A DNA stretch of 64,000 nt from Candidatus Tumulicola sp. (GTDB lineage Bacteria; Vulcanimicrobiota; Vulcanimicrobiia; Eremiobacterales; Eremiobacteraceae). A program made the translations under genes and the position numbers. The stretch covers positions 124,001-188,000 of the forward strand of contig DATNNM010000012.1 of assembly GCA_035601835.1 (NCBI GenBank), read 5' to 3'. Positions 1 through 64,000 of this stretch are shown here, piece after piece. The notes below the pieces were generated by a model. It made no database searches, was not told the origin of the DNA, and saw only the letters and a list, made by a program, of their open reading frames with translations. Position 1 is the first letter of the stretch; every line of letters begins with the position of its first letter.

Positions 1-60
1 CCACAGTTTGACCGGGCGGCCGATCAGTTCGCTGACGTACGCCTCGTGCAGTTCCACCAT
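1..60 (-). CDS. N-terminal 20 codons of an unidentified protein (cut by window start)
   Basis: An ATG at 60-58 opens a reading frame running off the left edge. It is preceded by an AAAGAGG ribosome site and a good sigma70-type promoter, so it is a real gene start. The visible protein is MVELHEAYVSELIGRPVKLW. The phrase SELIGRPVKLW faintly resembles the start of PRC-barrel domains (SxLIGRPV..DG), but twenty residues are too few for a call, so the function is left open. Confidence 0.6.
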   Translation of the reverse strand, partial: MVELHEAYVSELIGRPVKLW

Positions 61-77
61 AATGCCTCTTTAAGGCC

Positions 78-107
78 ATTGTAAGGGGAGGTGTCGGGAT
101 GCGTCAA
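78..107 (-). promoter_or_regulatory. sigma70-type promoter for the leftmost gene
   Basis: On the minus strand TTGACG (107-102) is followed after 18 bases by TACAAT (83-78), one mismatch each from consensus. The predicted start lies a few bases before the ribosome site of the partial gene at 60. Confidence 0.7.
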
Positions 108-140
108 CCCACAAGACCCGCGCCCTTGGTCAGTTGATGG

Positions 141-157
141 ATTGCTCCGCGAGCAAT
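141..157 (-). terminator. small hairpin downstream of the Uma2 gene, possible weak terminator
   Basis: ATTGCTC (141-147) and GAGCAAT (151-157) form a perfect 7-bp stem with a 3-base loop, 18 bases past the Uma2 stop. No T-run follows, so a role in intrinsic termination is doubtful. Confidence 0.25.
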
Positions 158-174
158 GAGCGGCTAGAGTTCAT

Positions 175-711
175 CTAGTCCGGCCAAAGATCTTGAACGT
201 GCATGCTCCAACCAGGCAGCAGCGCCGTCAGGTGCAGCGTATCTCCGTCCTTTAGAAGCTGTGCGTGACCAAGCTCGTGCACCGCGACGGTGCGCTGGTC
301 CGGATCGATGAGCCAGGTGATCTGCGCGCCTAGCTCTCGAAGCAGCCCGAGTTTTTCCTCGAGCTCGCGTATCCGGTCGGATGGCGATTTGACTTCGACC
401 GCGAGATTGGGAACCGCGTCCGCGAAGCCCGCGGGAAGCGTCGGCAACCGGTCTCGCGTGACGAAGGAGACATCGGGAGCGATGATGTCTCCATTCGGCA
501 GCCTGAACCCGCCGTTTGAACCAAGGATATAGCCAAGCCTTTTCGGGTGCACCCAGGCGTTCAATCTGCTAGCGAGCATGACGGCGATGACTTCGGACAA
601 GGCTCCCGAAGGGCTCATGATTATTATCCGGCCGTCGCGCAACTCGACGCGGCAGGCCGGATTCGCTTGCTGCACCTTGAGGAGTTCGCGCTCTGTAAGT
701 ACCATGTGCAT
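175..711 (-). CDS. Uma2 family (DUF820) endonuclease-like protein
   Basis: The 178-residue product has the Uma2/DUF820 layout of the PD-(D/E)XK nuclease fold: an N-terminal helix, VELRDGRIIIMSPSG, SEVIAVMLASRLNAWV, the metal-site strand GDIIAPDVSFV, and NLAVEVKSPSD with the E-x-K pair, then KLGLLRELGAQITWLIDP. The family is common in Cyanobacteria and other deep-branching phyla and its cellular role is poorly known. The start MHMVLT at 711 was chosen because the reading frame upstream of it is antisense to the next gene; GTGAGG lies before it, and MVLT at 705 is an alternative. It diverges from the inositol monophosphatase gene. Confidence 0.85.
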   Translation of the reverse strand: MHMVLTERELLKVQQANPACRVELRDGRIIIMSPSGALSEVIAVMLASRLNAWVHPKRLGYILGSNGGFRLPNGDIIAPDVSFVTRDRLPTLPAGFADAVPNLAVEVKSPSDRIRELEEKLGLLRELGAQITWLIDPDQRTVAVHELGHAQLLKDGDTLHLTALLPGWSMHVQDLWPD

Positions 712-796
712 AAGAGAAATAACCTCACGGACTCCGTTTCCCTCCTTTCGAGCGTGCGTCAAGGGAGCAGTCCTTTTCGGGCTCGAACGCGGACCT

Positions 797-1582
797 ATGG
801 AGTTCGCTCGAGTGCTCGCCGTGGCCGAGCACGCCGCGCGCGGCGCCGGCGAGCTGCTGCGTTCGAAGCTGGGCACGCACATCGCCGTACGTTCTAAAGG
901 GCTGCGCAGCAATCTCGTCACCGAAGCCGACACGGAGAGCGAGGCCATCATTCGGAACGTCATCGCTCAGACGTTTCCGGACGACCGCATCTTAGGAGAA
1001 GAAGCAGGCGAAAGCGGCAGCCCATCGCGCGGCCGGTGGATCGTCGATCCCCTCGACGGCACCACGAACTACGCGCACGCATATCCGCTCTTCGGCGTTT
1101 CGATCGCATACGAGTACGATGGCGAACTGCGCGCCGGCGTCGTGTACAATCCGGTTTCGGGCGAGATGTTCCGCGCGCTGCGCGGCGGCGGGGCGGAGTG
1201 CAACGGCCGTCCGATCCGCGTTTCGGACGAAGACGATCTCAAAGACGCTCTGCTGGTGACTGGATTTCCGCCGCAGCGCGACAACGAAGTGTCTTCGAAC
1301 CTCGCCCCCTTCGCGGAGTTCATGCGCCGCAGCCAAGCGATCCGCCGGGATGGCTCAGCCGCGCTGGATCTATGCTTCGTCGCTTGCGGGCGCTTCGATG
1401 GGTTTTGGGAAGCCGACTTGCAGGCGTGGGATGTGGCGGCAGGCACCGTGATCCTCACGGAAGCCGGCGGCGTGGCCACCGACTATCGGGGCGGTCCGTC
1501 CGCGCTCGACGCGCGCCAGATCGTGGCGAGCAACGGAAAGATCCATCGGTCGATGCTCGAGGTGCTCGCACCGCGTGCGTGA
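797..1582 (+). CDS. inositol monophosphatase family protein
   Basis: The product has 261 residues, the usual length for the family. It shows the Mg2+ site GEEAG (67-71), the signature WIVDPLDGTTN (81-91) and the C-terminal WDVAAG (211-216) with EAGG after it. The family removes phosphate from inositol-1-phosphate or related substrates such as histidinol phosphate, PAP or fructose-1,6-bisphosphate; motifs alone do not pick among them. The ATG at 797 fits the family N-terminus, while the longer open frame to 578 is antisense to Uma2. Its stop overlaps the yqeC start by 8 bases, so the two are probably co-transcribed. Confidence 0.92.
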   Translation: MEFARVLAVAEHAARGAGELLRSKLGTHIAVRSKGLRSNLVTEADTESEAIIRNVIAQTFPDDRILGEEAGESGSPSRGRWIVDPLDGTTNYAHAYPLFGVSIAYEYDGELRAGVVYNPVSGEMFRALRGGGAECNGRPIRVSDEDDLKDALLVTGFPPQRDNEVSSNLAPFAEFMRRSQAIRRDGSAALDLCFVACGRFDGFWEADLQAWDVAAGTVILTEAGGVATDYRGGPSALDARQIVASNGKIHRSMLEVLAPRA

Positions 1583-2342
1583 ATGCGCGAGCTGGCGCGA
1601 GGCATTCGATCTCGGGTCGAGCGAGCACATCGCGCTGGTCGGCGGCGGCGGCAAGACCACGACCTTGTGGTCGCTCGCGCGCGAGCTTTCTACGACAGCG
1701 CCCACCATCGTGACCTCGACGACGAAAGCGGGAGCTCGTCCGCCGGATGTGGCGTTCGTGGCCTACGGCAAAGCCGTGCCGGACCACACGCTCAAAGAGG
1801 CCGTCGGTTCCGCTTTGCAGCACGCGCGACTGGTGGCGGTCGGGAGCGGAGCACGCGAGGGGCGGCTGGAAGGCATCGCACCGGAGATCGCCGACGAGCT
1901 CTTTTTCCGTTGCGGCGCGAGCTACGTGATCAACGAGGCCGACGGCGCGCGCATGAAGCCGTTCAAAGCCCCGGCAGCGCACGAACCGGTCCTCGCTTCC
2001 ACGACCACGCTCATGATCGTCGTCGTCGGGCTCGACGCGGTCGGCGCGATCATCGATGACGAGCATCTGCACCGGGCGGAGCGCATCGCCGAGTTGACCG
2101 GCGCCGCGCCTGGCGCGCCTATGGAGGTCGAGCACATCGCGACCATCGTGCGGGCCTACGAGTCGAAATGCAAAGACGTTGACGAGAGCGCGCGTTTCGC
2201 CGTCCTCGTGAACAAAGTCGACGCCGGTCCTGAAGTTCCGGCATTGAAGCGTCTTGGCCAAGCGTTAGCGCACGTCGAGCTCGGCGCGCTGGTCGCAGCC
2301 TCGCAACTCGGCGACAGGACGATGCGATGGCGCTTGCGCTGA
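1575..2342 (+). CDS. yqeC: YqeC-like putative selenium/molybdenum cofactor protein
   Basis: The 255-residue product has an N-terminal P-loop GGGGKTT (23-29), then VTSTTK and YVINEADGARMKPFKAPAAHEPV, which match the YqeC family. YqeC proteins are genomically linked to selenium-dependent molybdenum hydroxylases and bind nucleotide; their reaction is unknown. The GTG start at 1575 lies inside the end of the preceding phosphatase gene. The next gene, a MocA-type nucleotidyltransferase, overlaps it by 16 bases. The pair therefore looks like a module for maturing a molybdenum hydroxylase cofactor, although no hydroxylase gene is visible here. Confidence 0.8.
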   Translation: MRECASWREAFDLGSSEHIALVGGGGKTTTLWSLARELSTTAPTIVTSTTKAGARPPDVAFVAYGKAVPDHTLKEAVGSALQHARLVAVGSGAREGRLEGIAPEIADELFFRCGASYVINEADGARMKPFKAPAAHEPVLASTTTLMIVVVGLDAVGAIIDDEHLHRAERIAELTGAAPGAPMEVEHIATIVRAYESKCKDVDESARFAVLVNKVDAGPEVPALKRLGQALAHVELGALVAASQLGDRTMRWRLR

Positions 2343-2932
2343 TACCGCGCGTGGGCTGCGTCGTGCTGGCGGCCGGCGCGTCCACGCGCTTCGACGGCAA
2401 GCATTCAAAACTGCTTGCAAACGTTCGCGGCATACCGCTCGCCCAGCATGCGATCGATGCTGCGTGCGCATCGCGTGCGCTGACCTGCACGCTGGTGCTC
2501 GGCGCGCACTCGGGGGTAGTTCGCGAAGGCCTCGAGACGCGGCGTTGCGCGGTTGTGGAGAACCGGCGCTGGAGCGACGGCATCGCGTCGTCCATACGCT
2601 GCGGTTTGCGCCTGCACGCAGCAGACGAGGCGTGCGTCATCCTCGTGGCTGACCAGCCGTTCGTGAGTCCGCGCGACGTGGACGCGCTCATCGCGGCCCA
2701 CATCGCACGGCCGAGCGCCATCGTGGCGCTGCGCGCGGGGCGCGTGTGGGGCACGCCCGCGCTGTTCGTGCACCGAGATTTCGCCAAACTGCGCGCGCTG
2801 CGCGGGGATCGCGGAGCGAAGGCTTACATCAAGACGCAGTCAGCCCGGCTCGTCCTAGTCGAAGCACTTGATGCCCGCGCCTTTACCGACATCGACCGCA
2901 AATCCGACCTCGCGGCCATTACTCGAATGTAG
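2327..2932 (+). CDS. mocA: MocA-like molybdenum cofactor cytidylyltransferase (NTP transferase)
   Basis: This 201-residue NTP_transf_3 protein starts with the nucleotide-binding loop LAAGASTRFDGKHSKLL (14-30), followed by VVENRRWSDGIASSIRCGL and VADQPFVSPRDVDALI. This is the MobA/MocA pattern in which a CMP or GMP unit is attached to molybdopterin. Pairing with yqeC favours the MocA (cytidylyl) branch. A MobA or other sugar-nucleotide role cannot be excluded from motifs. Its last codon and stop (ATG TAG) run directly into a palindromic element whose conserved GTAG supplies the stop. Confidence 0.82.
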   Translation: MALALIPRVGCVVLAAGASTRFDGKHSKLLANVRGIPLAQHAIDAACASRALTCTLVLGAHSGVVREGLETRRCAVVENRRWSDGIASSIRCGLRLHAADEACVILVADQPFVSPRDVDALIAAHIARPSAIVALRAGRVWGTPALFVHRDFAKLRALRGDRGAKAYIKTQSARLVLVEALDARAFTDIDRKSDLAAITRM

Positions 2933-2952
2933 TGCCGGGGCTTTAGCCCCGG
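2929..2952 (+). repeat. palindromic element, class A
   Basis: GTAGTG is followed by the perfect palindrome CCGGGGCTTTAGCCCCGG (2935-2952) around the core CTTTAG. The TAG is the mocA stop codon. Further class A copies lie at 9550, 32558, 43113 and, degenerate, 58309. Confidence 0.9.
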
Positions 2953-2956
2953 TCAT

Positions 2957-3802
2957 CTACAACAACCGCGGCTGCTCAGGCCGCGGTTTCGGCACTAACG
3001 GCGGACCCATGAGCGGCCGGAGGATCGCGCTCATCTCGGTCGCGTTTTGCGCGGCGCGGCCCAGATGGTGGTTGTTGAAGAAGACGAACGTCTCTTCGGC
3101 TTCCTGCGCGACGTCTGCGATGCGCGGCGCCCACGCTTGCAGCTCCTCGTCGCCGTAAAGGTACGAGTAGCGCTCGTGCGAAGCGCGCTCTTGCTTCCAC
3201 CACTTGTCGTAGTTGCGGCCGTGAAAGCGCACATACCCGATGCTCGAGGTCACGTCGGCGCTCGGCCGCAGCAGCGTTTTGAATGCCGGCTCGTCGACGT
3301 TGCACCACCCGACGTCGAGTTCCCGGAGCCGTTTCACCGCGTCGCTTTGCTGCCACTCGCGATGCCTGAATTCGGCGACGAGCGAAAGGTCGGGCCACCA
3401 TTCGCGCACCTGCTCCAGACGGCGATACGCGTCGGCATTCGGACGGAACGCGTGCGGGAATTGCGCGAGCACGGCGCCCAGTTTCTTGGAGGCGAGCAGC
3501 GGGCTGAGCGCCTCGCGGAAGAGCCGCACATCGTCGGCAGGCGGCTCGCTGTCGGCGGGGACATGCGTGATGCTGCCGGGCGCTTTGACCGTGAAACGGA
3601 AAGCGGGCGGCGTGCGCGCCGCCATGTTCGTAAACAGCTGCGGCTTGGGAACGGCGTAGTAGGTGCTGTCGATCTCGACCGCATCGAAGTGCTCGGCGTA
3701 GAACTCAAGCATGTCTGGCGATTTCATGCCGTGCGGATAGAACGGACCGATCCAATCCTTGTACGAGAAGCCGCACGTGCCGACGTGAACGCGCACGATC
3801 AC
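2957..3802 (-). CDS. DUF72 (YecE-like) protein
   Basis: The 281-residue product carries the DUF72 hallmarks: VGTCGFSYKDWIGPFYP at the N-terminus, MLEFYAEHFDAVEIDSTYYAVP, FRFTVKAPGSITH, LAQFPHAFRPN, VAEFRHREW, YVRFHGRNY and ETFVFFNNHH. The family adopts a TIM-barrel fold and its biochemical role is unsettled. The GTG start at 3802 shares one base with the stop of the acylphosphatase gene (TAGTG), so the two are translationally coupled. The C-terminal tail is Pro/Arg-rich, not typical of the family, and encoded by a palindromic element. Confidence 0.92.
   Translation of the reverse strand: MIVRVHVGTCGFSYKDWIGPFYPHGMKSPDMLEFYAEHFDAVEIDSTYYAVPKPQLFTNMAARTPPAFRFTVKAPGSITHVPADSEPPADDVRLFREALSPLLASKKLGAVLAQFPHAFRPNADAYRRLEQVREWWPDLSLVAEFRHREWQQSDAVKRLRELDVGWCNVDEPAFKTLLRPSADVTSSIGYVRFHGRNYDKWWKQERASHERYSYLYGDEELQAWAPRIADVAQEAEETFVFFNNHHLGRAAQNATEMSAILRPLMGPPLVPKPRPEQPRLL
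2960..2998 (-). repeat. palindromic element variant inside the 3' end of the DUF72 gene
   Basis: Read on the minus strand it begins TAGTGCCG, then has arms CCGCGGC and GCCGCGG around a 7-base loop. It shares the TAGTGCCG opening of class A elements. It is translated as the last dozen residues of the DUF72 protein (VPKPRPEQPRLL), so it lies head to head with the element at 2929. Confidence 0.55.
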
Positions 3803-4074
3803 TACCCTATGATGCGAAACGAGGCGAATTCGCCGGTCGCCTCTTCCGAGAACTCTTCAAGCTTTCGCACGACCGCGCCGGGCGGGCCTTCGGCGCACCA
3901 GCGCTTGAACGACTCGAGTTCTTGAGCGCGTCCCTCGGCGAGCACTTCGACGCCGCCATCAGGCCGATTGCGCACCCAGCCGGTGAGTCCTAGATCGCCT
4001 GCCTTTTCGGCGGCGCTGACCCGAAAGAAAACGCCTTGGACCATGCCGCGTGCGATCACATGCAAGCGCGGCAC
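3802..4074 (-). CDS. acyP: acylphosphatase
   Basis: This 90-residue protein has the acylphosphatase fold signature GMVQGVFFR, with the phosphate-binding Arg18, and GWVRNRPDGGVEV, with catalytic Asn36. The enzyme hydrolyses carboxyl-phosphate bonds such as that of acetyl phosphate in the cytoplasm. Length and both catalytic residues are normal. It leads a two-gene unit with the DUF72 gene and sits 14 bases downstream of the tRNA-Ser gene on the same strand. Confidence 0.95.
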   Translation of the reverse strand: MPRLHVIARGMVQGVFFRVSAAEKAGDLGLTGWVRNRPDGGVEVLAEGRAQELESFKRWCAEGPPGAVVRKLEEFSEEATGEFASFRIIG

Positions 4075-4088
4075 GAGCTATGCGCGCG

Positions 4089-4173
4089 AGGAGGGAGTGG
4101 GATTCGAACCCACGAGGGCTTTCACCCCAACGGTTTTCAAGACCGCCGCCTTCAACCGCTCAGCCACCCCTCC
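4089..4173 (-). tRNA. tRNA-Ser (anticodon UGA)
   Basis: On the minus strand an 85-base cloverleaf is visible: acceptor GGAGGGG (4173-4167) pairs with TCCCTCC (4096-4090), a D-arm GCTGAGCGGTTGAAGGC, an anticodon arm with loop CTTGAAA and anticodon TGA (4139-4137), a long variable arm GGGTGAAAGCCC as in class II tRNAs, and a T-arm with GGTTCGAATCC. CCA is not encoded. The base at the discriminator position 73 is U, whereas bacterial tRNA-Ser normally carries G73. Confidence 0.95.
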
Positions 4174-4252
4174 ACGTTTTCGAAGTCGAAGGTCTTGGTT
4201 TGGTGCAAAGGCAACGATTTCCGCCAGACGCGGAAAAGGAGGGCACATCCCC

Positions 4253-5377
4253 GTGCGCGAGACGGCGTTCGCAAAAGCCTCGGTTCCGGCGCGCGCGCAC
4301 GGGCTGCCCGGGCGTTGTTTCGCCGATGGCGCGATCTTCGCGCAAGAGCGCGAACGCGTCTTCGCCTCGGAGTGGGTCTGCGTCGGACGCGAAGAGCACG
4401 TCGAGCAACCCGGAGATTTCTTTCTTGCCGACGTCGCCGGCGAAAGTCTCATCGTCGTCCGCGGCAACGACCAGCAGGTGCGCGCCTTTTTCAACGTATG
4501 CCGGCATCGTGGCACGCGCCTGTGCAGCGACGAGCGCGGCACGCTGACCGGCTCGATCCAGTGCCCGTATCACGCGTGGACCTATGCGCTCGATGGACGA
4601 TTGTCGGCAGCGCGCAATATGGCCGACGTGGCCGGCTTCGATCAGACCGAGTATCCGCTCCACCAAGCCGCGCTGGCGGCCTGGAACGGCTTTCTCTTCC
4701 TCAACCTGGCGCAAAAGGAGGAGCCCTTCTCGCAGGCCTTCGCGCCGGTCGCGCAGCGATTCGCGCGCTGGCACATCGGTGAGCTGCGCGCGGCGCGGCG
4801 GATCGAGTACGAGGTCGCGGCGAATTGGAAACTGGTCTTCCAGAACTATTCCGAGTGCTATCACTGCCCGCTGATCCATCCGGCCCTCGAGAAACTCACG
4901 CCTTCGGACAGCGGCCGCAACGATCTGATGGAAGGCGCGTTCCTCGGGGGTTACATGACCTTTCGACGCCCGGGCGGCACGCTGACGACGAGCGGAGCGA
5001 CGGCGCGCCGCGCGGTAGGCGAAGTCGGGGGCGACGACCTCAATCGCGTGTATTTCTATGCGATCTTCCCCTCGCTGCTGTTGAGCTTGCACCCGGACTA
5101 TGTCATGGCGCACATCGTGCGGCCCGTGAACGTCGCTCAGACAACCATCGCGTGCGAGTGGCTGTTCGATCCATCGGAGATACGACGAGCAGATTTCGAT
5201 CCCAGCGACGCCGTTGAGTTTTGGGATCTCACCAACCGGCAGGATTGGCGCGTGTGCGAACTCTCGCAGCTGGGCGTTTCGTCGCGCGCATACGTCCCCG
5301 GGCCATACGCGAACCAGGAAGGCTTATTGCACGCCTTCGACCGCCACTATCTCTCAAGGATGCAAGCGCCGGACTAA
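4253..5377 (+). CDS. Rieske non-heme iron oxygenase, large (alpha) subunit
   Basis: The 374-residue protein has an N-terminal Rieske [2Fe-2S] domain with Cys83, His85, Cys104 and His107 (CRH...CPYH) and a C-terminal catalytic domain with the mononuclear-iron motif ECYHCPLIH (His204, His209) plus a downstream Asp. This is the architecture of ring-hydroxylating and choline-monooxygenase-like enzymes that use O2 with an electron-transfer partner. No ferredoxin or reductase gene adjoins, so the substrate is unknown. The GTG start at 4253 was chosen because AAAAGGAGGG lies 10 bases upstream. The stop TAA and the last codons come from a palindromic element. Confidence 0.9.
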   Translation: MRETAFAKASVPARAHGLPGRCFADGAIFAQERERVFASEWVCVGREEHVEQPGDFFLADVAGESLIVVRGNDQQVRAFFNVCRHRGTRLCSDERGTLTGSIQCPYHAWTYALDGRLSAARNMADVAGFDQTEYPLHQAALAAWNGFLFLNLAQKEEPFSQAFAPVAQRFARWHIGELRAARRIEYEVAANWKLVFQNYSECYHCPLIHPALEKLTPSDSGRNDLMEGAFLGGYMTFRRPGGTLTTSGATARRAVGEVGGDDLNRVYFYAIFPSLLLSLHPDYVMAHIVRPVNVAQTTIACEWLFDPSEIRRADFDPSDAVEFWDLTNRQDWRVCELSQLGVSSRAYVPGPYANQEGLLHAFDRHYLSRMQAPD

Positions 5378-5392
5378 AGCCCGGCTTACCAC
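5368..5392 (-). repeat. palindromic element, class C (reverse)
   Basis: GCCGG-ACTAAAG-CCCGGC is followed by TTACCAC, the reverse of the class C opening GTGGTA. The arms are slightly degenerate. TAA at 5375-5377 is the stop of the Rieske oxygenase. Confidence 0.75.
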
Positions 5393-5398
5393 GTTTCG

Positions 5399-6004
5399 CT
5401 AAGGCTTGCCGATGAGTCCGGCGCTCTGGCCATACACGACGTATTTGCACTCCTCGCCGCACGGCGCTCCGCCAGGTCCGTTCGGCAAACGTCCAAGCAT
5501 CGATCGACCTAGCGAGCCGTCGTCCTCGATGTCGTAGCTGCCGAGCCGTTTATCGGCCGAGGGGTGATGGTAGACGTAGGCCGCCTTCGTGCCGGGCACG
5601 GCGGGCAGCGGCGGCGGTAGATATTTCGGAACGAGTTCCCGAAGCGTCGCCGGATAGCGTCCATTGTCGACGCCGTACGTCTCGAGCGCGGTCGCAATGT
5701 TTCTCATATTGACTTCGTCCTGAGCGAGTTGAGCCTGTTCTCGGGCGCGCGAGAAGTTCGGTATGACGATGGCCGCTACGATAAGTATCACGGGGATGGC
5801 GAAGAGCAAGACGAGGCATCCGATGAGGACGAAGACCCACTTGGACGTGCCGCCTTTTTCCGGCGGGATCGCCAACACCGGCGGTTCGCCCGGCGTCTCC
5901 CTTGAGACCGGCACGGCTGCTCCGCACTTGGAGCAGAACTGCTCGCCCGCGGGAAGCGGCGCGCCGCAGCGCTGGCAGTACACGCTAGGGTCCACCGGGC
6001 TCAC
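5399..6004 (-). CDS. zinc-ribbon membrane protein with a pseudopilin-like domain
   Basis: The 201-residue product starts with a zinc ribbon (Cys10, Cys13, Cys24, Cys27; CQRCG and CSKCG), followed by a Pro-rich linker, one strong membrane segment (about 56-82) and IPNFSRAREQAQLAQDEV. The helix after the membrane segment and ALETYGVDNGRYPATLREL match the GspG-type major pseudopilin region (AL..Y..DNG.YP). There is no prepilin cleavage motif, so it is probably a fixed membrane protein rather than an assembled pilin. The GTG start at 6004 overlaps the preceding stop by 4 bases (GTGA). The function is unknown. Confidence 0.75.
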   Translation of the reverse strand: MSPVDPSVYCQRCGAPLPAGEQFCSKCGAAVPVSRETPGEPPVLAIPPEKGGTSKWVFVLIGCLVLLFAIPVILIVAAIVIPNFSRAREQAQLAQDEVNMRNIATALETYGVDNGRYPATLRELVPKYLPPPLPAVPGTKAAYVYHHPSADKRLGSYDIEDDGSLGRSMLGRLPNGPGGAPCGEECKYVVYGQSAGLIGKP

Positions 6005-6459
6005 GCACAGCTCGTGGTCAGACCGGAGTCCATCTTGATCTTCCAAGAGCCGTCGGACTGGCGTCCCCAGATCGTGAGATAGCGGCCTAGGTCGGTTTCG
6101 GCGGCTCCTTTCGCGGGCTTGAAGGTGAACTGGTACTTGCCGATCTCGTAGGCGGTGTCGCCGTCAACGACGAGATCGGTGGTCGTGATCGTGCCCTTGG
6201 TCATGCCCAGCTGCGAGAAGACTTTCTTCTGATAGTCGTGCACGGCGGCGCGGCCGTGGACGATGGCGCCGTTCCCTCTCACGATGTCGCCGTCTTCGGC
6301 GAACAGCGCCGCGTATGCGTCGGCATCGCCGCGCTCCCACGCCGCGATGTACTGGTCATTACCGGCGTCTATGGCTTTTTGTATGGCTGCATTGGGATTG
6401 GCCGTCGCGGCCGGCGTTGGGCTTGCCAACAGCAAGACGAGCGCAAAATACAACATCAT
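6001..6459 (-). CDS. secreted SnoaL/DUF4440-like (NTF2-fold) protein
   Basis: The 152-residue product begins with a signal peptide (MMLYFALVLLLASPTPAATA) and continues with IQKAIDAGNDQYIAAWERGDADAYAALF, GDIVRGNGAIVHGRAAVHDY and YLTIWGRQSDGSWKIKMDSG. That is the SnoaL-like/DUF4440 pattern of a cone-shaped NTF2 fold. Such proteins bind small ligands or act as isomerase-like enzymes; no specific reaction can be assigned. AAAGGAGCAACC precedes the ATG at 6459. It sits in an overlapping run with the methyltransferase upstream and the zinc-ribbon gene downstream. Confidence 0.85.
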   Translation of the reverse strand: MMLYFALVLLLASPTPAATANPNAAIQKAIDAGNDQYIAAWERGDADAYAALFAEDGDIVRGNGAIVHGRAAVHDYQKKVFSQLGMTKGTITTTDLVVDGDTAYEIGKYQFTFKPAKGAAETDLGRYLTIWGRQSDGSWKIKMDSGLTTSCA

Positions 6460-7256
6460 GGTTGCTCCTTTGACACCTGTTTGCGCCCCTCGATGATGCC
6501 GAAATAACCGGCGATAGATTTGACGCTCTCGTCCTGCACCTTCAATTGAAAGAACTCCTTGCAGCGCGCCGGTGCTGCTAAGAGCCAGCGTTCGAGCGCG
6601 CGGCGTTCCGGTTCGGGCATGCGCATGCGCGCCGTCCACGCATCGAACTCGTAGCGCTTGGGGTACAGCGGGTCCACCAGCTCGATCGCAAGTCCGGCGT
6701 GCTCGATCATGCGGATCCATTCTGTCTGCGTGTACGCCCGCACGTGGCTCGGATCGCGCCACTGCTCGAAGCGGTTCATGAACGCGTCGAGCTCCGCATC
6801 CTCCGGCGTCATGTTGTCGTCGAGCAAGAACAAGCCGCCCGGCCGCAGCACGCGCGCCGCTTCGGCGACAAAACGCTCGGGGTCGGCGAAGTGATGGGGT
6901 GCGATGCGGGTGACGACGACATCGAAAGCAGCGTCTTCAAAAGGCAAACGCTCCGCCTCGGCCTGCCGGAAGCGGATATTGGAAGCCCCTTTGGATTGAG
7001 CGAACGTTTCCGCGGCTGCGAGCATTTCGGGCGTCAGATCGCTGGCCACGACTTCGCGCACGTGAGGCGCGAAGGCCAGGGCCGTGTGTCCCCCACCGGT
7101 CGCAACATCAAGCACGCGCTCGACGCCGGTGAGCCGCGCCAACTCGACCAAGCGCCGCAGATCGTCGCCCTCCGCGTGACCGGCACTGGTGACGTAGGCC
7201 TGCGCGGCGGCGCCGAACTGGGCCTTGACCAGGTTCTTGATTCGACGCTCGTCCAC
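6456..7256 (-). CDS. class I SAM-dependent methyltransferase (Methyltransf_11)
   Basis: The 266-residue protein has the SAM-binding motif VLDVATGGGHTALAF, the acidic motif VVASDLTPEML, the motif RLPFEDAAFDVVVTRIAPHHF and the post-motif LRPGGLFLLDD. This resembles UbiE/MenG-like and generic small-molecule methyltransferases; the substrate is not evident. It heads a three-gene overlapping unit on the minus strand and diverges from the bc-complex operon across a 138-base gap. Confidence 0.9.
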   Translation of the reverse strand: MDERRIKNLVKAQFGAAAQAYVTSAGHAEGDDLRRLVELARLTGVERVLDVATGGGHTALAFAPHVREVVASDLTPEMLAAAETFAQSKGASNIRFRQAEAERLPFEDAAFDVVVTRIAPHHFADPERFVAEAARVLRPGGLFLLDDNMTPEDAELDAFMNRFEQWRDPSHVRAYTQTEWIRMIEHAGLAIELVDPLYPKRYEFDAWTARMRMPEPERRALERWLLAAPARCKEFFQLKVQDESVKSIAGYFGIIEGRKQVSKEQP

Positions 7257-7265
7257 GCCAGGCGA

Positions 7266-7295
7266 TTCCGCCGGACCGCCGCGCGCGCCTACAAT
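7266..7295 (+). promoter_or_regulatory. possible promoter of the bc-complex operon
   Basis: TACAAT at 7290-7295 is a good -10 element, about 100 bases before the Rieske gene. The -35 position (TTCCGC, 7266-7271) is poor, so the call rests mainly on the -10 box and the divergent gap. Confidence 0.35.
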
Positions 7296-7394
7296 CGCGA
7301 CAAAAATCGCTGGCGGCCGGGTGCCGACGAAGGCCCAACGGGCCTGAAGTCAAAAGCTCCGCTCCAGTGCAAGCGCGACCTGGAGGTAAAGACA

Positions 7395-8087
7395 GTGTCG
7401 TCAGAGTCCCACGCCGACCCCGCACCGAAGACCCCGCCGCAGCCTGACACACCAGACGAGATCAGCCGGACACGCTTTATGGCCCAGGCGACCGTTGTTT
7501 TGGGCGGCGTGGTCGGACTTGGTTTGGTGGTTCCGCTCGCGGCCACGTTATGGCCCAAGCCCGAGTTGCTCAGCGCGAACAAAGGCTGGTCGTCGCTGTC
7601 CGCCACAGAATTCGCGGCGCTCAAGGCCAGCATCGACAAACCGGTCAAGATCACGTTCACCAAAAAGAACGTCATCGACGGATACTTGGTGAGCGACAAC
7701 AGCTACTACGTCTGGGGCGTCCACATGAACGCCGCCGAGGAAAGCCAATTCCGCGAGCAGCGGCCGGATCTCTTCGATCCGAAGTCGCTCGGCGACGTGA
7801 CGTTTCCCGTCGGCACGATGGGCTTCGTGATGTTCAGTTCCGTCTGTCCTCACCTCCAGTGCAAGTTCGATTGGGATGACGGCCTCAAGGCCTTCTTGTG
7901 TCCATGCCACGGCTCGCAATTCAGCAAATTCGGCGTGCACATGAAGAAGCCCGACGGTTCGTTCATCGGCCCGGCGCCGCGCGGGCTCGACCCGGTGCCG
8001 TTTCGCGAACAGAGCGGCATCGCCGAGGTCGAGTGGGTGAAGTATTTCGCCAACGTGCCGTATCGAATGATCGTCTCGTACTCATAA
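7395..8087 (+). CDS. qcrA: Rieske iron-sulfur subunit of the menaquinol/ubiquinol-cytochrome c reductase
   Basis: The 230-residue protein has a hydrophilic N-terminus, one membrane anchor (about 31-53) preceded by SRTRF, and a Rieske [2Fe-2S] domain with CPHLQC (151-156) and CPCHGSQF (169-176), supplying the Cys/His ligands and the disulfide pair. It passes electrons from quinol at the Qo site to cytochrome c. The GTG start at 7395 follows GGAGG by 8 bases. The cytochrome b/c fusion gene starts 15 bases downstream. Confidence 0.93.
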   Translation: MSSESHADPAPKTPPQPDTPDEISRTRFMAQATVVLGGVVGLGLVVPLAATLWPKPELLSANKGWSSLSATEFAALKASIDKPVKITFTKKNVIDGYLVSDNSYYVWGVHMNAAEESQFREQRPDLFDPKSLGDVTFPVGTMGFVMFSSVCPHLQCKFDWDDGLKAFLCPCHGSQFSKFGVHMKKPDGSFIGPAPRGLDPVPFREQSGIAEVEWVKYFANVPYRMIVSYS

Positions 8088-8101
8088 GGGGACGCCGAAA
8101 C

Positions 8102-9553
8102 ATGATTTCATGGATTGAACAACGCACCGGCATCGTCTCGGCGCTCAAGGAGTTCCTGACCGAAGACATCCCGGGCGGGGCCAGCTACTGGTACGTCTTC
8201 GGTAGCGTGACGCTCATCTTGCTCACCATGCAGATCGTGAGCGGCATCTTCCTCACGTTTTACTATTCGCCGTCCGCCCTCACCGCGTGGGAGTCGACCA
8301 AATTCATCTACGAGCACGTCACGTTCGGCCAGTTCATGATCAGCCTGCACGATTGGGGCGCCTCGGCGATGATCATCTTGGTCACGGTGCACCTGCTGCA
8401 AGCGCTGGTCTTCGGCGCGTACAAACGTCCGCGCGAGATCCAATGGGCGGTCGGAGTGACCCTGTTCTTCTTCACGCTCGTCCTTGGTTTCACGGGCTAT
8501 TTGTTGCCGTGGGACCTCAACGCTTACTACGCCACCCAAGTCGGTATCAACATCGCCGCCACCGTGCCCATCATCGGCCCGCAAATCGCGAGTTTTCTCA
8601 ACGATGGCTCCACGCTCGGCACGCTCACGGTCAGCCGGTTCTTCGGCATCCACGTCTGGTTGACGCCCGCGCTGCTCATCGGGCTCGTCGGACTTCACCT
8701 GTTCATCTTCCGTCATAACGGTCCGGCTGGGCCGGCGGCGGACGAGAAGCCGAAGACGGTCGGGCGTTTCTACCCCGAACAGATCTTCATGGACACCCTC
8801 GTCGCATTTATCGCGTTCCTCGTTGTCGTGGCGCTCGCCGTCTATATGCCGACGCCGCTGCTTCCCAAAGCCGATCCGAACTACGGCGGCTTCATTCCGG
8901 CGCCGGCGTGGTATTTCTACTCGCTCTACGGCATCTTGCGCATTGCGCCGGCGGGAGTGCTCACGCTGGTCGCCACCGTGGTCCTGCCCGGCGTGTTCTC
9001 GCTCGTACTCTTCTTGTTGCCGTGGATCGACCGCAATCCAAGCCGGGCGATCGCCAAGCGTCCCTTCATGATGGGCGTCACCGCGCTCACGATCGTCGCG
9101 ATCGTCGGCCTAAGCGCATTCGCAGCGAACGCGATCAATGCGGAGCGCAAAGCAAGTCCCGCGGGCCTCACCCCGGTCGCCGGCCTTGGCGCACCGCCCC
9201 CGACGCCGGCGCCGAGCGGCGGCGCTACCGTGGCAGCGAATGTGCCCGACGGCAAGGCGATTTACGACGCCAAGTGCGCGAGCTGTCACGCGGCCGGCGG
9301 CGCAGGTCTGCCCGGAGCGTTCCCGCCGCTCAAGGGCAACAAATACGTTGCCGGCTCCCCGAAGGCGGTCATCCACACCGTGCTCGACGGCATGAACGGC
9401 AAGATCGTGGTGAATGGACAGACGTACAACGGCGCGATGCCGGCTTGGAAGGGCAGCCTCACGCCGGCGGAGGTGGCGGCGGTCGTCACCTACATCCGCT
9501 CGCTCAACGGCGCGAAACCGGTGAGCGTGGCCGACGTCAAGTCCGTGAAGTAG
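8102..9553 (+). CDS. cytochrome b fused to a C-terminal cytochrome c domain (bc complex)
   Basis: The 483-residue protein holds a complete cytochrome b: four heme-b ligands His83, His97, His184 and His199, the GYLLPWD segment, and the C-terminal half with the Qo motif reading PAWY (268-271) instead of PEWY. After a further membrane segment and an Ala/Pro linker (about 361-375) there is a class I cytochrome c with CASCH (392-396) and an axial Met in GAMPAW. With the Rieske gene this gives a compact two-gene bc complex that oxidises quinol at the membrane and contributes to the proton gradient. A b-c fusion is also known in Firmicutes. Confidence 0.93.
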   Translation: MISWIEQRTGIVSALKEFLTEDIPGGASYWYVFGSVTLILLTMQIVSGIFLTFYYSPSALTAWESTKFIYEHVTFGQFMISLHDWGASAMIILVTVHLLQALVFGAYKRPREIQWAVGVTLFFFTLVLGFTGYLLPWDLNAYYATQVGINIAATVPIIGPQIASFLNDGSTLGTLTVSRFFGIHVWLTPALLIGLVGLHLFIFRHNGPAGPAADEKPKTVGRFYPEQIFMDTLVAFIAFLVVVALAVYMPTPLLPKADPNYGGFIPAPAWYFYSLYGILRIAPAGVLTLVATVVLPGVFSLVLFLLPWIDRNPSRAIAKRPFMMGVTALTIVAIVGLSAFAANAINAERKASPAGLTPVAGLGAPPPTPAPSGGATVAANVPDGKAIYDAKCASCHAAGGAGLPGAFPPLKGNKYVAGSPKAVIHTVLDGMNGKIVVNGQTYNGAMPAWKGSLTPAEVAAVVTYIRSLNGAKPVSVADVKSVK

Positions 9554-9573
9554 TGCCGGAGCTTTAGCTCCGG
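9550..9573 (+). repeat. palindromic element, class A, between convergent genes
   Basis: GTAGTG is followed by CCGGAGCTTTAGCTCCGG (9556-9573). Relative to the copy at 2929 both arms changed together (GG/CC to GA/TC), preserving pairing. Its TAG ends the cytochrome gene on the plus strand and its TTA ends the pterin dehydratase on the minus strand. Confidence 0.9.
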
Positions 9574-9899
9574 AAAAGCGCGTCGCACTTCGCCGCGAAC
9601 ACGAAATCGCTCTCGGTCAGTCCGTCGATCTTGTGGGTCCACACCTCGATGCGGACTTTGCCCCACGCGAGGTAGATGTCCGGGTGATGGCCTTGCTCTT
9701 CCGCCATTGCCCCGACCCGCACCACAAACGCGAGCGCGTCCGCAAAGTTCTTGAAGGCGTATTCATTTCGCAGTTTGCGGTCGCCGACCGCTTCCCAGCC
9801 GCCGCCCAACTGATCCATGAGGAAGGCCACGGCGCCGGCGTCGAGCGGCGGCACGCCGCCTTTGCACGGGATGCAGGTCTTATCGGCGAGTGTGCTCAT
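9564..9899 (-). CDS. phhB: 4a-hydroxytetrahydrobiopterin dehydratase
   Basis: The 111-residue protein matches the PCD/DCoH family: the active-site block EEQGHHPDIYLAWGKVRIEVWTH contains the conserved His pair and the following strand, with LTESDFVFAAKCD at the C-terminus. It regenerates quinonoid dihydropterin after aromatic amino acid hydroxylation. In bacteria lacking such hydroxylases a related fold takes part in molybdopterin metabolism, which fits the neighbouring moaA. Its stop codon lies inside the palindromic element. Confidence 0.93.
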   Translation of the reverse strand: MSTLADKTCIPCKGGVPPLDAGAVAFLMDQLGGGWEAVGDRKLRNEYAFKNFADALAFVVRVGAMAEEQGHHPDIYLAWGKVRIEVWTHKIDGLTESDFVFAAKCDALFRS

Positions 9900-9921
9900 G
9901 ACACAGCTATTTCGTCGTCCG

Positions 9922-10947
9922 CTACCCGCCGATGTGCGACATCTCGACCTTCGGCAGGTCCGAGGTCTGCGTCGTTCTCATCTCCGAGTAGCGGTCATCG
10001 CGGGCGCCCCAGATGGCGCCGAGCTGCGCGGCGATCTCGTCGTCGGACTTACCCGCGCGCAGCGGCGCGCGCAGGTCGTGTCCGAGCGAAGCGAACAGAC
10101 AGGTGTAGAGCAGCCCTTCTGAGGAGAGCCGCGCGCGCGTACAATCTCCGCAAAAAGGCTGCGTCACGGAGGCGATGACGCCGATCTCGCCTTGCCCGTC
10201 GCGGTAGCGGAAACGGTTGGCGACCTCGCCGCGGTAGTTCGCTGGCAGCGGCTCGAGCGGGAACTCTTTGTCGATCGTCCGGACGATCTCGGTCGCCGGA
10301 ACCACGTCATCCAAACGCCAGCCGTTCGTCGTTCCGACATCCATGTATTCGATGAAACGCAAAACGCACGGCGTGCCGCGGAAGTGACGCGCCATATCGC
10401 GCACGCCGTGTTCGTTGACGCCGCGCTTGATGACGACATTGATCTTGATGGGCGCCAGGCCGACGTCGATCGCGGCTTGTATCCCCCCGAGCACGCGGTC
10501 GACCGGAAAATCAACGTCGTTCATCGCGCGAAAGACGGAATCATCGAGCGAGTCCAGGCTGACCGTGACCCGATGAAGTCCTGCATCCTTGAGCGCGCGC
10601 GCTTTGGACGCGAGCAGCGAGCCGTTGGTGGTGAGGGTGAGATCGCGCAGTCCGGGAAGCGGCGCGAGCATGGCGACGAGTTTTTCGATCTCGCGGCGCA
10701 GCAACGGCTCGCCTCCCGTGAGCCGGATCTTTTCCACGCCCAGCGAGATGAATATCCGCGCCAGGCGAGTGATCTCCTCAAACGAGAGCAGCTGCTGCAG
10801 GGGCAGGAAGTGGAACTCGCGTCCGAAGACCTCTTTCGGCATGCAATAGGTGCACCGGAAATTGCAGCGGTCGGTGACGGAAATGCGAAGGTCGCGCAGC
10901 CCGCGGCCGCGCGTGTCTTTGGGGGGCATGGGTGAAGGGATGCGCAT
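9922..10947 (-). CDS. moaA: GTP 3',8-cyclase (molybdenum cofactor biosynthesis protein A)
   Basis: The radical SAM protein has the N-terminal cluster motif CNFRCTYC (Cys28, Cys32, Cys35), [10 protein letters not shown], and the C-terminal [4Fe-4S] ligands in [18 protein letters not shown], and ends in the conserved Gly-Gly. With MoaC it converts GTP to cyclic pyranopterin monophosphate, the first step of molybdenum cofactor synthesis. The start at 10947 (MRIPSP) is a compromise: 10929 (ATG) or a TTG at 10998 are also open and none has a clear ribosome site. The remaining Moco genes are elsewhere in the window. Confidence 0.95.
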
Positions 10948-11011
10948 GCTTGTTCGTTTTGCTTCGGCGCGGTAGGGTCGCGCCCTTCGCTCGCGCAACT
11001 CTCAAGCCGCC

Positions 11012-11422
11012 ATGAAGATGCAAGCCCTCGCTTTTGGCCTTGCCGCGCTCCTACCGGCCCTGGCCATGGCCGACCCGCCCGCGTTTGAGGCTCCCGCCAA
11101 GCCGTGGCCCTCGAGCAAGCCGCACTGTCAGAACACGACCGTCACGCTGGCGACGACGCGCCTCGAGTCGGGCGGCCAACCGCAGTACGACAGCGGCGTG
11201 GCCTTGCGCTTTGCCAACGGCGTGAGCGCGGTCGATTATCAGCCCGGCAATCCGGTCGCGATGCGCGAACGCGAAGGCGACAAGGTGCAGACCTGCCTCT
11301 ACAGCGTTCCTAAGAATTGCCCGCCCGGCGACGATCGCGGCAAAGTCTATCGCGTCTACGACTACCGGCTGCACGCGGCGTACTATCTGCCCGCGACGCA
11401 GCATAGCTGCGGCGGCGCGTAG
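11012..11422 (+). CDS. small secreted protein of unknown function
   Basis: The 136-residue product begins with a signal peptide (MKMQALAFGLAALLPALAMA). The mature part has four cysteines (in HCQNTT, TCLYS, NCPPGD and HSCGGA), suggesting two disulfides in a periplasmic or exported protein, and a Tyr-rich C-terminus (KVYRVYDYRLHAAYYL). No family is recognised. It diverges from moaA and converges with another small secreted protein gene across 19 bases. Confidence 0.7.
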   Translation: MKMQALAFGLAALLPALAMADPPAFEAPAKPWPSSKPHCQNTTVTLATTRLESGGQPQYDSGVALRFANGVSAVDYQPGNPVAMREREGDKVQTCLYSVPKNCPPGDDRGKVYRVYDYRLHAAYYLPATQHSCGGA

Positions 11423-11441
11423 ATAAGGCGCGAGCCTTCGG

Positions 11442-11912
11442 TTACATGCGGTTGGGGTGGGCGCACAGGCCGACGAGCGCGCCGAAATCGATGCGCTGCG
11501 TCTGACCAGCAAGGACGTCGAGCACGATGGGCGACGACTTGATCGCCTTGCCCTTGTCCACGGGCACGGCCCAATCCATCAACGCGCGTTCAGCGGAGCC
11601 GGCCGGAACGTTGACGCCCACGCGATACTCGCAACTGCCCGAGCTGATGTCGCCGACCGCGTGGGTCGAAAATGAACGGCCGCTCGAGAGGCTCGCGGAA
11701 ACGATGATATCGTTGCAGCGCAGCGGGGCGGGCGAAGAAGCCGACGGCAGCCATTGCGGCACCGCGACATACTGGACGGCGATGCGCCCGCTGACGGAGG
11801 CGTTGCCGAGGTGCGCGCGCGAGGCCGAGCCGTCGCGAACTGGAGCCGCCAAGGCGCCGGTGATTCCGAGACCCATGAGAACGAGCGTGAGCACAAATGC
11901 CGATTTTTTCAT
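11442..11912 (-). CDS. secreted protein of unknown function
   Basis: The 156-residue product has a clear signal peptide (MKKSAFVLTLVLMGLGITGALA). The mature region alternates hydrophobic strands (VSGRIAVQYVAVP, DIIVSASLSSG, CEYRVGVNVPAG), which suggests a beta-sandwich, with three cysteines. No family is recognised. It diverges from thiC, so the gap between them holds both control regions. Confidence 0.65.
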   Translation of the reverse strand: MKKSAFVLTLVLMGLGITGALAAPVRDGSASRAHLGNASVSGRIAVQYVAVPQWLPSASSPAPLRCNDIIVSASLSSGRSFSTHAVGDISSGSCEYRVGVNVPAGSAERALMDWAVPVDKGKAIKSSPIVLDVLAGQTQRIDFGALVGLCAHPNRM

Positions 11913-11983
11913 GGCTTTTATTCCACCATTAATGTACCCAAAAGAGGGCCAGGCATCACGCCGGGCGCGGCGAAAGTTACCAC

Positions 11984-14956
<2,973 letters not shown>

Positions 14957-14960
<4 letters not shown>

Positions 14961-15994
14961 GGTCGGCGGCCGCCGGCGAGCGCGTGCCGGCGCAGAACCT
15001 CGGCATATGCCGCCAAATATTTGTCCACCATCTGCTCGCGGCTGAACCGTTCCTCGACGTAGCGCCGCAGCGCCGCGCGGTCGAGACGCTCGATCAGCGG
15101 AAGCGCTGCGAGCGCGCCTTCCACGTCGTCCACGATGAAACCGGTCTCGCCGTGGCGCACGATCTCGGGCACGGAACCGCGTCCGCGCGCGATGACCGGC
15201 GTGCCGCACGCCATCGCTTCGATCATCGACAGGCCGAACGGTTCGTCGAAGTTGACGAGGTGCAGCAGCGCATACGCTCCGCCGAGCAGTTCGTCACGCC
15301 GCTGCGCGTCGGCGGGCCCGAGAAAGCGCACCCGCACGCCATCCACGTGCGGCGTGACCTCGCGCTCGTAATAGTCCCGATCGTGCACGATGCCCGCCAT
15401 GAGAAGCGGCATCCCGAAACGACGGGCGACTTCGATCGCTTCCGCAGCCCCCTTGTCCGGATGGATGCGCCCGAAGAAGAGCAGATAGCTGCCGCGCTCG
15501 CGGCGCAGCGTGAATTGTTCGAGCGCGATGCCATGATGGATCGTGGCGACGTAGTCCAGGCGCTCGCTGCGATCCGCGTCGCTGATCGCGACGTAGAACG
15601 CATGCCCGTTGTAGCGCTCGTAGACCGGCAGGATGCGCGGCGACGAGAATCCATGGATCGTGGTCAGCACCGGCGTGCGCACGAGCCTGCTGTACGAGAG
15701 CGGCAAGTAGTCGAAGTGGTTGTGGATCAGGTCGAACTCGTGCGCGCGCTCGAACAGGTTGGCGATGTGCAGACATTCCCACACCTTGGGCACGAGCGAC
15801 GGATCTTCCGAATAGCCGCGCGGAACCACCGCCTCGAGCTTCGCGCGCGTGTCGGAATCGCCGGTCGCGAACAGCGTCACGTCCACGCCGCGATCCACCA
15901 AGCCTTCGGTGAGCAGCCAGACCACGAGCTCCCATGGGCCGTATTCCCGGGGCGGTACGCGCCACGAGATCGGCGCCAGCATCGCCACTCTCAC
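14957..15994 (-). CDS. family 4 glycosyltransferase
   Basis: The 345-residue GT-B protein has an N-terminal domain opening MRVAMLAPISWRVPPREYGPWE, followed by HNHFDYLPLSYSR and TTIHGF, and a C-terminal nucleotide-sugar domain with LLFFGRIHPDKGAAEAI, FDEPFGLSMIEAMACGTPVIA and RGSVPEIVRHGETGFIV. The substrate is unknown. The GTG start at 15994 matches the family N-terminus. Coupling to the hydrolase suggests synthesis and trimming of the same glycan. Confidence 0.9.
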
Positions 15995-16071
15995 GAGCGC
16001 TAGCTACGACAGGGGACGGGCGAACGCTTCCATAATGCGTGTCGTTCCGTTTCCCTTGAAGGAGGCAAGTC

Positions 16072-16266
16072 ATGGGACGTAAGGTCATCGATTGTCGCGA
16101 ACATCCGAGCGAGTCCAATTGCAGTCTGAAGATAGAAGGCACTGAAGCCGAAGTGCTCAGAGCCGCCACCGAGCACGCGGTGTCGACCCATGGTCACAAA
16201 GACACCCCCGAGCTTCGCGCGATGCTCAAGAGCGGCATGAAAGAGGCAGAGCCGGCGCGGGCATGA
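16072..16266 (+). CDS. DUF1059 family small protein
   Basis: This 64-residue protein matches DUF1059: MGRKVIDCREHPSESNCSLKIEGTEAEVLRAATEHAVSTHGH, with Cys8 and Cys17 and the C-terminal HGHKDTPELRAMLKSGMKE. A perfect GAAGGAGG ribosome site sits 7 bases upstream. The family is widespread and functionally uncharacterised. It stands alone and is closed by a strong terminator shared with the convergent gene. Confidence 0.9.
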   Translation: MGRKVIDCREHPSESNCSLKIEGTEAEVLRAATEHAVSTHGHKDTPELRAMLKSGMKEAEPARA

Positions 16267-16267
16267 G

Positions 16268-16292
16268 AACGGATCTAAAGATCCGTTGCTAC
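16268..16292 (-). repeat. palindromic element, class D
   Basis: AACGGATCT and AGATCCGTT form perfect 9-bp arms around AA, followed by GCTAC; reversed this reads GTAGC and then a palindrome around CTTTAG. It shares GTAG and the CTTTAG core with class A but has different arms. Confidence 0.8.
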
Positions 16293-16300
16293 AAAAAAGA

Positions 16301-16328
16301 AAAAGCGCGCTCGCGAGAGCGCGCTTTT
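16301..16328. terminator. bidirectional intrinsic terminator
   Basis: AAAAGCGCGCTC and GAGCGCGCTTTT make a perfect 12-bp stem with a GCGA tetraloop. A-rich on one side and T-rich on the other, it can end transcription of the DUF1059 gene and of the convergent DUF1264 gene. Confidence 0.9.
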
Positions 16329-16334
16329 CGGCAA

Positions 16335-16838
16335 CTAGTTGACGATCGAGATCAGCGGGCTTCCGGTCGGCACGTCTTGCTTGGTCGGATCGTAGAAGAG
16401 GATCACCTTCCCGTAGGTGTCGGTGATCTGCTTGACCACCTTGGCCGCCTCCGCTTTCGTCATATCCGGCATCTTGCCGTTGACCTTCGGAAGTTCGACC
16501 TTGTGCCAGTGCCAGCTGGCTTGCTCGGCTTTGGAGAACGTCTTGTAGATCGCCGGGCTGACGATGAATTCAGCGCCGACCATGCGCGCGTTGGCATCGT
16601 CGCTCTCGTACAGTTGGCACTCAGTCCAGCCGCCCCGGACCCCACGGCAAAAATGATGCGCATAGACCTGTTTGTTTCCCGGGAAATGACGCTGCGCGTC
16701 GATATGGATAGTCCAGCCTACGTTCGGGTACGCCTTCGCGGCCTGCGCGGCCGTGCTGTAACCGGTCGTGAACGCTGCGGTTGCGATGACCAGTGCGCCC
16801 GCAACGCACGCGACGAACATTCCTGTCGAAGACTTCAC
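16335..16838 (-). CDS. DUF1264 (oil-body-associated-protein-like) secreted protein
   Basis: The 167-residue product has an N-terminal signal or anchor (VACVAGALVIATAAFTTGY) and a DUF1264 core: HIDAQRHFPGNKQVYAHHFC, ECQLYESDDANARMVGAEFIVS, IYKTFSKAEQASWHWHKVEL. DUF1264 proteins are known from plants, fungi and bacteria and have no established biochemical role. The conserved Cys/His residues are present. It is convergent with the DUF1059 gene. Confidence 0.85.
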   Translation of the reverse strand: MKSSTGMFVACVAGALVIATAAFTTGYSTAAQAAKAYPNVGWTIHIDAQRHFPGNKQVYAHHFCRGVRGGWTECQLYESDDANARMVGAEFIVSPAIYKTFSKAEQASWHWHKVELPKVNGKMPDMTKAEAAKVVKQITDTYGKVILFYDPTKQDVPTGSPLISIVN

Positions 16839-16925
16839 GAGTTTGCCCCCCCATCATAAAGCCGCCGACAACGAAAAAATGCCGGCGAGGCGCGATAAAT
16901 TTGCCTGCTTCGAAAAAGTTTCCTT

Positions 16926-18209
16926 TTAGCCCGCCGCGGCGATTCGTTCCATGCCGTCCAGATACGGCCGGAGCACGGTCGGCACGCGCACGGCGCCGTC
17001 GGCTTCCTGATTGTTTTCGAGGATCGCGACCAGCGTCCGTCCCAACGCCAGCGACGTGCCGTTGAGGGTGTGCACGAACTCGGGTTTGGCGCGAGGCTGC
17101 GGACGAAAACGAATGCCGGCACGGCGCGCCTGAAAATCTCCGCAATTGGAGCACGAACATATCTCGCGATATGCGTCGTGTCCGGGCAGCCAGACTTCCA
17201 GATCGTAGGTCTTGTTCGACGCGAATCCCGTGTCGCCGGAGCACAGCACGACGATCCGATACGGCAGTTCCAGCGCTTGCAGCAGGCTTTCGGCTTGGCG
17301 CACGATTTGTTCGTGCCGCGCCGGGCTGTCCTCGGGAGCGCAGAGGCTGACCAACTCCACCTTTTCGAACTGATGCATGCGGATCAGGCCGCGCGTGTCC
17401 TTGCCCGCGGCACCGGCTTCTTGCCGGAAACATGGGGTGTACGCGGTGTAGCGCAACGGAAGATCGCTTGCCTCGAGGATCTCCCCGCGGTGCAGGTTGA
17501 CGAGTTGCACCTCGGAAGTAGGCGACAAGAACAACGAGCCGTCCTCGAGCGAGAACATCGCGTCGGAGAACTTGCTCAAGTGGCCGGTCGCTTCGACCGT
17601 TTCCCGGTTGACGAGCAGCGGCGGATTGATCTCGACGAAGCCCGCGGCGACGTTGCGCTCGAGGAAGAAGTTGGCGAGCGCTCGGCTCAGCCTCGCGCCC
17701 GCACCCTTGAGCACCACAAAACGGCTTCGCGCGATCCGCACGCCGCGCTCGAAATCGATGATGCCCAGGCGCTCGCCGATCTCCCAGTGCGGCTTGGGTT
17801 CGAAGTCGAACGTCGGGATCGTGCCGCCGCGCCTGATCTCGACGTTCGCGCCTGCGTCTGCGCCGTCAGGCACGTCGTCGGCGAGAAGATTGGGGATCTG
17901 CGCGAGCAGCGCGTCGAGCCGCCCTTCAGTAGCCGCCGCTTCTTGTTCCTGGCGCTTGATGCGTTCGCCGAGCGCGTTGGATCGCTCGCGCAGCTTCGCA
18001 AGGACGTCGCCGCCTTGGTCCTTAGCTTTCGCGAACTGCGCGGAGAGCTGGTTGCGCTCGGCTTTGGCCGTGTCGATCGCCGTGACCACGGCGCGCCATT
18101 GCGCGTCGAAAGCGAGGGATTCGTCGACGACGTCTGTGGGAAGCTGGCGACGCGCGAGCGAGCGCCGCACGCGGTCCGGCTGCTCGCGGATGAGGTTCTT
18201 GTCGAGCAC
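16926..18209 (-). CDS. serS: serine--tRNA ligase
   Basis: The 427-residue class II synthetase has an N-terminal tRNA-binding coiled coil (about 30-105), motif 2 CFRQEAGAAGKDTRGLIRMHQF, and motif 3 LNGTSLALGRTLVAILENNQ. The start at GTG 18209 (VLDKNLIREQPDRVRRSLARRQ) matches the family opening; the open frame upstream lacks similarity. The enzyme charges tRNA-Ser in the cytoplasm, including presumably the U73 tRNA-Ser encoded at 4.1 kb. Confidence 0.97.
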   Translation of the reverse strand: MLDKNLIREQPDRVRRSLARRQLPTDVVDESLAFDAQWRAVVTAIDTAKAERNQLSAQFAKAKDQGGDVLAKLRERSNALGERIKRQEQEAAATEGRLDALLAQIPNLLADDVPDGADAGANVEIRRGGTIPTFDFEPKPHWEIGERLGIIDFERGVRIARSRFVVLKGAGARLSRALANFFLERNVAAGFVEINPPLLVNRETVEATGHLSKFSDAMFSLEDGSLFLSPTSEVQLVNLHRGEILEASDLPLRYTAYTPCFRQEAGAAGKDTRGLIRMHQFEKVELVSLCAPEDSPARHEQIVRQAESLLQALELPYRIVVLCSGDTGFASNKTYDLEVWLPGHDAYREICSCSNCGDFQARRAGIRFRPQPRAKPEFVHTLNGTSLALGRTLVAILENNQEADGAVRVPTVLRPYLDGMERIAAAG

Positions 18210-18249
18210 GCCGCGAGTTTGCGGGTCAGGACCGAAAGGTCCTGTTATT

Positions 18250-19347
18250 CTAGGCCGTCGCGAATTTCGGTTTGCCGCTGCCCGCCTCGCCGACGATGCG
18301 CTGCAACTCGCCCGGATGCGACGTGTGTTCAACGGCGGCGTCGTACGTGACCGTTCCGGCGGCGATAAGCTGTGCGAGGTTCTTCTCGAGCGATTGCATA
18401 CCCAGAGCCGTTCCGGTCTGAATGGCGGTGGCCATCTGCGAAGGTTTGTTCTCGCGGATCATGTTGCGCACGGCCGGCGTGCCGAGCAAGACTTCCATCG
18501 CACACGCGCGGCCGGGCCCGTCGGCACGCGTAATGAGACATTGCGTGAAGACGGCCTCGATCGTCGCCGAGAGCTGCACGCGCACTTGCTCCTGTTGGTC
18601 CGTCGGAAATACGTCGATGATGCGGTTGACGCACTCCGCGGCCGACGTGACATGCAGGGTTGCGAACACCAAATGGCCGGTTTCGGCGGCGGAAATCGCG
18701 AGCTGAATGGTCTCCAAATCGCGCATCTCGCCGACGAGGATCACGTCGGGGTCTTGCCTCAGCGTGGAGCGCAACGCGGTGCTGATGGCCAACGTATCGC
18801 GGCCCACCTCGCGCTGGCTGATCACGGCCTGGTCGTTGTGATGCAGGTACTCGATCGGATCCTCGATGGTGACGATGCGGACCGCCCGATTGCGATTGAT
18901 GTAGTCGATCATGGACGCCAGCGTCGTCGTCTTGCCCGAACCGGTCGGCCCGGTCACGAGCACGAGGCCGCGCGGCTTGAGGGTGATATCGGCGACGATT
19001 TTCGGAAAGCCCATCTCTTCGAGCCGCGGCGGGCGCGACGGAATGGCGCGGAACGTCGCGCTGAGCGAATCGCGCTGGTAACACGCGTTGACGCGGAATC
19101 GCGAGAAGCCTTTGATCGCGAGCGCGAAGTCAAGTTCGCGACGCTGTTGCAAGACCTTGAACTGATCGTCGTTCAGGATCGGGCGGATGAGCGCCTCGGT
19201 ATCCGGGGGTTTGAGGATATCCGTGCCCATCTTGTGCAAGATGCCGTGTATGCGGATCGTCGGCGGGCTGCCCGACACTAAGTGCAAGTCGGACGCCTCT
19301 TGGGCCGACAATTGCGTGAGTAGCTCTTCGATGGTCGGAAACGGCAT
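18250..19347 (-). CDS. pilT: type IV pilus twitching motility ATPase PilT
   Basis: The 365-residue hexameric ATPase shows SEGSPPTIRIHG-type N-terminal PAS-like features (HLVSGSPPTIRIHGIL), Walker A GPTGSGKTTTLASMIDYIN, the Asp box RIVTIEDPIEYLH, Walker B DVILVGEMRDLETI and the His box TGHLVFATLHV. PilT powers pilus retraction. It is encoded alone here, with no pilus assembly genes next to it. GGGAG lies 8 bases before the ATG. It diverges from moeA. Confidence 0.95.
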   Translation of the reverse strand: MPFPTIEELLTQLSAQEASDLHLVSGSPPTIRIHGILHKMGTDILKPPDTEALIRPILNDDQFKVLQQRRELDFALAIKGFSRFRVNACYQRDSLSATFRAIPSRPPRLEEMGFPKIVADITLKPRGLVLVTGPTGSGKTTTLASMIDYINRNRAVRIVTIEDPIEYLHHNDQAVISQREVGRDTLAISTALRSTLRQDPDVILVGEMRDLETIQLAISAAETGHLVFATLHVTSAAECVNRIIDVFPTDQQEQVRVQLSATIEAVFTQCLITRADGPGRACAMEVLLGTPAVRNMIRENKPSQMATAIQTGTALGMQSLEKNLAQLIAAGTVTYDAAVEHTSHPGELQRIVGEAGSGKPKFATA

Positions 19348-19407
19348 TCGTCACGTTCTCCCGCACGCAGCGACGAAAAGGTCGCGGCGGCTCAATTCCC
19401 TGAATAT

Positions 19408-20715
19408 ATGGGTTATCGGCCCCAAACGCCCCGTTCTGCAAGGAGGTCACCCACGAGAGTCTCTCATCCCACGTTGCGGCGCGTCTCCGTTGCGGAGGCG
19501 CTTGCGGCCATGGATCGATACCCGATCCGCGTCGCCCAGGCCGAATCGGTGGCTCTCGCGCTCGCCGAAGGCAGGATTCTCGCGGAAGACGTCGCCGCGG
19601 CGGAAGATGTGCCGCCTTTTGACCGCTCCCCGCTCGACGGCTTCGCCGTGATCGCCTCAGAGGTGGCATCTGCGACCGCACAGAGCCCGGTGAAACTCGC
19701 GATCGCGGGTGAAGTGCTCATGGGCAAAGCCCCGTCGCAAGCGCTGCGCCCCGGTCAGGCGCTGCGCGTGCCGACCGGCGGCGCATTGCCGGACGGCGCG
19801 ACCGGCATCGTCATGCTCGAGGACACGCGTGAGAGCGGGAGCTATGTCGAGATCCTCGACGGCAGCGACGCCGCTGCGCAAATCGTCGCGCGCGGCAGCG
19901 ACGTCAAGCGCGGGCAGATCTTGTTGGGACGCGCTACGGCGATAAGCCCGGCCGCGGTCGGCATGCTCGCAGGCGCCGGCATCGCGCACGTCAGCGTCTA
20001 CGCGAAACCGGTTGTCTCGCTTCTGGTCAGCGGCGACGAGCTCGTTCCGCCCGGCGACTTCGCACTAGCCCCGGGAGAGATCCGCGACATCAACAGCCAT
20101 TGCTTGAGCGCTGCGCTGCAAGCGATGGGCTTCGAGGTGCGCTTGCACCCGCGAGTAGCCGACGCACGCGAGGCGCTCGCGCGAGGCTTGGTCGACGCGC
20201 TCGCGACGTCCGACGCGGTCGTCATCTCGGGTGGTTCGAGCGTCGGCGACCGGGATTACACGCCGGAGGTCGTGGGCGAAGCAGGCGAGCCCGGCGTCAT
20301 CGTACACGGAGTTCGGGCCAAGCCCGGCCGCCCGACGCTGCTGGCGCTGATCGGCGAGAAGCCCGTCATCGGGCTGCCGGGCAACCCGGTGTCCGCGCTC
20401 GTCATGCTCGAGACCTTGGGCAAACCGGTTTTGTTGCGCATGTTCGACAAACACGACAGCACATTGCCCGTCCGCGCGCGCCTTGCCGAGCCGATCGCTC
20501 GCGACCCGAAAGTCGAGCGACGCGTTCCGGTGAGCTTGACGCAGGCAGCCGACGGTCTGCTGGCCACGCCGCTGTTCGGCACGTCGGCGCAGATGCACAT
20601 CCTGGGCATGGCCGATGCGCTTGTCGCGGTGGCGCAGGGCGAGGGTCGAATCGAAAGCGGCGCGTGGGTCGACGCCATGCCGTTCTCCCGCAGCGGCGGG
20701 ATCAGCAGGGTCTGA
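19408..20715 (+). CDS. moeA: molybdopterin molybdenumtransferase
   Basis: The protein has the MoeA layout: PPFDRSPLDGFAV, then the MoCF-binding domain with VSGDELVPPG, INSHCLSAAL, VVISGGSSVGDRDYTPEV, VRAKPGRPTLLA and GLPGNPVSALVM. It inserts molybdate into adenylylated molybdopterin. The ATG at 19408 is the only canonical start before the conserved region, but it precedes a perfect AAGGAGGT site (19440-19447). The codon 5 bases after that site is an in-frame ACG (19453), so the real start may be ACG 19453 and 15 residues shorter. It sits one base-frame upstream of the metallophosphoesterase gene. Confidence 0.94.
   Translation: MGYRPQTPRSARRSPTRVSHPTLRRVSVAEALAAMDRYPIRVAQAESVALALAEGRILAEDVAAAEDVPPFDRSPLDGFAVIASEVASATAQSPVKLAIAGEVLMGKAPSQALRPGQALRVPTGGALPDGATGIVMLEDTRESGSYVEILDGSDAAAQIVARGSDVKRGQILLGRATAISPAAVGMLAGAGIAHVSVYAKPVVSLLVSGDELVPPGDFALAPGEIRDINSHCLSAALQAMGFEVRLHPRVADAREALARGLVDALATSDAVVISGGSSVGDRDYTPEVVGEAGEPGVIVHGVRAKPGRPTLLALIGEKPVIGLPGNPVSALVMLETLGKPVLLRMFDKHDSTLPVRARLAEPIARDPKVERRVPVSLTQAADGLLATPLFGTSAQMHILGMADALVAVAQGEGRIESGAWVDAMPFSRSGGISRV
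19440..19455 (+). promoter_or_regulatory. perfect Shine-Dalgarno with an ACG codon at start spacing
   Basis: AAGGAGGT (19440-19447) is followed by five bases and then ACG, in frame with moeA. No ATG, GTG or TTG in any frame lies at suitable spacing. The site therefore argues for a rare ACG start or a sequence change from ATG. Confidence 0.5.
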
Positions 20716-20720
20716 CGGGC

Positions 20721-21452
20721 ATGCGCTACGGCATCGTCTCCGATGTGCACTCGAATCACGAAGCGCTCAAGGCGGTGATCCAGGAGCTCGACGAAATCGG
20801 CATCGATAGGCTGCTGTGCCTCGGCGACATCGTCGGCTATGGGCCCAATCCCAACGAGTGCTGCGATCTCTTGCGCGCGCGCGAGTGCCTGGCCATTTCC
20901 GGAAATCACGATGAGGCGGCGGTGTCGGGTTCCGGCGCGAATTTCTTCAACAGCGTCGCCAGAGAGGCGCTGGTCTGGACCCAGGGCGAGCTGACGGCGG
21001 AGAACCGGCACTACCTGTCCCAGCTTCCAAGAGAGCGCCAGTTCGACGGGTTTGACATCGTCCACGGATCGCCGGCTCAGGCCTTCGACTACATCATGGA
21101 CGTGCGCGACGCTAAGCTGGCCTTCGAGTCGGTGTCGAGGCCATTGACCTTCGTGGGTCACAGCCACGTGGCGGAAGTGTACTACCAGGACGCGGCAGGC
21201 GGGACGTTCCAACAAAAATTGGCGCACGGCGGGCGAATCGAAGTGCTTCCCGAATACCGTTATATCATCAACGTGGGCAGCGTCGGCCAGCCCCGCGATC
21301 GCAACCCGCAAGCGTCGTTCGCCTTTTATGACGACGGCGCGCGCGCAGTTGAGATCCGTCGTGTCCAATACGACATCAAGGGCGTCCAGGAGCGCATCCT
21401 GCGCGCCCGTTTGCCGAGACAGCTTGGCGAACGGCTCGCACTGGGCGCTTAG
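20721..21452 (+). CDS. YfcE/MJ0936-type metallophosphoesterase
   Basis: The 243-residue protein has the five calcineurin-like motifs: SDVHSNHEAL, GDIVGYGPNP, GNHDEA, VHGSP and GHSHVA. The two-metal site is complete. The family includes phosphodiesterases and the diadenosine tetraphosphatase-like group; the substrate is unknown. The ATG at 20721 follows the moeA stop by 5 bases. The open frame further upstream is a shadow of moeA. Confidence 0.92.
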   Translation: MRYGIVSDVHSNHEALKAVIQELDEIGIDRLLCLGDIVGYGPNPNECCDLLRARECLAISGNHDEAAVSGSGANFFNSVAREALVWTQGELTAENRHYLSQLPRERQFDGFDIVHGSPAQAFDYIMDVRDAKLAFESVSRPLTFVGHSHVAEVYYQDAAGGTFQQKLAHGGRIEVLPEYRYIINVGSVGQPRDRNPQASFAFYDDGARAVEIRRVQYDIKGVQERILRARLPRQLGERLALGA

Positions 21453-21493
21453 CCGCACTCGGCTCCAAGACCGAACGAACCCGAAAGGATCTA

Positions 21494-22405
21494 ATGAGAG
21501 CGTATCGTGTTGCCTTTGTTCTCGCCGCGCTCGCCCTGCTGTGTGGGCCGGCCGCCGGGCGCGCCCAAGCTGCGACGTCCGATCCCTACACCGATCGCTC
21601 GTTTTTGACGCACGTCAATGACGGCCTCAGCGCGTTTTACACCAAGAGCTTTGTCAAAGCTCAGATCGAGTTCAACGCGGCGCTTGCCATCGCGCCGGCG
21701 GACTCATTCGCGCTGTCGTTCATGAACGCCGCGGTGCGGAACATCGGCGCAGACGCCTTGACGCAGCTGGCCAACCAAGAAGAAGAAGACGCCGCCAAAC
21801 ATCCCAAGGACGCGCTGGCACAGACGCGCCTGGGCTATACCTATTTGTTCATGAGCCAGTTCATCACCGCGCGCGGACCCGACGCCCGCGACGCGCTGGC
21901 CGCTGCGATCGCGAGCGATCCCAACCTCGCCGCAGCGCACGTCGGACTCGGCATCTACCGGCTCGGGGAGAACTCGACCAACCGCGCCAAAGCCGAATTC
22001 CTCGCGGCGCTCGATCGCGCGCCTAAAGATCTGCTCGCGCGCGAATATCTTTCGAGCATCTATCAAGTGGACCTCAAAAACCCCAATCGCGCGCTCGCGT
22101 ATCTGATCGATGTGCCGAACCTGATGCCGAACTATCCCGATGCCTTCTATCACCTCGGCTCGATCATGGACGATCTCGGTCAGTACGACGCGGCCATTAA
22201 GTATCTGAAGACCGCGATCGATCTCGACAAGGGCCACGTCGGTGAAGCCGGGCAATTCGGGCTGCCGCTGCTCGGTCAGGTATATCTCAAGATCCACAAG
22301 ATCGCCGACGCCAAACAGGCCTTCGCCGAAGCGATCGTCTACGGCGAAGCGCCGGATTACTCGAAGGCGCAGCTGGACAAGATCAAACGCGGCGACATCA
22401 AATGA
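21494..22405 (+). CDS. secreted TPR-repeat protein
   Basis: The 303-residue product has a signal peptide (VLAALALLCGPAAGRAQA) and at least five tetratricopeptide-like helical pairs, for example KSFVKAQIEFNAALAIAPAD, DALAQTRLGYTYLFM, NLAAAHVGLGIYRLGE and QYDAAIKYLKTAIDLDKG. TPR proteins are scaffolds; no partner is identified. GAAAGGAT precedes the ATG. Its stop overlaps the thioesterase start (ATGA), beginning a run of five overlapping genes to hpt. Confidence 0.8.
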   Translation: MRAYRVAFVLAALALLCGPAAGRAQAATSDPYTDRSFLTHVNDGLSAFYTKSFVKAQIEFNAALAIAPADSFALSFMNAAVRNIGADALTQLANQEEEDAAKHPKDALAQTRLGYTYLFMSQFITARGPDARDALAAAIASDPNLAAAHVGLGIYRLGENSTNRAKAEFLAALDRAPKDLLAREYLSSIYQVDLKNPNRALAYLIDVPNLMPNYPDAFYHLGSIMDDLGQYDAAIKYLKTAIDLDKGHVGEAGQFGLPLLGQVYLKIHKIADAKQAFAEAIVYGEAPDYSKAQLDKIKRGDIK

Positions 22406-22803
22406 CCGCAGCGGACACGCTGCAAGATGATCGGCGCTGCTTCGCGTGCGGTCCGGACAACCAAACGGGGCTGCAGATGCATTTCGACTACGAGCCGGAC
22501 GTCGCGCGCTGCCGCGTGGTGCCAAATCCGAATTTCTCCGGCTGGTCCGACATGCTCCACGGCGGCGTGGTGGCCACACTCTTGGACGAAGCGATGGCGC
22601 ACGCGGCGATCGCAGCGGGCGTGCGCGCGGTGACCGCGCGGCTTGAAGTGCGCTTTCGCAAAGCGGTCCCGATCGGCGCGCCGCTCGTGCTCGAAGGGAA
22701 GATCGTTGGCCGGCGCGGGAAGATGCTCGATGCCGTTGCCAGGCTGTCCGGAGAAGACGGCACGCTGTACGCCGAAGGCAGCTCGCGCTTCATCTCGCAA
22801 TGA
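22402..22803 (+). CDS. PaaI-like hotdog-fold thioesterase
   Basis: The 133-residue product has the acyl-CoA thioesterase pattern: RCFACGPDNQTGLQMHF, then SDMLHGGVVATLLDEAMAHAA, in which the HGG and the catalytic acid on the following helix lie, then ARLEVRFRKAVPIGAPLVLEG. It probably hydrolyses a small acyl-CoA thioester. It overlaps both neighbours by 4 bases. Confidence 0.87.
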   Translation: MTAADTLQDDRRCFACGPDNQTGLQMHFDYEPDVARCRVVPNPNFSGWSDMLHGGVVATLLDEAMAHAAIAAGVRAVTARLEVRFRKAVPIGAPLVLEGKIVGRRGKMLDAVARLSGEDGTLYAEGSSRFISQ

Positions 22804-23282
22804 AGCGAGCGTCCGGCGCGGCGGGGGACGGCGTCAAGCAGATCAGCAGCAACCGGAAAGCCTTCCACGACTACCACATCACCGACAAGCTCGAGGCCGG
22901 GCTCGTGCTGACCGGCACCGAAGTCAAGAGCCTGCGCGTCAACGGCTGCTCGTTGACGGATGGCTTCGTTCGGGTTCGGGGGCGCGAGGCTTGGCTCGTC
23001 AACGTGCAGATTCCGGCCTACGGACAGGGAACGTTCTTTTCGCAGCACGAGCCGCGGCGCGATCGGAAGCTCCTGTTGCACGGCCGCGAGATCCAGCGGC
23101 TGGTGGGCACGTTGCAGGAAAAGGGCCTGACGCTCGTGCCGCTGCGCGCCTACTTCAAGCGCGGGCGCGCCAAGGTCGAACTTGGACTGGGACGTGGCAA
23201 ACGACAATATGACAAGCGCGAGACGATCAAACAGCGAGAAGCGGAGCGCGAAGTCGCGCGCTTCGCGCGTCGCGGATCGTGA
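22800..23282 (+). CDS. smpB: SsrA-binding protein
   Basis: The 160-residue basic protein matches SmpB: ISSNRKAFHDYHITDKLEAGLVLTGTEVKSLR, GRGKRQYDKRETIKQREAEREVAR at the C-terminus. It binds tmRNA and rescues stalled ribosomes. The tmRNA gene is not in this window. Start ATGA overlaps the thioesterase stop, and its tail overlaps the tilS start region. Confidence 0.97.
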   Translation: MKRASGAAGDGVKQISSNRKAFHDYHITDKLEAGLVLTGTEVKSLRVNGCSLTDGFVRVRGREAWLVNVQIPAYGQGTFFSQHEPRRDRKLLLHGREIQRLVGTLQEKGLTLVPLRAYFKRGRAKVELGLGRGKRQYDKRETIKQREAEREVARFARRGS

Positions 23283-24678
23283 CGCGCTCGTGGCCGTGGC
23301 CGCGCGCGCCGCGCAAGCCTGCGATCTGCTGGGCGTGCCTGAAGACGAACCCCGCCTCCTCGTAGCGTGCTCCGGAGGCTCGGACAGCGGCGCGACGCTG
23401 CTGCTGATCCGGCACGCTCGGGCCAACGCGCAGCTCTTCGCCTGCTACCTGGATCATGGGCTGCGGCCGCCCGCCGACATCAAACGCGACATCGCAGCGG
23501 TGCGCGCGCAAGCCCGCGCCAGCGATGCCCGAGTTCTTGTAGAGCGGCTCCAGCCCGGTGCGGGTCCGAACTCTCCTCGGCACGCCGCGTCGAGCACGTC
23601 GGTGGAAGCGCGCGCGCGCGAATTCCGCTACGAGACGCTCCTGCGCGTGGCGCGTGAGGTCGGCGCGCGTTTCGTGATCACCGGGCACCAGCGCGACGAC
23701 CTGGTCGAATCGACATTACTGGCGTTGACGCGCGGCGCTGGGATCGACGGCGTTGCCGCCATGCGTCCGCGCCGGCGGCTTGGCCGCGGAGTGGATCTGG
23801 TCCGGCCCCTGCTGTGGGCGTCGAAGGAGCAGCTCGAAGCGGTGCTTGCGAGTCGGAACATTCCGCACGCTTTGGACGCCACCAACGCCGATCTTCGCCT
23901 GCGACGCAACAGCGTGCGCGCCCTGCTGCGCGAACTCGAAATGGTCGCGCCCGGCACGTCGGGCGCCATCGCCCGCGGCGCCGCGCTGCTGCGCGAAGAT
24001 CAGGTGCTGCTCCAAGATCTCACCGCGCAAGCATGGCACGTCTGCCGCGCGAACGGCGGGTCTGAACTGTCGGTCGCCAAACTGCGCGCGCTTCCGAGAG
24101 CGATGCTGCGCCGCGTGATCCGCCACGCCGTCCGCGAAGTCCAAGGCAACGCTCGCGATTTTCATTTCAGTCACTGCGACGCCGTCGCGCGCGCGATCCT
24201 CGAACGGCGCGGCGGCAGGTTCCACGCAGGCGCGACGAGCATCGTGCTCTCCGCCGGCCGAATGATGGTCGACTCCAGCGCGCATGTCGCAAGGCCGGCA
24301 GCGCACGAACTGCTCGTGCCAAGCGCGCGAAGTACGAACAAAACGCCGTGGGGAACGTTGAGCCTAACCCACGGTCCGGCGCGCAAGGGTGCGCTGGCGC
24401 TGGACGCCAAGCAGTTTCCGCCGGGCACCAAGCTGCACGTCAGGCTACCTCGCGTAGGCGACAAAGTCGTTCCCGCCGGGCGCAGCCGGCCCGTGCCGCT
24501 CGCGCGCTTCTTGGCCAAGGCCGGCGTTCCCAATCCGCGGCGCGGCGCCGTACCGTTGCTCTGTAAAGGGGACACGATCGTCGCGGTGCTGGGGATGCGC
24601 CCCATGGAGCCCTACACGGCGCGCGCAGGGGGAAAGGTCCTCTCGGTCGCGTTGAACGCCGATAATAGTAAGGAATGA
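23209..24678 (+). CDS. tilS: tRNA(Ile)-lysidine synthase
   Basis: The product (about 489 residues) has the PP-loop ACSGGSDSGATLLLIRHA, YLDHGLRP, RYETLLRVAREVGARFVITGHQRDDLVES, DATNADLRLRRNSVRALL, and C-terminal TilS domains with LHVRLPRVGDKVVPAG. It changes C34 of tRNA-Ile(CAU) to lysidine. The start is uncertain: ATG 23209 lies 74 bases inside smpB, and a GTG at 23290 is possible; neither has a strong ribosome site. Its stop overlaps the hpt start (ATGA). The tilS-hpt-ftsH order is conserved in many bacteria. Confidence 0.93.
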   Translation: MTSARRSNSEKRSAKSRASRVADRDALVAVAARAAQACDLLGVPEDEPRLLVACSGGSDSGATLLLIRHARANAQLFACYLDHGLRPPADIKRDIAAVRAQARASDARVLVERLQPGAGPNSPRHAASSTSVEARAREFRYETLLRVAREVGARFVITGHQRDDLVESTLLALTRGAGIDGVAAMRPRRRLGRGVDLVRPLLWASKEQLEAVLASRNIPHALDATNADLRLRRNSVRALLRELEMVAPGTSGAIARGAALLREDQVLLQDLTAQAWHVCRANGGSELSVAKLRALPRAMLRRVIRHAVREVQGNARDFHFSHCDAVARAILERRGGRFHAGATSIVLSAGRMMVDSSAHVARPAAHELLVPSARSTNKTPWGTLSLTHGPARKGALALDAKQFPPGTKLHVRLPRVGDKVVPAGRSRPVPLARFLAKAGVPNPRRGAVPLLCKGDTIVAVLGMRPMEPYTARAGGKVLSVALNADNSKE

Positions 24679-25223
24679 AACAAGCCCTGACGCGTGACGG
24701 AGAACTAGGCCAAGTCGTCTTCACCGCCGACGATATCCAGCGCGCCATCGCGCGCATGGCCGAACAGATCCGCACCGACTACAAGGGCGAACCGATTCTC
24801 CTCGTGGGCATCCTCAAAGGCGCCGTGCTCTTCAGCGCCGACCTCATGCGGGCGCTCGCCGACTACCCGGTATCGGTCGATTTCATGGTGGTCAGTTCGT
24901 ATGGCACCGGACGCGAGGGAGCAGGCGACGTGCGCCTGCTCAAGGACCTCGATCGCAACCCCGCCGATCAGAACGTGATCATCGTCGAGGACATCGTGGA
25001 CGAAGGCTTGACGCTTGAATACCTGCTCGGCAACCTCAAGAGCCGCGACGTCCGCAGCCTGCGCGCCTGTGCGCTCGTGAACAAGCCCTTTCACCGCAAG
25101 GTCGACGTCCGCGTCGATTATGTGGGATTGGTCGCACCCGACGCCTTCCTGGTAGGGTACGGTTTGGACTACCAAGAACGCTATCGCAATCTTCCATATA
25201 TATGTAAACTTTCGACCTCGTAG
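24675..25223 (+). CDS. hpt: hypoxanthine phosphoribosyltransferase
   Basis: The 182-residue protein has the type I PRTase core, LLVGILKGAVLFSADLMRAL, VDFMVVSSYG and the PRPP loop VIIVEDIVDEGLTL, and ends with VGYGLDYQERYRNLPYI. It salvages hypoxanthine and guanine to IMP and GMP. The PRPP loop reads DEG where D(S/T)G is common, an unusual residue. It sits between tilS and ftsH as in many Gram-positives. Confidence 0.95.
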   Translation: MKQALTRDGELGQVVFTADDIQRAIARMAEQIRTDYKGEPILLVGILKGAVLFSADLMRALADYPVSVDFMVVSSYGTGREGAGDVRLLKDLDRNPADQNVIIVEDIVDEGLTLEYLLGNLKSRDVRSLRACALVNKPFHRKVDVRVDYVGLVAPDAFLVGYGLDYQERYRNLPYICKLSTS

Positions 25224-25241
25224 AAGCGTATAAGTAAGCAA

Positions 25242-27176
25242 ATGGCCAAATTCATCCGAAACGTGCTCATCTGGGTAGGACTGGCGGTGCTGGTCGCCCT
25301 CGCCATTGCCTACTTCAAGCCCAACCAAAGCCCCAAGGCGGTCGACTACACGACCTTCATCCAGCAGATCCAGCGCTCGCCTGAGTCGATCCACGACGTC
25401 GTCATCGGCGCGAACAACGAGGCGCGCGTCAAGATGACCGGTGATGCGGTGGAGACCGTGCAGCTTCCGGCCGGTTCGGCCACGGAGCTCACCGATCTGC
25501 TGCTCAAGAAGAACATCAAGGTGAGCGGCGACGGCAGCCAGGCCAACGCGTGGCCGACCTGGATGATCCTGCTCAATATCTTGCCCGTCATCTTCGTCAT
25601 CATCATCTTCATGGTGCTCATGCGCCAAGCGCAGTCAGGCGGCAGCCAGGCGCTGTCGTTCGGACGCAGCCGCGCCAAGCTGCTCACCGAGAACCGCCCC
25701 AAGGTCACGTTCGCCGACGTCGCCGGCGTTGACGAGGCCAAGCAAGAACTCGCAGAAGTCGTCGAGTTCCTCAAGTATCCGAAGAAGTTCCAGAACCTCG
25801 GCGCGCGCATCCCGAAAGGCCTGCTCCTGCTCGGCCCGCCGGGCAGCGGCAAGACGCTGCTCGCGCGCGCGATCGCAGGCGAAGCCGGCGTGCCGTTCTT
25901 CTCGATCTCCGGTTCGGACTTCGTCGAGATGTTCGTGGGCGTGGGCGCGTCGCGCGTTCGCGACCTGTTCGATCAGGCCAAGAAGAGCGCGCCGTGCATC
26001 GTGTTCATCGACGAGATCGATGCCGTCGGCCGGCAGCGCGGCGCAGGCCTTGGCGGCGGCCACGACGAGCGCGAGCAGACGCTCAATCAGTTGCTGGTGG
26101 AGATGGACGGATTCGATGTCAACACCGGCGTCATTCTCATCGCTGCCACGAACCGGCCGGACGTGCTCGATCCGGCGCTGCTGCGGCCCGGCCGTTTCGA
26201 CCGCCAGGTCGTCGTGGATCGTGCGGATGTGGTCGGACGGGCTCAGATCCTCGGCGTGCACTCGCGCAACAAGCCGCTCGCGCCCGATGTCAAGTTGGAA
26301 ACGCTTGCCCGCCGTACGCCCGGATTCTCCGGCGCGGATCTCGAGAATCTGCTGAACGAAGCCGCGCTGTTGGCAGCGCGCCAGAACAAGACGCAGATCG
26401 ATATGAAAGATTGCGAAGAGGCGATCGATCGCGTCGTGGCCGGACCGGAGCGCAAGAGCCGGATCATGAGCTCGCGCGAAAAAGAGATGGTCGCGTATCA
26501 CGAGAGCGGCCATGCGCTGGTGGCCAAGTTGCTGCCCCACGCCGATCCGCTGCACAAAGTCACAATCATTCCGCGCGGCATGTCGCTTGGCATCACGATG
26601 CAGTTGCCCACCGAAGACCGCTACTTGATGATCAAGGCCGAGATCATCGATCGCATCATGGTGATGTTGGGTGCGCGCGCGGCGGAAGAACTCATCTTCC
26701 ACGAGTCGACGACCGGCGCATACGACGATCTCCAGCGGGCTACCACCTTGGCGCGCAAGATGGTGATGGAGTGGGGGATGAGCGACAAGCTCGGTCCCAT
26801 GGCGCTCGGCAAGAAGCACGAGCAGGTCTTCTTGGGCCGCGACATCATGGAGGAGCGCAACTACTCCGAAGAAGTGGCGAGCCAGATCGATATCGAGGTG
26901 CGCCTGATCATCGACACGTGCTACGCGAATTCGTACCACTTGCTCGAGACGAACATCGATAAGCTGCACCGCCTCGCAGAGGCGTTGCTCGAACGCGAGA
27001 CGGTTGAAGGCGAAGACGTCGACCGTCTGCTGTCCGATGCGCCGCAGCTGGTCGCGCGCAAGACGCCCGAACCGGTCGCGCCCGAAGCCGCCGCGGCGGC
27101 CTCGCAGGCGCCGAAGGAAGAAAAGACCCGCGTCAAGCCGGGTGCGCTGCCCTTCCCTCCACCAGAACCCGCCTGA
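25242..27176 (+). CDS. ftsH: ATP-dependent zinc metalloprotease FtsH
   Basis: The 644-residue membrane protease has two N-terminal membrane segments (about 6-25 and 106-124), a periplasmic domain between them, the AAA module with Walker A GPPGSGKT (about 198), Walker [10 protein letters not shown] and the SRH region RPGRFDRQ, then the zinc motif HESGH (420-424). It degrades membrane and short-lived soluble proteins. Its C-terminus is Ala/Pro-rich. The start ATG at 25242 lies 18 bases past hpt, with a weak ribosome site. Confidence 0.98.
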
Positions 27177-27196
27177 TTCTGAGATTAACGTGAGCA

Positions 27197-27226
27197 ACGG
27201 GCCTTCTACAAGGTCCGCTGCTACAT
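27197..27226 (-). repeat. palindromic element, class D-like (degenerate)
   Basis: CGGGCCTT and AAGGTCCG form imperfect arms, followed by CTGCTACAT. Reversed it opens with ATGTAGCAG, then the arm GCGGACCTT. It occupies the gap between ftsH and the M16-like pair. Confidence 0.6.
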
Positions 27227-27252
27227 CTCGGGCGAAATCAGTCAGTCCGCCT

Positions 27253-28635
27253 ATGTTAAAATCCCTTTTGCTTGCCCCTGTCGCCGCGCTGCTCGCGGCG
27301 ACGTTGTCATCCTCGGCACTCGCGTTGCCGCTCGCCCCGAACGAGACGCAGCTTAGCGACGGCCTCACCGTCGCCGCTCGTCATGCGACCGCTTCTCCCA
27401 CCGTGGCGCTCGAAGCGTGGATCATCTGTCCGTCCAACGGCTACGACGGCGCGAAGCCGGGCATAGCGCGGCTCACCGGTCTGAGCATCGCAAGCACCAA
27501 AGTCGCCGGAGCATCTCTGCGCGACCTCGTGCGGCTCGAGGGCGGGCAGATCAGCGTCTCGATTTTTCCCGGCTCGACGGAGATCGCGATCGTCGCGCCG
27601 GCCTACGCGGCCGATCGCCTCGCCGATGCGCTCGTCGCCCGCGTCTTCCATCCGACCGTTGACGCGGCCGGCTTCCGCGATGCAAAGCTGCGCATGGCAG
27701 AGCAACAATTGCTGGCGTCTGGCAATCCGGCGTTGCTGCTGCGCGATGCGGTGTTCAACACGCTTTTCGTGAACGGGCCGTTTCACGCATCGCCTTTCGG
27801 CACGTCTTCGAGCCTGAAGGCGATGACGGGGGCCGACGTGCAGACCTTTGCGGGCCAAGCCTATCAGCCGGGGAATGCCATCGTGGTCGCGGTCGGCAGC
27901 GTCGACGAGCAGGCATTCCTGCGCAGGATCGCTTCGGCGGCTCCACCGGCGGGATCGGTACCCGCATTCCCAGCCTCGGCGCAGACCTCGCCACCGGCCC
28001 AGCCGACGATGAACGGCTTCGCCGATACGGCCGGTGTGGCGCTCGGCTGGGTAGGGCCGGCGGTCGACGACGAGCGCGCATCGACCGCAATGGATTTCAT
28101 TTCGGACTACCTGACTCGGCCGAGCTACGGGCTCGTGGCCAAGGCGCTGCACACCTCGAATCCAGCCATCGAATTCTCCGGCCAATTCATCACGCTCCGG
28201 GGAGCCGGCGTGTTCTACATGAGCGCCTCCGCGGACAAGCTGCCGGTGCAGCTCACGGCTGACGCGATGCGAGCGGCGATGAAGCCGCTCCTCGACGGCC
28301 CCTTGCCGGGAGCGGAGTTCGCGCGCGCGCTCGATGCGTTCCGCACGCACACGCTTCGCGACGCGCAAACGCCGCAAGAGTTGGCGGACAACTATGGCTG
28401 GTATTTCGCGCAAGGTGCGCCGGCGTACACGCCGAGCGCCATCGACCCCGCGCTTTCGGGCGATTATTTCAAACGCGCCGCCGCGCTCACGCCCGACCTT
28501 ATCTTTCGAACCGCCAAGACCTATCTCGCCGGCGCGCCTGCGACCGTGACCGTCGCGCCTCGGCCGACAAGTCAGACGACTACCGGCGACATGCCGCCGC
28601 AACGCGTGCTGACGCGCGGAGGCAGCATTCGATGA
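27253..28635 (+). CDS. secreted M16 peptidase-like protein lacking the HxxEH zinc motif
   Basis: The 460-residue product has a signal peptide (SLLLAPVAALLAATLSSSALA) and the two-lobed M16 (insulinase/processing-peptidase) pattern, with LSDGLTVAARHA at the start, FYMSASADKL and C-terminal QTPQELADNYGWYFAQG. Where active M16 enzymes carry HxxEH it reads ARLTGLSIAS, so no catalysis is expected. M16 proteins often work as pairs of an active and an inactive member. Here the partner, overlapping by 4 bases, is also inactive. It follows ftsH. Confidence 0.78.
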   Translation: MLKSLLLAPVAALLAATLSSSALALPLAPNETQLSDGLTVAARHATASPTVALEAWIICPSNGYDGAKPGIARLTGLSIASTKVAGASLRDLVRLEGGQISVSIFPGSTEIAIVAPAYAADRLADALVARVFHPTVDAAGFRDAKLRMAEQQLLASGNPALLLRDAVFNTLFVNGPFHASPFGTSSSLKAMTGADVQTFAGQAYQPGNAIVVAVGSVDEQAFLRRIASAAPPAGSVPAFPASAQTSPPAQPTMNGFADTAGVALGWVGPAVDDERASTAMDFISDYLTRPSYGLVAKALHTSNPAIEFSGQFITLRGAGVFYMSASADKLPVQLTADAMRAAMKPLLDGPLPGAEFARALDAFRTHTLRDAQTPQELADNYGWYFAQGAPAYTPSAIDPALSGDYFKRAAALTPDLIFRTAKTYLAGAPATVTVAPRPTSQTTTGDMPPQRVLTRGGSIR

Positions 28636-29936
28636 AGCTGCGCCACTGCTCGATCCTTTTCGCTGCGTTACTGCTGGTCGGCGCTGCTCCGCAGCCGGAT
28701 ACAAACGCGTCGTTCCCTGCCGCCGCGCGTAACGCGTTGCCGAACGGCGTCGTGATCGTTTCGGCGCCGCTTGCGGACTCGCCGATCGCGGGGGCGCAGG
28801 TCTTCGTGCCGGCGGGCCTCATGCAGCAGCCCGCGGGTCTGGCCGGCATCGCCGCGTTGACCGCGTCGGTCGTGCTGCGAACGCCCGTCGAGAGGGGCGC
28901 GTCGCTGACCGATCTCGCAGCGAACGCGGGTGGATCGGCGACCTACACCGTCGATCCCGAGTCCACGCGATTCTATATCGAAAGCCGCGCGGCCGATCTG
29001 CCCCGCCTCGTGCGCGATCTCGCGAGCGCTATCGCCAATCCGGACCCGGCTCAAATCCCGATGGCGCGCGCCGAGTTGGTGGATCAGGTTTCCGAGACCG
29101 CGAAGAGCCCTGTGCAAGTGGCTTATGGCATGGTTCGACAAGTGCGCTACCTCGGAACGGGCTTCGCGTTTCCGGACGGCGGTCGCGCTTCCACCCTTTC
29201 GCGCATGGCCGCCGCAGACGTGCAGCGTTTCGCCGAGAGGTATCGGCACGGCAACGGAACGGTGGTCGCGATCCTCGGAGCCGTTTCCGACAATAACGTC
29301 GCCGCCATCGGTTCGGCGTTCTCCGCCTGGCCGGCAGGCGCCGGCGCGCCGGCTCCCCAGCCCGCAGCCGTGACGCGCCAATCCCAGGTGATCTCGCATC
29401 GTAACGTCGAGTCGACGTGGCTGGCGCTCGGCTACGGCGCGCCCTCGCAGTTCTCGAAAGATTTTCCGGCGATGCTGGTCATCGAAGCGCTGCTCGGGCG
29501 CGGCGGTGACATCCACGCGTTGTCATTCGGGTCTGCGGGCGCCGCGATGGACGCTTTCGTCGGCACATTCTATCAATACGAAGCGCGTCCGGGCACATTC
29601 GTGATCTTCCTGAACGGCGACAGCGCTACCATCACGCAAGCGATGAGCGAGATGGAGGCCGGCGTCGCGCGGTTGCGCGGCGCGAACCTTCCCGCAGATC
29701 TGCTCTTGCGCGCCAAGCGCTTGGCGATCGGCGACTATCTCATGTCTGACTCGACCTTGTCCGATGCGACCTGGCTGCTCGGACGCTCGGCGATGTCGCC
29801 CGACGGCCTCTCCTTCGAGTCCGAATTGCCCGCGCGCATCGCGGCGGTGAGCGCAGCGGACGTCAAGCGGGTCGCGAAGCAGTATCTCGCGCGGGAAACC
29901 GTCGCCGTGGTCCTGCCGGTGGCCGAAAACCGCTAG
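28632..29936 (+). CDS. second secreted M16 peptidase-like protein, also without HxxEH
   Basis: The 434-residue protein has a signal peptide (ILFAALLLVGAAP) and an M16-like fold: LPNGVVIVSAPLADSPIAGA, TRFYIESRAADLPRLVRDLASA, FAERYRHGNGTVVAILG, YQYEARPGTFVIFLNG and VAKQYLARETVAVVLPV. At the zinc-ligand position it reads IAALTASVV. It resembles the C-terminal-lobe partner of M16 pairs. Start ATGA overlaps the first protein, so the two probably form a non-catalytic heterodimer in the periplasm. Confidence 0.78.
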   Translation: MKLRHCSILFAALLLVGAAPQPDTNASFPAAARNALPNGVVIVSAPLADSPIAGAQVFVPAGLMQQPAGLAGIAALTASVVLRTPVERGASLTDLAANAGGSATYTVDPESTRFYIESRAADLPRLVRDLASAIANPDPAQIPMARAELVDQVSETAKSPVQVAYGMVRQVRYLGTGFAFPDGGRASTLSRMAAADVQRFAERYRHGNGTVVAILGAVSDNNVAAIGSAFSAWPAGAGAPAPQPAAVTRQSQVISHRNVESTWLALGYGAPSQFSKDFPAMLVIEALLGRGGDIHALSFGSAGAAMDAFVGTFYQYEARPGTFVIFLNGDSATITQAMSEMEAGVARLRGANLPADLLLRAKRLAIGDYLMSDSTLSDATWLLGRSAMSPDGLSFESELPARIAAVSAADVKRVAKQYLARETVAVVLPVAENR

Positions 29937-29952
29937 CGCGACTAAAACGGCG

Positions 29953-31029
29953 GTGCGCACCGCGTTCGTCCACGATTATCTGACACAGCTCGGCGGCGCC
30001 GAACGCGTGCTTGCCGAAATGCACCCGCTCTATCCCGATGCGCCGATCTACACGTCCTTGTGGGATCGCAAGGCCGTCGGCTCCGCCTTTGACGGCATCG
30101 ACATCCGCACGACTTGGCTGCAACGCATACCCGGAGGCTCCCGAGCGTTTCGCGCGCTGTTGCCGCTGTATCCACGGGCATTCGAGTCACTCGACCTTCA
30201 TGCGTACGATCTTGTCGTTTCTTCGACGACGTCATTCGCAAAAGGCGTTCTGACCCGCAGCGATGCCCTGCACGTGTCATACGTCAACACGCCGACGCGC
30301 TTCTTGTGGTATCCGGAGGAATATGCGAACGAGCTCACGCCCGCGCCGCTGCGGCCCCTGCTGCACGCCGTGCTGCCGGGCTTGCGGCGTTGGGATTACC
30401 TCGCTGCCCAACGTCCTACGCGCATGATCGCGAACTCCGCAAACGTGGCGGCGCGGATCCGAGCGTGCTACAATCGCGACTGCGATATCGTGCCGTGTCC
30501 GGTGGACGTCGACGGCTTCGCGCCGTCCGATGAGATCGACGACTACTATCTCGTGGTGGCGCGCCTTTTGCCGTACAAGCGCGTCGCGCTCGCGATCGAA
30601 GCGTGCAACGCGATCGGCGTGCGCCTCGTCGTCGTCGGCAGCGGACCTGACGAGTCGCGCCTGCGCCGCCTAGCAGGCCCGACCGTGCGCTTTGCGGGGC
30701 GCGTCGACGACGCGCAGCGGCGAGCGCTGTACGCCCGCGCCCGGGCGGTGCTCGTGCCCGGCGTCGAAGATTTCGGTCTCGTCGCGTTGGAAGCGGCGGC
30801 GTCCGGCCGCCCCGCGATCGCGTTCGCAGCCGGAGGGTCGCTCGAAACAATCGTGGAAGGCGAGACCGGATCGTTTTTCCACGAAGCGACGGCGGAAGCT
30901 CTCGCTGAAAAGCTGCGATCGTTTGATCCGAATGCTTTTGATCGCAGGCGCCTCGTCGCGCACGCCCAAGCGTATTCGCCGCAACGTTTCCGCGAACGCT
31001 TGCGGGAGCTCATCGAAGGGTATCTATAG
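29953..31029 (+). CDS. family 4 glycosyltransferase
   Basis: The 358-residue GT4 protein has an N-terminal domain MRTAFVHDYLTQLGGAERVL, VSYVNTPTRFLWYPEEYANE and a C-terminal domain with VVARLLPYKRVALAIEA, LVVVGSGPDE, FAGRVDDAQRR, VEDFGLVALEAAASGRPAIAFAAGG. The pattern fits WcaI/Amylovoran-like mannosyl or glucosyl transferases of exopolysaccharide pathways; the acceptor is unknown. Start GTG at 29953. The next gene begins one base past its stop. Confidence 0.9.
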   Translation: MRTAFVHDYLTQLGGAERVLAEMHPLYPDAPIYTSLWDRKAVGSAFDGIDIRTTWLQRIPGGSRAFRALLPLYPRAFESLDLHAYDLVVSSTTSFAKGVLTRSDALHVSYVNTPTRFLWYPEEYANELTPAPLRPLLHAVLPGLRRWDYLAAQRPTRMIANSANVAARIRACYNRDCDIVPCPVDVDGFAPSDEIDDYYLVVARLLPYKRVALAIEACNAIGVRLVVVGSGPDESRLRRLAGPTVRFAGRVDDAQRRALYARARAVLVPGVEDFGLVALEAAASGRPAIAFAAGGSLETIVEGETGSFFHEATAEALAEKLRSFDPNAFDRRRLVAHAQAYSPQRFRERLRELIEGYL

Positions 31030-31973
<944 letters not shown>

Positions 31974-31977
<4 letters not shown>

Positions 31978-32561
31978 GACCGCAAAACGTTCCCGTCACG
32001 ATGGCGGTCATCGCCATCTGCGTGATCGTGTTCGCCATCGATTACCTGCAGGGCGGCGCGCTCACGAACGCCGGGGCGGTCACGCCGGCTCTCGTCAAAG
32101 GCGGCGAGTGGTGGCTGCTGATCACCGGCGGGTTCTTGCACGCAAGCGTGCCGCACATCTTGTTCAATATGCTCGCGCTGTTCCAAGCAGGAACGTTCGT
32201 CGAGTTCGCGTACGGCAGCCCGCGTTACGCGCTCATCTATGTCGCCGGATTGATCGCGGGCAACCTCGCCGTGACGGTCCTCAGCCCGGCGCCGGCCATC
32301 GGCGCGTCGGGGGCGATCATGGGTGTTTTCGGTGCGATGGTGGTGCTCGGTTTCAAGCTGCCGGCCATGCGCGGCCCGCTCTTGCGCGCGGCCGGCTTTC
32401 CTATTCTCCTGACGCTGGCCAATGGTTTCATCAATCCGTACATATCGTGGCAGGCGCACGTGGGCGGTCTGCTCGGCGGCGCGCTCGTCGCGCAGGTCCT
32501 CACACCGGCTCGGGCGTCGCTCTTCCAACCCGCCGCGGTTGTTCCCGAAGACGAAGTGTAG
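31974..32561 (+). CDS. rhomboid family intramembrane serine protease
   Basis: The 195-residue protein has several membrane segments and the rhomboid signatures FLHASVPHILFNMLALFQAG (HxxxN), the catalytic Ser in GASGAIMGVFGA, and the catalytic His in WQAHVGGLLGGAL. Rhomboids cleave membrane-spanning substrates. It lacks extra cytoplasmic domains. The GTG start overlaps the preceding gene; its stop TAG is in a palindromic element shared with the convergent gene. Confidence 0.92.
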
Positions 32562-32581
32562 CGCCGGGGCTTTAGCCCCGG
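32558..32581 (+). repeat. palindromic element, class A, between convergent genes
   Basis: GTAGCG precedes CCGGGGCTTTAGCCCCGG (32564-32581). Its TAG ends the rhomboid gene and its TTA gives TAA for the minus-strand glycosyltransferase, the same arrangement as at 9550. Confidence 0.9.
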
Positions 32582-33633
32582 GAAATCATCTTCTGAAAAA
32601 TCTCCAACGTTTGATCGGCCGTGCGGCGCGACGTCATATGCGCGGCGCGCTGTTTGCCCGCTGCGCGCAAGGTTGCGGCTAGGCGCTCGTCGCTGAGCAC
32701 TTCCGCGATGGCACGCGCCAGTGCCGACGAATCGCCGGCCCGGAAATAGAGAGCCGCGTCGCCGCCCGCTTCGGGCACGCTTGCCGCGTTCGAAGCGATC
32801 ACCGGAGCGCCGAACGCCATGGCCTCGAGCACCGGCAAGCCGAAGCCCTCGTACGTCGATGGAAAAACGAATGCGGCGGCGCCCGCATACAAAGCCCCAA
32901 GCCGCTCATCGCCGACTTCGCCCTCGTACGTCACGCTGAAACTGCGCGCCTGAGCGTCAGGCGTCGCCCTGCCGGCGACGACGAGCCCGGTCGCGTGCCG
33001 CACATCATCCGGCAACTGCGCCATCGCTGAGAGCAGCGTCGCAAGGTCTTTGCGCGGCTCAGCTTCGCCGACGAACAGCGCGTAGCGCTTGAGTCCAGGA
33101 GGCGGGCTGGCCGGTGCCACCGCGCTCGCCAAGTCGACGTCGACTCCCAAGTGGACCACATCGATCTTGCCGGCATCGACTGACAACAACCTGATGATCT
33201 CAGATTTGGTGAATGCCGAATCGGCGACGATGCGGTCGGCGTTGGCAGCCGTCTGCAAAAACGGCGCCTGCTCGTTGCGGCGAATGCGCGGGTCGGCCGA
33301 AGGCGACGCGAAAGGCCAAACGTCGTGCACGGTCGCGACGCGGCGGCCCGGCGCGATCCACGTCATGCCGTTCCACGGATACCACACAAGGTCCAGACCG
33401 AGTCGCGCGGCGCTCGCGCGTCGCGCCACCGAAAAACCCTCGGCGCCGACCTCCTCGGTCAGGCGCGTGCGCAACAAACCGGGGAAAAGATGCGGAACCA
33501 GAAGCACGATGTCAACGCTCTCGCGCCGCCGCGTCAGCCAATCCCGCAGCAGGGCCCGCGCGTAGCGGCCGATGCCGCGTCGATCGTGCAGAACGTTGAG
33601 CGCGTCGACGCCGAGCCGCAGTGGTTTGCTCAG
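32572..33633 (-). CDS. family 4 glycosyltransferase with probable CTG start
   Basis: The C-terminal domain is standard GT4: YALFVGEAEPRKDLATLLSA, TYEGEVGDERLGALYAGAAAF, PSTYEGFGLPVLEAMAFGAPV. The nearest canonical start (GTG 33507) would remove the whole first strand. The frame extends upstream to a CTG at 33633 that overlaps the previous stop as CTGA, giving SKPLRLGVDALNVLHDRRG followed by IGRYARALLRDWL, the expected GT4 N-terminus. The product would then be 353 residues. No ATG, GTG or TTG lies in the 42-codon interval. Its stop is in a palindromic element. Confidence 0.85.
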   Translation of the reverse strand: MSKPLRLGVDALNVLHDRRGIGRYARALLRDWLTRRRESVDIVLLVPHLFPGLLRTRLTEEVGAEGFSVARRASAARLGLDLVWYPWNGMTWIAPGRRVATVHDVWPFASPSADPRIRRNEQAPFLQTAANADRIVADSAFTKSEIIRLLSVDAGKIDVVHLGVDVDLASAVAPASPPPGLKRYALFVGEAEPRKDLATLLSAMAQLPDDVRHATGLVVAGRATPDAQARSFSVTYEGEVGDERLGALYAGAAAFVFPSTYEGFGLPVLEAMAFGAPVIASNAASVPEAGGDAALYFRAGDSSALARAIAEVLSDERLAATLRAAGKQRAAHMTSRRTADQTLEIFQKMISRG

Positions 33634-36209
33634 GCCGGCGGACCGTCAAGCGTGACGACCGTGACGCCCGAAAGATCGCGCGCCGCTTCGACAAGCCCTT
33701 CGCGTTGCGTCAAGACGATGATCTGTTGACCCTGAGCCGCAAGGGCTGCAAGGTGGCGTATAGCGCTACGCTGCCTCGTCTCGTCGGCGTGCGCGAGGGC
33801 GTCGTCGAGCAGCAGCGGCACTCGTTCGCCCGAGCCCAAGGCCTGCGCGATCGCGGCGCGCAGCGCCAAGTACAGCTGCTCGCGCGTTCCGCTCGACAGC
33901 AGGCTTGCTTCCACCCACGAGCTGCCTTCCGGCGGGCGCACGCGCACCGTGAAGTCATCGGGATCTACGCCCGCCTCCGAATATCGTCCGCCCGTGATCG
34001 CCGTCGCGGCAGCGCCGACTGCGGCGCCGAGCACCGGCGCAAAATCGCTGTGCACGGCGACCTTGGCGGCTTCTATCCCATCACGCGCCGTGGTCGCCGC
34101 GGACTTCGCCGCTTCCAAATAGGTCTCGCGGGCCTGGCTCAGGGCGACATGCTCTTCCAGCGCCGCGCCGCCGCCGGGGTAACGCCGCTCGAAATCGCGC
34201 AACTCGCCGTTGACTCCCTCGAGCTCCTTGTCGGCTTCGTGAGACTGCTCTTCCAGTTTTTGGAGTTCGGTCGAAAGCGCCGCAAGACTTGATGCCGCGA
34301 GATCAGGCGCGCTGCCATCGGCTCCCGCCGCGCCATCGAGCGCTGCCTGCAGCTCTGCCTCTCGGCGGCGCAAAGCATCGGGCGTGGATCCAGCCAAGGC
34401 GGTCACCAATTTGACTTGCGCGCCCCCCATATCTTGGGCGACCTGCACCGCGCCATCGCCTTTTTGCCGCAGGTCTCGGAATGCTTGAACCCGATCCTCC
34501 AAGGTGGCCCCGGAAACCCCGACGGCGTCAAGCATGCCCGCCAAGGCGCGCTCGCGCTCCTCGCGCACTTGGCGCGCGGTGACCGCTTGCTGGTCGAAGT
34601 GCGAGAAATCAGCAAAGCGCTTGTTCAGCGTTTCTGCACGAGCGCGAGCCTGCTCCGCTTGGTTCTGCGCCGCGGCGAGTTGCGCGCGGATGCGTTCGCG
34701 TTCGAGCTGCGCCATGCGCGCGGCGCGCACGGCGGTGATGTCGTCGCTGCCTACCGCGCGACACTCGGCGGCGTGAGCCTTGGCCCACTGGTCGGCCACT
34801 GCGCGCGCATCCTCTGAGGCGCGCTCGAGCAGTTCGGCACTCCCGGCTCCGCGGCGCGCAGCGACGGCCCACACCGCGAAGAGCGCGATGCCGGCGACGA
34901 GCCCGAAGCCGGCGCCATAGGCGACCATCGGTACGCGCATGAGCAGCCCAAGGATCAGTCCGAACATCGAAATGATGGTCACGATCAGCGCCGCCAGCGG
35001 CCCCTGGCTCGGGCGGTGGCGCGAGATGGCGTAGGCGGTCTCTTTGCGCCGCGCTTCGCTTTCCAGGCGATCGACGTCCTCGAATTGCCGCTCGAGGCGA
35101 TCGAGCGTGTCCGCGTCGATTTCTGCCGATCCCGCGCGCGGAGCCAGCCGGGTCACCGCGGCGGTCAACTGCGCGGCCCGGCTATCCGCATCCTTGATCG
35201 CGGCCTCGCAGGCATCAAGGGCCTGGCGCGCCGCTTCCCGCTCGCTCTCCTTTTCACCGGCGGCTTTGACAGCGAGTTCCTCGCTCTCCCGCGCCGAGCG
35301 CCATCCGGCGATGGCGTCGTCGACATCGCGCGCGCGGGCGAGAAGGACGGGCGCCGGCGCGCCGCTGGACGCCCGGCCTGCCTCCACTCGCGTCAAGTCT
35401 TGCTGCGCCGCATCGACGCTTCGGAGCTGCGCGCGTACGCCGGCGAGCTCCGCCACATTCTTGGCGCGCGCCAACGCGGCGCGCCGCTCGGATAGCGTGA
35501 CAAGATCGGCTTGGAGTTTGGAACGGCGTTCGATATTCGCTCGCGCGACTTCGGACGCCGCCTGGTACTCGTCGAGGGCCGCGCGCGCCGTTTGCAAGCG
35601 TGCGCGGGCACCGGTCAGGAGCGACTTGGTCGCGTTGGGCGCGCCGCCTATCGAGGTGAGGAATTGCTTGAGCGCCTCGATCGTCGCCGCGGCGCTCGAG
35701 TCTCCGGCCGCGCCGACGAGCGCGGCGATGCGCTCGGCGAGCAGCTTATGCGCTTTGCGCGCATCGTCGTCGGTCTTCTCGGCGAACTCGGCCGCCCGGA
35801 TCACGGCCGCCGATTCGAAGGCGGCGAGCGACAGCTTGAAGAGCGAAGATCCCGGCGAGGTCTCGCGCGTGCCGGAGTATTCGCGCAACGGCCGTTTGGT
35901 CTGATGATCGCAGGTATTGGTGGGGACTTCGCTCTTCGCGAAGTCGCGCCACGTCTCCAACATGCGGCCGTCGTCCAGCGCGTAAATCAACGTCGCTTCG
36001 TGCGGTCCCCCCTTCCACGGCGCGAAGCGTTTGCGGTCGTCGTTGTAGCGCGCCGACGGGTACCCGAACAACAAGCGCACGATACATTCGACCAGCGTCG
36101 TCTTCCCGGATTCGTTCGGCCCCGCGATCACGGTCAGGCCGCGCCCGAAGAGGACGTTGAGCCCCGCCAGTCTACCGAATGCCTTGACTTGCAGCTCGAC
36201 GAGCCTCAT
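33630..36209 (-). CDS. yhaN: YhaN/SbcC-like AAA ATPase with internal membrane segments
   Basis: The 859-residue SMC/Rad50-like protein has Walker A GPNESGKTTLVE (30-41), long coiled coils, and at the C-terminus the ABC signature SSGTREQLYLALRAAIAQ and Walker B VPLLLDDALAHAD. Unlike SbcC, two hydrophobic helices (GPLAALIVTIISMFGLILGL, then VAYGAGFGLVAGIALFAVWA) occupy the centre, as in Bacillus YhaN. With YhaO (overlapping by 4 bases, ATGA) it should form an Mre11/Rad50-like nuclease tied to the membrane. The downstream glycosyltransferase overlaps its stop. Confidence 0.9.
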   Translation of the reverse strand: MRLVELQVKAFGRLAGLNVLFGRGLTVIAGPNESGKTTLVECIVRLLFGYPSARYNDDRKRFAPWKGGPHEATLIYALDDGRMLETWRDFAKSEVPTNTCDHQTKRPLREYSGTRETSPGSSLFKLSLAAFESAAVIRAAEFAEKTDDDARKAHKLLAERIAALVGAAGDSSAAATIEALKQFLTSIGGAPNATKSLLTGARARLQTARAALDEYQAASEVARANIERRSKLQADLVTLSERRAALARAKNVAELAGVRAQLRSVDAAQQDLTRVEAGRASSGAPAPVLLARARDVDDAIAGWRSARESEELAVKAAGEKESEREAARQALDACEAAIKDADSRAAQLTAAVTRLAPRAGSAEIDADTLDRLERQFEDVDRLESEARRKETAYAISRHRPSQGPLAALIVTIISMFGLILGLLMRVPMVAYGAGFGLVAGIALFAVWAVAARRGAGSAELLERASEDARAVADQWAKAHAAECRAVGSDDITAVRAARMAQLERERIRAQLAAAQNQAEQARARAETLNKRFADFSHFDQQAVTARQVREERERALAGMLDAVGVSGATLEDRVQAFRDLRQKGDGAVQVAQDMGGAQVKLVTALAGSTPDALRRREAELQAALDGAAGADGSAPDLAASSLAALSTELQKLEEQSHEADKELEGVNGELRDFERRYPGGGAALEEHVALSQARETYLEAAKSAATTARDGIEAAKVAVHSDFAPVLGAAVGAAATAITGGRYSEAGVDPDDFTVRVRPPEGSSWVEASLLSSGTREQLYLALRAAIAQALGSGERVPLLLDDALAHADETRQRSAIRHLAALAAQGQQIIVLTQREGLVEAARDLSGVTVVTLDGPPA

Positions 36210-37321
36210 ATTTGGAGCGGTTTCTCGGCGAACGCGAGCAACCCGTAATGCAGCGCGCGGTCGAGCTGCAGGCGCTCCGCATCGCTCGCCGCTTCGCGCC
36301 GTTTGAGCAGCGCGCGCACGAACTCAGCGCGGACGGTGTGACCCTCGCTCTGGATCGCGGCGAGGTCGAACGAGGCGAACGCTTCGACGATCTCCAGTCC
36401 CGGAAACGCGGGCGACAGCTCCTCGGCGAGTTCCGCCGAGGAGGCCTCAAGCGTCGGTGCCGCGGCGCCGACCAAGCGCACGCGGCAGAACACCTCGCCG
36501 GGTTTGTCCACCGCGGCGGCGATCTCCGAGCGCAGGACGGTTGAGACCGCCGCGCGATCGCTCATGCCCGTGAGATCGAAATCCAGCGTGACATAGCGGG
36601 TCCGATTGACGTCGATAAAATCGACGCCCACCCTGCGATTTTCGATCGTCACCAACGACGCGGTGTGACGGCCTGCCTGAGCGAACGTGTGCGGCTCCGG
36701 CGAACCCGGATACGCGTAACGCCCGCGGCTCAATTGCGAATGGAAGTGCCCGACCATGGCGTGGGCTGCGCCGGAGCGCTGCAGGTCGGCGTCGGTGAAG
36801 GGCGCGATGCACTCCTTGTCGGGCGGCATGTGCGCGCTGTCGGAGCCGTGGAAGAGCAGCAGGTGCATGCCGTCGCCTTCGCACGCGAAGCCCTTGAGGA
36901 TGGGCTCGCGATCGAGCGCGTATTCGTGGCCGCAGCCCCACAACGTCAGACCGTCTGCGAGTTCGACGGCGCGCATGCGCCGCTCGGCGAAAATCGTGAC
37001 GTTGTCCGGCACGTCCATGTAGCGGTAGAGCGAGGCCGGGGTGAAGGGATCGTGGTTGCCCGGGCTGACGAAGACTCTGAGGGGCGCGAGGTCCAGAAAG
37101 GAGCGGCGCAAATACGCGGCGCGGTCCAAGCCCGAGCGGCCGTCCTCGTAAAGATCGCCGGCGATGCACAGCGCGTCGACTTTGCGCTCGCGCGCCAGGG
37201 CAAGCGTTCGTTCGAACGCGTCCTGCAATTGCGCGCGGCGCCGATTCGCGAGACCCGCGTCAAGCCCGGCGAACGCCATATCGAGGTGGACGTCGGCGAT
37301 GTGAAGGATGCGGTACGGCAT
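36206..37321 (-). CDS. yhaO: YhaO/SbcD-like DNA repair exonuclease
   Basis: The 371-residue metallophosphoesterase has ILHIADVHLD, CIAGDLYEDG, VSPGNHDPF, LLFHGSDS, VGHFHSQL and YPGSPEPHTF, which together are the Mre11-type motif set. It should be the nuclease partner of the adjoining YhaN. The Bacillus YhaO-YhaN pair has been linked to DNA repair. It heads the leftward unit and lies 16 bases from the divergent cation antiporter gene. Confidence 0.92.
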   Translation of the reverse strand: MPYRILHIADVHLDMAFAGLDAGLANRRRAQLQDAFERTLALARERKVDALCIAGDLYEDGRSGLDRAAYLRRSFLDLAPLRVFVSPGNHDPFTPASLYRYMDVPDNVTIFAERRMRAVELADGLTLWGCGHEYALDREPILKGFACEGDGMHLLLFHGSDSAHMPPDKECIAPFTDADLQRSGAAHAMVGHFHSQLSRGRYAYPGSPEPHTFAQAGRHTASLVTIENRRVGVDFIDVNRTRYVTLDFDLTGMSDRAAVSTVLRSEIAAAVDKPGEVFCRVRLVGAAAPTLEASSAELAEELSPAFPGLEIVEAFASFDLAAIQSEGHTVRAEFVRALLKRREAASDAERLQLDRALHYGLLAFAEKPLQI

Positions 37322-37337
37322 CTAAAGGTCGCCGCCC

Positions 37338-38372
37338 ATGCAGAGGACAAACGGACTCGCCGTGCAGATCGCCCTGAGCGTTCTCGGCGCGTTGGTGCTG
37401 GTCGCCCTTGCAAGCGACGCGTTCACCAACGCGGTCGAATGGATCGGAAAGATCTTCGGTCTCACGCGCAGCGCCGCCGGTGCGATCGTCGCGGCCATCG
37501 GCTCGTCTCTGCCCGAGACCATGGTGGCATTCGTAGCTCTCATCGTGCTGCGCGACCCCGCGAGCCAAGCGATCGGCATCGGCGCAGTTATCGGCGCCCC
37601 CTTCATGCTGGCGACGTTCGTGTTCTGCCTCATCGGCGTCATCGCCATCGCGCGGAGCCGCCAGCGCGGCGCGCTCCACGTCAGGCTCAACGTGACGACC
37701 TTCGGACTGCTGCTATTCGGTCTGACTTTTGCGCTCGTCATCGGCGCTTCCTTTGCACCCACTTTCGCGGTGCGCGTGTCGGCGTCGATCGCGGCGTTGG
37801 CGGCCTACGCGATCTACATCGCGTATCACATGCGCGTGCGCGGGCAAGAAAGCGACGAGCAGCCGCCGCGTTTGCGCTTCGCACCGCGCGCTGCAAGGCC
37901 GCCGCTGATCCTCGTCGCGCTGCAACTGCTCGTCGCGCTGACCCTCACCGCGCTCGCCTCGCGCTGGTTTGTCACATCGGTCGCCGCGGCCGCCGCAGAC
38001 CTGCAGTTTTCGCCGCTGCTGGTTTCGCTGTTCTTGAGCCCGATCGCCACCGAGCTTCCCGAGGTCCTCAACGTCGCTATCTGGATGCGCCTGCGCAAGG
38101 ACGACTTGGCGGTGGGCAATGTCATCGGCGCGATGATGTTCCAGACATCGACCGCATCGGCGATCGCCATGCTCGCAAGCCCGTGGCGGCTCGAGTTCGG
38201 CGCCTACGCTGCGGCAGCTGGGGCGGGGGCGGCGGTCGTGCTCGTGCTCGTATGGACGCTGGTGCGCAGACGCTTGGAGGCGCCGCCGTTCGCGCTCTGC
38301 GGCATCTTGTACGTCGCCTACATCGCGTTCATGCTGGGCAGGACCAACGGGATTTGGCACGCCGGACCTTAG
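37338..38372 (+). CDS. sodium/calcium exchanger-like membrane protein (CaCA family)
   Basis: The 344-residue protein has about 10 membrane segments and the two inverted alpha repeats of the family: AIGSSLPETMVAFVAL (first) and LSPIATELPEVLNVAI (second), both with the conserved Glu. It probably exchanges Na+ or H+ for Ca2+. Start ATG 37338. It stands alone and converges with the CPBP protease gene across 12 bases. Confidence 0.87.
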   Translation: MQRTNGLAVQIALSVLGALVLVALASDAFTNAVEWIGKIFGLTRSAAGAIVAAIGSSLPETMVAFVALIVLRDPASQAIGIGAVIGAPFMLATFVFCLIGVIAIARSRQRGALHVRLNVTTFGLLLFGLTFALVIGASFAPTFAVRVSASIAALAAYAIYIAYHMRVRGQESDEQPPRLRFAPRAARPPLILVALQLLVALTLTALASRWFVTSVAAAAADLQFSPLLVSLFLSPIATELPEVLNVAIWMRLRKDDLAVGNVIGAMMFQTSTASAIAMLASPWRLEFGAYAAAAGAGAAVVLVLVWTLVRRRLEAPPFALCGILYVAYIAFMLGRTNGIWHAGP

Positions 38373-38384
38373 GCTGATCCGATC

Positions 38385-39209
38385 CTAGTGCTTCACAAGC
38401 TCCGGAAACGCGAAGGCGAGCGCCAACGTGATGCCGTTGTTCATCGAGTGCGCGATGACGTTGGACCATAGGTTCCCGGTTCTGCGATAGACATACGCGA
38501 GCACCACGCCGATGGCGGCGAGCGGCAACGCATTCCACAGATCGCCGTGGCCTAAGCCGAAGATGACGCCGCTCAAGATCGCCGAGAGCGACAGCGGCAG
38601 ACGCTGCAGGAACGCCGTGAACAGGAAGCCTCGAAAGAAGATCTCTTCCGCGATCGGGGCGATGACGGAGACTGCGAGCAGGTCGAGCGCAAACGACATC
38701 GCACCACGGTGGGAGGCGAGGATGACCGCGGTCACCTGCGGATGCTCGCCCAAGAGCCTGCTTTGTATCAGGCCCATCGCCTCACCCAGCACCAGGCATG
38801 CCAGCCCGCCAAGGACTCCGATGCCCACGGCGCCGAGCTGCGGCACCCGCAAGCCGAGCGCCCGCGGCGTGATATCTAATGCGAACTTGCCGACCAGCAA
38901 TAGACAGCCGACGAGTCCCGCGTCGCTGACGAACTCGGTCCAGAAGATCACGGGAGCCGTGAGCAGCGCCTTGTAGAACGCGAGCTGCTCGGCCGGGCTC
39001 CCCAGGCGAACGTGGAAAAGCATCTTCGTGAGGTACGGGCTGTTCTTGATGACGAGCAGCGCGACGACGAATTGCCCGATGACGAACACGACCGCGCACA
39101 AGACGAAGATGCCGAACACCCGCCAGCCGCCCCAGTGCGCAGTGAAGGCCGGCGGTTCGCCGGCCGGGGGAATGATGATCGGCTCTTCGCTAAGGGTTAC
39201 GTTTTCCAA
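38385..39209 (-). CDS. CPBP family intramembrane metalloprotease
   Basis: The 274-residue multi-spanning protein has the CPBP (Abi/CAAX-protease) motif 1 EEIFFRGFLFTAF, motif 2 FGLGHGD and motif 3 NVIAHSMNNG. These residues form the glutamate/histidine catalytic site. Eight hydrophobic segments are visible. The substrate is unknown. It is six bases downstream of rsmA on the same strand. Confidence 0.93.
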   Translation of the reverse strand: MENVTLSEEPIIIPPAGEPPAFTAHWGGWRVFGIFVLCAVVFVIGQFVVALLVIKNSPYLTKMLFHVRLGSPAEQLAFYKALLTAPVIFWTEFVSDAGLVGCLLLVGKFALDITPRALGLRVPQLGAVGIGVLGGLACLVLGEAMGLIQSRLLGEHPQVTAVILASHRGAMSFALDLLAVSVIAPIAEEIFFRGFLFTAFLQRLPLSLSAILSGVIFGLGHGDLWNALPLAAIGVVLAYVYRRTGNLWSNVIAHSMNNGITLALAFAFPELVKH

Positions 39210-39215
39210 GAGGTC

Positions 39216-40112
39216 CTAGATTTGGCGCGGGACGCGAAAGCCCTGCGCATGCAACGCGTTGGCAAGCTTGATGAAGTCGTCGAGCGCGAAACGCTCGCCG
39301 CGGATGTTCGCATCTTTTCCGATCGAGCGCACCGCGTTTTCGAGGTCGCCTCGTCCGAGCGGAGCGTTCGGGTCGACCTTTTGAGCTGCCAAGCTCGACA
39401 GCACGCTGTTGACGAGGGTCTTTCGACGCTGCGCAAACGCGGCGCGCGAAAGCCAAAGCACGAGCGCAGGATCTCGCACGCCTGCATCGCGATCGCGCTT
39501 GGGCGTGAGCCGCACGACCGACGACGCCACGGCGGGCGGCGGATAAAAACCACCCGCTCCGGCGTCGAAGAGGTGCTCGACCCGGCAGTGGTAGTTCACG
39601 AAGACGGTTAGGCTGCTGTAGTCCGATGTGCCCGGCGCGGCGCTCAAGCGGCGGCCATATTCGCGCTGCACCATCACCACGGCCGTCTCCCACACGTCCG
39701 AGCAGCCGACGATGCGCTCGAGCAGCGGCGTGGTGATGTAATAGGGCAGATTGCCGCACACCGCGCGCGGCGCTGCTTCGCGCGACAGGGCGCCGGCAAG
39801 GTCGAACTCCAACGCGTCCTCTTCGAAGACGCGCACCTTCGGCGCATCGGCGAAGCGCTCTCGCAAGATCGCCGCCAAGCCTCGATCGACCTCCAAGACG
39901 TCCACACCGCGCGCGCCGGCAAGGAGCGCGGCGGTCAATGCGCCCGTGCCGCCGCCGATCTCGACGACGTACGAGCCTGCCGGCAGCACGCCCGCGATAC
40001 GCCCGGCAAAGCGCTGATCGATAAGGAAGTTCTGCCCGAGCCGTTTGCGCGGGCTCAAGCCTCGTTCGGCGAGCAGACGTTTTGGCGAAAAAAAAGAAGG
40101 GTCGCCGGTCAT
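39216..40112 (-). CDS. rsmA: 16S rRNA dimethyladenosine transferase
   Basis: The 298-residue product has KRLGQNFLIDQRFAGRI, the SAM motif VVEIGGGTGALTAALL, the target motif NLPYYITTPLLE and the C-terminal PPPAVASSVVRLTP. It dimethylates two adenosines in helix 45 of 16S rRNA. The ATG at 40112 was kept because SPKRLLAERGLSPRKRLGQNF aligns with the Bacillus KsgA start. That ATG sits in the loop of a terminator hairpin, with no separate ribosome site. A G5/3D protein gene lies immediately upstream. Confidence 0.96.
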   Translation of the reverse strand: MTGDPSFFSPKRLLAERGLSPRKRLGQNFLIDQRFAGRIAGVLPAGSYVVEIGGGTGALTAALLAGARGVDVLEVDRGLAAILRERFADAPKVRVFEEDALEFDLAGALSREAAPRAVCGNLPYYITTPLLERIVGCSDVWETAVVMVQREYGRRLSAAPGTSDYSSLTVFVNYHCRVEHLFDAGAGGFYPPPAVASSVVRLTPKRDRDAGVRDPALVLWLSRAAFAQRRKTLVNSVLSSLAAQKVDPNAPLGRGDLENAVRSIGKDANIRGERFALDDFIKLANALHAQGFRVPRQI

Positions 40113-40127
40113 ATACCGTCGCCCTTC
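40088..40127 (-). terminator. intrinsic terminator overlapping the rsmA start codon
   Basis: On the minus strand GAAGGGCGACGGT (40127-40115) pairs with ACCGGCGACCCTTC (40109-40096), with one bulge, around the loop ATATG, then eight Ts (40095-40088). It follows the 3D-protein stop at 40144. The loop contains the rsmA ATG (40112-40110), and the T-tract encodes rsmA residues 6-9. Confidence 0.75.
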
Positions 40128-40143
40128 GCCGGAAGCGCCTGGC

Positions 40144-41007
40144 CTACTGCTCTACGAGGTAGACCTTCACGGCGCGGCGTCCGAACACGATCGCATCCCT
40201 GACCGACTCCATGCAGAGGTCGATCCGGTTGCCGATGATCGCACCGCCCGTATCAGCCGCGATCGCCAGGCCGTAGCCCGGCACGAACACGTGCGATCCG
40301 AGCGGGATGACGCGCGGATCCACCGCGACAATCCCGTAACCCGCGGCGATGCCGGTCGCGGTGCGGCCCGTCGGGTACGCGGTAGCAGTCCAGGGCGTAT
40401 ACGCCGTGGCGACCATCGTGAAAACGCCTAGCAGCCTCCGGAACTTGGAGGAGGCGGCCAGTTGCTCGTAGGTCTGCGGGGCGCCCTCGATGACCAGCCC
40501 GGCTTTGGCCTTACGAAGCAAGGTGGCGTGAGCGACCTGGCGGTCGACGACGACCCGATCCCAGGTGGTCACCCGTTCGGTGACCACTTTGAGCCCCGGC
40601 ACGCCCCTGCGCACGAGTTTCCGCTGGCCGGGAGCTAGGTTAGGGCTAAAGCGGACCTCGGAGGCAAGGTTGAACTTTTCGCGATGCGTGCGGAACTGGC
40701 TCAAGATGCGCACCGGTCTGACCATCGTGGTGGTGCCGTGCAGATCATCGAATTTGGGTTTGGTGAGCAGGTCTTGCGCGGTCGCAACGGAGGCGCGCAG
40801 CCGTGCTTCCGCTTCGATCGGTTGATCGGTTAACGTCATCGTGACCGAATATGCCAATGCGCCGTCGTTGCGTGGCGACATCCAGTGCGAGTGAAGCGGA
40901 ACAGAAGCTGCGGAGCTCGTCGCTGAATAGGCGACGATGAGTAAAGTGACAAACGCGATTCGAATTTCAGGGTAGCGCGTCAATAGAAGGTCCTCATATG
41001 GGGCCAA
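40144..41007 (-). CDS. G5/3D-domain secreted protein
   Basis: The 287-residue product begins with a membrane or signal segment, then a G5-like region (LVRRGVPGLKVVTERVTTWDR) and the C-terminal 3D domain: VATAYTPWTATAYPTG, RTATGIAAGYGIVAVDPRVIPLG, YGLAIAADTGGAIIGNRIDLCM, in which three Asp residues lie. Such proteins (YabE, Rpf/MltA-related barrels) act on peptidoglycan. The C-terminal pair Cys and the DTGGAI motif are intact. Its position beside rsmA is as in Bacillus. Confidence 0.9.
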   Translation of the reverse strand: MAPYEDLLLTRYPEIRIAFVTLLIVAYSATSSAASVPLHSHWMSPRNDGALAYSVTMTLTDQPIEAEARLRASVATAQDLLTKPKFDDLHGTTTMVRPVRILSQFRTHREKFNLASEVRFSPNLAPGQRKLVRRGVPGLKVVTERVTTWDRVVVDRQVAHATLLRKAKAGLVIEGAPQTYEQLAASSKFRRLLGVFTMVATAYTPWTATAYPTGRTATGIAAGYGIVAVDPRVIPLGSHVFVPGYGLAIAADTGGAIIGNRIDLCMESVRDAIVFGRRAVKVYLVEQ

Positions 41008-41141
41008 CGGTCAGATCGTATACGTCCGAAGCCGGTGGTTGAAGTAGGGCCTTCAGCGACGAGCGATGTTCGAGATGCCGGAGTGAAGGCTTGTATCGCG
41101 CCAAAATGGCGGGGGCGACAAACTGCCCTTGCAACACGCGA

Positions 41142-41169
41142 ATTATATCACGGCAAATGCCCGTGTCAC
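41142..41169 (-). promoter_or_regulatory. promoter for the G5/3D gene
   Basis: On the minus strand GTGACA (41169-41164), a 16-base spacer and TATAAT (41147-41142) sit 135 bases upstream of the start. The spacer holds a palindromic CGGGCATTTGCCG, a possible operator. The 270-base gap to the divergent glycosyltransferase carries no gene. Confidence 0.65.
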
Positions 41170-41278
41170 AAGGGATTCCCGCTGTGCGGACCCAACGGTC
41201 CCGCTGAAGGATTCGTGGTTCAGTCACAGGAACGCGAGCGCCCGCATCGTTCCGGAGTACGAGAAGCTCAAGCTAATC

Positions 41279-42514
41279 ATGAAAATCGGCATCTTCACCG
41301 AAGTGTACCGCCCGATCGTCAACGGCGTGGTCACCTCCGTCGAATCGCTCGGCGAAGAGCTGCGTGCGCTCGGTCACGAGGCCTATACTTTCGCGCCGCG
41401 CATTCCGAATGGCGCGGAGACGACAGGCCGCGTCTTTTTCATGCCGTCGTTGCCGCTGCCCGCGCGCACGGAATATCGATTGACGTTACCGCTGGTCGCG
41501 CGGCGCAACAAGATCCGTTTTCTGAGCCAGTGCGATGTCATTCACAGTCATTCGCTTTTCATCACGGGATGGATGGCCTCGTATTATGCGCGACGTCGCT
41601 TTCGCGTGCCGCTGGTTTTCACGTATCACACATTGTTGGAAAGCTACGCGCACTACTCGCCGCTCGGGCGGCGGCTCACCGCGCAACTAACCCGAGAGCT
41701 GACCCGGACTTATGCTAACGCCGCCGATGCCGTCATCGTGCCCACCCGGGCGGTGGCGGCCCAACTCCGGGAACGAGGCGTAGTGGCCCCGATTTCCGTG
41801 ATTCCCACGGGGATCAACATCGAGTTGTTCCGCGGTGCGGGAGCGGTCGAGGCAAAGTCCGTTCGGCAGCGCTTCGGCATCCCGGTGGACGCGCCGCTGG
41901 TGCTGTTGGTCTCGCGCATGGCCCAGGAGAAGAACATCCCCTTCGCGCTGTCGGCCTTCGCGCGCTTGCGGCAGGCGCTCCCAGAGGCGCGCCTGCTGCT
42001 CGTTGGCTCAGGCCCGTTGGCGGAAGCCCTGAAGGCCCAAACGCGCACGGACGGACTTGCGGGATCGGTCATTTTCGCGGGCAGCGTACCCAACGCGGAG
42101 CTGCCTGGATTCTACGCTGCAGCCGACGCGTTTGCGTTCCCCTCGATCACCGAGACCCAGGGGCTGGTCCTCGCCGAAGCCTTTGCAGCCGGCGTGCCCG
42201 TGATCGCCGTGGACACGCCGCAAACGCGCGATGTCTTTGGGGCGAATATCGCTGGAGAGTTGGTCGAAGATCCCGAGGCGATGGCCAACGGGCTGCTCGG
42301 CCTGCTGACGGATCCGGAGAAAAGGGCCGTGGCCTCCGCCCACGCGCTGACCGCTGCTGCCGCATTCGATGCTAAAGCAAACGCCGGGCGAGTGGTCGCC
42401 GTGTACGAGGCGGTCATGGCGAACAAAGCGGGAACGGCCGAAATGGCCGACTTCGAGGCCCTTTTCGACCCCATAGACGCCGCCGTCCCGAAAGACAAAC
42501 CAGCCGAGATGTAA
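41279..42514 (+). CDS. family 4 glycosyltransferase (glycolipid/mannosyl type)
   Basis: The 411-residue protein starts KIGIFTEVYRPIVNGVVTSVES, a hallmark of MgtA/GtfA-like GT4 enzymes, and continues with DVIHSHSLFITGW, VFTYHTLLESYAHYSP, VIPTGINIELF, LLVSRMAQEKNIPFALSAF, PSITETQGLVLAEAFAAGVPVIA and DTPQTRDVF. Such enzymes transfer glucose or mannose to diacylglycerol or phosphatidylinositol; the acceptor here is uncertain. The ATG at 41279 was preferred over longer frames because homologues begin there. No clear ribosome site is seen. Confidence 0.9.
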   Translation: MKIGIFTEVYRPIVNGVVTSVESLGEELRALGHEAYTFAPRIPNGAETTGRVFFMPSLPLPARTEYRLTLPLVARRNKIRFLSQCDVIHSHSLFITGWMASYYARRRFRVPLVFTYHTLLESYAHYSPLGRRLTAQLTRELTRTYANAADAVIVPTRAVAAQLRERGVVAPISVIPTGINIELFRGAGAVEAKSVRQRFGIPVDAPLVLLVSRMAQEKNIPFALSAFARLRQALPEARLLLVGSGPLAEALKAQTRTDGLAGSVIFAGSVPNAELPGFYAAADAFAFPSITETQGLVLAEAFAAGVPVIAVDTPQTRDVFGANIAGELVEDPEAMANGLLGLLTDPEKRAVASAHALTAAAAFDAKANAGRVVAVYEAVMANKAGTAEMADFEALFDPIDAAVPKDKPAEM

Positions 42515-42541
42515 TGTGGTATGCCGGACTTTACGTCCGGC
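42514..42541 (+). repeat. palindromic element, class C
   Basis: ATGTGGTAT is followed by GCCGGAC (42523-42529), TTTAC and GTCCGGC (42535-42541), a perfect 7-bp stem. It starts at the last base of the glycosyltransferase stop. Confidence 0.85.
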
Positions 42542-42548
42542 TTTGGGT

Positions 42549-42577
42549 TTGACAATCGAACACTCGTTCGATTAAAA
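42549..42577 (+). promoter_or_regulatory. promoter of the RNase H-like gene
   Basis: TTGACA (42549-42554) is a perfect -35 box; 17 bases later TTAAAA (42572-42577) is a plausible -10. The start codon follows at 42588, so the transcript has a very short leader or the -10 lies slightly elsewhere. A LexA-like palindrome fills the spacer. Confidence 0.65.
42554..42573. promoter_or_regulatory. LexA (SOS) operator, GAAC-N4-GTTC type
   Basis: AATCGAAC-ACTC-GTTCGATT is a perfect 8-bp inverted repeat. TCGAAC-N4-GTTCGA is the published mycobacterial/Gram-positive SOS-box consensus. It lies between the -35 and -10 boxes, the usual position for repression. Confidence 0.75.
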
Positions 42578-42587
42578 TTGAACCACG

Positions 42588-43073
42588 ATGATGGCCCCAA
42601 CGCTCCTCCCCCAAATGACCCCCCAAACGGGCCGCAGATCGGCCCCCGCCGGCGCGCGCAGCGACTGCCAAGCCTACATCGCCGTGGTCCGTTGCGGAGC
42701 GGGCCGCGGCATAGCCGCGGTGGCGCTGCTCGACCGCGCGGGGGACGGCACGGGAGAGCACTTCATCCCCTTCTCCGTGAGAGAGCAGCCGTCGCAACAA
42801 GGAAGAGACTACATCTACGCTGGTTTGATCGCTGCGCTGGATCGGCTGCGAAGTCTTGGCATCCGCCGGTTAGCGGTTCACGTCGACGACGCGCAACTGG
42901 TCGCGGAACTCGAACAAAAAACGCAGCCGCACCGTGAGCTCACGCTAGCGTACATCCTGCTCGGCTGCAAACTCAACGAGTTCGCAAGCGCAAAGGTCGT
43001 GCTGGAAAGACCGGAACGGCTCGCGGCGCTGCGCGCCAAGACGGACAGCCTCGCCGCCCCCCTCGCGATGTAA
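42588..43073 (+). CDS. putative RNase H-like fold protein
   Basis: The 161-residue protein has the strand/helix pattern of RNase H (RVT_3) domains: AYIAVVRCGAGRGIAAVALLD, GRDYIYAGLIAALDRLRSLGIRRLAVHVDDAQLVAELEQK, then a C-terminal helix. In the RNase HI consensus the first Asp (DGA) is replaced by V and the E of AEY by D, while the third acidic position (DD) is kept. The active site therefore looks degenerate. A LexA-like box in its promoter suggests DNA-damage induction. The call is tentative. The gene is followed by two palindromes with a T-run. Confidence 0.5.
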   Translation: MMAPTLLPQMTPQTGRRSAPAGARSDCQAYIAVVRCGAGRGIAAVALLDRAGDGTGEHFIPFSVREQPSQQGRDYIYAGLIAALDRLRSLGIRRLAVHVDDAQLVAELEQKTQPHRELTLAYILLGCKLNEFASAKVVLERPERLAALRAKTDSLAAPLAM

Positions 43074-43083
43074 ACCTTATTAG

Positions 43084-43109
43084 ATGTAGCGTTCCGAGCG
43101 AAGCTCGGA
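43084..43109 (+). repeat. palindromic element, class B
   Basis: ATGTAGCGT is followed by TCCGAG-CGAAG-CTCGGA (43093-43109). An identical copy lies at 60078 and a degenerate one at 58341. Confidence 0.85.
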
Positions 43110-43112
43110 TTT

Positions 43113-43136
43113 GTAGTGCCGGGGCTTTAGCCCCGG
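43113..43136 (+). repeat. palindromic element, class A
   Basis: GTAGTG then CCGGGGCTTTAGCCCCGG (43119-43136), the same sequence as the copy at 2929. It is directly downstream of a class B element, and six Ts follow. Confidence 0.9.
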
Positions 43137-43142
43137 TTTTTT
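43119..43142 (+). terminator. intrinsic terminator built from the class A palindrome
   Basis: The perfect 7-bp CCGGGGC/GCCCCGG stem is followed by six Ts (43137-43142). It would stop transcription of the RNase H-like gene. Confidence 0.7.
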
Positions 43143-43143
43143 C

Positions 43144-44274
43144 TTAGTCTTCCACGACCACGAGCGGCTCGGGTTCCTTGAGCGGCGCCGCGATCAATCC
43201 GCTCGTCTCCACCACGACCTGCGGGTGCGCGAAGCGATTCCACAACACGCGGATGATGCCGGCCAGCGGCACTGACACGAACATCCCGAGGATGCCGCCG
43301 ACTTCGGCGCCGATGAGGATCGCGACGATCACCATCAGCGGCGGCAGGCCGACCCGTTGCCCAACGATGAACGGCGCGATGAAGTGGCCCTCGAGTTCGT
43401 ACATCGCGAAAAACGCGAGCGCGACGAGCACGCCCCAAACGGCACCGTGCTCGAAGATGGCTAGTATCACAGCGGGAATCGCTCCCGCGATGGCGCCCAC
43501 GTACGGAATGACGTCCATGACGCCGACGAACACGCCGATGAGCAAGGCGTACTTGATATGGAAGGCGAGCAAGATGACGGTCGCGAGCGTTGCCACGACG
43601 GCCGCCACGATGACTTGGCCTCGAATGAAACCCCCGAGCACTGCATCGATGTCATGCAGCACGCCCAGGATATGCTCGCGATAGCGTGCCGGAAATAGCG
43701 CGATCGTGCCATCCCGCAGCCGATCGAGATCCAACAAGATGTAGAACGCCAGAATGGGCACGATGATCAGGCCGGTGATGACCGACACGACGTTGAGCGC
43801 GATGCGCAGCGCTTGTCCCGCCGCGGTGCCGGCATAGGCTTGCAAGTCCGACACGAGTTGATCGAATAGGTTGGCAATGGTCTGGCGCGTCTCTTCAGGC
43901 GCGGCAGAGAGCAGACTATTGTTGGCGCTCACGATGCCGTCACGCAGTTGGCTGACGAGGGTAGGAAAGTCGTGAATGAACGTGCGCCCTTGCACGGTGA
44001 CCCTCGGGCCGGCGAAGGCGCCGACGCCCGTCAACAGCAGCGCGAGCAGAAGGTAGACCGTCGTGATGGCGAGCCAGCGCGGCCAACGCCGCCGCTCAAG
44101 CCAAGCGATGACCGGATAGATGAGGTAGGCGAAGAAGCCCGCCCCGATCAGCACTATCGCGACGAGCAGGATCTTGCTGACGACCATCCATACGACCGCT
44201 GCGAGCGCGATGATGGCCAGGACGAGCAGAACGAACCGCAGTGCGCGCGTCAGCCGGTCGTTGGGTTCGAACAT
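43144..44274 (-). CDS. AI-2E family transporter (YdbI/PerM-like)
   Basis: The 376-residue product has about eight membrane segments and the PF01594 hallmarks: YPVIAWLERRRWPRWLAI, IVPILAFYILLDLDRLR, GGFIRGQVIVAAVVA, VMDVIPYVGAIAGAIPA, GQRVGLPPLMVIVAILIGAEVGGILG. The family includes Na+/H+ antiporters and AI-2 exporters; the substrate is open. The ATG at 44274 was chosen; the longer frame runs into a class C palindrome. No strong ribosome site is seen. Confidence 0.9.
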   Translation of the reverse strand: MFEPNDRLTRALRFVLLVLAIIALAAVVWMVVSKILLVAIVLIGAGFFAYLIYPVIAWLERRRWPRWLAITTVYLLLALLLTGVGAFAGPRVTVQGRTFIHDFPTLVSQLRDGIVSANNSLLSAAPEETRQTIANLFDQLVSDLQAYAGTAAGQALRIALNVVSVITGLIIVPILAFYILLDLDRLRDGTIALFPARYREHILGVLHDIDAVLGGFIRGQVIVAAVVATLATVILLAFHIKYALLIGVFVGVMDVIPYVGAIAGAIPAVILAIFEHGAVWGVLVALAFFAMYELEGHFIAPFIVGQRVGLPPLMVIVAILIGAEVGGILGMFVSVPLAGIIRVLWNRFAHPQVVVETSGLIAAPLKEPEPLVVVED

Positions 44275-44294
44275 AGACGGGGCCGGTTCGCCCA

Positions 44295-44323
44295 ATGTGG
44301 TATGCCGGACCTTGGTCCGGCAT
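44295..44323 (+). repeat. palindromic element, class C
   Basis: ATGTGGT is followed by ATGCCGGACC (44302-44311), TT, and GGTCCGGCAT (44314-44323), a perfect 10-bp stem. It lies upstream of the AI-2E gene. Confidence 0.9.
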
Positions 44324-44328
44324 CCGAG

Positions 44329-44358
44329 CAAAAAAGAAGGGCGGCATCGCTGCCGCCC
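44329..44358 (-). terminator. intrinsic terminator of the lipoprotein gene
   Basis: On the minus strand GGGCGGCA-GCGA-TGCCGCCC (44358-44339) is followed by CTTCTTTTTTGC. It is 25 bases past the lipoprotein stop. Confidence 0.85.
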
Positions 44359-44382
44359 GTGCATGTTGGTCCATAGGGCGGG

Positions 44383-45324
44383 TTATTCTACGATCGTGAA
44401 ATATGCGCTCACGGAGAAGTTGCTGGTGCCGTTGATGCCGTTGGTGAGGGTCGGCGCTGCCGCTGTATTGTTGGGCTGCCCGTCCTCGATCCACGGAAAA
44501 TCCGCGCCCATGCAAAACGCGTGGTTCGTGCCTGCGGCAATCGTGTTTGCCCCCCACGAGCTGCTGACGTCTGGAACAACGCCTGTGCTGCCGCTGGCCA
44601 ATACCACAGCCCTCACGGTCGTTTGATTCGACGTGCCGACCGTCACGATCACAACCCGTTCCGTAACGCCGGCCGGCGGTGCGGCAGGCGTCAGCGTGAA
44701 CGTGCCGCCCCCCAAACCGTCGCTGACAAAAGCCAGGCCCGTGCATGGATTCGCGAGGATGCCAGCAAGCGCCGGTAAGGTGGCGCTGGCGCTGTACGGG
44801 ATCGTGCCACCGTTCACCGACACGCTGGTGGCTAGGGTATACGTCCCTCCGGCGATCGGGATTGCACCGAACGTCGCCCGCGGACTTGACTGGTAGATGT
44901 ACCCCGTGGGCACGCACGAGTTGGGGGCGGCAGGACAGCCTCCGATCGGATTGAACGCCGGCGCAACTCCGTAGATGCCATTGTTCCCCGCCGCCTGGCC
45001 GTATTCGAAAAGGCTACCAACGGTTGAGACTGCCGTACTAGGCAGCGTTAGAGTGGCCGTCCCCGGCACCAAATACGCCGAGTTTCCGAATTGATTCCTA
45101 AAGGTTGAAACTGCGTTGACGAACGCGAGAGGACCCGCTGTGCTTAAATGGTTTATCCGGCTCGCAAGAATCGCGGGATTGCCGTAATCGGCCACCGTCC
45201 CCACGGAGAGTTGGAGAGTCGCGTTGGTGCTGAATATGGTGGGAGCGATGCTGTTATTTGTCGTGCAACCCGCGACGCCTACCAGGCAAAGCAGTCCAAC
45301 GAGTCCTGCCTTGAGTCTGTGCAT
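44383..45324 (-). CDS. lipoprotein with beta-sandwich repeats, unknown function
   Basis: The 313-residue product has a lipobox signal (LCLVGVAGC, Cys20) and a Thr/Ser/Ala-rich mature part of repeated beta-strand blocks (NATLQLSVGTVADYG, ATLTLPSTAVSTVG, GTYTLATSVSVNGG, ERVVIVTVGTSNQTT). AAAGGA precedes the ATG at 45324. It lies downstream of the TonB-dependent receptor, so it may be its surface partner, but it does not look like SusD. No family is recognised. Confidence 0.75.
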   Translation of the reverse strand: MHRLKAGLVGLLCLVGVAGCTTNNSIAPTIFSTNATLQLSVGTVADYGNPAILASRINHLSTAGPLAFVNAVSTFRNQFGNSAYLVPGTATLTLPSTAVSTVGSLFEYGQAAGNNGIYGVAPAFNPIGGCPAAPNSCVPTGYIYQSSPRATFGAIPIAGGTYTLATSVSVNGGTIPYSASATLPALAGILANPCTGLAFVSDGLGGGTFTLTPAAPPAGVTERVVIVTVGTSNQTTVRAVVLASGSTGVVPDVSSSWGANTIAAGTNHAFCMGADFPWIEDGQPNNTAAAPTLTNGINGTSNFSVSAYFTIVE

Positions 45325-45369
45325 TTCGAGATTATCCTTTCTTAGCTCTTGATCTGGGCCGACAATCCC

Positions 45370-45402
45370 GGGGCGGCGGCTGGTTTGACCGGCCGCCGCC
45401 CC
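45370..45402 (-). other. large GC hairpin between receptor and lipoprotein genes
   Basis: GGGGCGGCGGC (45370-45380) and GCCGCCGCCCC (45392-45402) pair perfectly over 11 bp. No T-run follows in the direction of transcription, so it may act as an mRNA processing or stability element rather than a full terminator. Confidence 0.5.
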
Positions 45403-45426
45403 AGTCATGGCTCGTCTACGTCTTCT

Positions 45427-48400
45427 TTAGAACTTGCTGCTGACGAAGAACGTAAACAGGCGCGCCGGCCCGGTTGCTTCGTTCTCGAACGGAAGCGGGC
45501 TGCGCGGGAATTGTAGCGGTTGCTGTAGCGGGTTCACGGCGTTGGTGCCGGAGGTGCCGCTGAAGCCGCCAAGACCATTGTTGCGATAGCGCGAGTTGCC
45601 CGCCACCACGCCATTGGTGTAGTTGCCGAGGAGGTTGGAGCCACGCACGCCGACCGTCATCTTGTTGGGCCCATTGCCGACTTCGTGAGCAAGCGTCAGG
45701 TTGACGAACAGGCGCTGCGGTCCGCGCAGCGTGCCGGGATCGTCTCCGTCAGGCGTGCCACGACTGCCGGTGATGTTCGGGTGCAAGATGGTGCCCGGGT
45801 TCGCCGGGTCGGTGAAGTAGTAGGCGCTGGTGTTGGAGTTTTGACCAAGCGACGTGGACGCGAGATCCGTGTTCAGCACCTCGACGGGAACGAGCGACGT
45901 CGGAACGCCGGTGCACCCGGCTACGTCGCTGCAGTTCGCGAAGACGAACGTCTTCTTGCCCACGCCGTAGCGATAGCCCGACTCATACGGGAGTTCCAGC
46001 GTCGCGTACATGCCCCGGCGATCGTAGTACGTAAGGCCGCCGGTCGCCGTGATCGGCGCCAGATACGAGACGTGGAAGAAGTGATGCAGCGCGAGCGCCG
46101 CATTGTTCACCGACGGGAAGAAGTCGCTGTTGTAGTTGGCGAGCGTGTTGTCGTACGTGGCGTTGAGGAAGCCCGAGAAACCGTACGGCACGTTCTTGAT
46201 GAGCGAGAACTCCACGCCGAAGTTGCGGTTCTCACCGGCGTTCTCTTCGCGCGGCGCGCCGAAGATCGGCGTGCCGTCGAGCAGCGTGCCGACGACCGGC
46301 GTGTTCGCGACCACATAGTCGGTTCCACGACGGTAGTACGGCGTGATTCTCATTTCCAGGCCTCCGCCGAAATCGTGCTCAACCGAGAAATCGGCGTTGA
46401 ACGCACGCTGTGGTTTCACCGGTGTGTATTGGGCGAAGTTGTTGGCGTTGAGATCGACGATGATCTGACGGCCGAGGTTGCCGATGCTGTTGGTCGTGCC
46501 GAAGCCGGGCAGCGGCAGGTAGCAGCCGCTCGCTATCGTGCACGCGAACGCAGCCGGATCGATCTGGTACTTGTTCTCGATGTTGGCTTCCGGCGTGAAT
46601 TCGATGTTCGTGCCGGCAGAAGCGCGGAACACGTTTCTGGCGTTCAGTTGGTACGTAATCGCGAGCCGCGGACTGACCTGCGACGGCCGCGTGACGTCGT
46701 TGCCGATGGGCAAGCCCGGAATCTCGACCACGTTACCGGAGTTATCGACCACGTAGCCCGTCGACTGCGCAGCCGCGTCCTTCGGGATCTCCAGAATCTC
46801 TTGATCCCAGCGCACGCCCGCGACGATCGTGAACTTGTCGCTCGGGGTCCAGCGGTCGCGGAGGTAGAGGTCGCTGCGATGCACCGGGTCGTTGACCATT
46901 GCTACCGTCGTCGGGAACACCGAGAGCGGGGCATTGGGGCCGCCGGTCGGCAAACCAGCGCCGACCAAGTTATTTAGGGCGGCATTGAAAGGACCGATGT
47001 AGCATTGCCCAGTCAGAAGTCCGGGCGCGAGGGCTATCGCCGTCGTTCCCTGCGGTACTCCGAAGAGGGCCGACAAGACGCAGCCCCTCACCAGAAGCGG
47101 CTCGACTACCGGCGCGAACGAGATGTTGCCGAACACCGAATGCGTCGTCGAGTATATCGTCTCGGCGCCGAGCGCCAATTCGTGGTGGCTCGACAGTTGC
47201 GTCTGGAAGTCGGCGCCGATGCCGAGGTTGTTGGCCTCGACCTGCTGGACGAAGTCGCCGAACGCGCCGCCGTCCCACGGCAGCAAGAAGTGGTCGTAGA
47301 TGTTGGTCCGGAACAAGCGCAGTTGACCGAAGCTCGACGAGTTGAACTGCCGCTTGTAGGCGATCTTCTGGATGAAATGCTGGTTGTTCTCGTTGTCAGG
47401 CCAGCCGATGTTCTCAATGTTCTGGAACCCTCCCCCGACACCACCAGTGGGCTGGACCACTGACGTTTGGCCCGGGAAGTTCGGCAAGAAAGCCCCGCTG
47501 CCGAGCGGCGCGTTCACGCCGAGGACGCCCGCGCTGATCAGGAAGTCCAGGTTGATTTGGACTGCCGTATTGTTAGATGCATACGGGAGACAAGCCGGCC
47601 GGGTGCCGCCCGCCAGCGGTCCAGGGGTGTACCACGGCACAAGCGGTGACTGGCAAATCGCGGTCGCCGTGCCGCCGTATTGCAGTTCGTTGTAGTTCTC
47701 GTCGAACAGATTGGCACCGTTCTCACCGAGGTATTGGATCTCGTTGCGGTTGTCTTTGCCCCAACGATAGAAGAGGTTGAGGACGTTTTCGTTGCCAGCC
47801 GCATCGCCCACGCCGCCGACCGTACGCGGCAAAAACGTGCGGGTATCGCCCGCCACGCGGTATTGGCGCAGGCCGCTGAAAGCGTAGTAGTAGCTGAAGC
47901 GCTGATCGGCAGACCCGTTGCCGTATTCAAACGCAAAGCGGTGATCGAAGTTCGGCGCGTTGACAAGCGCCGTGGTCAAGCCCGAGCCGGGGTACGCGCC
48001 GCGCCGGATCACTTCGTTCACCACACCGGAGTTGGTGTTGCCCGCGCTCACGTCGTAACCGCCGGTCGACACGACAAGGCGCGATACGCCCGCCAGCGAC
48101 AGGCTGTTGATGAACTGGCCGGTTACCGGCTCGGTGGCGTCGATGCCCTCGAGCTGATAGCCCTCATCATTCTCGGCGCCGCCGCGGATAATCGGGTACC
48201 CGGCGTTGTCGGTGGTGATGCCGGGAAGGGAGTTGAGCACCGCCGTTTCCGAGATGTTCTGCGGAGTACCGGTGATGTTCATGATGTTCTGCGGCGTGAC
48301 CGTGTATTTGTCCGCGGTGTCCGACGGCTGCACAAGAGAGGTTTGGCCGCGGACCGTGACCTTGCCGATCGTGGTCAATTGGGTTTGGAGTCTGGCGTTG

Positions 48401-48723
48401 ACCGTGACCGTCTGATCTTGCGTGACCGTGACGCCGGGGATCGGCTGCGTGACGTATCCGGATTTGGAGAACGTCAGCACATACGTATCCGGTGCCAAAC
48501 CCGCCATCGCGTAGAAGCCGTTGGACCCGGTCGTTGCTTTGGCCGTGGACGACGGCGACACCGCGGTGACGCTGACATCTGCGACTGGCTGACCGCTGGT
48601 ATTGGTGACCGTGCCTGAGAGACCGCCGAGGTTTGTGCTGGCCAGAGTCCCTGTTGCCTGACCAAAAACGAAGGCGAACACAAAAGCTGCCACCGAAAGC
48701 GCCCTGATGAGCGACTTGGGCAT
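45427..48723 (-). CDS. TonB-dependent receptor with carboxypeptidase-regulatory-like domain
   Basis: The 1098-residue product has a signal peptide (SVAAFVFAFVFGQATGTLAS), a CarboxypepD_reg-like domain (about 30-110; GLSGTVTNTSGQPVADVSV), a plug domain (SETAVLNSLPGITTDNAGYPIIRGG, then QLEGIDATEP) and a 22-strand-type barrel ending RLFTFFVSSKF with terminal Phe. It belongs to the OAR/SusC-like outer membrane family. The substrate is unknown. An AGGAGG lies 8 bases before the ATG at 48723. It would be energised by a Ton system such as the one at 55.7-62.2 kb. Confidence 0.93.
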   Translation of the reverse strand: MPKSLIRALSVAAFVFAFVFGQATGTLASTNLGGLSGTVTNTSGQPVADVSVTAVSPSSTAKATTGSNGFYAMAGLAPDTYVLTFSKSGYVTQPIPGVTVTQDQTVTVNARLQTQLTTIGKVTVRGQTSLVQPSDTADKYTVTPQNIMNITGTPQNISETAVLNSLPGITTDNAGYPIIRGGAENDEGYQLEGIDATEPVTGQFINSLSLAGVSRLVVSTGGYDVSAGNTNSGVVNEVIRRGAYPGSGLTTALVNAPNFDHRFAFEYGNGSADQRFSYYYAFSGLRQYRVAGDTRTFLPRTVGGVGDAAGNENVLNLFYRWGKDNRNEIQYLGENGANLFDENYNELQYGGTATAICQSPLVPWYTPGPLAGGTRPACLPYASNNTAVQINLDFLISAGVLGVNAPLGSGAFLPNFPGQTSVVQPTGGVGGGFQNIENIGWPDNENNQHFIQKIAYKRQFNSSSFGQLRLFRTNIYDHFLLPWDGGAFGDFVQQVEANNLGIGADFQTQLSSHHELALGAETIYSTTHSVFGNISFAPVVEPLLVRGCVLSALFGVPQGTTAIALAPGLLTGQCYIGPFNAALNNLVGAGLPTGGPNAPLSVFPTTVAMVNDPVHRSDLYLRDRWTPSDKFTIVAGVRWDQEILEIPKDAAAQSTGYVVDNSGNVVEIPGLPIGNDVTRPSQVSPRLAITYQLNARNVFRASAGTNIEFTPEANIENKYQIDPAAFACTIASGCYLPLPGFGTTNSIGNLGRQIIVDLNANNFAQYTPVKPQRAFNADFSVEHDFGGGLEMRITPYYRRGTDYVVANTPVVGTLLDGTPIFGAPREENAGENRNFGVEFSLIKNVPYGFSGFLNATYDNTLANYNSDFFPSVNNAALALHHFFHVSYLAPITATGGLTYYDRRGMYATLELPYESGYRYGVGKKTFVFANCSDVAGCTGVPTSLVPVEVLNTDLASTSLGQNSNTSAYYFTDPANPGTILHPNITGSRGTPDGDDPGTLRGPQRLFVNLTLAHEVGNGPNKMTVGVRGSNLLGNYTNGVVAGNSRYRNNGLGGFSGTSGTNAVNPLQQPLQFPRSPLPFENEATGPARLFTFFVSSKF

Positions 48724-48907
48724 GCGATAATCCTCCTGCACCCGGTTCTTATTGGTGTTGGCGCCCGGGCGCTCAGCGCGCGAGTCGAAACTTCAGACCG
48801 AAAACAGCGAGCGCAGACCGAGGTAATGCGCCCCAGTGCTGGAGTTCGACAGGATGAGGGTTCTTTTAGGGGAGGGTCATTCCTGCGAGGGCACGATGGG
48901 GGTGGGG

Positions 48908-49951
48908 TCAGGGAGCATCGTCAAAAGCGATGCTTCCCAAAGGGGGCGGTGATGAGCCGGAAACGGGCAGAGGGACGAATCTGGGACATTCAGTTTGCCC
49001 ACAGGAGATGGCAACGGTGACCTGCCCGCCGGAGCCGTTTGCGTATGTGTACGTTCCGCTTGAAAGCGTTGCGAAATCGCTTGCGAGGGCAAGCCAATCC
49101 AACTCTTCGCCAGGTCCTATCCATTGCGCTACACCCGCCACTGAGCCAAAATGAATAGTACTTGCGCCCCCATCCGGAAGCTGAACTCCCGGATCGGCGA
49201 AATGCCAGGGCCCATGCGGCGGATGAATAAGCGATCCGTGTATTATGTTGATGACGAACGGGATGGTCCGCACGCCGACCGGCGGCGGCGGCAGCGGCTG
49301 AGCGGGTACGAGTACCGCCAACGACGTCGGCGCGATGCGCGGCGCAAGGTGCAGCGTGATACTGCGACCGGGTGCACCGCCGATAGCTTGGCTTCGCAGC
49401 GACACCGACACGATGTCGTTGCCCCCGATCACATCCTGCGCGCCGTACATGACAGAAACCCGTGAAACGCTCCCGCCGCCGACCACGTCCGCGAGACCGC
49501 TGGTCGTAGTGCGCTGAGCGGCAAGAGCGGCAATGCCTGAGGCCACGACGTCGGCGTGAACGATGGCCGGCACGCCCGCGGCGCGCGAATACTCGTAACG
49601 CGTTACCGTTCCGGCGTGGCTGTCGAAACAGTAGGCGACGTAGGCGTCACCGCCCGCGGAGAGCCGGCGGTAGAAATCGATTTCGTGCGCCCCACCACTC
49701 TCGGCGTCGTTCGATCCGCCGAGCACGTCCACACTCGGTAGGAATACGGCCGTCGAACTGCGCGCTTCTTCCGATAAGCGCGCGGTCAACTCGGAAAACG
49801 AACGCACACCGGCAGCACGACCGGCGTCTACCGACTCCATGCGGACGGCATGCGCGATCGCGTCGCCCACGGCGAAGATAAGGACGAGCAAAACCATCAT
49901 CGCGACGAGGACTTCGACCAGCGTGTAGCCGCGAGAGGACAACCAGCGCAT
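48908..49951 (-). CDS. prepilin-type protein (PilW/PulJ-like)
   Basis: The 347-residue product opens with a type IV prepilin motif: RGYTLVEVLVAMMVLLVLIF, with the cleavage site G8-Y9 and Glu at +5. A long beta-rich globular domain follows. It resembles minor pilins such as PilW. Only pilT is another pilus gene in this window. Its start overlaps that of the divergent DNA glycosylase gene by 2 bases. The 184 bases between its end and the receptor start hold only a GC palindrome. Confidence 0.85.
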   Translation of the reverse strand: MRWLSSRGYTLVEVLVAMMVLLVLIFAVGDAIAHAVRMESVDAGRAAGVRSFSELTARLSEEARSSTAVFLPSVDVLGGSNDAESGGAHEIDFYRRLSAGGDAYVAYCFDSHAGTVTRYEYSRAAGVPAIVHADVVASGIAALAAQRTTTSGLADVVGGGSVSRVSVMYGAQDVIGGNDIVSVSLRSQAIGGAPGRSITLHLAPRIAPTSLAVLVPAQPLPPPPVGVRTIPFVINIIHGSLIHPPHGPWHFADPGVQLPDGGASTIHFGSVAGVAQWIGPGEELDWLALASDFATLSSGTYTYANGSGGQVTVAISCGQTECPRFVPLPVSGSSPPPLGSIAFDDAP

Positions 49952-50609
49952 GTTCTCCCATCATCACGCAACGATGGCACCCGGTCAAGCCCCAAACAAA
50001 CGTGCCCGGAAGACGACCGCAGCTCTTTTCAAAGGCCACACTATAGATGTAGCGCGGCGACTCATCGGAGCGACGCTCGAGCGCCGCATTCCGCGCGGCG
50101 AGCCCGATGCGGGCACCCTGGTGCGCGGTCGAATCGTGGAGACCGAAGCGTATCTGCCGCTGGTCGACCCCTCATGCCACGCCTACCGCGGTCGCACCAA
50201 ACGCAACGCGGTCATGTTCGGCGATCCGGGCCGCGCCTATGTCTACTTCATATATGGTAGCCACTATTGCCTCAACGTGACCACGGAACGCCCGGGCACC
50301 GGCGCCGCGGTCCTCATCCGCGCGGTAGAACCGATTGCCGGCGTTGCGGCAATGCGCCGCCGCCGCCTCGCGGGCGTGCCAGACCATAGACTTGCAAGCG
50401 GCCCCGGCAATCTGTGCCGCGCTTTTTCCATCGATCGGCGCTGCGACGGCAAGGACCTGCGCTCCGGAGAGATGCGTATCATCGCTGCATCGAAGCAACG
50501 CCCAATCGTCAAAGCGGCCAAGCGCGTTGGTCTATCGGTCGCACAGGACTGGCCGCTGCGCTTCTACGATGCAGGCAGCCGTAGCGTATCCAAAACACCC
50601 GCTCCGTAA
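49950..50609 (+). CDS. DNA-3-methyladenine glycosylase (AAG/MPG family)
   Basis: The 219-residue product has the AAG fold motifs: RRLIGATLERRI, GRIVETEAYLPLVDPSCHAYRG with catalytic Glu, AYVYFIYGSHYCLNVTT, GAAVLIRAVEPI and SGPGNLCRAFSID. It removes alkylated purines in base excision repair. The ATG at 49950 has GAGAGGA upstream; 49974 is an alternative ATG. Confidence 0.93.
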   Translation: MFSHHHATMAPGQAPNKRARKTTAALFKGHTIDVARRLIGATLERRIPRGEPDAGTLVRGRIVETEAYLPLVDPSCHAYRGRTKRNAVMFGDPGRAYVYFIYGSHYCLNVTTERPGTGAAVLIRAVEPIAGVAAMRRRRLAGVPDHRLASGPGNLCRAFSIDRRCDGKDLRSGEMRIIAASKQRPIVKAAKRVGLSVAQDWPLRFYDAGSRSVSKTPAP

Positions 50610-50620
50610 CCCCTTCATCA

Positions 50621-50649
50621 TTGACGTTCGCAAGCGCCTATGCTATAGT
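50621..50649 (+). promoter_or_regulatory. sigma70-type promoter of rho
   Basis: TTGACG (50621-50626), a 17-base spacer and TATAGT (50644-50649). The predicted transcript has a leader of about 200 bases before rho, long enough for autoregulation. Nothing else is seen in this gap. Confidence 0.8.
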
Positions 50650-50857
50650 TTGTAAACGTGAGCGCCGTGCGAAACTGAAGTAGGCGCGGCTTATCGCGTT
50701 CCATACATCCCACTCAACGTAACACCCGCACCGTCGAAAAGACGTTACTGTATTTCGTCATGATACCAAGCAATGGTAGTTCGTAAAAACGCGTCGCCGC
50801 GCAACTCTGCGCCGCGACCTCACTTCAATTCTGTCCTGTTGAGGCGGTAAGATCAGC

Positions 50858-52609
50858 GTGGAAGAAGAAAACGATCCTCAATCACCTTTAGAAGAATCCT
50901 CGGAAGCTCCGCCCAGACCTCCCACATACCGAACCCGCAACCGCGTCCCTCGACCGATGGAAATCGACGTCGATGTGGAGCGTCCGGCTCGCGTCGAGCG
51001 GCCCGAGCGCGCGGAGCGCCCCGAGCGCGTAGACCGAGCGGATCGGGGAGAACGCGCGGAGCGCCCGGATCGCGTGGACCGCAGCATAGAGCGCGCGGAT
51101 CGCCCGGAACGCGGCGAACGTATGGAGCGCGGTGAGCGCCCAGAACGCCCGGATCGAGGCGAACGGTCCGAACGCTACGACCGCCCCGAGCGGTCCGAGC
51201 GCGGCGGAAGATACGATCGCGGGCGGCCGGATCGCGCCGGGCAACGCGTGTATCAGATGCGCCCGTATCAAGAACGCATCGAACCGCCGCAGCCGAAGAC
51301 GTACGAGACCAAAGACGGCACGGTCATGAACATCCTGAACATCAAAGAGCTGGAAGAAAAAACGCGCACCGAACTCATCGAGCTCGCAAAAACGCTTGAA
51401 ATCCCCGACCTGCAACGCATCAAGAAACAAGATCTTGTTTTCCCGATCCTCGAAGCGCAAGCAAAAGCCGCCGGTCTGAACTTTGCGACCGGTGTGCTCG
51501 AGATATTGCCCGAGGGTTATGGTTTTCTGCGGCGTGAGAACATGCGGCCCGGCCCGCACGATGTCTACATCTCGCAATCGCAGGTCCGGCGCTTCGAACT
51601 GCGCACCGGCGATCAAATCGCGGGGCTGATCCGCGATCCCAAAGACAACGAGAAGTATCACGGCATCCTCAAAGTAGAAGCGGTCAACGGCCAAGACCCG
51701 GAGGCGATCCGCGGCCGCGCGGTATTCGACAAACTCGTCCCGGTCTATCCCGACCAGCGCCTAAAAATGGAGACCTCGTCGCTCGAGATGAGCGGCCGCG
51801 TTTTCGATCTGCTTTGTCCGATCGGCAAGGGCCAGCGCGGTCTCATCGTGTCGCCGCCCAAAGCCGGCAAGACCACGATGTTGAAGAAGATCGCCAACGC
51901 CATCGCAGCCAATCATCCGGAAGTGGATCTCTTCGCGCTGCTCGTCGACGAGCGCCCCGAAGAAGTCACCGATATGCGCCGCTCGATCGAGGGCGAAGTC
52001 GTCTCGTCGACCTTTGACGAGCACCCGGACAACCACACGGCGGTCGCCGAGCTCACCCTTGAGCGCTGCAAGCGACTCGTGGAACTCGGTCACGACGTCG
52101 TCATCTTGCTCGACTCCATCACGCGCCTCGCGCGCGCCTGGAACCAAGTCATGCCGACGACCGGGCGAACGCTCTCGGGCGGCCTCGACACGAGCGCGCT
52201 GCACAAACCCAAGCGCTTCTTCGGCGCAGCGCGCAATATCGAGAACGGCGGCAGTCTGACGATCATCGCCACGGCGCTGATCGAGACGGGCTCGAAGATG
52301 GACGACGTCATTTTCGAAGAGTTCAAAGGCACCGGCAACATGGAGATCAACCTGGTGCGCAAGCTTGCCGACAGCCGCATATTCCCGGCGGTCGACATCA
52401 AGCGTTCCGGCACGCGTCACGAAGAACTGCTGCTCAGCGAGATCGAGCTGCGCAAGATCGTGATGCTGCGCCGCGCCACGGCCGTGCTCGGCACGCAGGA
52501 GATGACCGAGTTGATCCTCGAGCGCTTCCGGCGCACCGACAGCAACGAAGAGTTCCTGAAGTCGGTCACCAAGGAAGCCATGTCCATCGCCGGAGACAGC
52601 GACCGCTAA
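50858..52609 (+). CDS. rho: transcription termination factor Rho with long disordered N-terminus
   Basis: The 583-residue protein is longer than the usual 420. Residues about 25-145 are extra: Pro-rich, then a polyampholyte of repeats such as ERPERVDR and DRGERAERP. The core follows: [16 protein letters not shown]-type N-domain ([13 protein letters not shown]), RNA-binding [19 protein letters not shown]-loop [28 protein letters not shown]. Rho is the RNA helicase of factor-dependent termination. GTG start at 50858. The downstream pseudouridine synthase follows 13 bases after its stop. Confidence 0.97.
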
Positions 52610-52622
52610 AAACACGTAGGAC

Positions 52623-53312
52623 TTGCGACTCAACAAATACCTGGCCGATGTCGGCGTCGCGTCTCGGCGCGGCGCCGACGTTTTTATAAGAGCCGGTGCC
52701 GTGTCGGTGAACGGCAAGCGCGCGTCGCTTGGAGCAGACGTGGACCCCGCCGCCGACGACATCAGGCTGCACGGCAAACGCGTCGTCGCCACCGCGGAGA
52801 CGCACGTCACGATCGCGCTGCACAAACCCGCCGGCGTCGTCACCACGATGCGCGACGAACGGGGACGCCCGTCGGTCGCCTCACTCATGCCGCCGGGGCG
52901 GCGTCTCTTCCCGATCGGACGCCTCGATGCAGCGACCACGGGCTTGCTGCTGTGCACGTCCGACGGCGAACTCGCGCGCGTCTTGATGCATCCGAAGTTC
53001 GCGGTCGAGCGCGAGTATGAAGTGGAAGTGGGCGGCGAACCCGGTGCCGCCGCGGTCGAGAAACTCGGTGCGCGCAAAGTGCGCGGCAATCCGAACGGCA
53101 CGTTTTGTTTTTCCATGACGTTGCGCAGCGGCAAGAATCGCGAGATCCGTCGAGCGTGCGCGCAAGCCGGCCTGCGCGTCACCGCGTTGAAGCGCACGCG
53201 CTACGGGCCGGTGCGTCTTGGCCGGCTTCGCGCAGGCGATCATCGCGCGCTTGATTCAGCAGAAATTCAGGCCCTGCAGGCGCTGCTCACGGCGCACCGG
53301 AACCGGGGCTGA
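52623..53312 (+). CDS. rRNA pseudouridine synthase (RsuA/RluB/RluE type)
   Basis: The 229-residue product has an S4 RNA-binding domain (MRLNKYLADVGVASRRGAD), then HKPAGVVTT and the catalytic motif FPIGRLDAATTGLLL with Asp, and KNREIRRACAQAGL. It isomerises uridine in rRNA, probably 23S. TTG start at 52623 follows TAGGA. It overlaps aroH by one base (TGATG). Confidence 0.93.
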   Translation: MRLNKYLADVGVASRRGADVFIRAGAVSVNGKRASLGADVDPAADDIRLHGKRVVATAETHVTIALHKPAGVVTTMRDERGRPSVASLMPPGRRLFPIGRLDAATTGLLLCTSDGELARVLMHPKFAVEREYEVEVGGEPGAAAVEKLGARKVRGNPNGTFCFSMTLRSGKNREIRRACAQAGLRVTALKRTRYGPVRLGRLRAGDHRALDSAEIQALQALLTAHRNRG

Positions 53313-53707
53313 TGACCGTCCGAGGCATCCGCGGCGCGATCACCGCGCCCGACAGCACGCCCAAAGACATCGTTTCGGCTACTGAAAAGCTGCTCGTGGC
53401 CATGGTCGGTGCCAACCGCGTTGAACCCGCGGACATCGCCGCGGTGTTCTTCACCACCACTGCCGATCTCCATCACGAGTTTCCCGCGGCCGCTGCGCGA
53501 CAGCTCGGCTGGACCAAAGTGCCGCTGTTATGCGGCCGAGAAGTGGACGTGCCGGGAAGACTAAGAGCCTGCATCCGGGTTTTGATCCTGCTCAACACAG
53601 AGGCAAGCCAAGCCGACATCAAACACGTCTATCTTGACGGTGCTACCGTATTGCGGCCCGATCTTTCAGGCGAGGACGATCCGCAGACCGCCGGCACGAC
53701 GTTCTAA
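53312..53707 (+). CDS. aroH: chorismate mutase, AroH class
   Basis: The 131-residue protein matches the trimeric AroH fold: VRGIRGAITAPDSTPKDIV, ADIAAVFFTTTADLHHEFPAAAAR, PLLCGREVDVPGRLRACIRVLI and HVYLDGATVLRPDL. The residues Arg7, Arg90-type (ACIRVL) and Tyr are in place. It makes prephenate from chorismate and opens a run with DAHP synthase and prephenate dehydrogenase, giving a partial tyrosine/phenylalanine pathway. Confidence 0.95.
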   Translation: MTVRGIRGAITAPDSTPKDIVSATEKLLVAMVGANRVEPADIAAVFFTTTADLHHEFPAAAARQLGWTKVPLLCGREVDVPGRLRACIRVLILLNTEASQADIKHVYLDGATVLRPDLSGEDDPQTAGTTF

Positions 53708-53719
53708 AGGGATAATTAT

Positions 53720-54766
53720 TTGATCATCGTCATCAAGCAGGGAGCCACCCCAGAGCAGACCCAGGCGGTCGTCGACAAAGTCACCGCGATGGGATACGGC
53801 GTCAACGTCTCCAAGGGCGCGGAGCGGCTCATCATCGGCGTGCTCGGCGTGCGCGAGAACAAGGACATGCTCGCCGCGCAACTGGCCAGCCTGCCGCAGG
53901 TCGAGCGGGTCATGCCGGTCAGCAAGTCCTTCAAACTGGTCAGCCGAGAAGGCGCGCCCGGCGACACGATCATCCGGCTCAAGGGCGGTGTCGAGATCGG
54001 CGGCACAGCCGTGCATGTGATGGCCGGGCCGTGCACCGTTGAAGGTCGCGATATGATGCTCGAAACCGCGGCGTGGGTGAAGAAGTGCGGCGCGACGCTG
54101 TTGCGCGGTGGCGCCTACAAGCCCAGCACGTCGCCGTATTCATTCCAAGGCATGGGCAAGGAGGGTCTAGAGATCCTCGCGGCAGCGCGCGAGCGGACCG
54201 GACTACCCGTGATCACCGAGGTCATGGATCCACGCGACGTGCCACAGGTGGAGGAATACGCGGATATCCTCCAGATCGGCGCGCGCAACATGCAGAACTT
54301 CAATCTATTGAAGGAAGTCGCCAAAGCGCGCAAGCCGATCATGCTCAAGCGCGGTCTGTCGGCGACCATCGAAGAGTGGCTGCTCGCCGCGGAGTATATC
54401 TATGCCGGCGGCAATCACGACGTGATCCTGTGCGAACGCGGCATCCGCACCTTTGAAACGGCGACGCGCAATACGCTTGACCTGAGCGCCGTGCCGCTGG
54501 TGAAGCAGCTCACGCACTTGCCCATCATCGTGGACCCGAGCCACGCCACCGGCAAATGGGATCTCGTCGCGCCGATGGCACGCGCCGGGCTGGCCGCCGG
54601 GGCTGACGGATTGATCATCGAAGTCCATCCCAACCCATCCGAGGCGCTCAAGGATGGATTCGAGTCGCTGACGTTTGACAACTTCGCTGCGCTGATGGAG
54701 GGACTCAGGCCGATCGCGCGCGCCGTGGGCCGGCCGCTGGCATCGGACGCAGCCGCCCTCGCGTGA
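53720..54766 (+). CDS. aroF: 3-deoxy-7-phosphoheptulonate synthase (type I-beta)
   Basis: The 348-residue product has an N-terminal ferredoxin-like domain (about 1-70, [20 protein letters not shown]) and the DAHP synthase barrel: [87 protein letters not shown]. The N-terminal domain is a known site of Tyr/Phe or prephenate control. TTG start at 53720; it overlaps tyrA by 4 bases (GTGA). Confidence 0.97.
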
Positions 54767-55692
54767 ACCGGCAAAGCATTGCCATCATCGGCACCGGACT
54801 GATCGGGGCTTCTCTCGGCCTTGCGTTGCGCCGAAAATCAAGCGCTATCGTCGGATGGGACCGGAAACGTGCAAACGCACGCGAGGCAAAACGGCGAGGA
54901 GCGATCACACGCATCGCCGCCAGTCTTGAAGACGCAGTGCGCGATGCTGCCGTAGTCGTGCTCGCCGCGCCCCTTCCCGAAATCCTGAAAATGCTGCCGC
55001 GCGTTCTCAGGATGGCGCGCTCCAGCGCGCTGGTCATCGACGTCGGCGGGCTCAAAGTGCCGGTCGTGCGCGAAGCGGAGCGAGCGCTGCGCCGACAAAG
55101 CCGGACTAAAGTCCGGCATACCACAGCTCGCGCGCGCAACGCATACTTCGTCGCCGGCCACCCCCTCGCAGGCAACGAGCGCAGCGGTCCGGGCGCGGCG
55201 CGTGCCGATCTTTTTCAAGGCATGCCTTTTGCGTTGTACGCTCCAGCTCAGCCGGAGCGCGCAAGCGCACGAAGGGCAGCCGAGCGCTTTGTGCGCCGTC
55301 TCGGCGCCAAGCCCGTGTGGGTTCCGCCGGCGGAGCACGATCGCATCGTATCCGTCACCAGCGCCCTGCCTCAGCTCGCCTCGACCGCTCTTGCGCTCGC
55401 ATGGCGCGATGCCGGCGGACCGGCGGCGGGAAAACTCGCCGGGCCGGGCCTCCGAGGCGCAACGCGGCTCGCCGATTCGCCGTTCTTAGTATGGAAGGCC
55501 AGTCTCCTCGGCAACCGCGGAAACGTGCGGAGGGCATTGCTGGCGCTGAAGCGCCGGGTGGATATGCTCGCCAAGGCTCTGAACGGCAGGCACGAGCGCC
55601 AACTCGCCCAACTTTTTGCGGCTGGAGCCGGTGCAAGACGGCGGATTCTGCAACCTGCCCGGAGAAAAACGGCCGCCACCCATCGCTATTAA
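54763..55692 (+). CDS. tyrA: prephenate dehydrogenase with an in-frame palindromic element
   Basis: The 309-residue product has the NAD-binding [39 protein letters not shown], and the catalytic [14 protein letters not shown]. It oxidises prephenate to 4-hydroxyphenylpyruvate. Residues about 112-122 ([11 protein letters not shown]) come from a class C palindromic element translated in frame in the loop before the HPLAG strand. The flanking core motifs are intact, so the enzyme is probably functional. Start GTG overlaps aroF. Confidence 0.92.
55100..55125 (-). repeat. palindromic element, class C, inside tyrA
   Basis: GCCGGACT (55100-55107), AA, AGTCCGGC (55110-55117), then ATACCACA, the reverse of the TGTGGTAT opening. 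It is translated within tyrA without a frame change or stop. Confidence 0.9.
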
Positions 55693-55720
55693 TCATCCAC
55701 AAGTAACGCGAAGGAGACCC

Positions 55721-57364
55721 ATGCAATACCTGCATCGGAGCATCGCGGCCGCGCTCGTCGCAGTCGCCGCAAGCATCGTGACGTACGCCGGCAGTGCCCC
55801 CGCGCGCGCCGACTCGTACGTCGCTCCCAAATTCAAGAATCAGGTCCTGCCGGAATACCCGGATCAGGCGCGCACCGCGAACGAGATCGGCGAAGTACGC
55901 GCCAAGGTGCTCGTAACCCTGGATGGCAAGCCGAAGACCGTGGCCGTCTTCAAATCGTCCGGACACAAAGATCTAGACGATGCCGTCGTCGCCGCTCTCA
56001 AGAAATCGACGTACGTTCCCGCGAAGAGCAACGGCAGGGCGATCGTAGCGTTCTACGATCTCACCTACAAGTTCACGCTGCAAGGCGTCGCGCTCAACGA
56101 AGGCAGCACGGGCGACCTGGGCAAGAAACTCGCGGCGAACCCCGGCGACACCGCGACGCGGCTCGCCTACGGCACGATCCTCATCAACACCAAGAAGTTC
56201 GCGGAAGCCGAGGATGTGTTCAATAAGGGCGTCCAGCTATCGCCGAACAACGCGAAGATGTGGAGCCGCTTGGCTGTCGCCTACTACAACGACGGCGTTA
56301 CCAACAAGGCCGACGCCAAGTTCAAGCCCTCGGCCGAAGCCTTCGATAAGGCGCTCGCGCTCGATCCCAAGGTCGAGTCCGCCAACACCGCGCCCGCAGC
56401 CTACGGGCGGTACGCCTACACGCTGCTTCAAGTCCGCGACTTCAAAGGCGCCACGCCTTACGCGCAAAAGGCGAGCAGCCTAGATCCTAAAGAGATCCAA
56501 TACAAGATAGAGCTGGGTGAAGCACAGCAGGGTTCCGGCGACAGCAAAACAGCACTGGCGACATTCAAGACCGCGCAAGCCATGGACGACAAGAAAGTCG
56601 CCAACATCACCGCGCGCATCCTCACCGACATCGGCTTGACGGAACTCGACCTCGGGCAAGAAAGCGACGGCATCGCCGCGATCAACGAGGCCGAACGAGT
56701 CGCACCCGCCAGCCCTGACCCCTATCAGGCCCTAGCCTCATACTACATCCGCAAGGGCAAGTTGGACGCGGCCATAACCCCGCTGTCGCAGTTGGCGCAA
56801 CTGCAGCCCAAGAATGCGAATATCCAAGCCGATCTCGGCGATATCTACGTGGCGAAGCGGCAGCTCGACCTTGCCAAAGCGGCCTACGCCAAAGCCCTCG
56901 CAATAGACCCAAGGAACGCCACCGCACTGCTCGGCTCCGCCCAAATCGCCGCCGCGCAGGGCGACTTCGCGGGGGCCGACGCGTCGCTGCAGCAAGCCAT
57001 CGCCGCCGATCCCAAGAGCACGGCCGCTTTTAACGCGACGATTGCCACCGTGCTGCTGAATCAGCCGGCCAGCCGGCTCGACTACGTCTCCCCAGCGCTG
57101 AAATACGCGACCGCGGCGGTGAACGCCGACCAAAACTTCGCGAACGGATGGTACGATCAAGGCGTCGCGCTCGCCCGGCAGAACAAAAAGGACCAGGCGA
57201 ACCTGGCTTTTCATAAAGCCTTCGATCTTTTCAAGGCGCAGAACAACCAAGACGGCATGCGCGCCGTGAATGATCGATTTAAGGAACTTAATGGTCAGAA
57301 CATTTCAGGTTACGACCCCGGCCGCAGCGAGAGAACTAATCAAGCCGGCGGTCAAAACATGTAG
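55721..57364 (+). CDS. periplasmic protein: TonB C-terminal-like domain followed by TPR repeats
   Basis: The 547-residue product has a signal peptide (LVAVAASIVTYAGSAPARA), then a TonB-C-like domain (about 38-117: VLPEYPDQARTANEIGEVRAKVLVTLDG and YVPAKSNGRAIVAFYDLTYKF), then eight or more TPR units (KKFAEAEDVFNKGVQLSPNN, DAAITPLSQLAQLQPKN, and others). There is no N-terminal TM anchor as in true TonB. It opens the Ton cluster and may recruit receptors or partners. GAAGGAGA precedes the ATG. Confidence 0.8.
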   Translation: MQYLHRSIAAALVAVAASIVTYAGSAPARADSYVAPKFKNQVLPEYPDQARTANEIGEVRAKVLVTLDGKPKTVAVFKSSGHKDLDDAVVAALKKSTYVPAKSNGRAIVAFYDLTYKFTLQGVALNEGSTGDLGKKLAANPGDTATRLAYGTILINTKKFAEAEDVFNKGVQLSPNNAKMWSRLAVAYYNDGVTNKADAKFKPSAEAFDKALALDPKVESANTAPAAYGRYAYTLLQVRDFKGATPYAQKASSLDPKEIQYKIELGEAQQGSGDSKTALATFKTAQAMDDKKVANITARILTDIGLTELDLGQESDGIAAINEAERVAPASPDPYQALASYYIRKGKLDAAITPLSQLAQLQPKNANIQADLGDIYVAKRQLDLAKAAYAKALAIDPRNATALLGSAQIAAAQGDFAGADASLQQAIAADPKSTAAFNATIATVLLNQPASRLDYVSPALKYATAAVNADQNFANGWYDQGVALARQNKKDQANLAFHKAFDLFKAQNNQDGMRAVNDRFKELNGQNISGYDPGRSERTNQAGGQNM

Positions 57365-57447
57365 ATGTGTCTGAGCACACACTCGTTCGACCGCTTGTTT
57401 GCAGGGCCGACGGACCCCCCATTTCATCGGTAGGAACGGCCGCCGAA

Positions 57448-57467
57448 GCCGTGTAATCGAACACGGC
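57448..57467. other. hairpin upstream of exbB
   Basis: GCCGTGT (57448-57454) and ACACGGC (57461-57467) form a perfect 7-bp stem with loop AATCGA, about 85 bases past the TPR gene. No T-run follows. Confidence 0.4.
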
Positions 57468-57508
57468 GACGACGGCCGGGCGTCCTGCGCCCGCCTTCTG
57501 CGTTTTAT

Positions 57509-57537
57509 GCGTTCCCGCAGCGCACCGAGGGTACAAT
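57509..57537 (+). promoter_or_regulatory. possible exbB promoter
   Basis: TACAAT at 57532-57537 is a good -10 box 36 bases before the start codon. The -35 region (GCGTTC) is poor. The 208-base gap holds this and a hairpin, no gene. Confidence 0.4.
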
Positions 57538-57572
57538 CCCAGAATAATTGGCCATAAGGGGTATCCCACACC

Positions 57573-58298
57573 ATGCAGTTATTTCAGGCCTTCTTCGACT
57601 TCCTCAACACCGGCGGCGTCACGATGTACGTGCTGCTGCTCCTGTCCATCGTCTCGTTGGGCATCGTGTTCGAGCGGCTGTTCTTTTTCTCAAGGCAGCA
57701 TTCGGATCCGACGTCTTTGCTCAGGGAGATCGGTGAGCGAGTCGCGCGTGACGACATGAATGGCGCCATCTCCGTGTGCGATCGACACCGCGGCATGTTG
57801 CCCAAGATTTTGCAATTCGGGTTGTATCGGCACGAGAAGAGCCGCGCAGATATCTCCGACGCCCTATCGATCGGGTTGCTCGAGCAGTTGAACGCACTGG
57901 AGGCTAATCTGTCGATCATCGGCACGGTGGCGGTCATCGCGCCCTTCGTCGGCCTGTTCGGAACCGTGCTCGGCATCATCCGGGCGTTCAACGACATCGC
58001 GCTCAAAGGCAACTCGACGCCAGCCGTCGTGGCGGCGGGTGTTTCCTTGGCCTTGCTGACGACCGCCGCGGGCCTGGCGGTCGCGGTCATCGCCGTGATC
58101 TTCTTCAACTACTTCAAGTCGCGCATCAAGTCGTACAATCAGGAGATGATCGTCGCAGCGAACAAGCTTGCCGAAATGCTGCACTTCCACAACACAGGGT
58201 CGCCCATTCCGACCGAGCTGTACACGCCGCGATCCGCGGGGCGCGGGGGCGCACCGTCACCGGCGCCAAGGCCATCGGGACCTCCGACAGGATCGTAA
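57573..58298 (+). CDS. exbB: MotA/TolQ/ExbB proton channel protein
   Basis: The 241-residue membrane protein has three membrane segments (about 12-31, 110-132 and 150-175) and the family core SIIGTVAVIAPFVGLFGTVLG and AGVSLALLTTAAGLAVAVIA. It forms the proton channel that powers TonB with ExbD. It is the only ExbB-type gene in the cluster, with three ExbD genes and three TonB-domain proteins around it. The C-terminus is Pro-rich. Confidence 0.94.
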   Translation: MQLFQAFFDFLNTGGVTMYVLLLLSIVSLGIVFERLFFFSRQHSDPTSLLREIGERVARDDMNGAISVCDRHRGMLPKILQFGLYRHEKSRADISDALSIGLLEQLNALEANLSIIGTVAVIAPFVGLFGTVLGIIRAFNDIALKGNSTPAVVAAGVSLALLTTAAGLAVAVIAVIFFNYFKSRIKSYNQEMIVAANKLAEMLHFHNTGSPIPTELYTPRSAGRGGAPSPAPRPSGPPTGS

Positions 58299-58308
58299 AC
58301 GTCCGTCT

Positions 58309-58334
58309 GTAGCGCCGGGGCCTCATACCCCCGG
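58309..58334 (+). repeat. palindromic element, class A (degenerate)
   Basis: GTAGCG, then CCGGGG (58315-58320) with CCCCCGG (58328-58334) around a changed core. It sits 11 bases past exbB and directly before a class B copy. Confidence 0.6.
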
Positions 58335-58340
58335 AGACGA

Positions 58341-58360
58341 CGCTCCGAGGGAAGCTCGGG
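58341..58360 (+). repeat. palindromic element, class B (degenerate)
   Basis: CGC is followed by TCCGAG-GGAAG-CTCGGG (58344-58360), closely matching TCCGAG-CGAAG-CTCGGA at 43093 and 60087. Confidence 0.6.
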
Positions 58361-58402
58361 TGCGCCAAGTCGTAACCTACGCGAGGAAGAGGCGAGAACA
58401 TC

Positions 58403-58840
58403 ATGGGTCTGACACAAGCAGCGCAAGAAACTGAGGTGATGGCGGAGATCAACATCACGCCGTTTTGCGACGTGCTGCTGGTCTTGCTCATCATCTTCAT
58501 GATTCTCGCGGCGCTCGCAGCACCACCCGGTTTCCAAAAAGAGCTGCCGAAGAAGAACGACCAGCCGCAGAAGATCCAGCAAAGCCAGTTGAAGCATCAG
58601 ATCACCGTGGAGGTCAACGCGACCAACCGAATCTTCATCGATGGGAAGGTGGTCCCGATCTCCAACCTCTACCCCGCGATGTCCGATGCGGTGGCTTTTC
58701 ACAAGGCGCACGCAGCGCAAGGCTTCCTGACCCATATCTCGCTGATCGCCGATGCGGCGGCTAGCTATAACACCATTATCAAGATTCTCGACGCTGCACG
58801 CCAGGCGGGCGACGACGACGTCGGTTTCGTCACGCAGTAA
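58403..58840 (+). CDS. exbD: ExbD/TolR-type protein (first)
   Basis: The 145-residue protein has one membrane segment preceded by the conserved Asp: INITPFCDVLLVLLIIFMIL, then a periplasmic domain TVEVNATNRIFIDGKVVP, YNTIIKILDAARQAGDDDVGF. It couples proton flow through ExbB to TonB. It lies between exbB and a second exbD copy. Confidence 0.93.
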   Translation: MGLTQAAQETEVMAEINITPFCDVLLVLLIIFMILAALAAPPGFQKELPKKNDQPQKIQQSQLKHQITVEVNATNRIFIDGKVVPISNLYPAMSDAVAFHKAHAAQGFLTHISLIADAAASYNTIIKILDAARQAGDDDVGFVTQ

Positions 58841-58857
58841 CTGGAGAGAATAGCACT

Positions 58858-59313
58858 ATGTCAATGGTGGGATCGAACCCCGAAGAAGATGTGATGTCGA
58901 CCATCAACATCACGCCGTTCTGCGACGTGCTGCTGGTCCTGCTCATCATTTTCATGATCTTGACGTCCCTGTTGAAACCGCCGCCGGTGCCGTTGGTCAA
59001 TAACAAGCTCAAGGTCACCAACTCGCCGATCGTCGTGATCATCGGCCACGATCCGAAGGACAACAAGGACACGATCCAAGTGGGCGCCGACTACATCCAA
59101 CCGGCGGACATATACCAAAAATTCAAGGACTACTTCATCCAGTTCAACCAGACGCAGACCGACATCATCATCAAAGCCGCTCCGACGGCGCATTACGGAA
59201 CGGTGCTCACCGTGATGGATGCCGCCAAGAATGCCGGCTTCAACCAGTTCGGTCTTGCGAACAGATTCCCGGGGCAGGCGGGCTCTAGCGACACATCAGG
59301 TTCTTCTCCATAG
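58858..59313 (+). CDS. exbD: ExbD/TolR-type protein (second)
   Basis: The 151-residue protein has TINITPFCDVLLVLLIIFMI with the conserved Asp and a periplasmic part differing strongly from the first copy (IQVGADYIQPADIYQKFKDY, LTVMDAAKNAGFNQFGL). Eighteen bases separate it from the first exbD. Tandem ExbD genes are known in ExbB1-ExbD1-ExbD2 systems. Confidence 0.93.
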   Translation: MSMVGSNPEEDVMSTINITPFCDVLLVLLIIFMILTSLLKPPPVPLVNNKLKVTNSPIVVIIGHDPKDNKDTIQVGADYIQPADIYQKFKDYFIQFNQTQTDIIIKAAPTAHYGTVLTVMDAAKNAGFNQFGLANRFPGQAGSSDTSGSSP

Positions 59314-59341
59314 TCGTGGCGGGCAGAAAGGACGTTTGTAA

Positions 59342-60076
59342 GTGTCCACGACACCTATAGTTCCGCGTCCGGGACGCACTACGCCCGCGCTCTTCACGAA
59401 GCGCGAATGGTACTCACTGGTCTATCTCACGATTGGTTTCATCATCTTGTCAGCCGTCATGCACTTCTTCTTTGGAGCGGTGAGCGAGCGCTTTTTCCCG
59501 AAGTTCAAAGAAGAGGCGACGCCACCGCCGCAAAAAGTCGTGGTGCAGACGCTGATCAAGCCGCCGCCGTCGCCGACGCCGACGCCGAAAGCCACGCCGA
59601 CCCCGCCACCGACCCCGACGCCGCCGCCGTTGAAAAACACGCCGCCGCCGCCGAAACTCAAGCTCAACGTCGTCAAGACGAAGAGCCAGGGTGGCACCGG
59701 ACCAGCTGAGATCTCGTACACGCCGCCGCCGAAGGGCAGCGAGAACGGTATCCCGCTAGGCGTCGCCACCACCGCGCCGACATTCGCGCCGACGTCTGCG
59801 CCGAAGGGACCCACCAACATCACGGATGCAGAGCTGCTTCACCGCGTGATTCCGGATTATCCGGAGATCGCGAAGGAGCAGGGCATCCAAGGCACGGCAA
59901 TCGTCGAGGTCACGATTTCGCCGAGCGGAGGGGTTCTCTCGGTGAAGATCCATCAAAGCTCGGGGAACGCGCTGCTGGACAACGCGGCGATGAGGGCGGC
60001 TCGCGACAGCTCGTACAAACCGCCCTCGGAGACGCGCGACTATCTCATCGAGTACCGGTTCACTCTCGGCGACTAA
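59342..60076 (+). CDS. tonB: energy transducer TonB (first)
   Basis: The 244-residue product has a cytoplasmic N-terminus, a membrane anchor (LVYLTIGFIILSAVMHFFFG), a Pro/Thr-rich periplasmic spacer (about 60-105) and a C-terminal TonB domain (about 165-244: IPDYPEIAKEQGIQGTAIVEVTIS, then LLDNAAMRAARDSSYKPP). It carries energy from the ExbB/ExbD complex to outer-membrane receptors. GTG start at 59342. It ends at a class B element. Confidence 0.94.
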   Translation: MSTTPIVPRPGRTTPALFTKREWYSLVYLTIGFIILSAVMHFFFGAVSERFFPKFKEEATPPPQKVVVQTLIKPPPSPTPTPKATPTPPPTPTPPPLKNTPPPPKLKLNVVKTKSQGGTGPAEISYTPPPKGSENGIPLGVATTAPTFAPTSAPKGPTNITDAELLHRVIPDYPEIAKEQGIQGTAIVEVTISPSGGVLSVKIHQSSGNALLDNAAMRAARDSSYKPPSETRDYLIEYRFTLGD

Positions 60077-60077
60077 A

Positions 60078-60103
60078 ATGTAGCGTTCCGAGCGAAGCTC
60101 GGA
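60078..60103 (+). repeat. palindromic element, class B
   Basis: ATGTAGCGT then TCCGAG-CGAAG-CTCGGA (60087-60103), identical to 43084. It sits 2 bases past the tonB stop. Confidence 0.85.
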
Positions 60104-60116
60104 AGCGGGGGAACCG

Positions 60117-60947
60117 ATGTCGATCGTTCAGGCGATCGCGCTAGGGCTTATCCAAGGCGTCGCGGAGCTGTTCCCGATCAGCAGTGCCGCGCATACGCTG
60201 TTGATCTCCGCGCTGCTCGGCTGGACGCCGCCGAGTTTGCCATTCGTCGTGATGCTGCACTTCGGAACGTTCTTGGCGGTCTTGGTCTATTTCGCGCGCG
60301 ATTTCTGGCAACTCGTGGTCGGATTCTTCACCGGATTCGTGCAGCGATTCGCGCACCCGTACCAACGCCTGGCGCTGCTCATCGTCACGGGCAGCATCCC
60401 GCTTGCGATTCTCGGCTGGCTCTTGGAAAAGCGCCTGGAGCCGCTGTTCGGCAAACCGCTCTTCGCGGCGGTATGCCTGCTGGTGACCGGACTGGTGTTG
60501 TTCGCGGTAGAGCGCTTGCCCCAAGGATCGGGCGTGGCCGAGCGCCTGCCGTTTTGGCGCGCGTTTTGGGTGGGGGTCAGCCAGGTCGCAGGCTTAGTGC
60601 CGGGCGGCTCGCGCTCCGGTTTTTCGATCGCCGCGGGCATGCTCGCGGGTCTGACCCGCGAACAAGCGGCTCGTTTTTCGTTCCTGCTGGCAGGCCCGGC
60701 CATTCTCGGCGCGACGATTTTCGAGCTGCGCAAGATCGTGCATCACACGCCCGGCGCGGCCGCCGCTGAACCGACGCAGAGCATCGCCATCGGTTTCATC
60801 GTCGCCTTCGTGTCGGGGCTGATCGCCATCCGCTTCTTCATGCGCTTCGTGGACCAGCATCGCCTGACACCGTTTGCGGTCTATTGCTGGGTTTTCGGCC
60901 TGGCCATGATCGGGGTGTTCCTGCTCCGCGCCCACCACGGGGCCTGA
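60117..60947 (+). CDS. uppP: undecaprenyl-diphosphatase
   Basis: The 276-residue membrane protein has the BacA/UppP motifs LIQGVAELFPISSAAHTLL and PGGSRSGFSIAAGML, each with catalytic residues, and about eight membrane segments. It regenerates the undecaprenyl-phosphate carrier for cell wall synthesis. The first motif reads SSAAH where SSSGH is common. It lies between two Ton gene groups. Confidence 0.94.
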   Translation: MSIVQAIALGLIQGVAELFPISSAAHTLLISALLGWTPPSLPFVVMLHFGTFLAVLVYFARDFWQLVVGFFTGFVQRFAHPYQRLALLIVTGSIPLAILGWLLEKRLEPLFGKPLFAAVCLLVTGLVLFAVERLPQGSGVAERLPFWRAFWVGVSQVAGLVPGGSRSGFSIAAGMLAGLTREQAARFSFLLAGPAILGATIFELRKIVHHTPGAAAAEPTQSIAIGFIVAFVSGLIAIRFFMRFVDQHRLTPFAVYCWVFGLAMIGVFLLRAHHGA

Positions 60948-60958
60948 GCTGGCGCCTC

Positions 60959-60987
60959 TTGCGATTCCCAGCTTGCTCGCTTATAAT
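60959..60987 (+). promoter_or_regulatory. promoter of the second tonB-exbD pair
   Basis: TTGCGA (60959-60964), a 17-base spacer and perfect TATAAT (60982-60987), 30 bases before the tonB start at 61017. It shows that this pair is an independent unit. Confidence 0.8.
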
Positions 60988-61016
60988 GAAGGTCGGGCGG
61001 GAGTCAGGAGGCCGTC

Positions 61017-61745
61017 ATGGCCCAGGCTCCGCATGCACCAGGGCGATCCGAGTCCAATTCGAGTTTCATCAAGCGCGAACGTAAGACGATCGCGCTGTTT
61101 TCTGTGGCCTTCATAGGCGTTTCCGCGCTCACCCATTTCGCGCTGGGCGGCTTAGGGGCTGGAATTCGTTTTCCCACCCCGACTCCAGAGCCGATGCAAA
61201 CGATTATCATCGAACCGCGTCCGGCAACGCCGACTCCGGCGCCTACACCCAGCCCCGTACTAACGCCGACCCCACCACCGCAGCGGCAGCAGCCGCAACA
61301 TCAGCGACAACAGCCCCGGCCTGTTGTGACGACTCCCGTGATCCCGCCTAAACGGCAGGACGACACGGGTACGCCTGCGCCGGCGACCCCGACCGATGCG
61401 TCACCCGGCCCATCGATTGGAACGCCGGCGCCGGCGCCGGCGACGCCGGGAAGTTCGGCGGACGACGGCACGTACAAGGACGCGATGTTCCTCAACAAAG
61501 TCTCACCGGCGTACCCCGATTTCTGCAAGGAAAGCGGTATCCAAGGCGTCGTGATCGTGCTCGTGACGCTTGGTCCCGATGGTCGCGTGCTCGATGCGCG
61601 CGTCGAGCAGCCGGCGGGCTGCGGCGCGTTGGATCAAGCGGCACTGGAAGCGGCTCGCAAGAGCACCTACACAGCGCCGATGGTCAACGGCAAGCCGGCT
61701 ACGCAGACGTATCGCATCGTCTATACTTTCCAAATGGGGGATTGA
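61017..61745 (+). CDS. energy transducer TonB (second)
   Basis: The 242-residue product has an N-terminal anchor (TIALFSVAFIGVSALTHFAL), a long Pro/Thr/Gln-rich spacer (about 55-150) and a TonB C-terminal domain (about 163-242: VSPAYPDFCKESGIQGVVIVLVTLG and LDQAALEAARKSTYTAPM). It has two Cys in the domain (DFCKE, AGCGAL), which may form a disulfide. AGGAGG lies 6 bases upstream. ExbD (third) follows 4 bases later. Confidence 0.93.
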   Translation: MAQAPHAPGRSESNSSFIKRERKTIALFSVAFIGVSALTHFALGGLGAGIRFPTPTPEPMQTIIIEPRPATPTPAPTPSPVLTPTPPPQRQQPQHQRQQPRPVVTTPVIPPKRQDDTGTPAPATPTDASPGPSIGTPAPAPATPGSSADDGTYKDAMFLNKVSPAYPDFCKESGIQGVVIVLVTLGPDGRVLDARVEQPAGCGALDQAALEAARKSTYTAPMVNGKPATQTYRIVYTFQMGD

Positions 61746-61749
61746 TGCG

Positions 61750-62178
61750 ATGAAGCCGCTGACATCAGCTGAACTGCCCATCCTCGCCGAGATCAACATC
61801 ACGCCGTTCACCGACGTACTGCTGGTCTTGCTCGTCATCTTCATGATCCTGGCGGCGCTTGCGACGCCGCCGGGATTCCAGAAACAAATGACGAGCCCCG
61901 CTGGTCACGGTCCGCCGCCACTTTGCCGGCATCAGATCGACATCTCTGTCCACGCGAACGGGAGCGTCTGGATCGAAGGGCGCCGGATCGCGCTTGCCGC
62001 GCTGTACCCGGAGATCGCTTCAACGGTTCGGTTCCACGATGATCACAAGCGACAAGGCTATTGTCGTCACATCGCGCTGCTGGGCGATTCGAAAACGGAC
62101 TACAACCTGATCTTGAAGGTGCTCGATGCCGCTCGTGCGGCACAGGACGACGACGTCGGTTTGGTCGTGCAACACTAG
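61750..62178 (+). CDS. exbD: ExbD/TolR-type protein (third)
   Basis: The 142-residue protein has LAEINITPFTDVLLVLLVIF with the Asp, and a periplasmic domain with IDISVHANGSVWIEGRRIAL and YNLILKVLDAARAAQDDDVGL. The ATG at 61750 was chosen; the open frame upstream is a shadow of tonB. It has no ExbB of its own and presumably shares the channel at 57.6 kb. Confidence 0.93.
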   Translation: MKPLTSAELPILAEINITPFTDVLLVLLVIFMILAALATPPGFQKQMTSPAGHGPPPLCRHQIDISVHANGSVWIEGRRIALAALYPEIASTVRFHDDHKRQGYCRHIALLGDSKTDYNLILKVLDAARAAQDDDVGLVVQH

Positions 62179-62183
62179 CACGC

Positions 62184-62212
62184 GATGTGGTATGCCGGAC
62201 TTTAGTTCGGCA
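62184..62212 (+). repeat. palindromic element, class C (one mismatch in arm)
   Basis: GATGTGGTATGCCGGAC, TTTA, GTTCGGCA. One base of the 8-bp stem is changed. It lies between exbD and moaC. Confidence 0.75.
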
Positions 62213-62230
62213 CGCGCGAACTAGTCTTCG

Positions 62231-62713
62231 ATGAAATCGCGCCGGCGTTTGAGCCACGTCCGCCCCGACGGCTCGGTGCGCATGGTGGACGTCGGCGCTA
62301 AGCCGGCGACCGCGCGCACGGCGGTCGCCGAGGCGGTCGTGCGCATGACACCGGGAGCGATGCGCGCGTTGCGTCGCGGTACGTCGAAAAAGGGTGACGC
62401 GCTCACGACTGCTCAGATCGCCGGCATCGCCGCGGCGAAAAAGACGGCTGACCTGATCCCGCTTTGCCATCCACTCGCCCTCACCCACGTCGATGTCGCG
62501 TGCACGATGAACCGCGACGATTCGGTCAGCGTGAGATGCACGGCGACGTGCAACGGCCCGACCGGCGTCGAAATGGAGGCGCTCACCGGTGCGGCTGTCG
62601 CAGCGCTGACGCTGTACGACATGTGCAAGGCGATAGATCGAAGCATCACGATTGAAAACGTGCGCCTGCTCGAGAAGAGCGGCGGACGCAGCGGACGGTA
62701 CAAGCGCTCGTGA
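62231..62713 (+). CDS. moaC: cyclic pyranopterin monophosphate synthase
   Basis: The 160-residue protein has the MoaC signatures: [66 protein letters not shown] and [10 protein letters not shown]. It converts the 3',8-cyclo product of MoaA into cyclic pyranopterin monophosphate. Overlaps mog by 4 bases (GTGA). Confidence 0.97.
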
Positions 62714-63222
62714 ACGCGCGCGCGGCCGGCCGGCCTTGGCGTTTCGCGTTGGTCGTGCTCTCAGATAAAGCGGCGCGCGGCGAGCGTCAAGACGATTGTC
62801 TGGCGATCATGCGAGCGGGCCTTCCCGCGGGCAGCGACGTCGTCGCTGAACGCATCCTCGCCGACGATCGCCCGGGCATCGAAGCGCTTTTGATCGATCT
62901 CTGCGATAAGTCCGATGTCGATTGCGTGCTCACGAGCGGCGGCACCGGCCTAGGTCCGCGCGACAACACGCCACAAGCAACGCTTGCCGTCGCGGATTAC
63001 GAAGTCCCCGGTTTGGCCGAAGCGATGCGCGCGGCGAGTCTTGGGCACGTGCGCACCGCGATGTTGTCACGCGCGGTCGCAGCTGTACGGCGCGCTACCC
63101 TCATCGTCAACTTGCCGGGAAGTCCAAAGGGCACTCGCGAAACGCTAGCCGTGATTGTGGACGTGATACCGCACGCGCTCGCGCTGCTCCGCGGCGAACT
63201 AACCGAACACGCGCCAAGTTAG
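62710..63222 (+). CDS. mog: molybdopterin adenylyltransferase-like protein (Mog/MoaB)
   Basis: The 170-residue protein has the MoCF_biosynth pattern: [38 protein letters not shown] and [16 protein letters not shown]. It adenylylates molybdopterin before MoeA inserts molybdate. MoaB shares this fold; the GPRDNTP motif fits both. GTG start in the moaC stop. Confidence 0.92.
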
Positions 63223-63233
63223 GTGACGGCACC

Positions 63234-64000
63234 GTGAACTTCGCCATCGCACAACGGATACTGCAGACCTCTGCGAACGAAAGTGTGTCGCGCCGCCACC
63301 CAGGCCGGCTCGATCGCATGCGCGCGTTCCTCGGCCTCATCGGCAACCCCGAGCGGTGGGGGCCATCGATTCACGTCGGCGGCACCGCGGGCAAAGGCTC
63401 GACCGCATCCATGTGCGCGGCCATCCTCACCGCCGCCGGCTACAAAGTCGGCTTGCACACCAAGCCGCACCTTCGCTCCGAAACCGAGCGCGCGCGTATC
63501 GACGGCATCGCTATCAGCGAAGATCGATTCGCGCAAATCCTGGAGAGCATGCTGCCCGCCATCGAGCACATGGAGCTCACCGAGTTCGGCCGCCCGTCGT
63601 ATTTCGAAGTGCTCGTCGCGCTCGCATTCAAGTATTTCGCCGAGGAGCGGGTCGACATCGCCGTGATCGAAGTCGGCCTCGGCGGCACCCTGGATGGTAC
63701 CAACGTGATCTCGCCGCTCGTCTCGGTCTTGACCAACGTGGGGATGGATCACGCGGACGTGCTGGGAGACACGATCGAGGCGATCGCCACCGACAAGGCC
63801 GGCATTATCAAGAGCGCCACGCCTGTCATCACCGCGGCCGACCATCCGGACGCTTTGCGCGTGATTCGCGCCGTCGCCGTTGAGCGCGCAGCGCCGCTCT
63901 TGCTGGTGCGGGAAGCGGCGCGCATCGAACCGCGCACAGGCGCGGCGTACTCGGAGGCGTTCGCGGTCCGCACAGCGCGCCGAGAGTACGACATCGCGTT
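63234..64000 (+). CDS. folC: folylpolyglutamate/dihydrofolate synthase (5' part, cut by window end)
   Basis: The visible 255 codons, read from GTG 63234, have a Mur-ligase-type P-loop VGGTAGKGSTASMCAAILT, LHTKPHLRSETERARIDG, FEVLVALAFKYFAEERVDIAVIEVGLGG, TLDGTNVI and TNVGMDHADVLGDTIEAIA with KAGIIK. It adds glutamate to folates. In the family consensus GGRLDATN the R and A are replaced here (GGTLDGTN). The start has no strong ribosome site and lies 11 bases after mog. Confidence 0.93.
   Translation, partial: MNFAIAQRILQTSANESVSRRHPGRLDRMRAFLGLIGNPERWGPSIHVGGTAGKGSTASMCAAILTAAGYKVGLHTKPHLRSETERARIDGIAISEDRFAQILESMLPAIEHMELTEFGRPSYFEVLVALAFKYFAEERVDIAVIEVGLGGTLDGTNVISPLVSVLTNVGMDHADVLGDTIEAIATDKAGIIKSATPVITAADHPDALRVIRAVAVERAAPLLLVREAARIEPRTGAAYSEAFAVRTARREYDIA

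Follow-up and report, generated by a model that had tools for sequence, protein, structure and literature searches.

Background

The closest described counterpart of the locus reported here is the LexA/SOS regulon of the Bacillus type, and the SOS box of B. subtilis and S. aureus is CGAACN4GTTCG (PMC9578287 Table 1; PMC3091678). The regulon that we find is the same in its operator sequence, in the autoregulation of LexA and in the boxes at imuA and dnaE2. It differs in its host, which belongs to Candidatus Eremiobacterota, in that recA lies mostly outside the regulon, and in that a degenerate RNase H-like gene belongs to its core and is usually followed by a gene for a methylpurine-DNA glycosylase (MPG/AAG). 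The product of this gene shares the fold of RVT_3-type ribonuclease HI (Halobacterium 4e19, LC11 RNase H1, the Rv2228c domain), with the order bbb-a-b-a-a-b-a. Unlike these enzymes, it is without the active-site carboxylates, is 12-19% identical to the closest solved RNases H, has a clade-specific YVRLRCALN / LGCKLNEF motif and appears to be under LexA control.

ImuA is related to RecA: an enzyme fold that now serves as an accessory protein induced by the SOS response. By analogy with ImuA among the degenerate-enzyme SOS proteins (ImuA, ImuB, SulA), the RNase H-like protein may be another nucleic-acid enzyme fold that has become an SOS accessory, but ImuA and ImuB are of RecA or Y-polymerase ancestry, whereas the ancestry here is probably that of RNase H, and any partner would be putative. 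The SOS division inhibitors (SulA, YneA, SidA, SosA) are likewise small, lineage-specific and LexA-controlled with a strong promoter; the RNase H-like protein differs in having neither detected homology to them nor an apparent membrane segment, and in its link to a repair glycosylase.

Results

The features of the locus in the window (the whole 64-kb stretch of DNA that was analysed) are as follows.

41129..42514, + strand: group-4 glycosyltransferase gene, with an unsettled start codon; it also precedes 84 of 90 ortholog loci and serves as a synteny marker
42549..42554, + strand: -35 element TTGACA, from the sequence; in 87 of 89 orthologs TTGA stands 6-9 bases upstream of the box core
42554..42573, no strand: LexA operator (SOS box) AATCGAAC-ACTC-GTTCGATT, with the core CGAACNNNNGTTCG at 42557-42570; kept in 89 of 89 ortholog promoters
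42573..42578, + strand: -10 element TAAAAT, 18-bp spacer; class-wide the spacer is 17 (50) or 18 (36) bp
42588..43073, + strand: RNase H-like ORF of 161 aa, catalytically degenerate, from Pfam, profile, structure prediction and alignment
43118..43137, + strand: intrinsic terminator GCCGGGGCTTTAGCCCCGGT + TTTTTC, from a terminator scan
49950..50609, + strand: methylpurine-DNA glycosylase gene; the next gene in 80 of 103 genomes, here about 7 kb away and with no box of its own
50858..52609, + strand: Rho-like gene, which follows MPG in most relatives; named by eye, from sequence

An earlier note on this DNA had described an 8-bp perfect inverted repeat with an ACTC centre, placed between TTGACA and the -10 element. 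Both particulars hold: the repeat can be read directly from the sequence at 42554-42573, and it occupies the -35/-10 spacer of a strong promoter, 15 bp upstream of the 161-aa ORF. The -10 element can be taken as TTAAAA at 42572, with a 17-bp spacer, or, better, as TAAAAT, with an 18-bp spacer, and TTGACA and TAAAAT together match 11 of 12 consensus bases. The start codon at 42588 lies near the expected transcription start, so that the mRNA is probably leaderless or nearly so, and the gene appears to be monocistronic in the window genome. In the window's family the SOS promoter of imuA is likewise so placed that transcription should begin almost at the start codon, and a leaderless mRNA is likely there too.

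The sequence TCGAAC-N4-GTTCGA (42556-42571) has a single exact match in the window, against a composition-based expectation per 64 kb of 0.0023 for this 16-mer and 2e-6 for the 20-mer. In the whole genome there are 11 copies of the bare core CGAACNNNNGTTCG and 10 of its reversed control; because it is no commoner than the control, a lone site is weak evidence and a comparative test is needed. The centre of the window box, ACTC, also differs from the class preference RTRY, which counts against reading it as a LexA operator.

A profile of 11 family orthologs gave matches in 97 of 117 class genomes. With a class-wide profile, an ortholog of the RNase H-like gene was found in 105 of the 117, nearly always as one copy, and in none of 32 genomes from other classes of the phylum. 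A profile scan gave five loci, with Eremiobacterota or Eremiobacter in the title of four, and the named relatives are Candidatus Eremiobacterota MAGs; a plasmid tblastn and a single-protein scan of named genomes returned no relatives. One MAG titled 'Proteobacteria bacterium' (JAJPHJ010000065.1) carries this Eremiobacterota-specific gene, and its title is probably a misnomer.

DNA was available for 90 ortholog loci, and 89 of these have readable upstream DNA (in one the contig ends first). CGAAC-N4-GTTCG is perfect in 88 of the 89 promoters and has one mismatch in the remaining one, while composition predicts 0.015 boxes in the same 13.3 kb of upstream DNA and the reversed control gives 0. The ten half-site positions are 98-100% identical, against at most 82% for any position beyond the box, and 86 of 87 promoters have a -35/-10 spacer of 17 or 18 bp. 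Across the class the protein itself has an identity of 24-56%. This invariance of the half-sites among orthologs indicates that the operator has been under strong selection while the protein diverged.

In the window genome (18 contigs, 2.57 Mb) there is one strong canonical LexA (PF01726, the HTH domain, E 2.7e-25; TIGR00498 above cut-off). Its alignment with solved LexA repressors covers most of the protein and includes the Ala-Gly cleavage site as well as the catalytic Ser and Lys residues. LexA was found in 106 of the 117 class genomes. The earlier note had called the site a LexA-type operator and had pointed to lexA and recA as places where the same site should be sought. At lexA it is present: the promoter in the window genome has two one-mismatch boxes, CGAACATGTGTTCT and CGAACAAACGTTTG, and all 30 class lexA promoters examined have 2-3 boxes, mostly with one mismatch, the multiplicity being expected from autoregulation. 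Together with the 89 ortholog promoters and the presence of LexA itself, the boxes at lexA and imuA support the note's assignment. The gene imuA, a RecA-like mutasome gene whose product matches Pfam RecA, has a perfect box at the same promoter position in the window genome, and a perfect box in 22 of 23 class genomes examined. Among sampled relatives, boxes also stand before dnaE2, nrdJ (class II ribonucleotide reductase), ku and genes for a DinG-like helicase and an AlkB-like oxygenase, these gene names coming partly from sequence inspection; the window genome itself has boxes near Ku and nrdJ as well.

At recA, a usual though not a universal target of LexA, the suggestion was not borne out. 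Within 400 bp of recA (in ftsY-recA-recX) there is no box in the window genome or in 24 of the 30 genomes examined. In the other six, from two genera, CGAACNNNNGTTCG occurs 139-186 bp upstream of the recA match. We considered whether these sites belong to tRNA T-arms and rejected this reading, as ARAGORN finds no tRNA there; the two genera may therefore have recA under LexA, and the regulon may have gained or lost recA during the evolution of the class.

The earlier note had called the downstream gene RNase H-like and degenerate, and both words stand. The window protein matches Pfam RVT_3 with E 6e-5, just above the curated cut-off, and AlphaFold predicts an RNase H fold for it (pLDDT 82) and for a distant ortholog (pLDDT 96, 58 sequences). 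The best Foldseek matches in the PDB are RNase H1 enzymes (4e19, E 2.5e-8, TM 0.72-0.76). At the level of sequence, a match to an RNase H profile is obtained for only 4 of 58 class members, NCBIfam matches are not consistent, PHROGs and NCBIfam together return nothing consistent for the family, no Pfam match beyond RVT_3 is found for the window protein or family, and a PDB sequence search gave weak matches only. The comparison of the family with the genome's own RNase HI by hhalign is also weak (E 0.022, probability 2%), so that kinship with RNase HI rests on the Pfam match of the window protein and on the fold comparison. On these, descent from RNase HI is likely.

When 89 orthologs are aligned with the genome's RNase HI, the catalytic D10 is Asp in none, E48 is Glu in none, D70 is Asp in 33 and D134 is Asp in 16 (the C-terminal alignment being uncertain), and no ortholog has the full D-E-D-D carboxylate set. 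An HMM alignment to Halobacterium RNase H1 (4e19) agrees on the loss of E48. D77 is the only near-invariant carboxylate; M1, G16, G18, F38, Y53, A54, L94, Y98, C103, L105, N106, R126 and A127 are also invariant or nearly so. The alignments give good support to a loss of RNase H catalysis. A separate, intact, canonical RNase HI is encoded elsewhere in the window genome, which implies that the RNase H-like protein is not the cell's RNase HI.

In those 80 of 103 genomes MPG comes next after the RNase H-like gene, in the same orientation, with a 4-bp overlap in several. The order glycosyltransferase (GT4), RNase H-like gene, MPG, Rho is kept in the window, and the block is split in the window's family; the N-terminal fragment of the Rho-like protein has no Pfam match. 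Eight genomes without MPG still keep the RNase H-like gene, so that the glycosylase is not an obligate partner, and throughout the class it is the RNase H-like gene that carries the box, which would make this gene the constant LexA target. From gene order, the RNase H-like gene looks usually to be the first in a LexA-controlled repair operon with MPG.

Discussion

On comparative evidence, the site is a LexA operator. From the conserved operator we consider it nearly certain that the RNase H-like gene would be repressed by LexA and induced by damage. In the proposed mechanism, LexA bound in the promoter spacer would block RNA polymerase, and upon DNA damage RecA-ssDNA would trigger the self-cleavage of LexA, after which the RNase H-like gene would be strongly transcribed. 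The product, an RNase HI fold that has lost its catalytic carboxylates, should for this reason not cut RNA:DNA hybrids, and would instead be an accessory factor binding nucleic acid or a repair or replication protein. We infer from this a probable role in damage tolerance or repair, as a factor that binds nucleic acid or protein and has no catalytic activity. The statement as a whole, a functional LexA operator together with a non-catalytic accessory repair or tolerance factor, is in our judgement likely, and its regulatory half alone would be placed higher.

In E. coli, LexA binds more tightly to boxes nearer to the consensus, and their derepression comes later (PMC9578287). The window box is better than the lexA boxes, from which a late, tightly held SOS gene would follow by analogy; the perfect box and the near-consensus promoter suggest a product that is tightly repressed, late and abundant.

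The main rival to the accessory factor is an SOS checkpoint effector built on a dead RNase H fold, i.e. an inhibitor of division or replication like SulA, YneA, SidA and SosA and unrelated to them. SOS inhibitors vary from lineage to lineage (PMC9578287), and a perfect box, a near-consensus promoter, a short or absent leader, rapid divergence (24-56% identity) and restriction to one clade (0 of 32 genomes of other classes) would all suit such a protein, as would the fact that the sampled regulon includes no known division inhibitor. The gene usually stands directly before a DNA repair glycosylase gene, however, and its product has no apparent membrane segment, unlike YneA, SidA and SosA, no Pfam match other than RVT_3, and no Pfam or NCBIfam match to SulA, YneA, SidA or SosA; we regard a checkpoint role as rather unlikely, at perhaps one chance among several. 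Nucleases of the RNase H superfamily are widespread in repair, and the protein could still be one of them, with rearranged residues, and process intermediates of damage alongside the glycosylase. Outside the window's family, most members do have an Asp where the first strand ends and another near D70. Against this, the window's own family has no first-strand Asp, Glu occupies the Glu position in 0 of 89, and D77 alone is a near-invariant carboxylate, which leaves a surviving nuclease improbable.

The operator itself could also be doubted. A single CGAACNNNNGTTCG is no commoner genome-wide than its control and palindromes can be hairpins, so the palindrome might be the operator of another repressor, a chance palindrome or a terminator hairpin, with no tie to LexA. 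The terminator reading was rejected, as no T-run follows the hairpin and the terminator scan makes no call there; the same motif occurs at lexA (30/30) and imuA (22/23) in the class and is kept inside the promoter in 89 of 89 orthologs, and we give a palindrome without LexA hardly any weight.

We lean, by a little, towards a bolder reading: the protein would be a core, class-wide SOS effector of an undescribed kind, a dead RNase H fold acting on R-loops, on stalled forks or on a cell-cycle or replication protein, and induced in most of the class from one operon with MPG.

The SOS regulon itself is conventional and its RNase H-like member is new. The earlier note had held that such a protein under DNA-damage control would be new, and this agrees with the literature searched, in which, among papers that need no subscription, we found no paper joining LexA with Eremiobacterota and none on an SOS-controlled inactive RNase H. 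An unannotated protein family is thereby added to the SOS core of a largely uncultured and poorly known soil phylum, on the basis of an operator kept across about 45 genera and not of one site. SOS control of a methylpurine-DNA glycosylase operon is also indicated. The family would be a clean case of an RNase H fold trading catalysis for a damage-induced role, and it may bear on the handling of RNA:DNA hybrids or on the cell-cycle stop after damage.

Other observations on the regulon

Upstream of Ku genes, a perfect CGAAC-N4-GTTCG is found at 66-77 bp in two genera, which suggests that end joining is under LexA control in this group. LexA-type boxes precede the class II (B12-dependent) nrdJ in three class genomes. 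In one class genome CGAACGTATGTTCG lies 69 bp before mraZ, the gene that normally opens the division cluster, and this may reflect a link between the SOS response and cell division.
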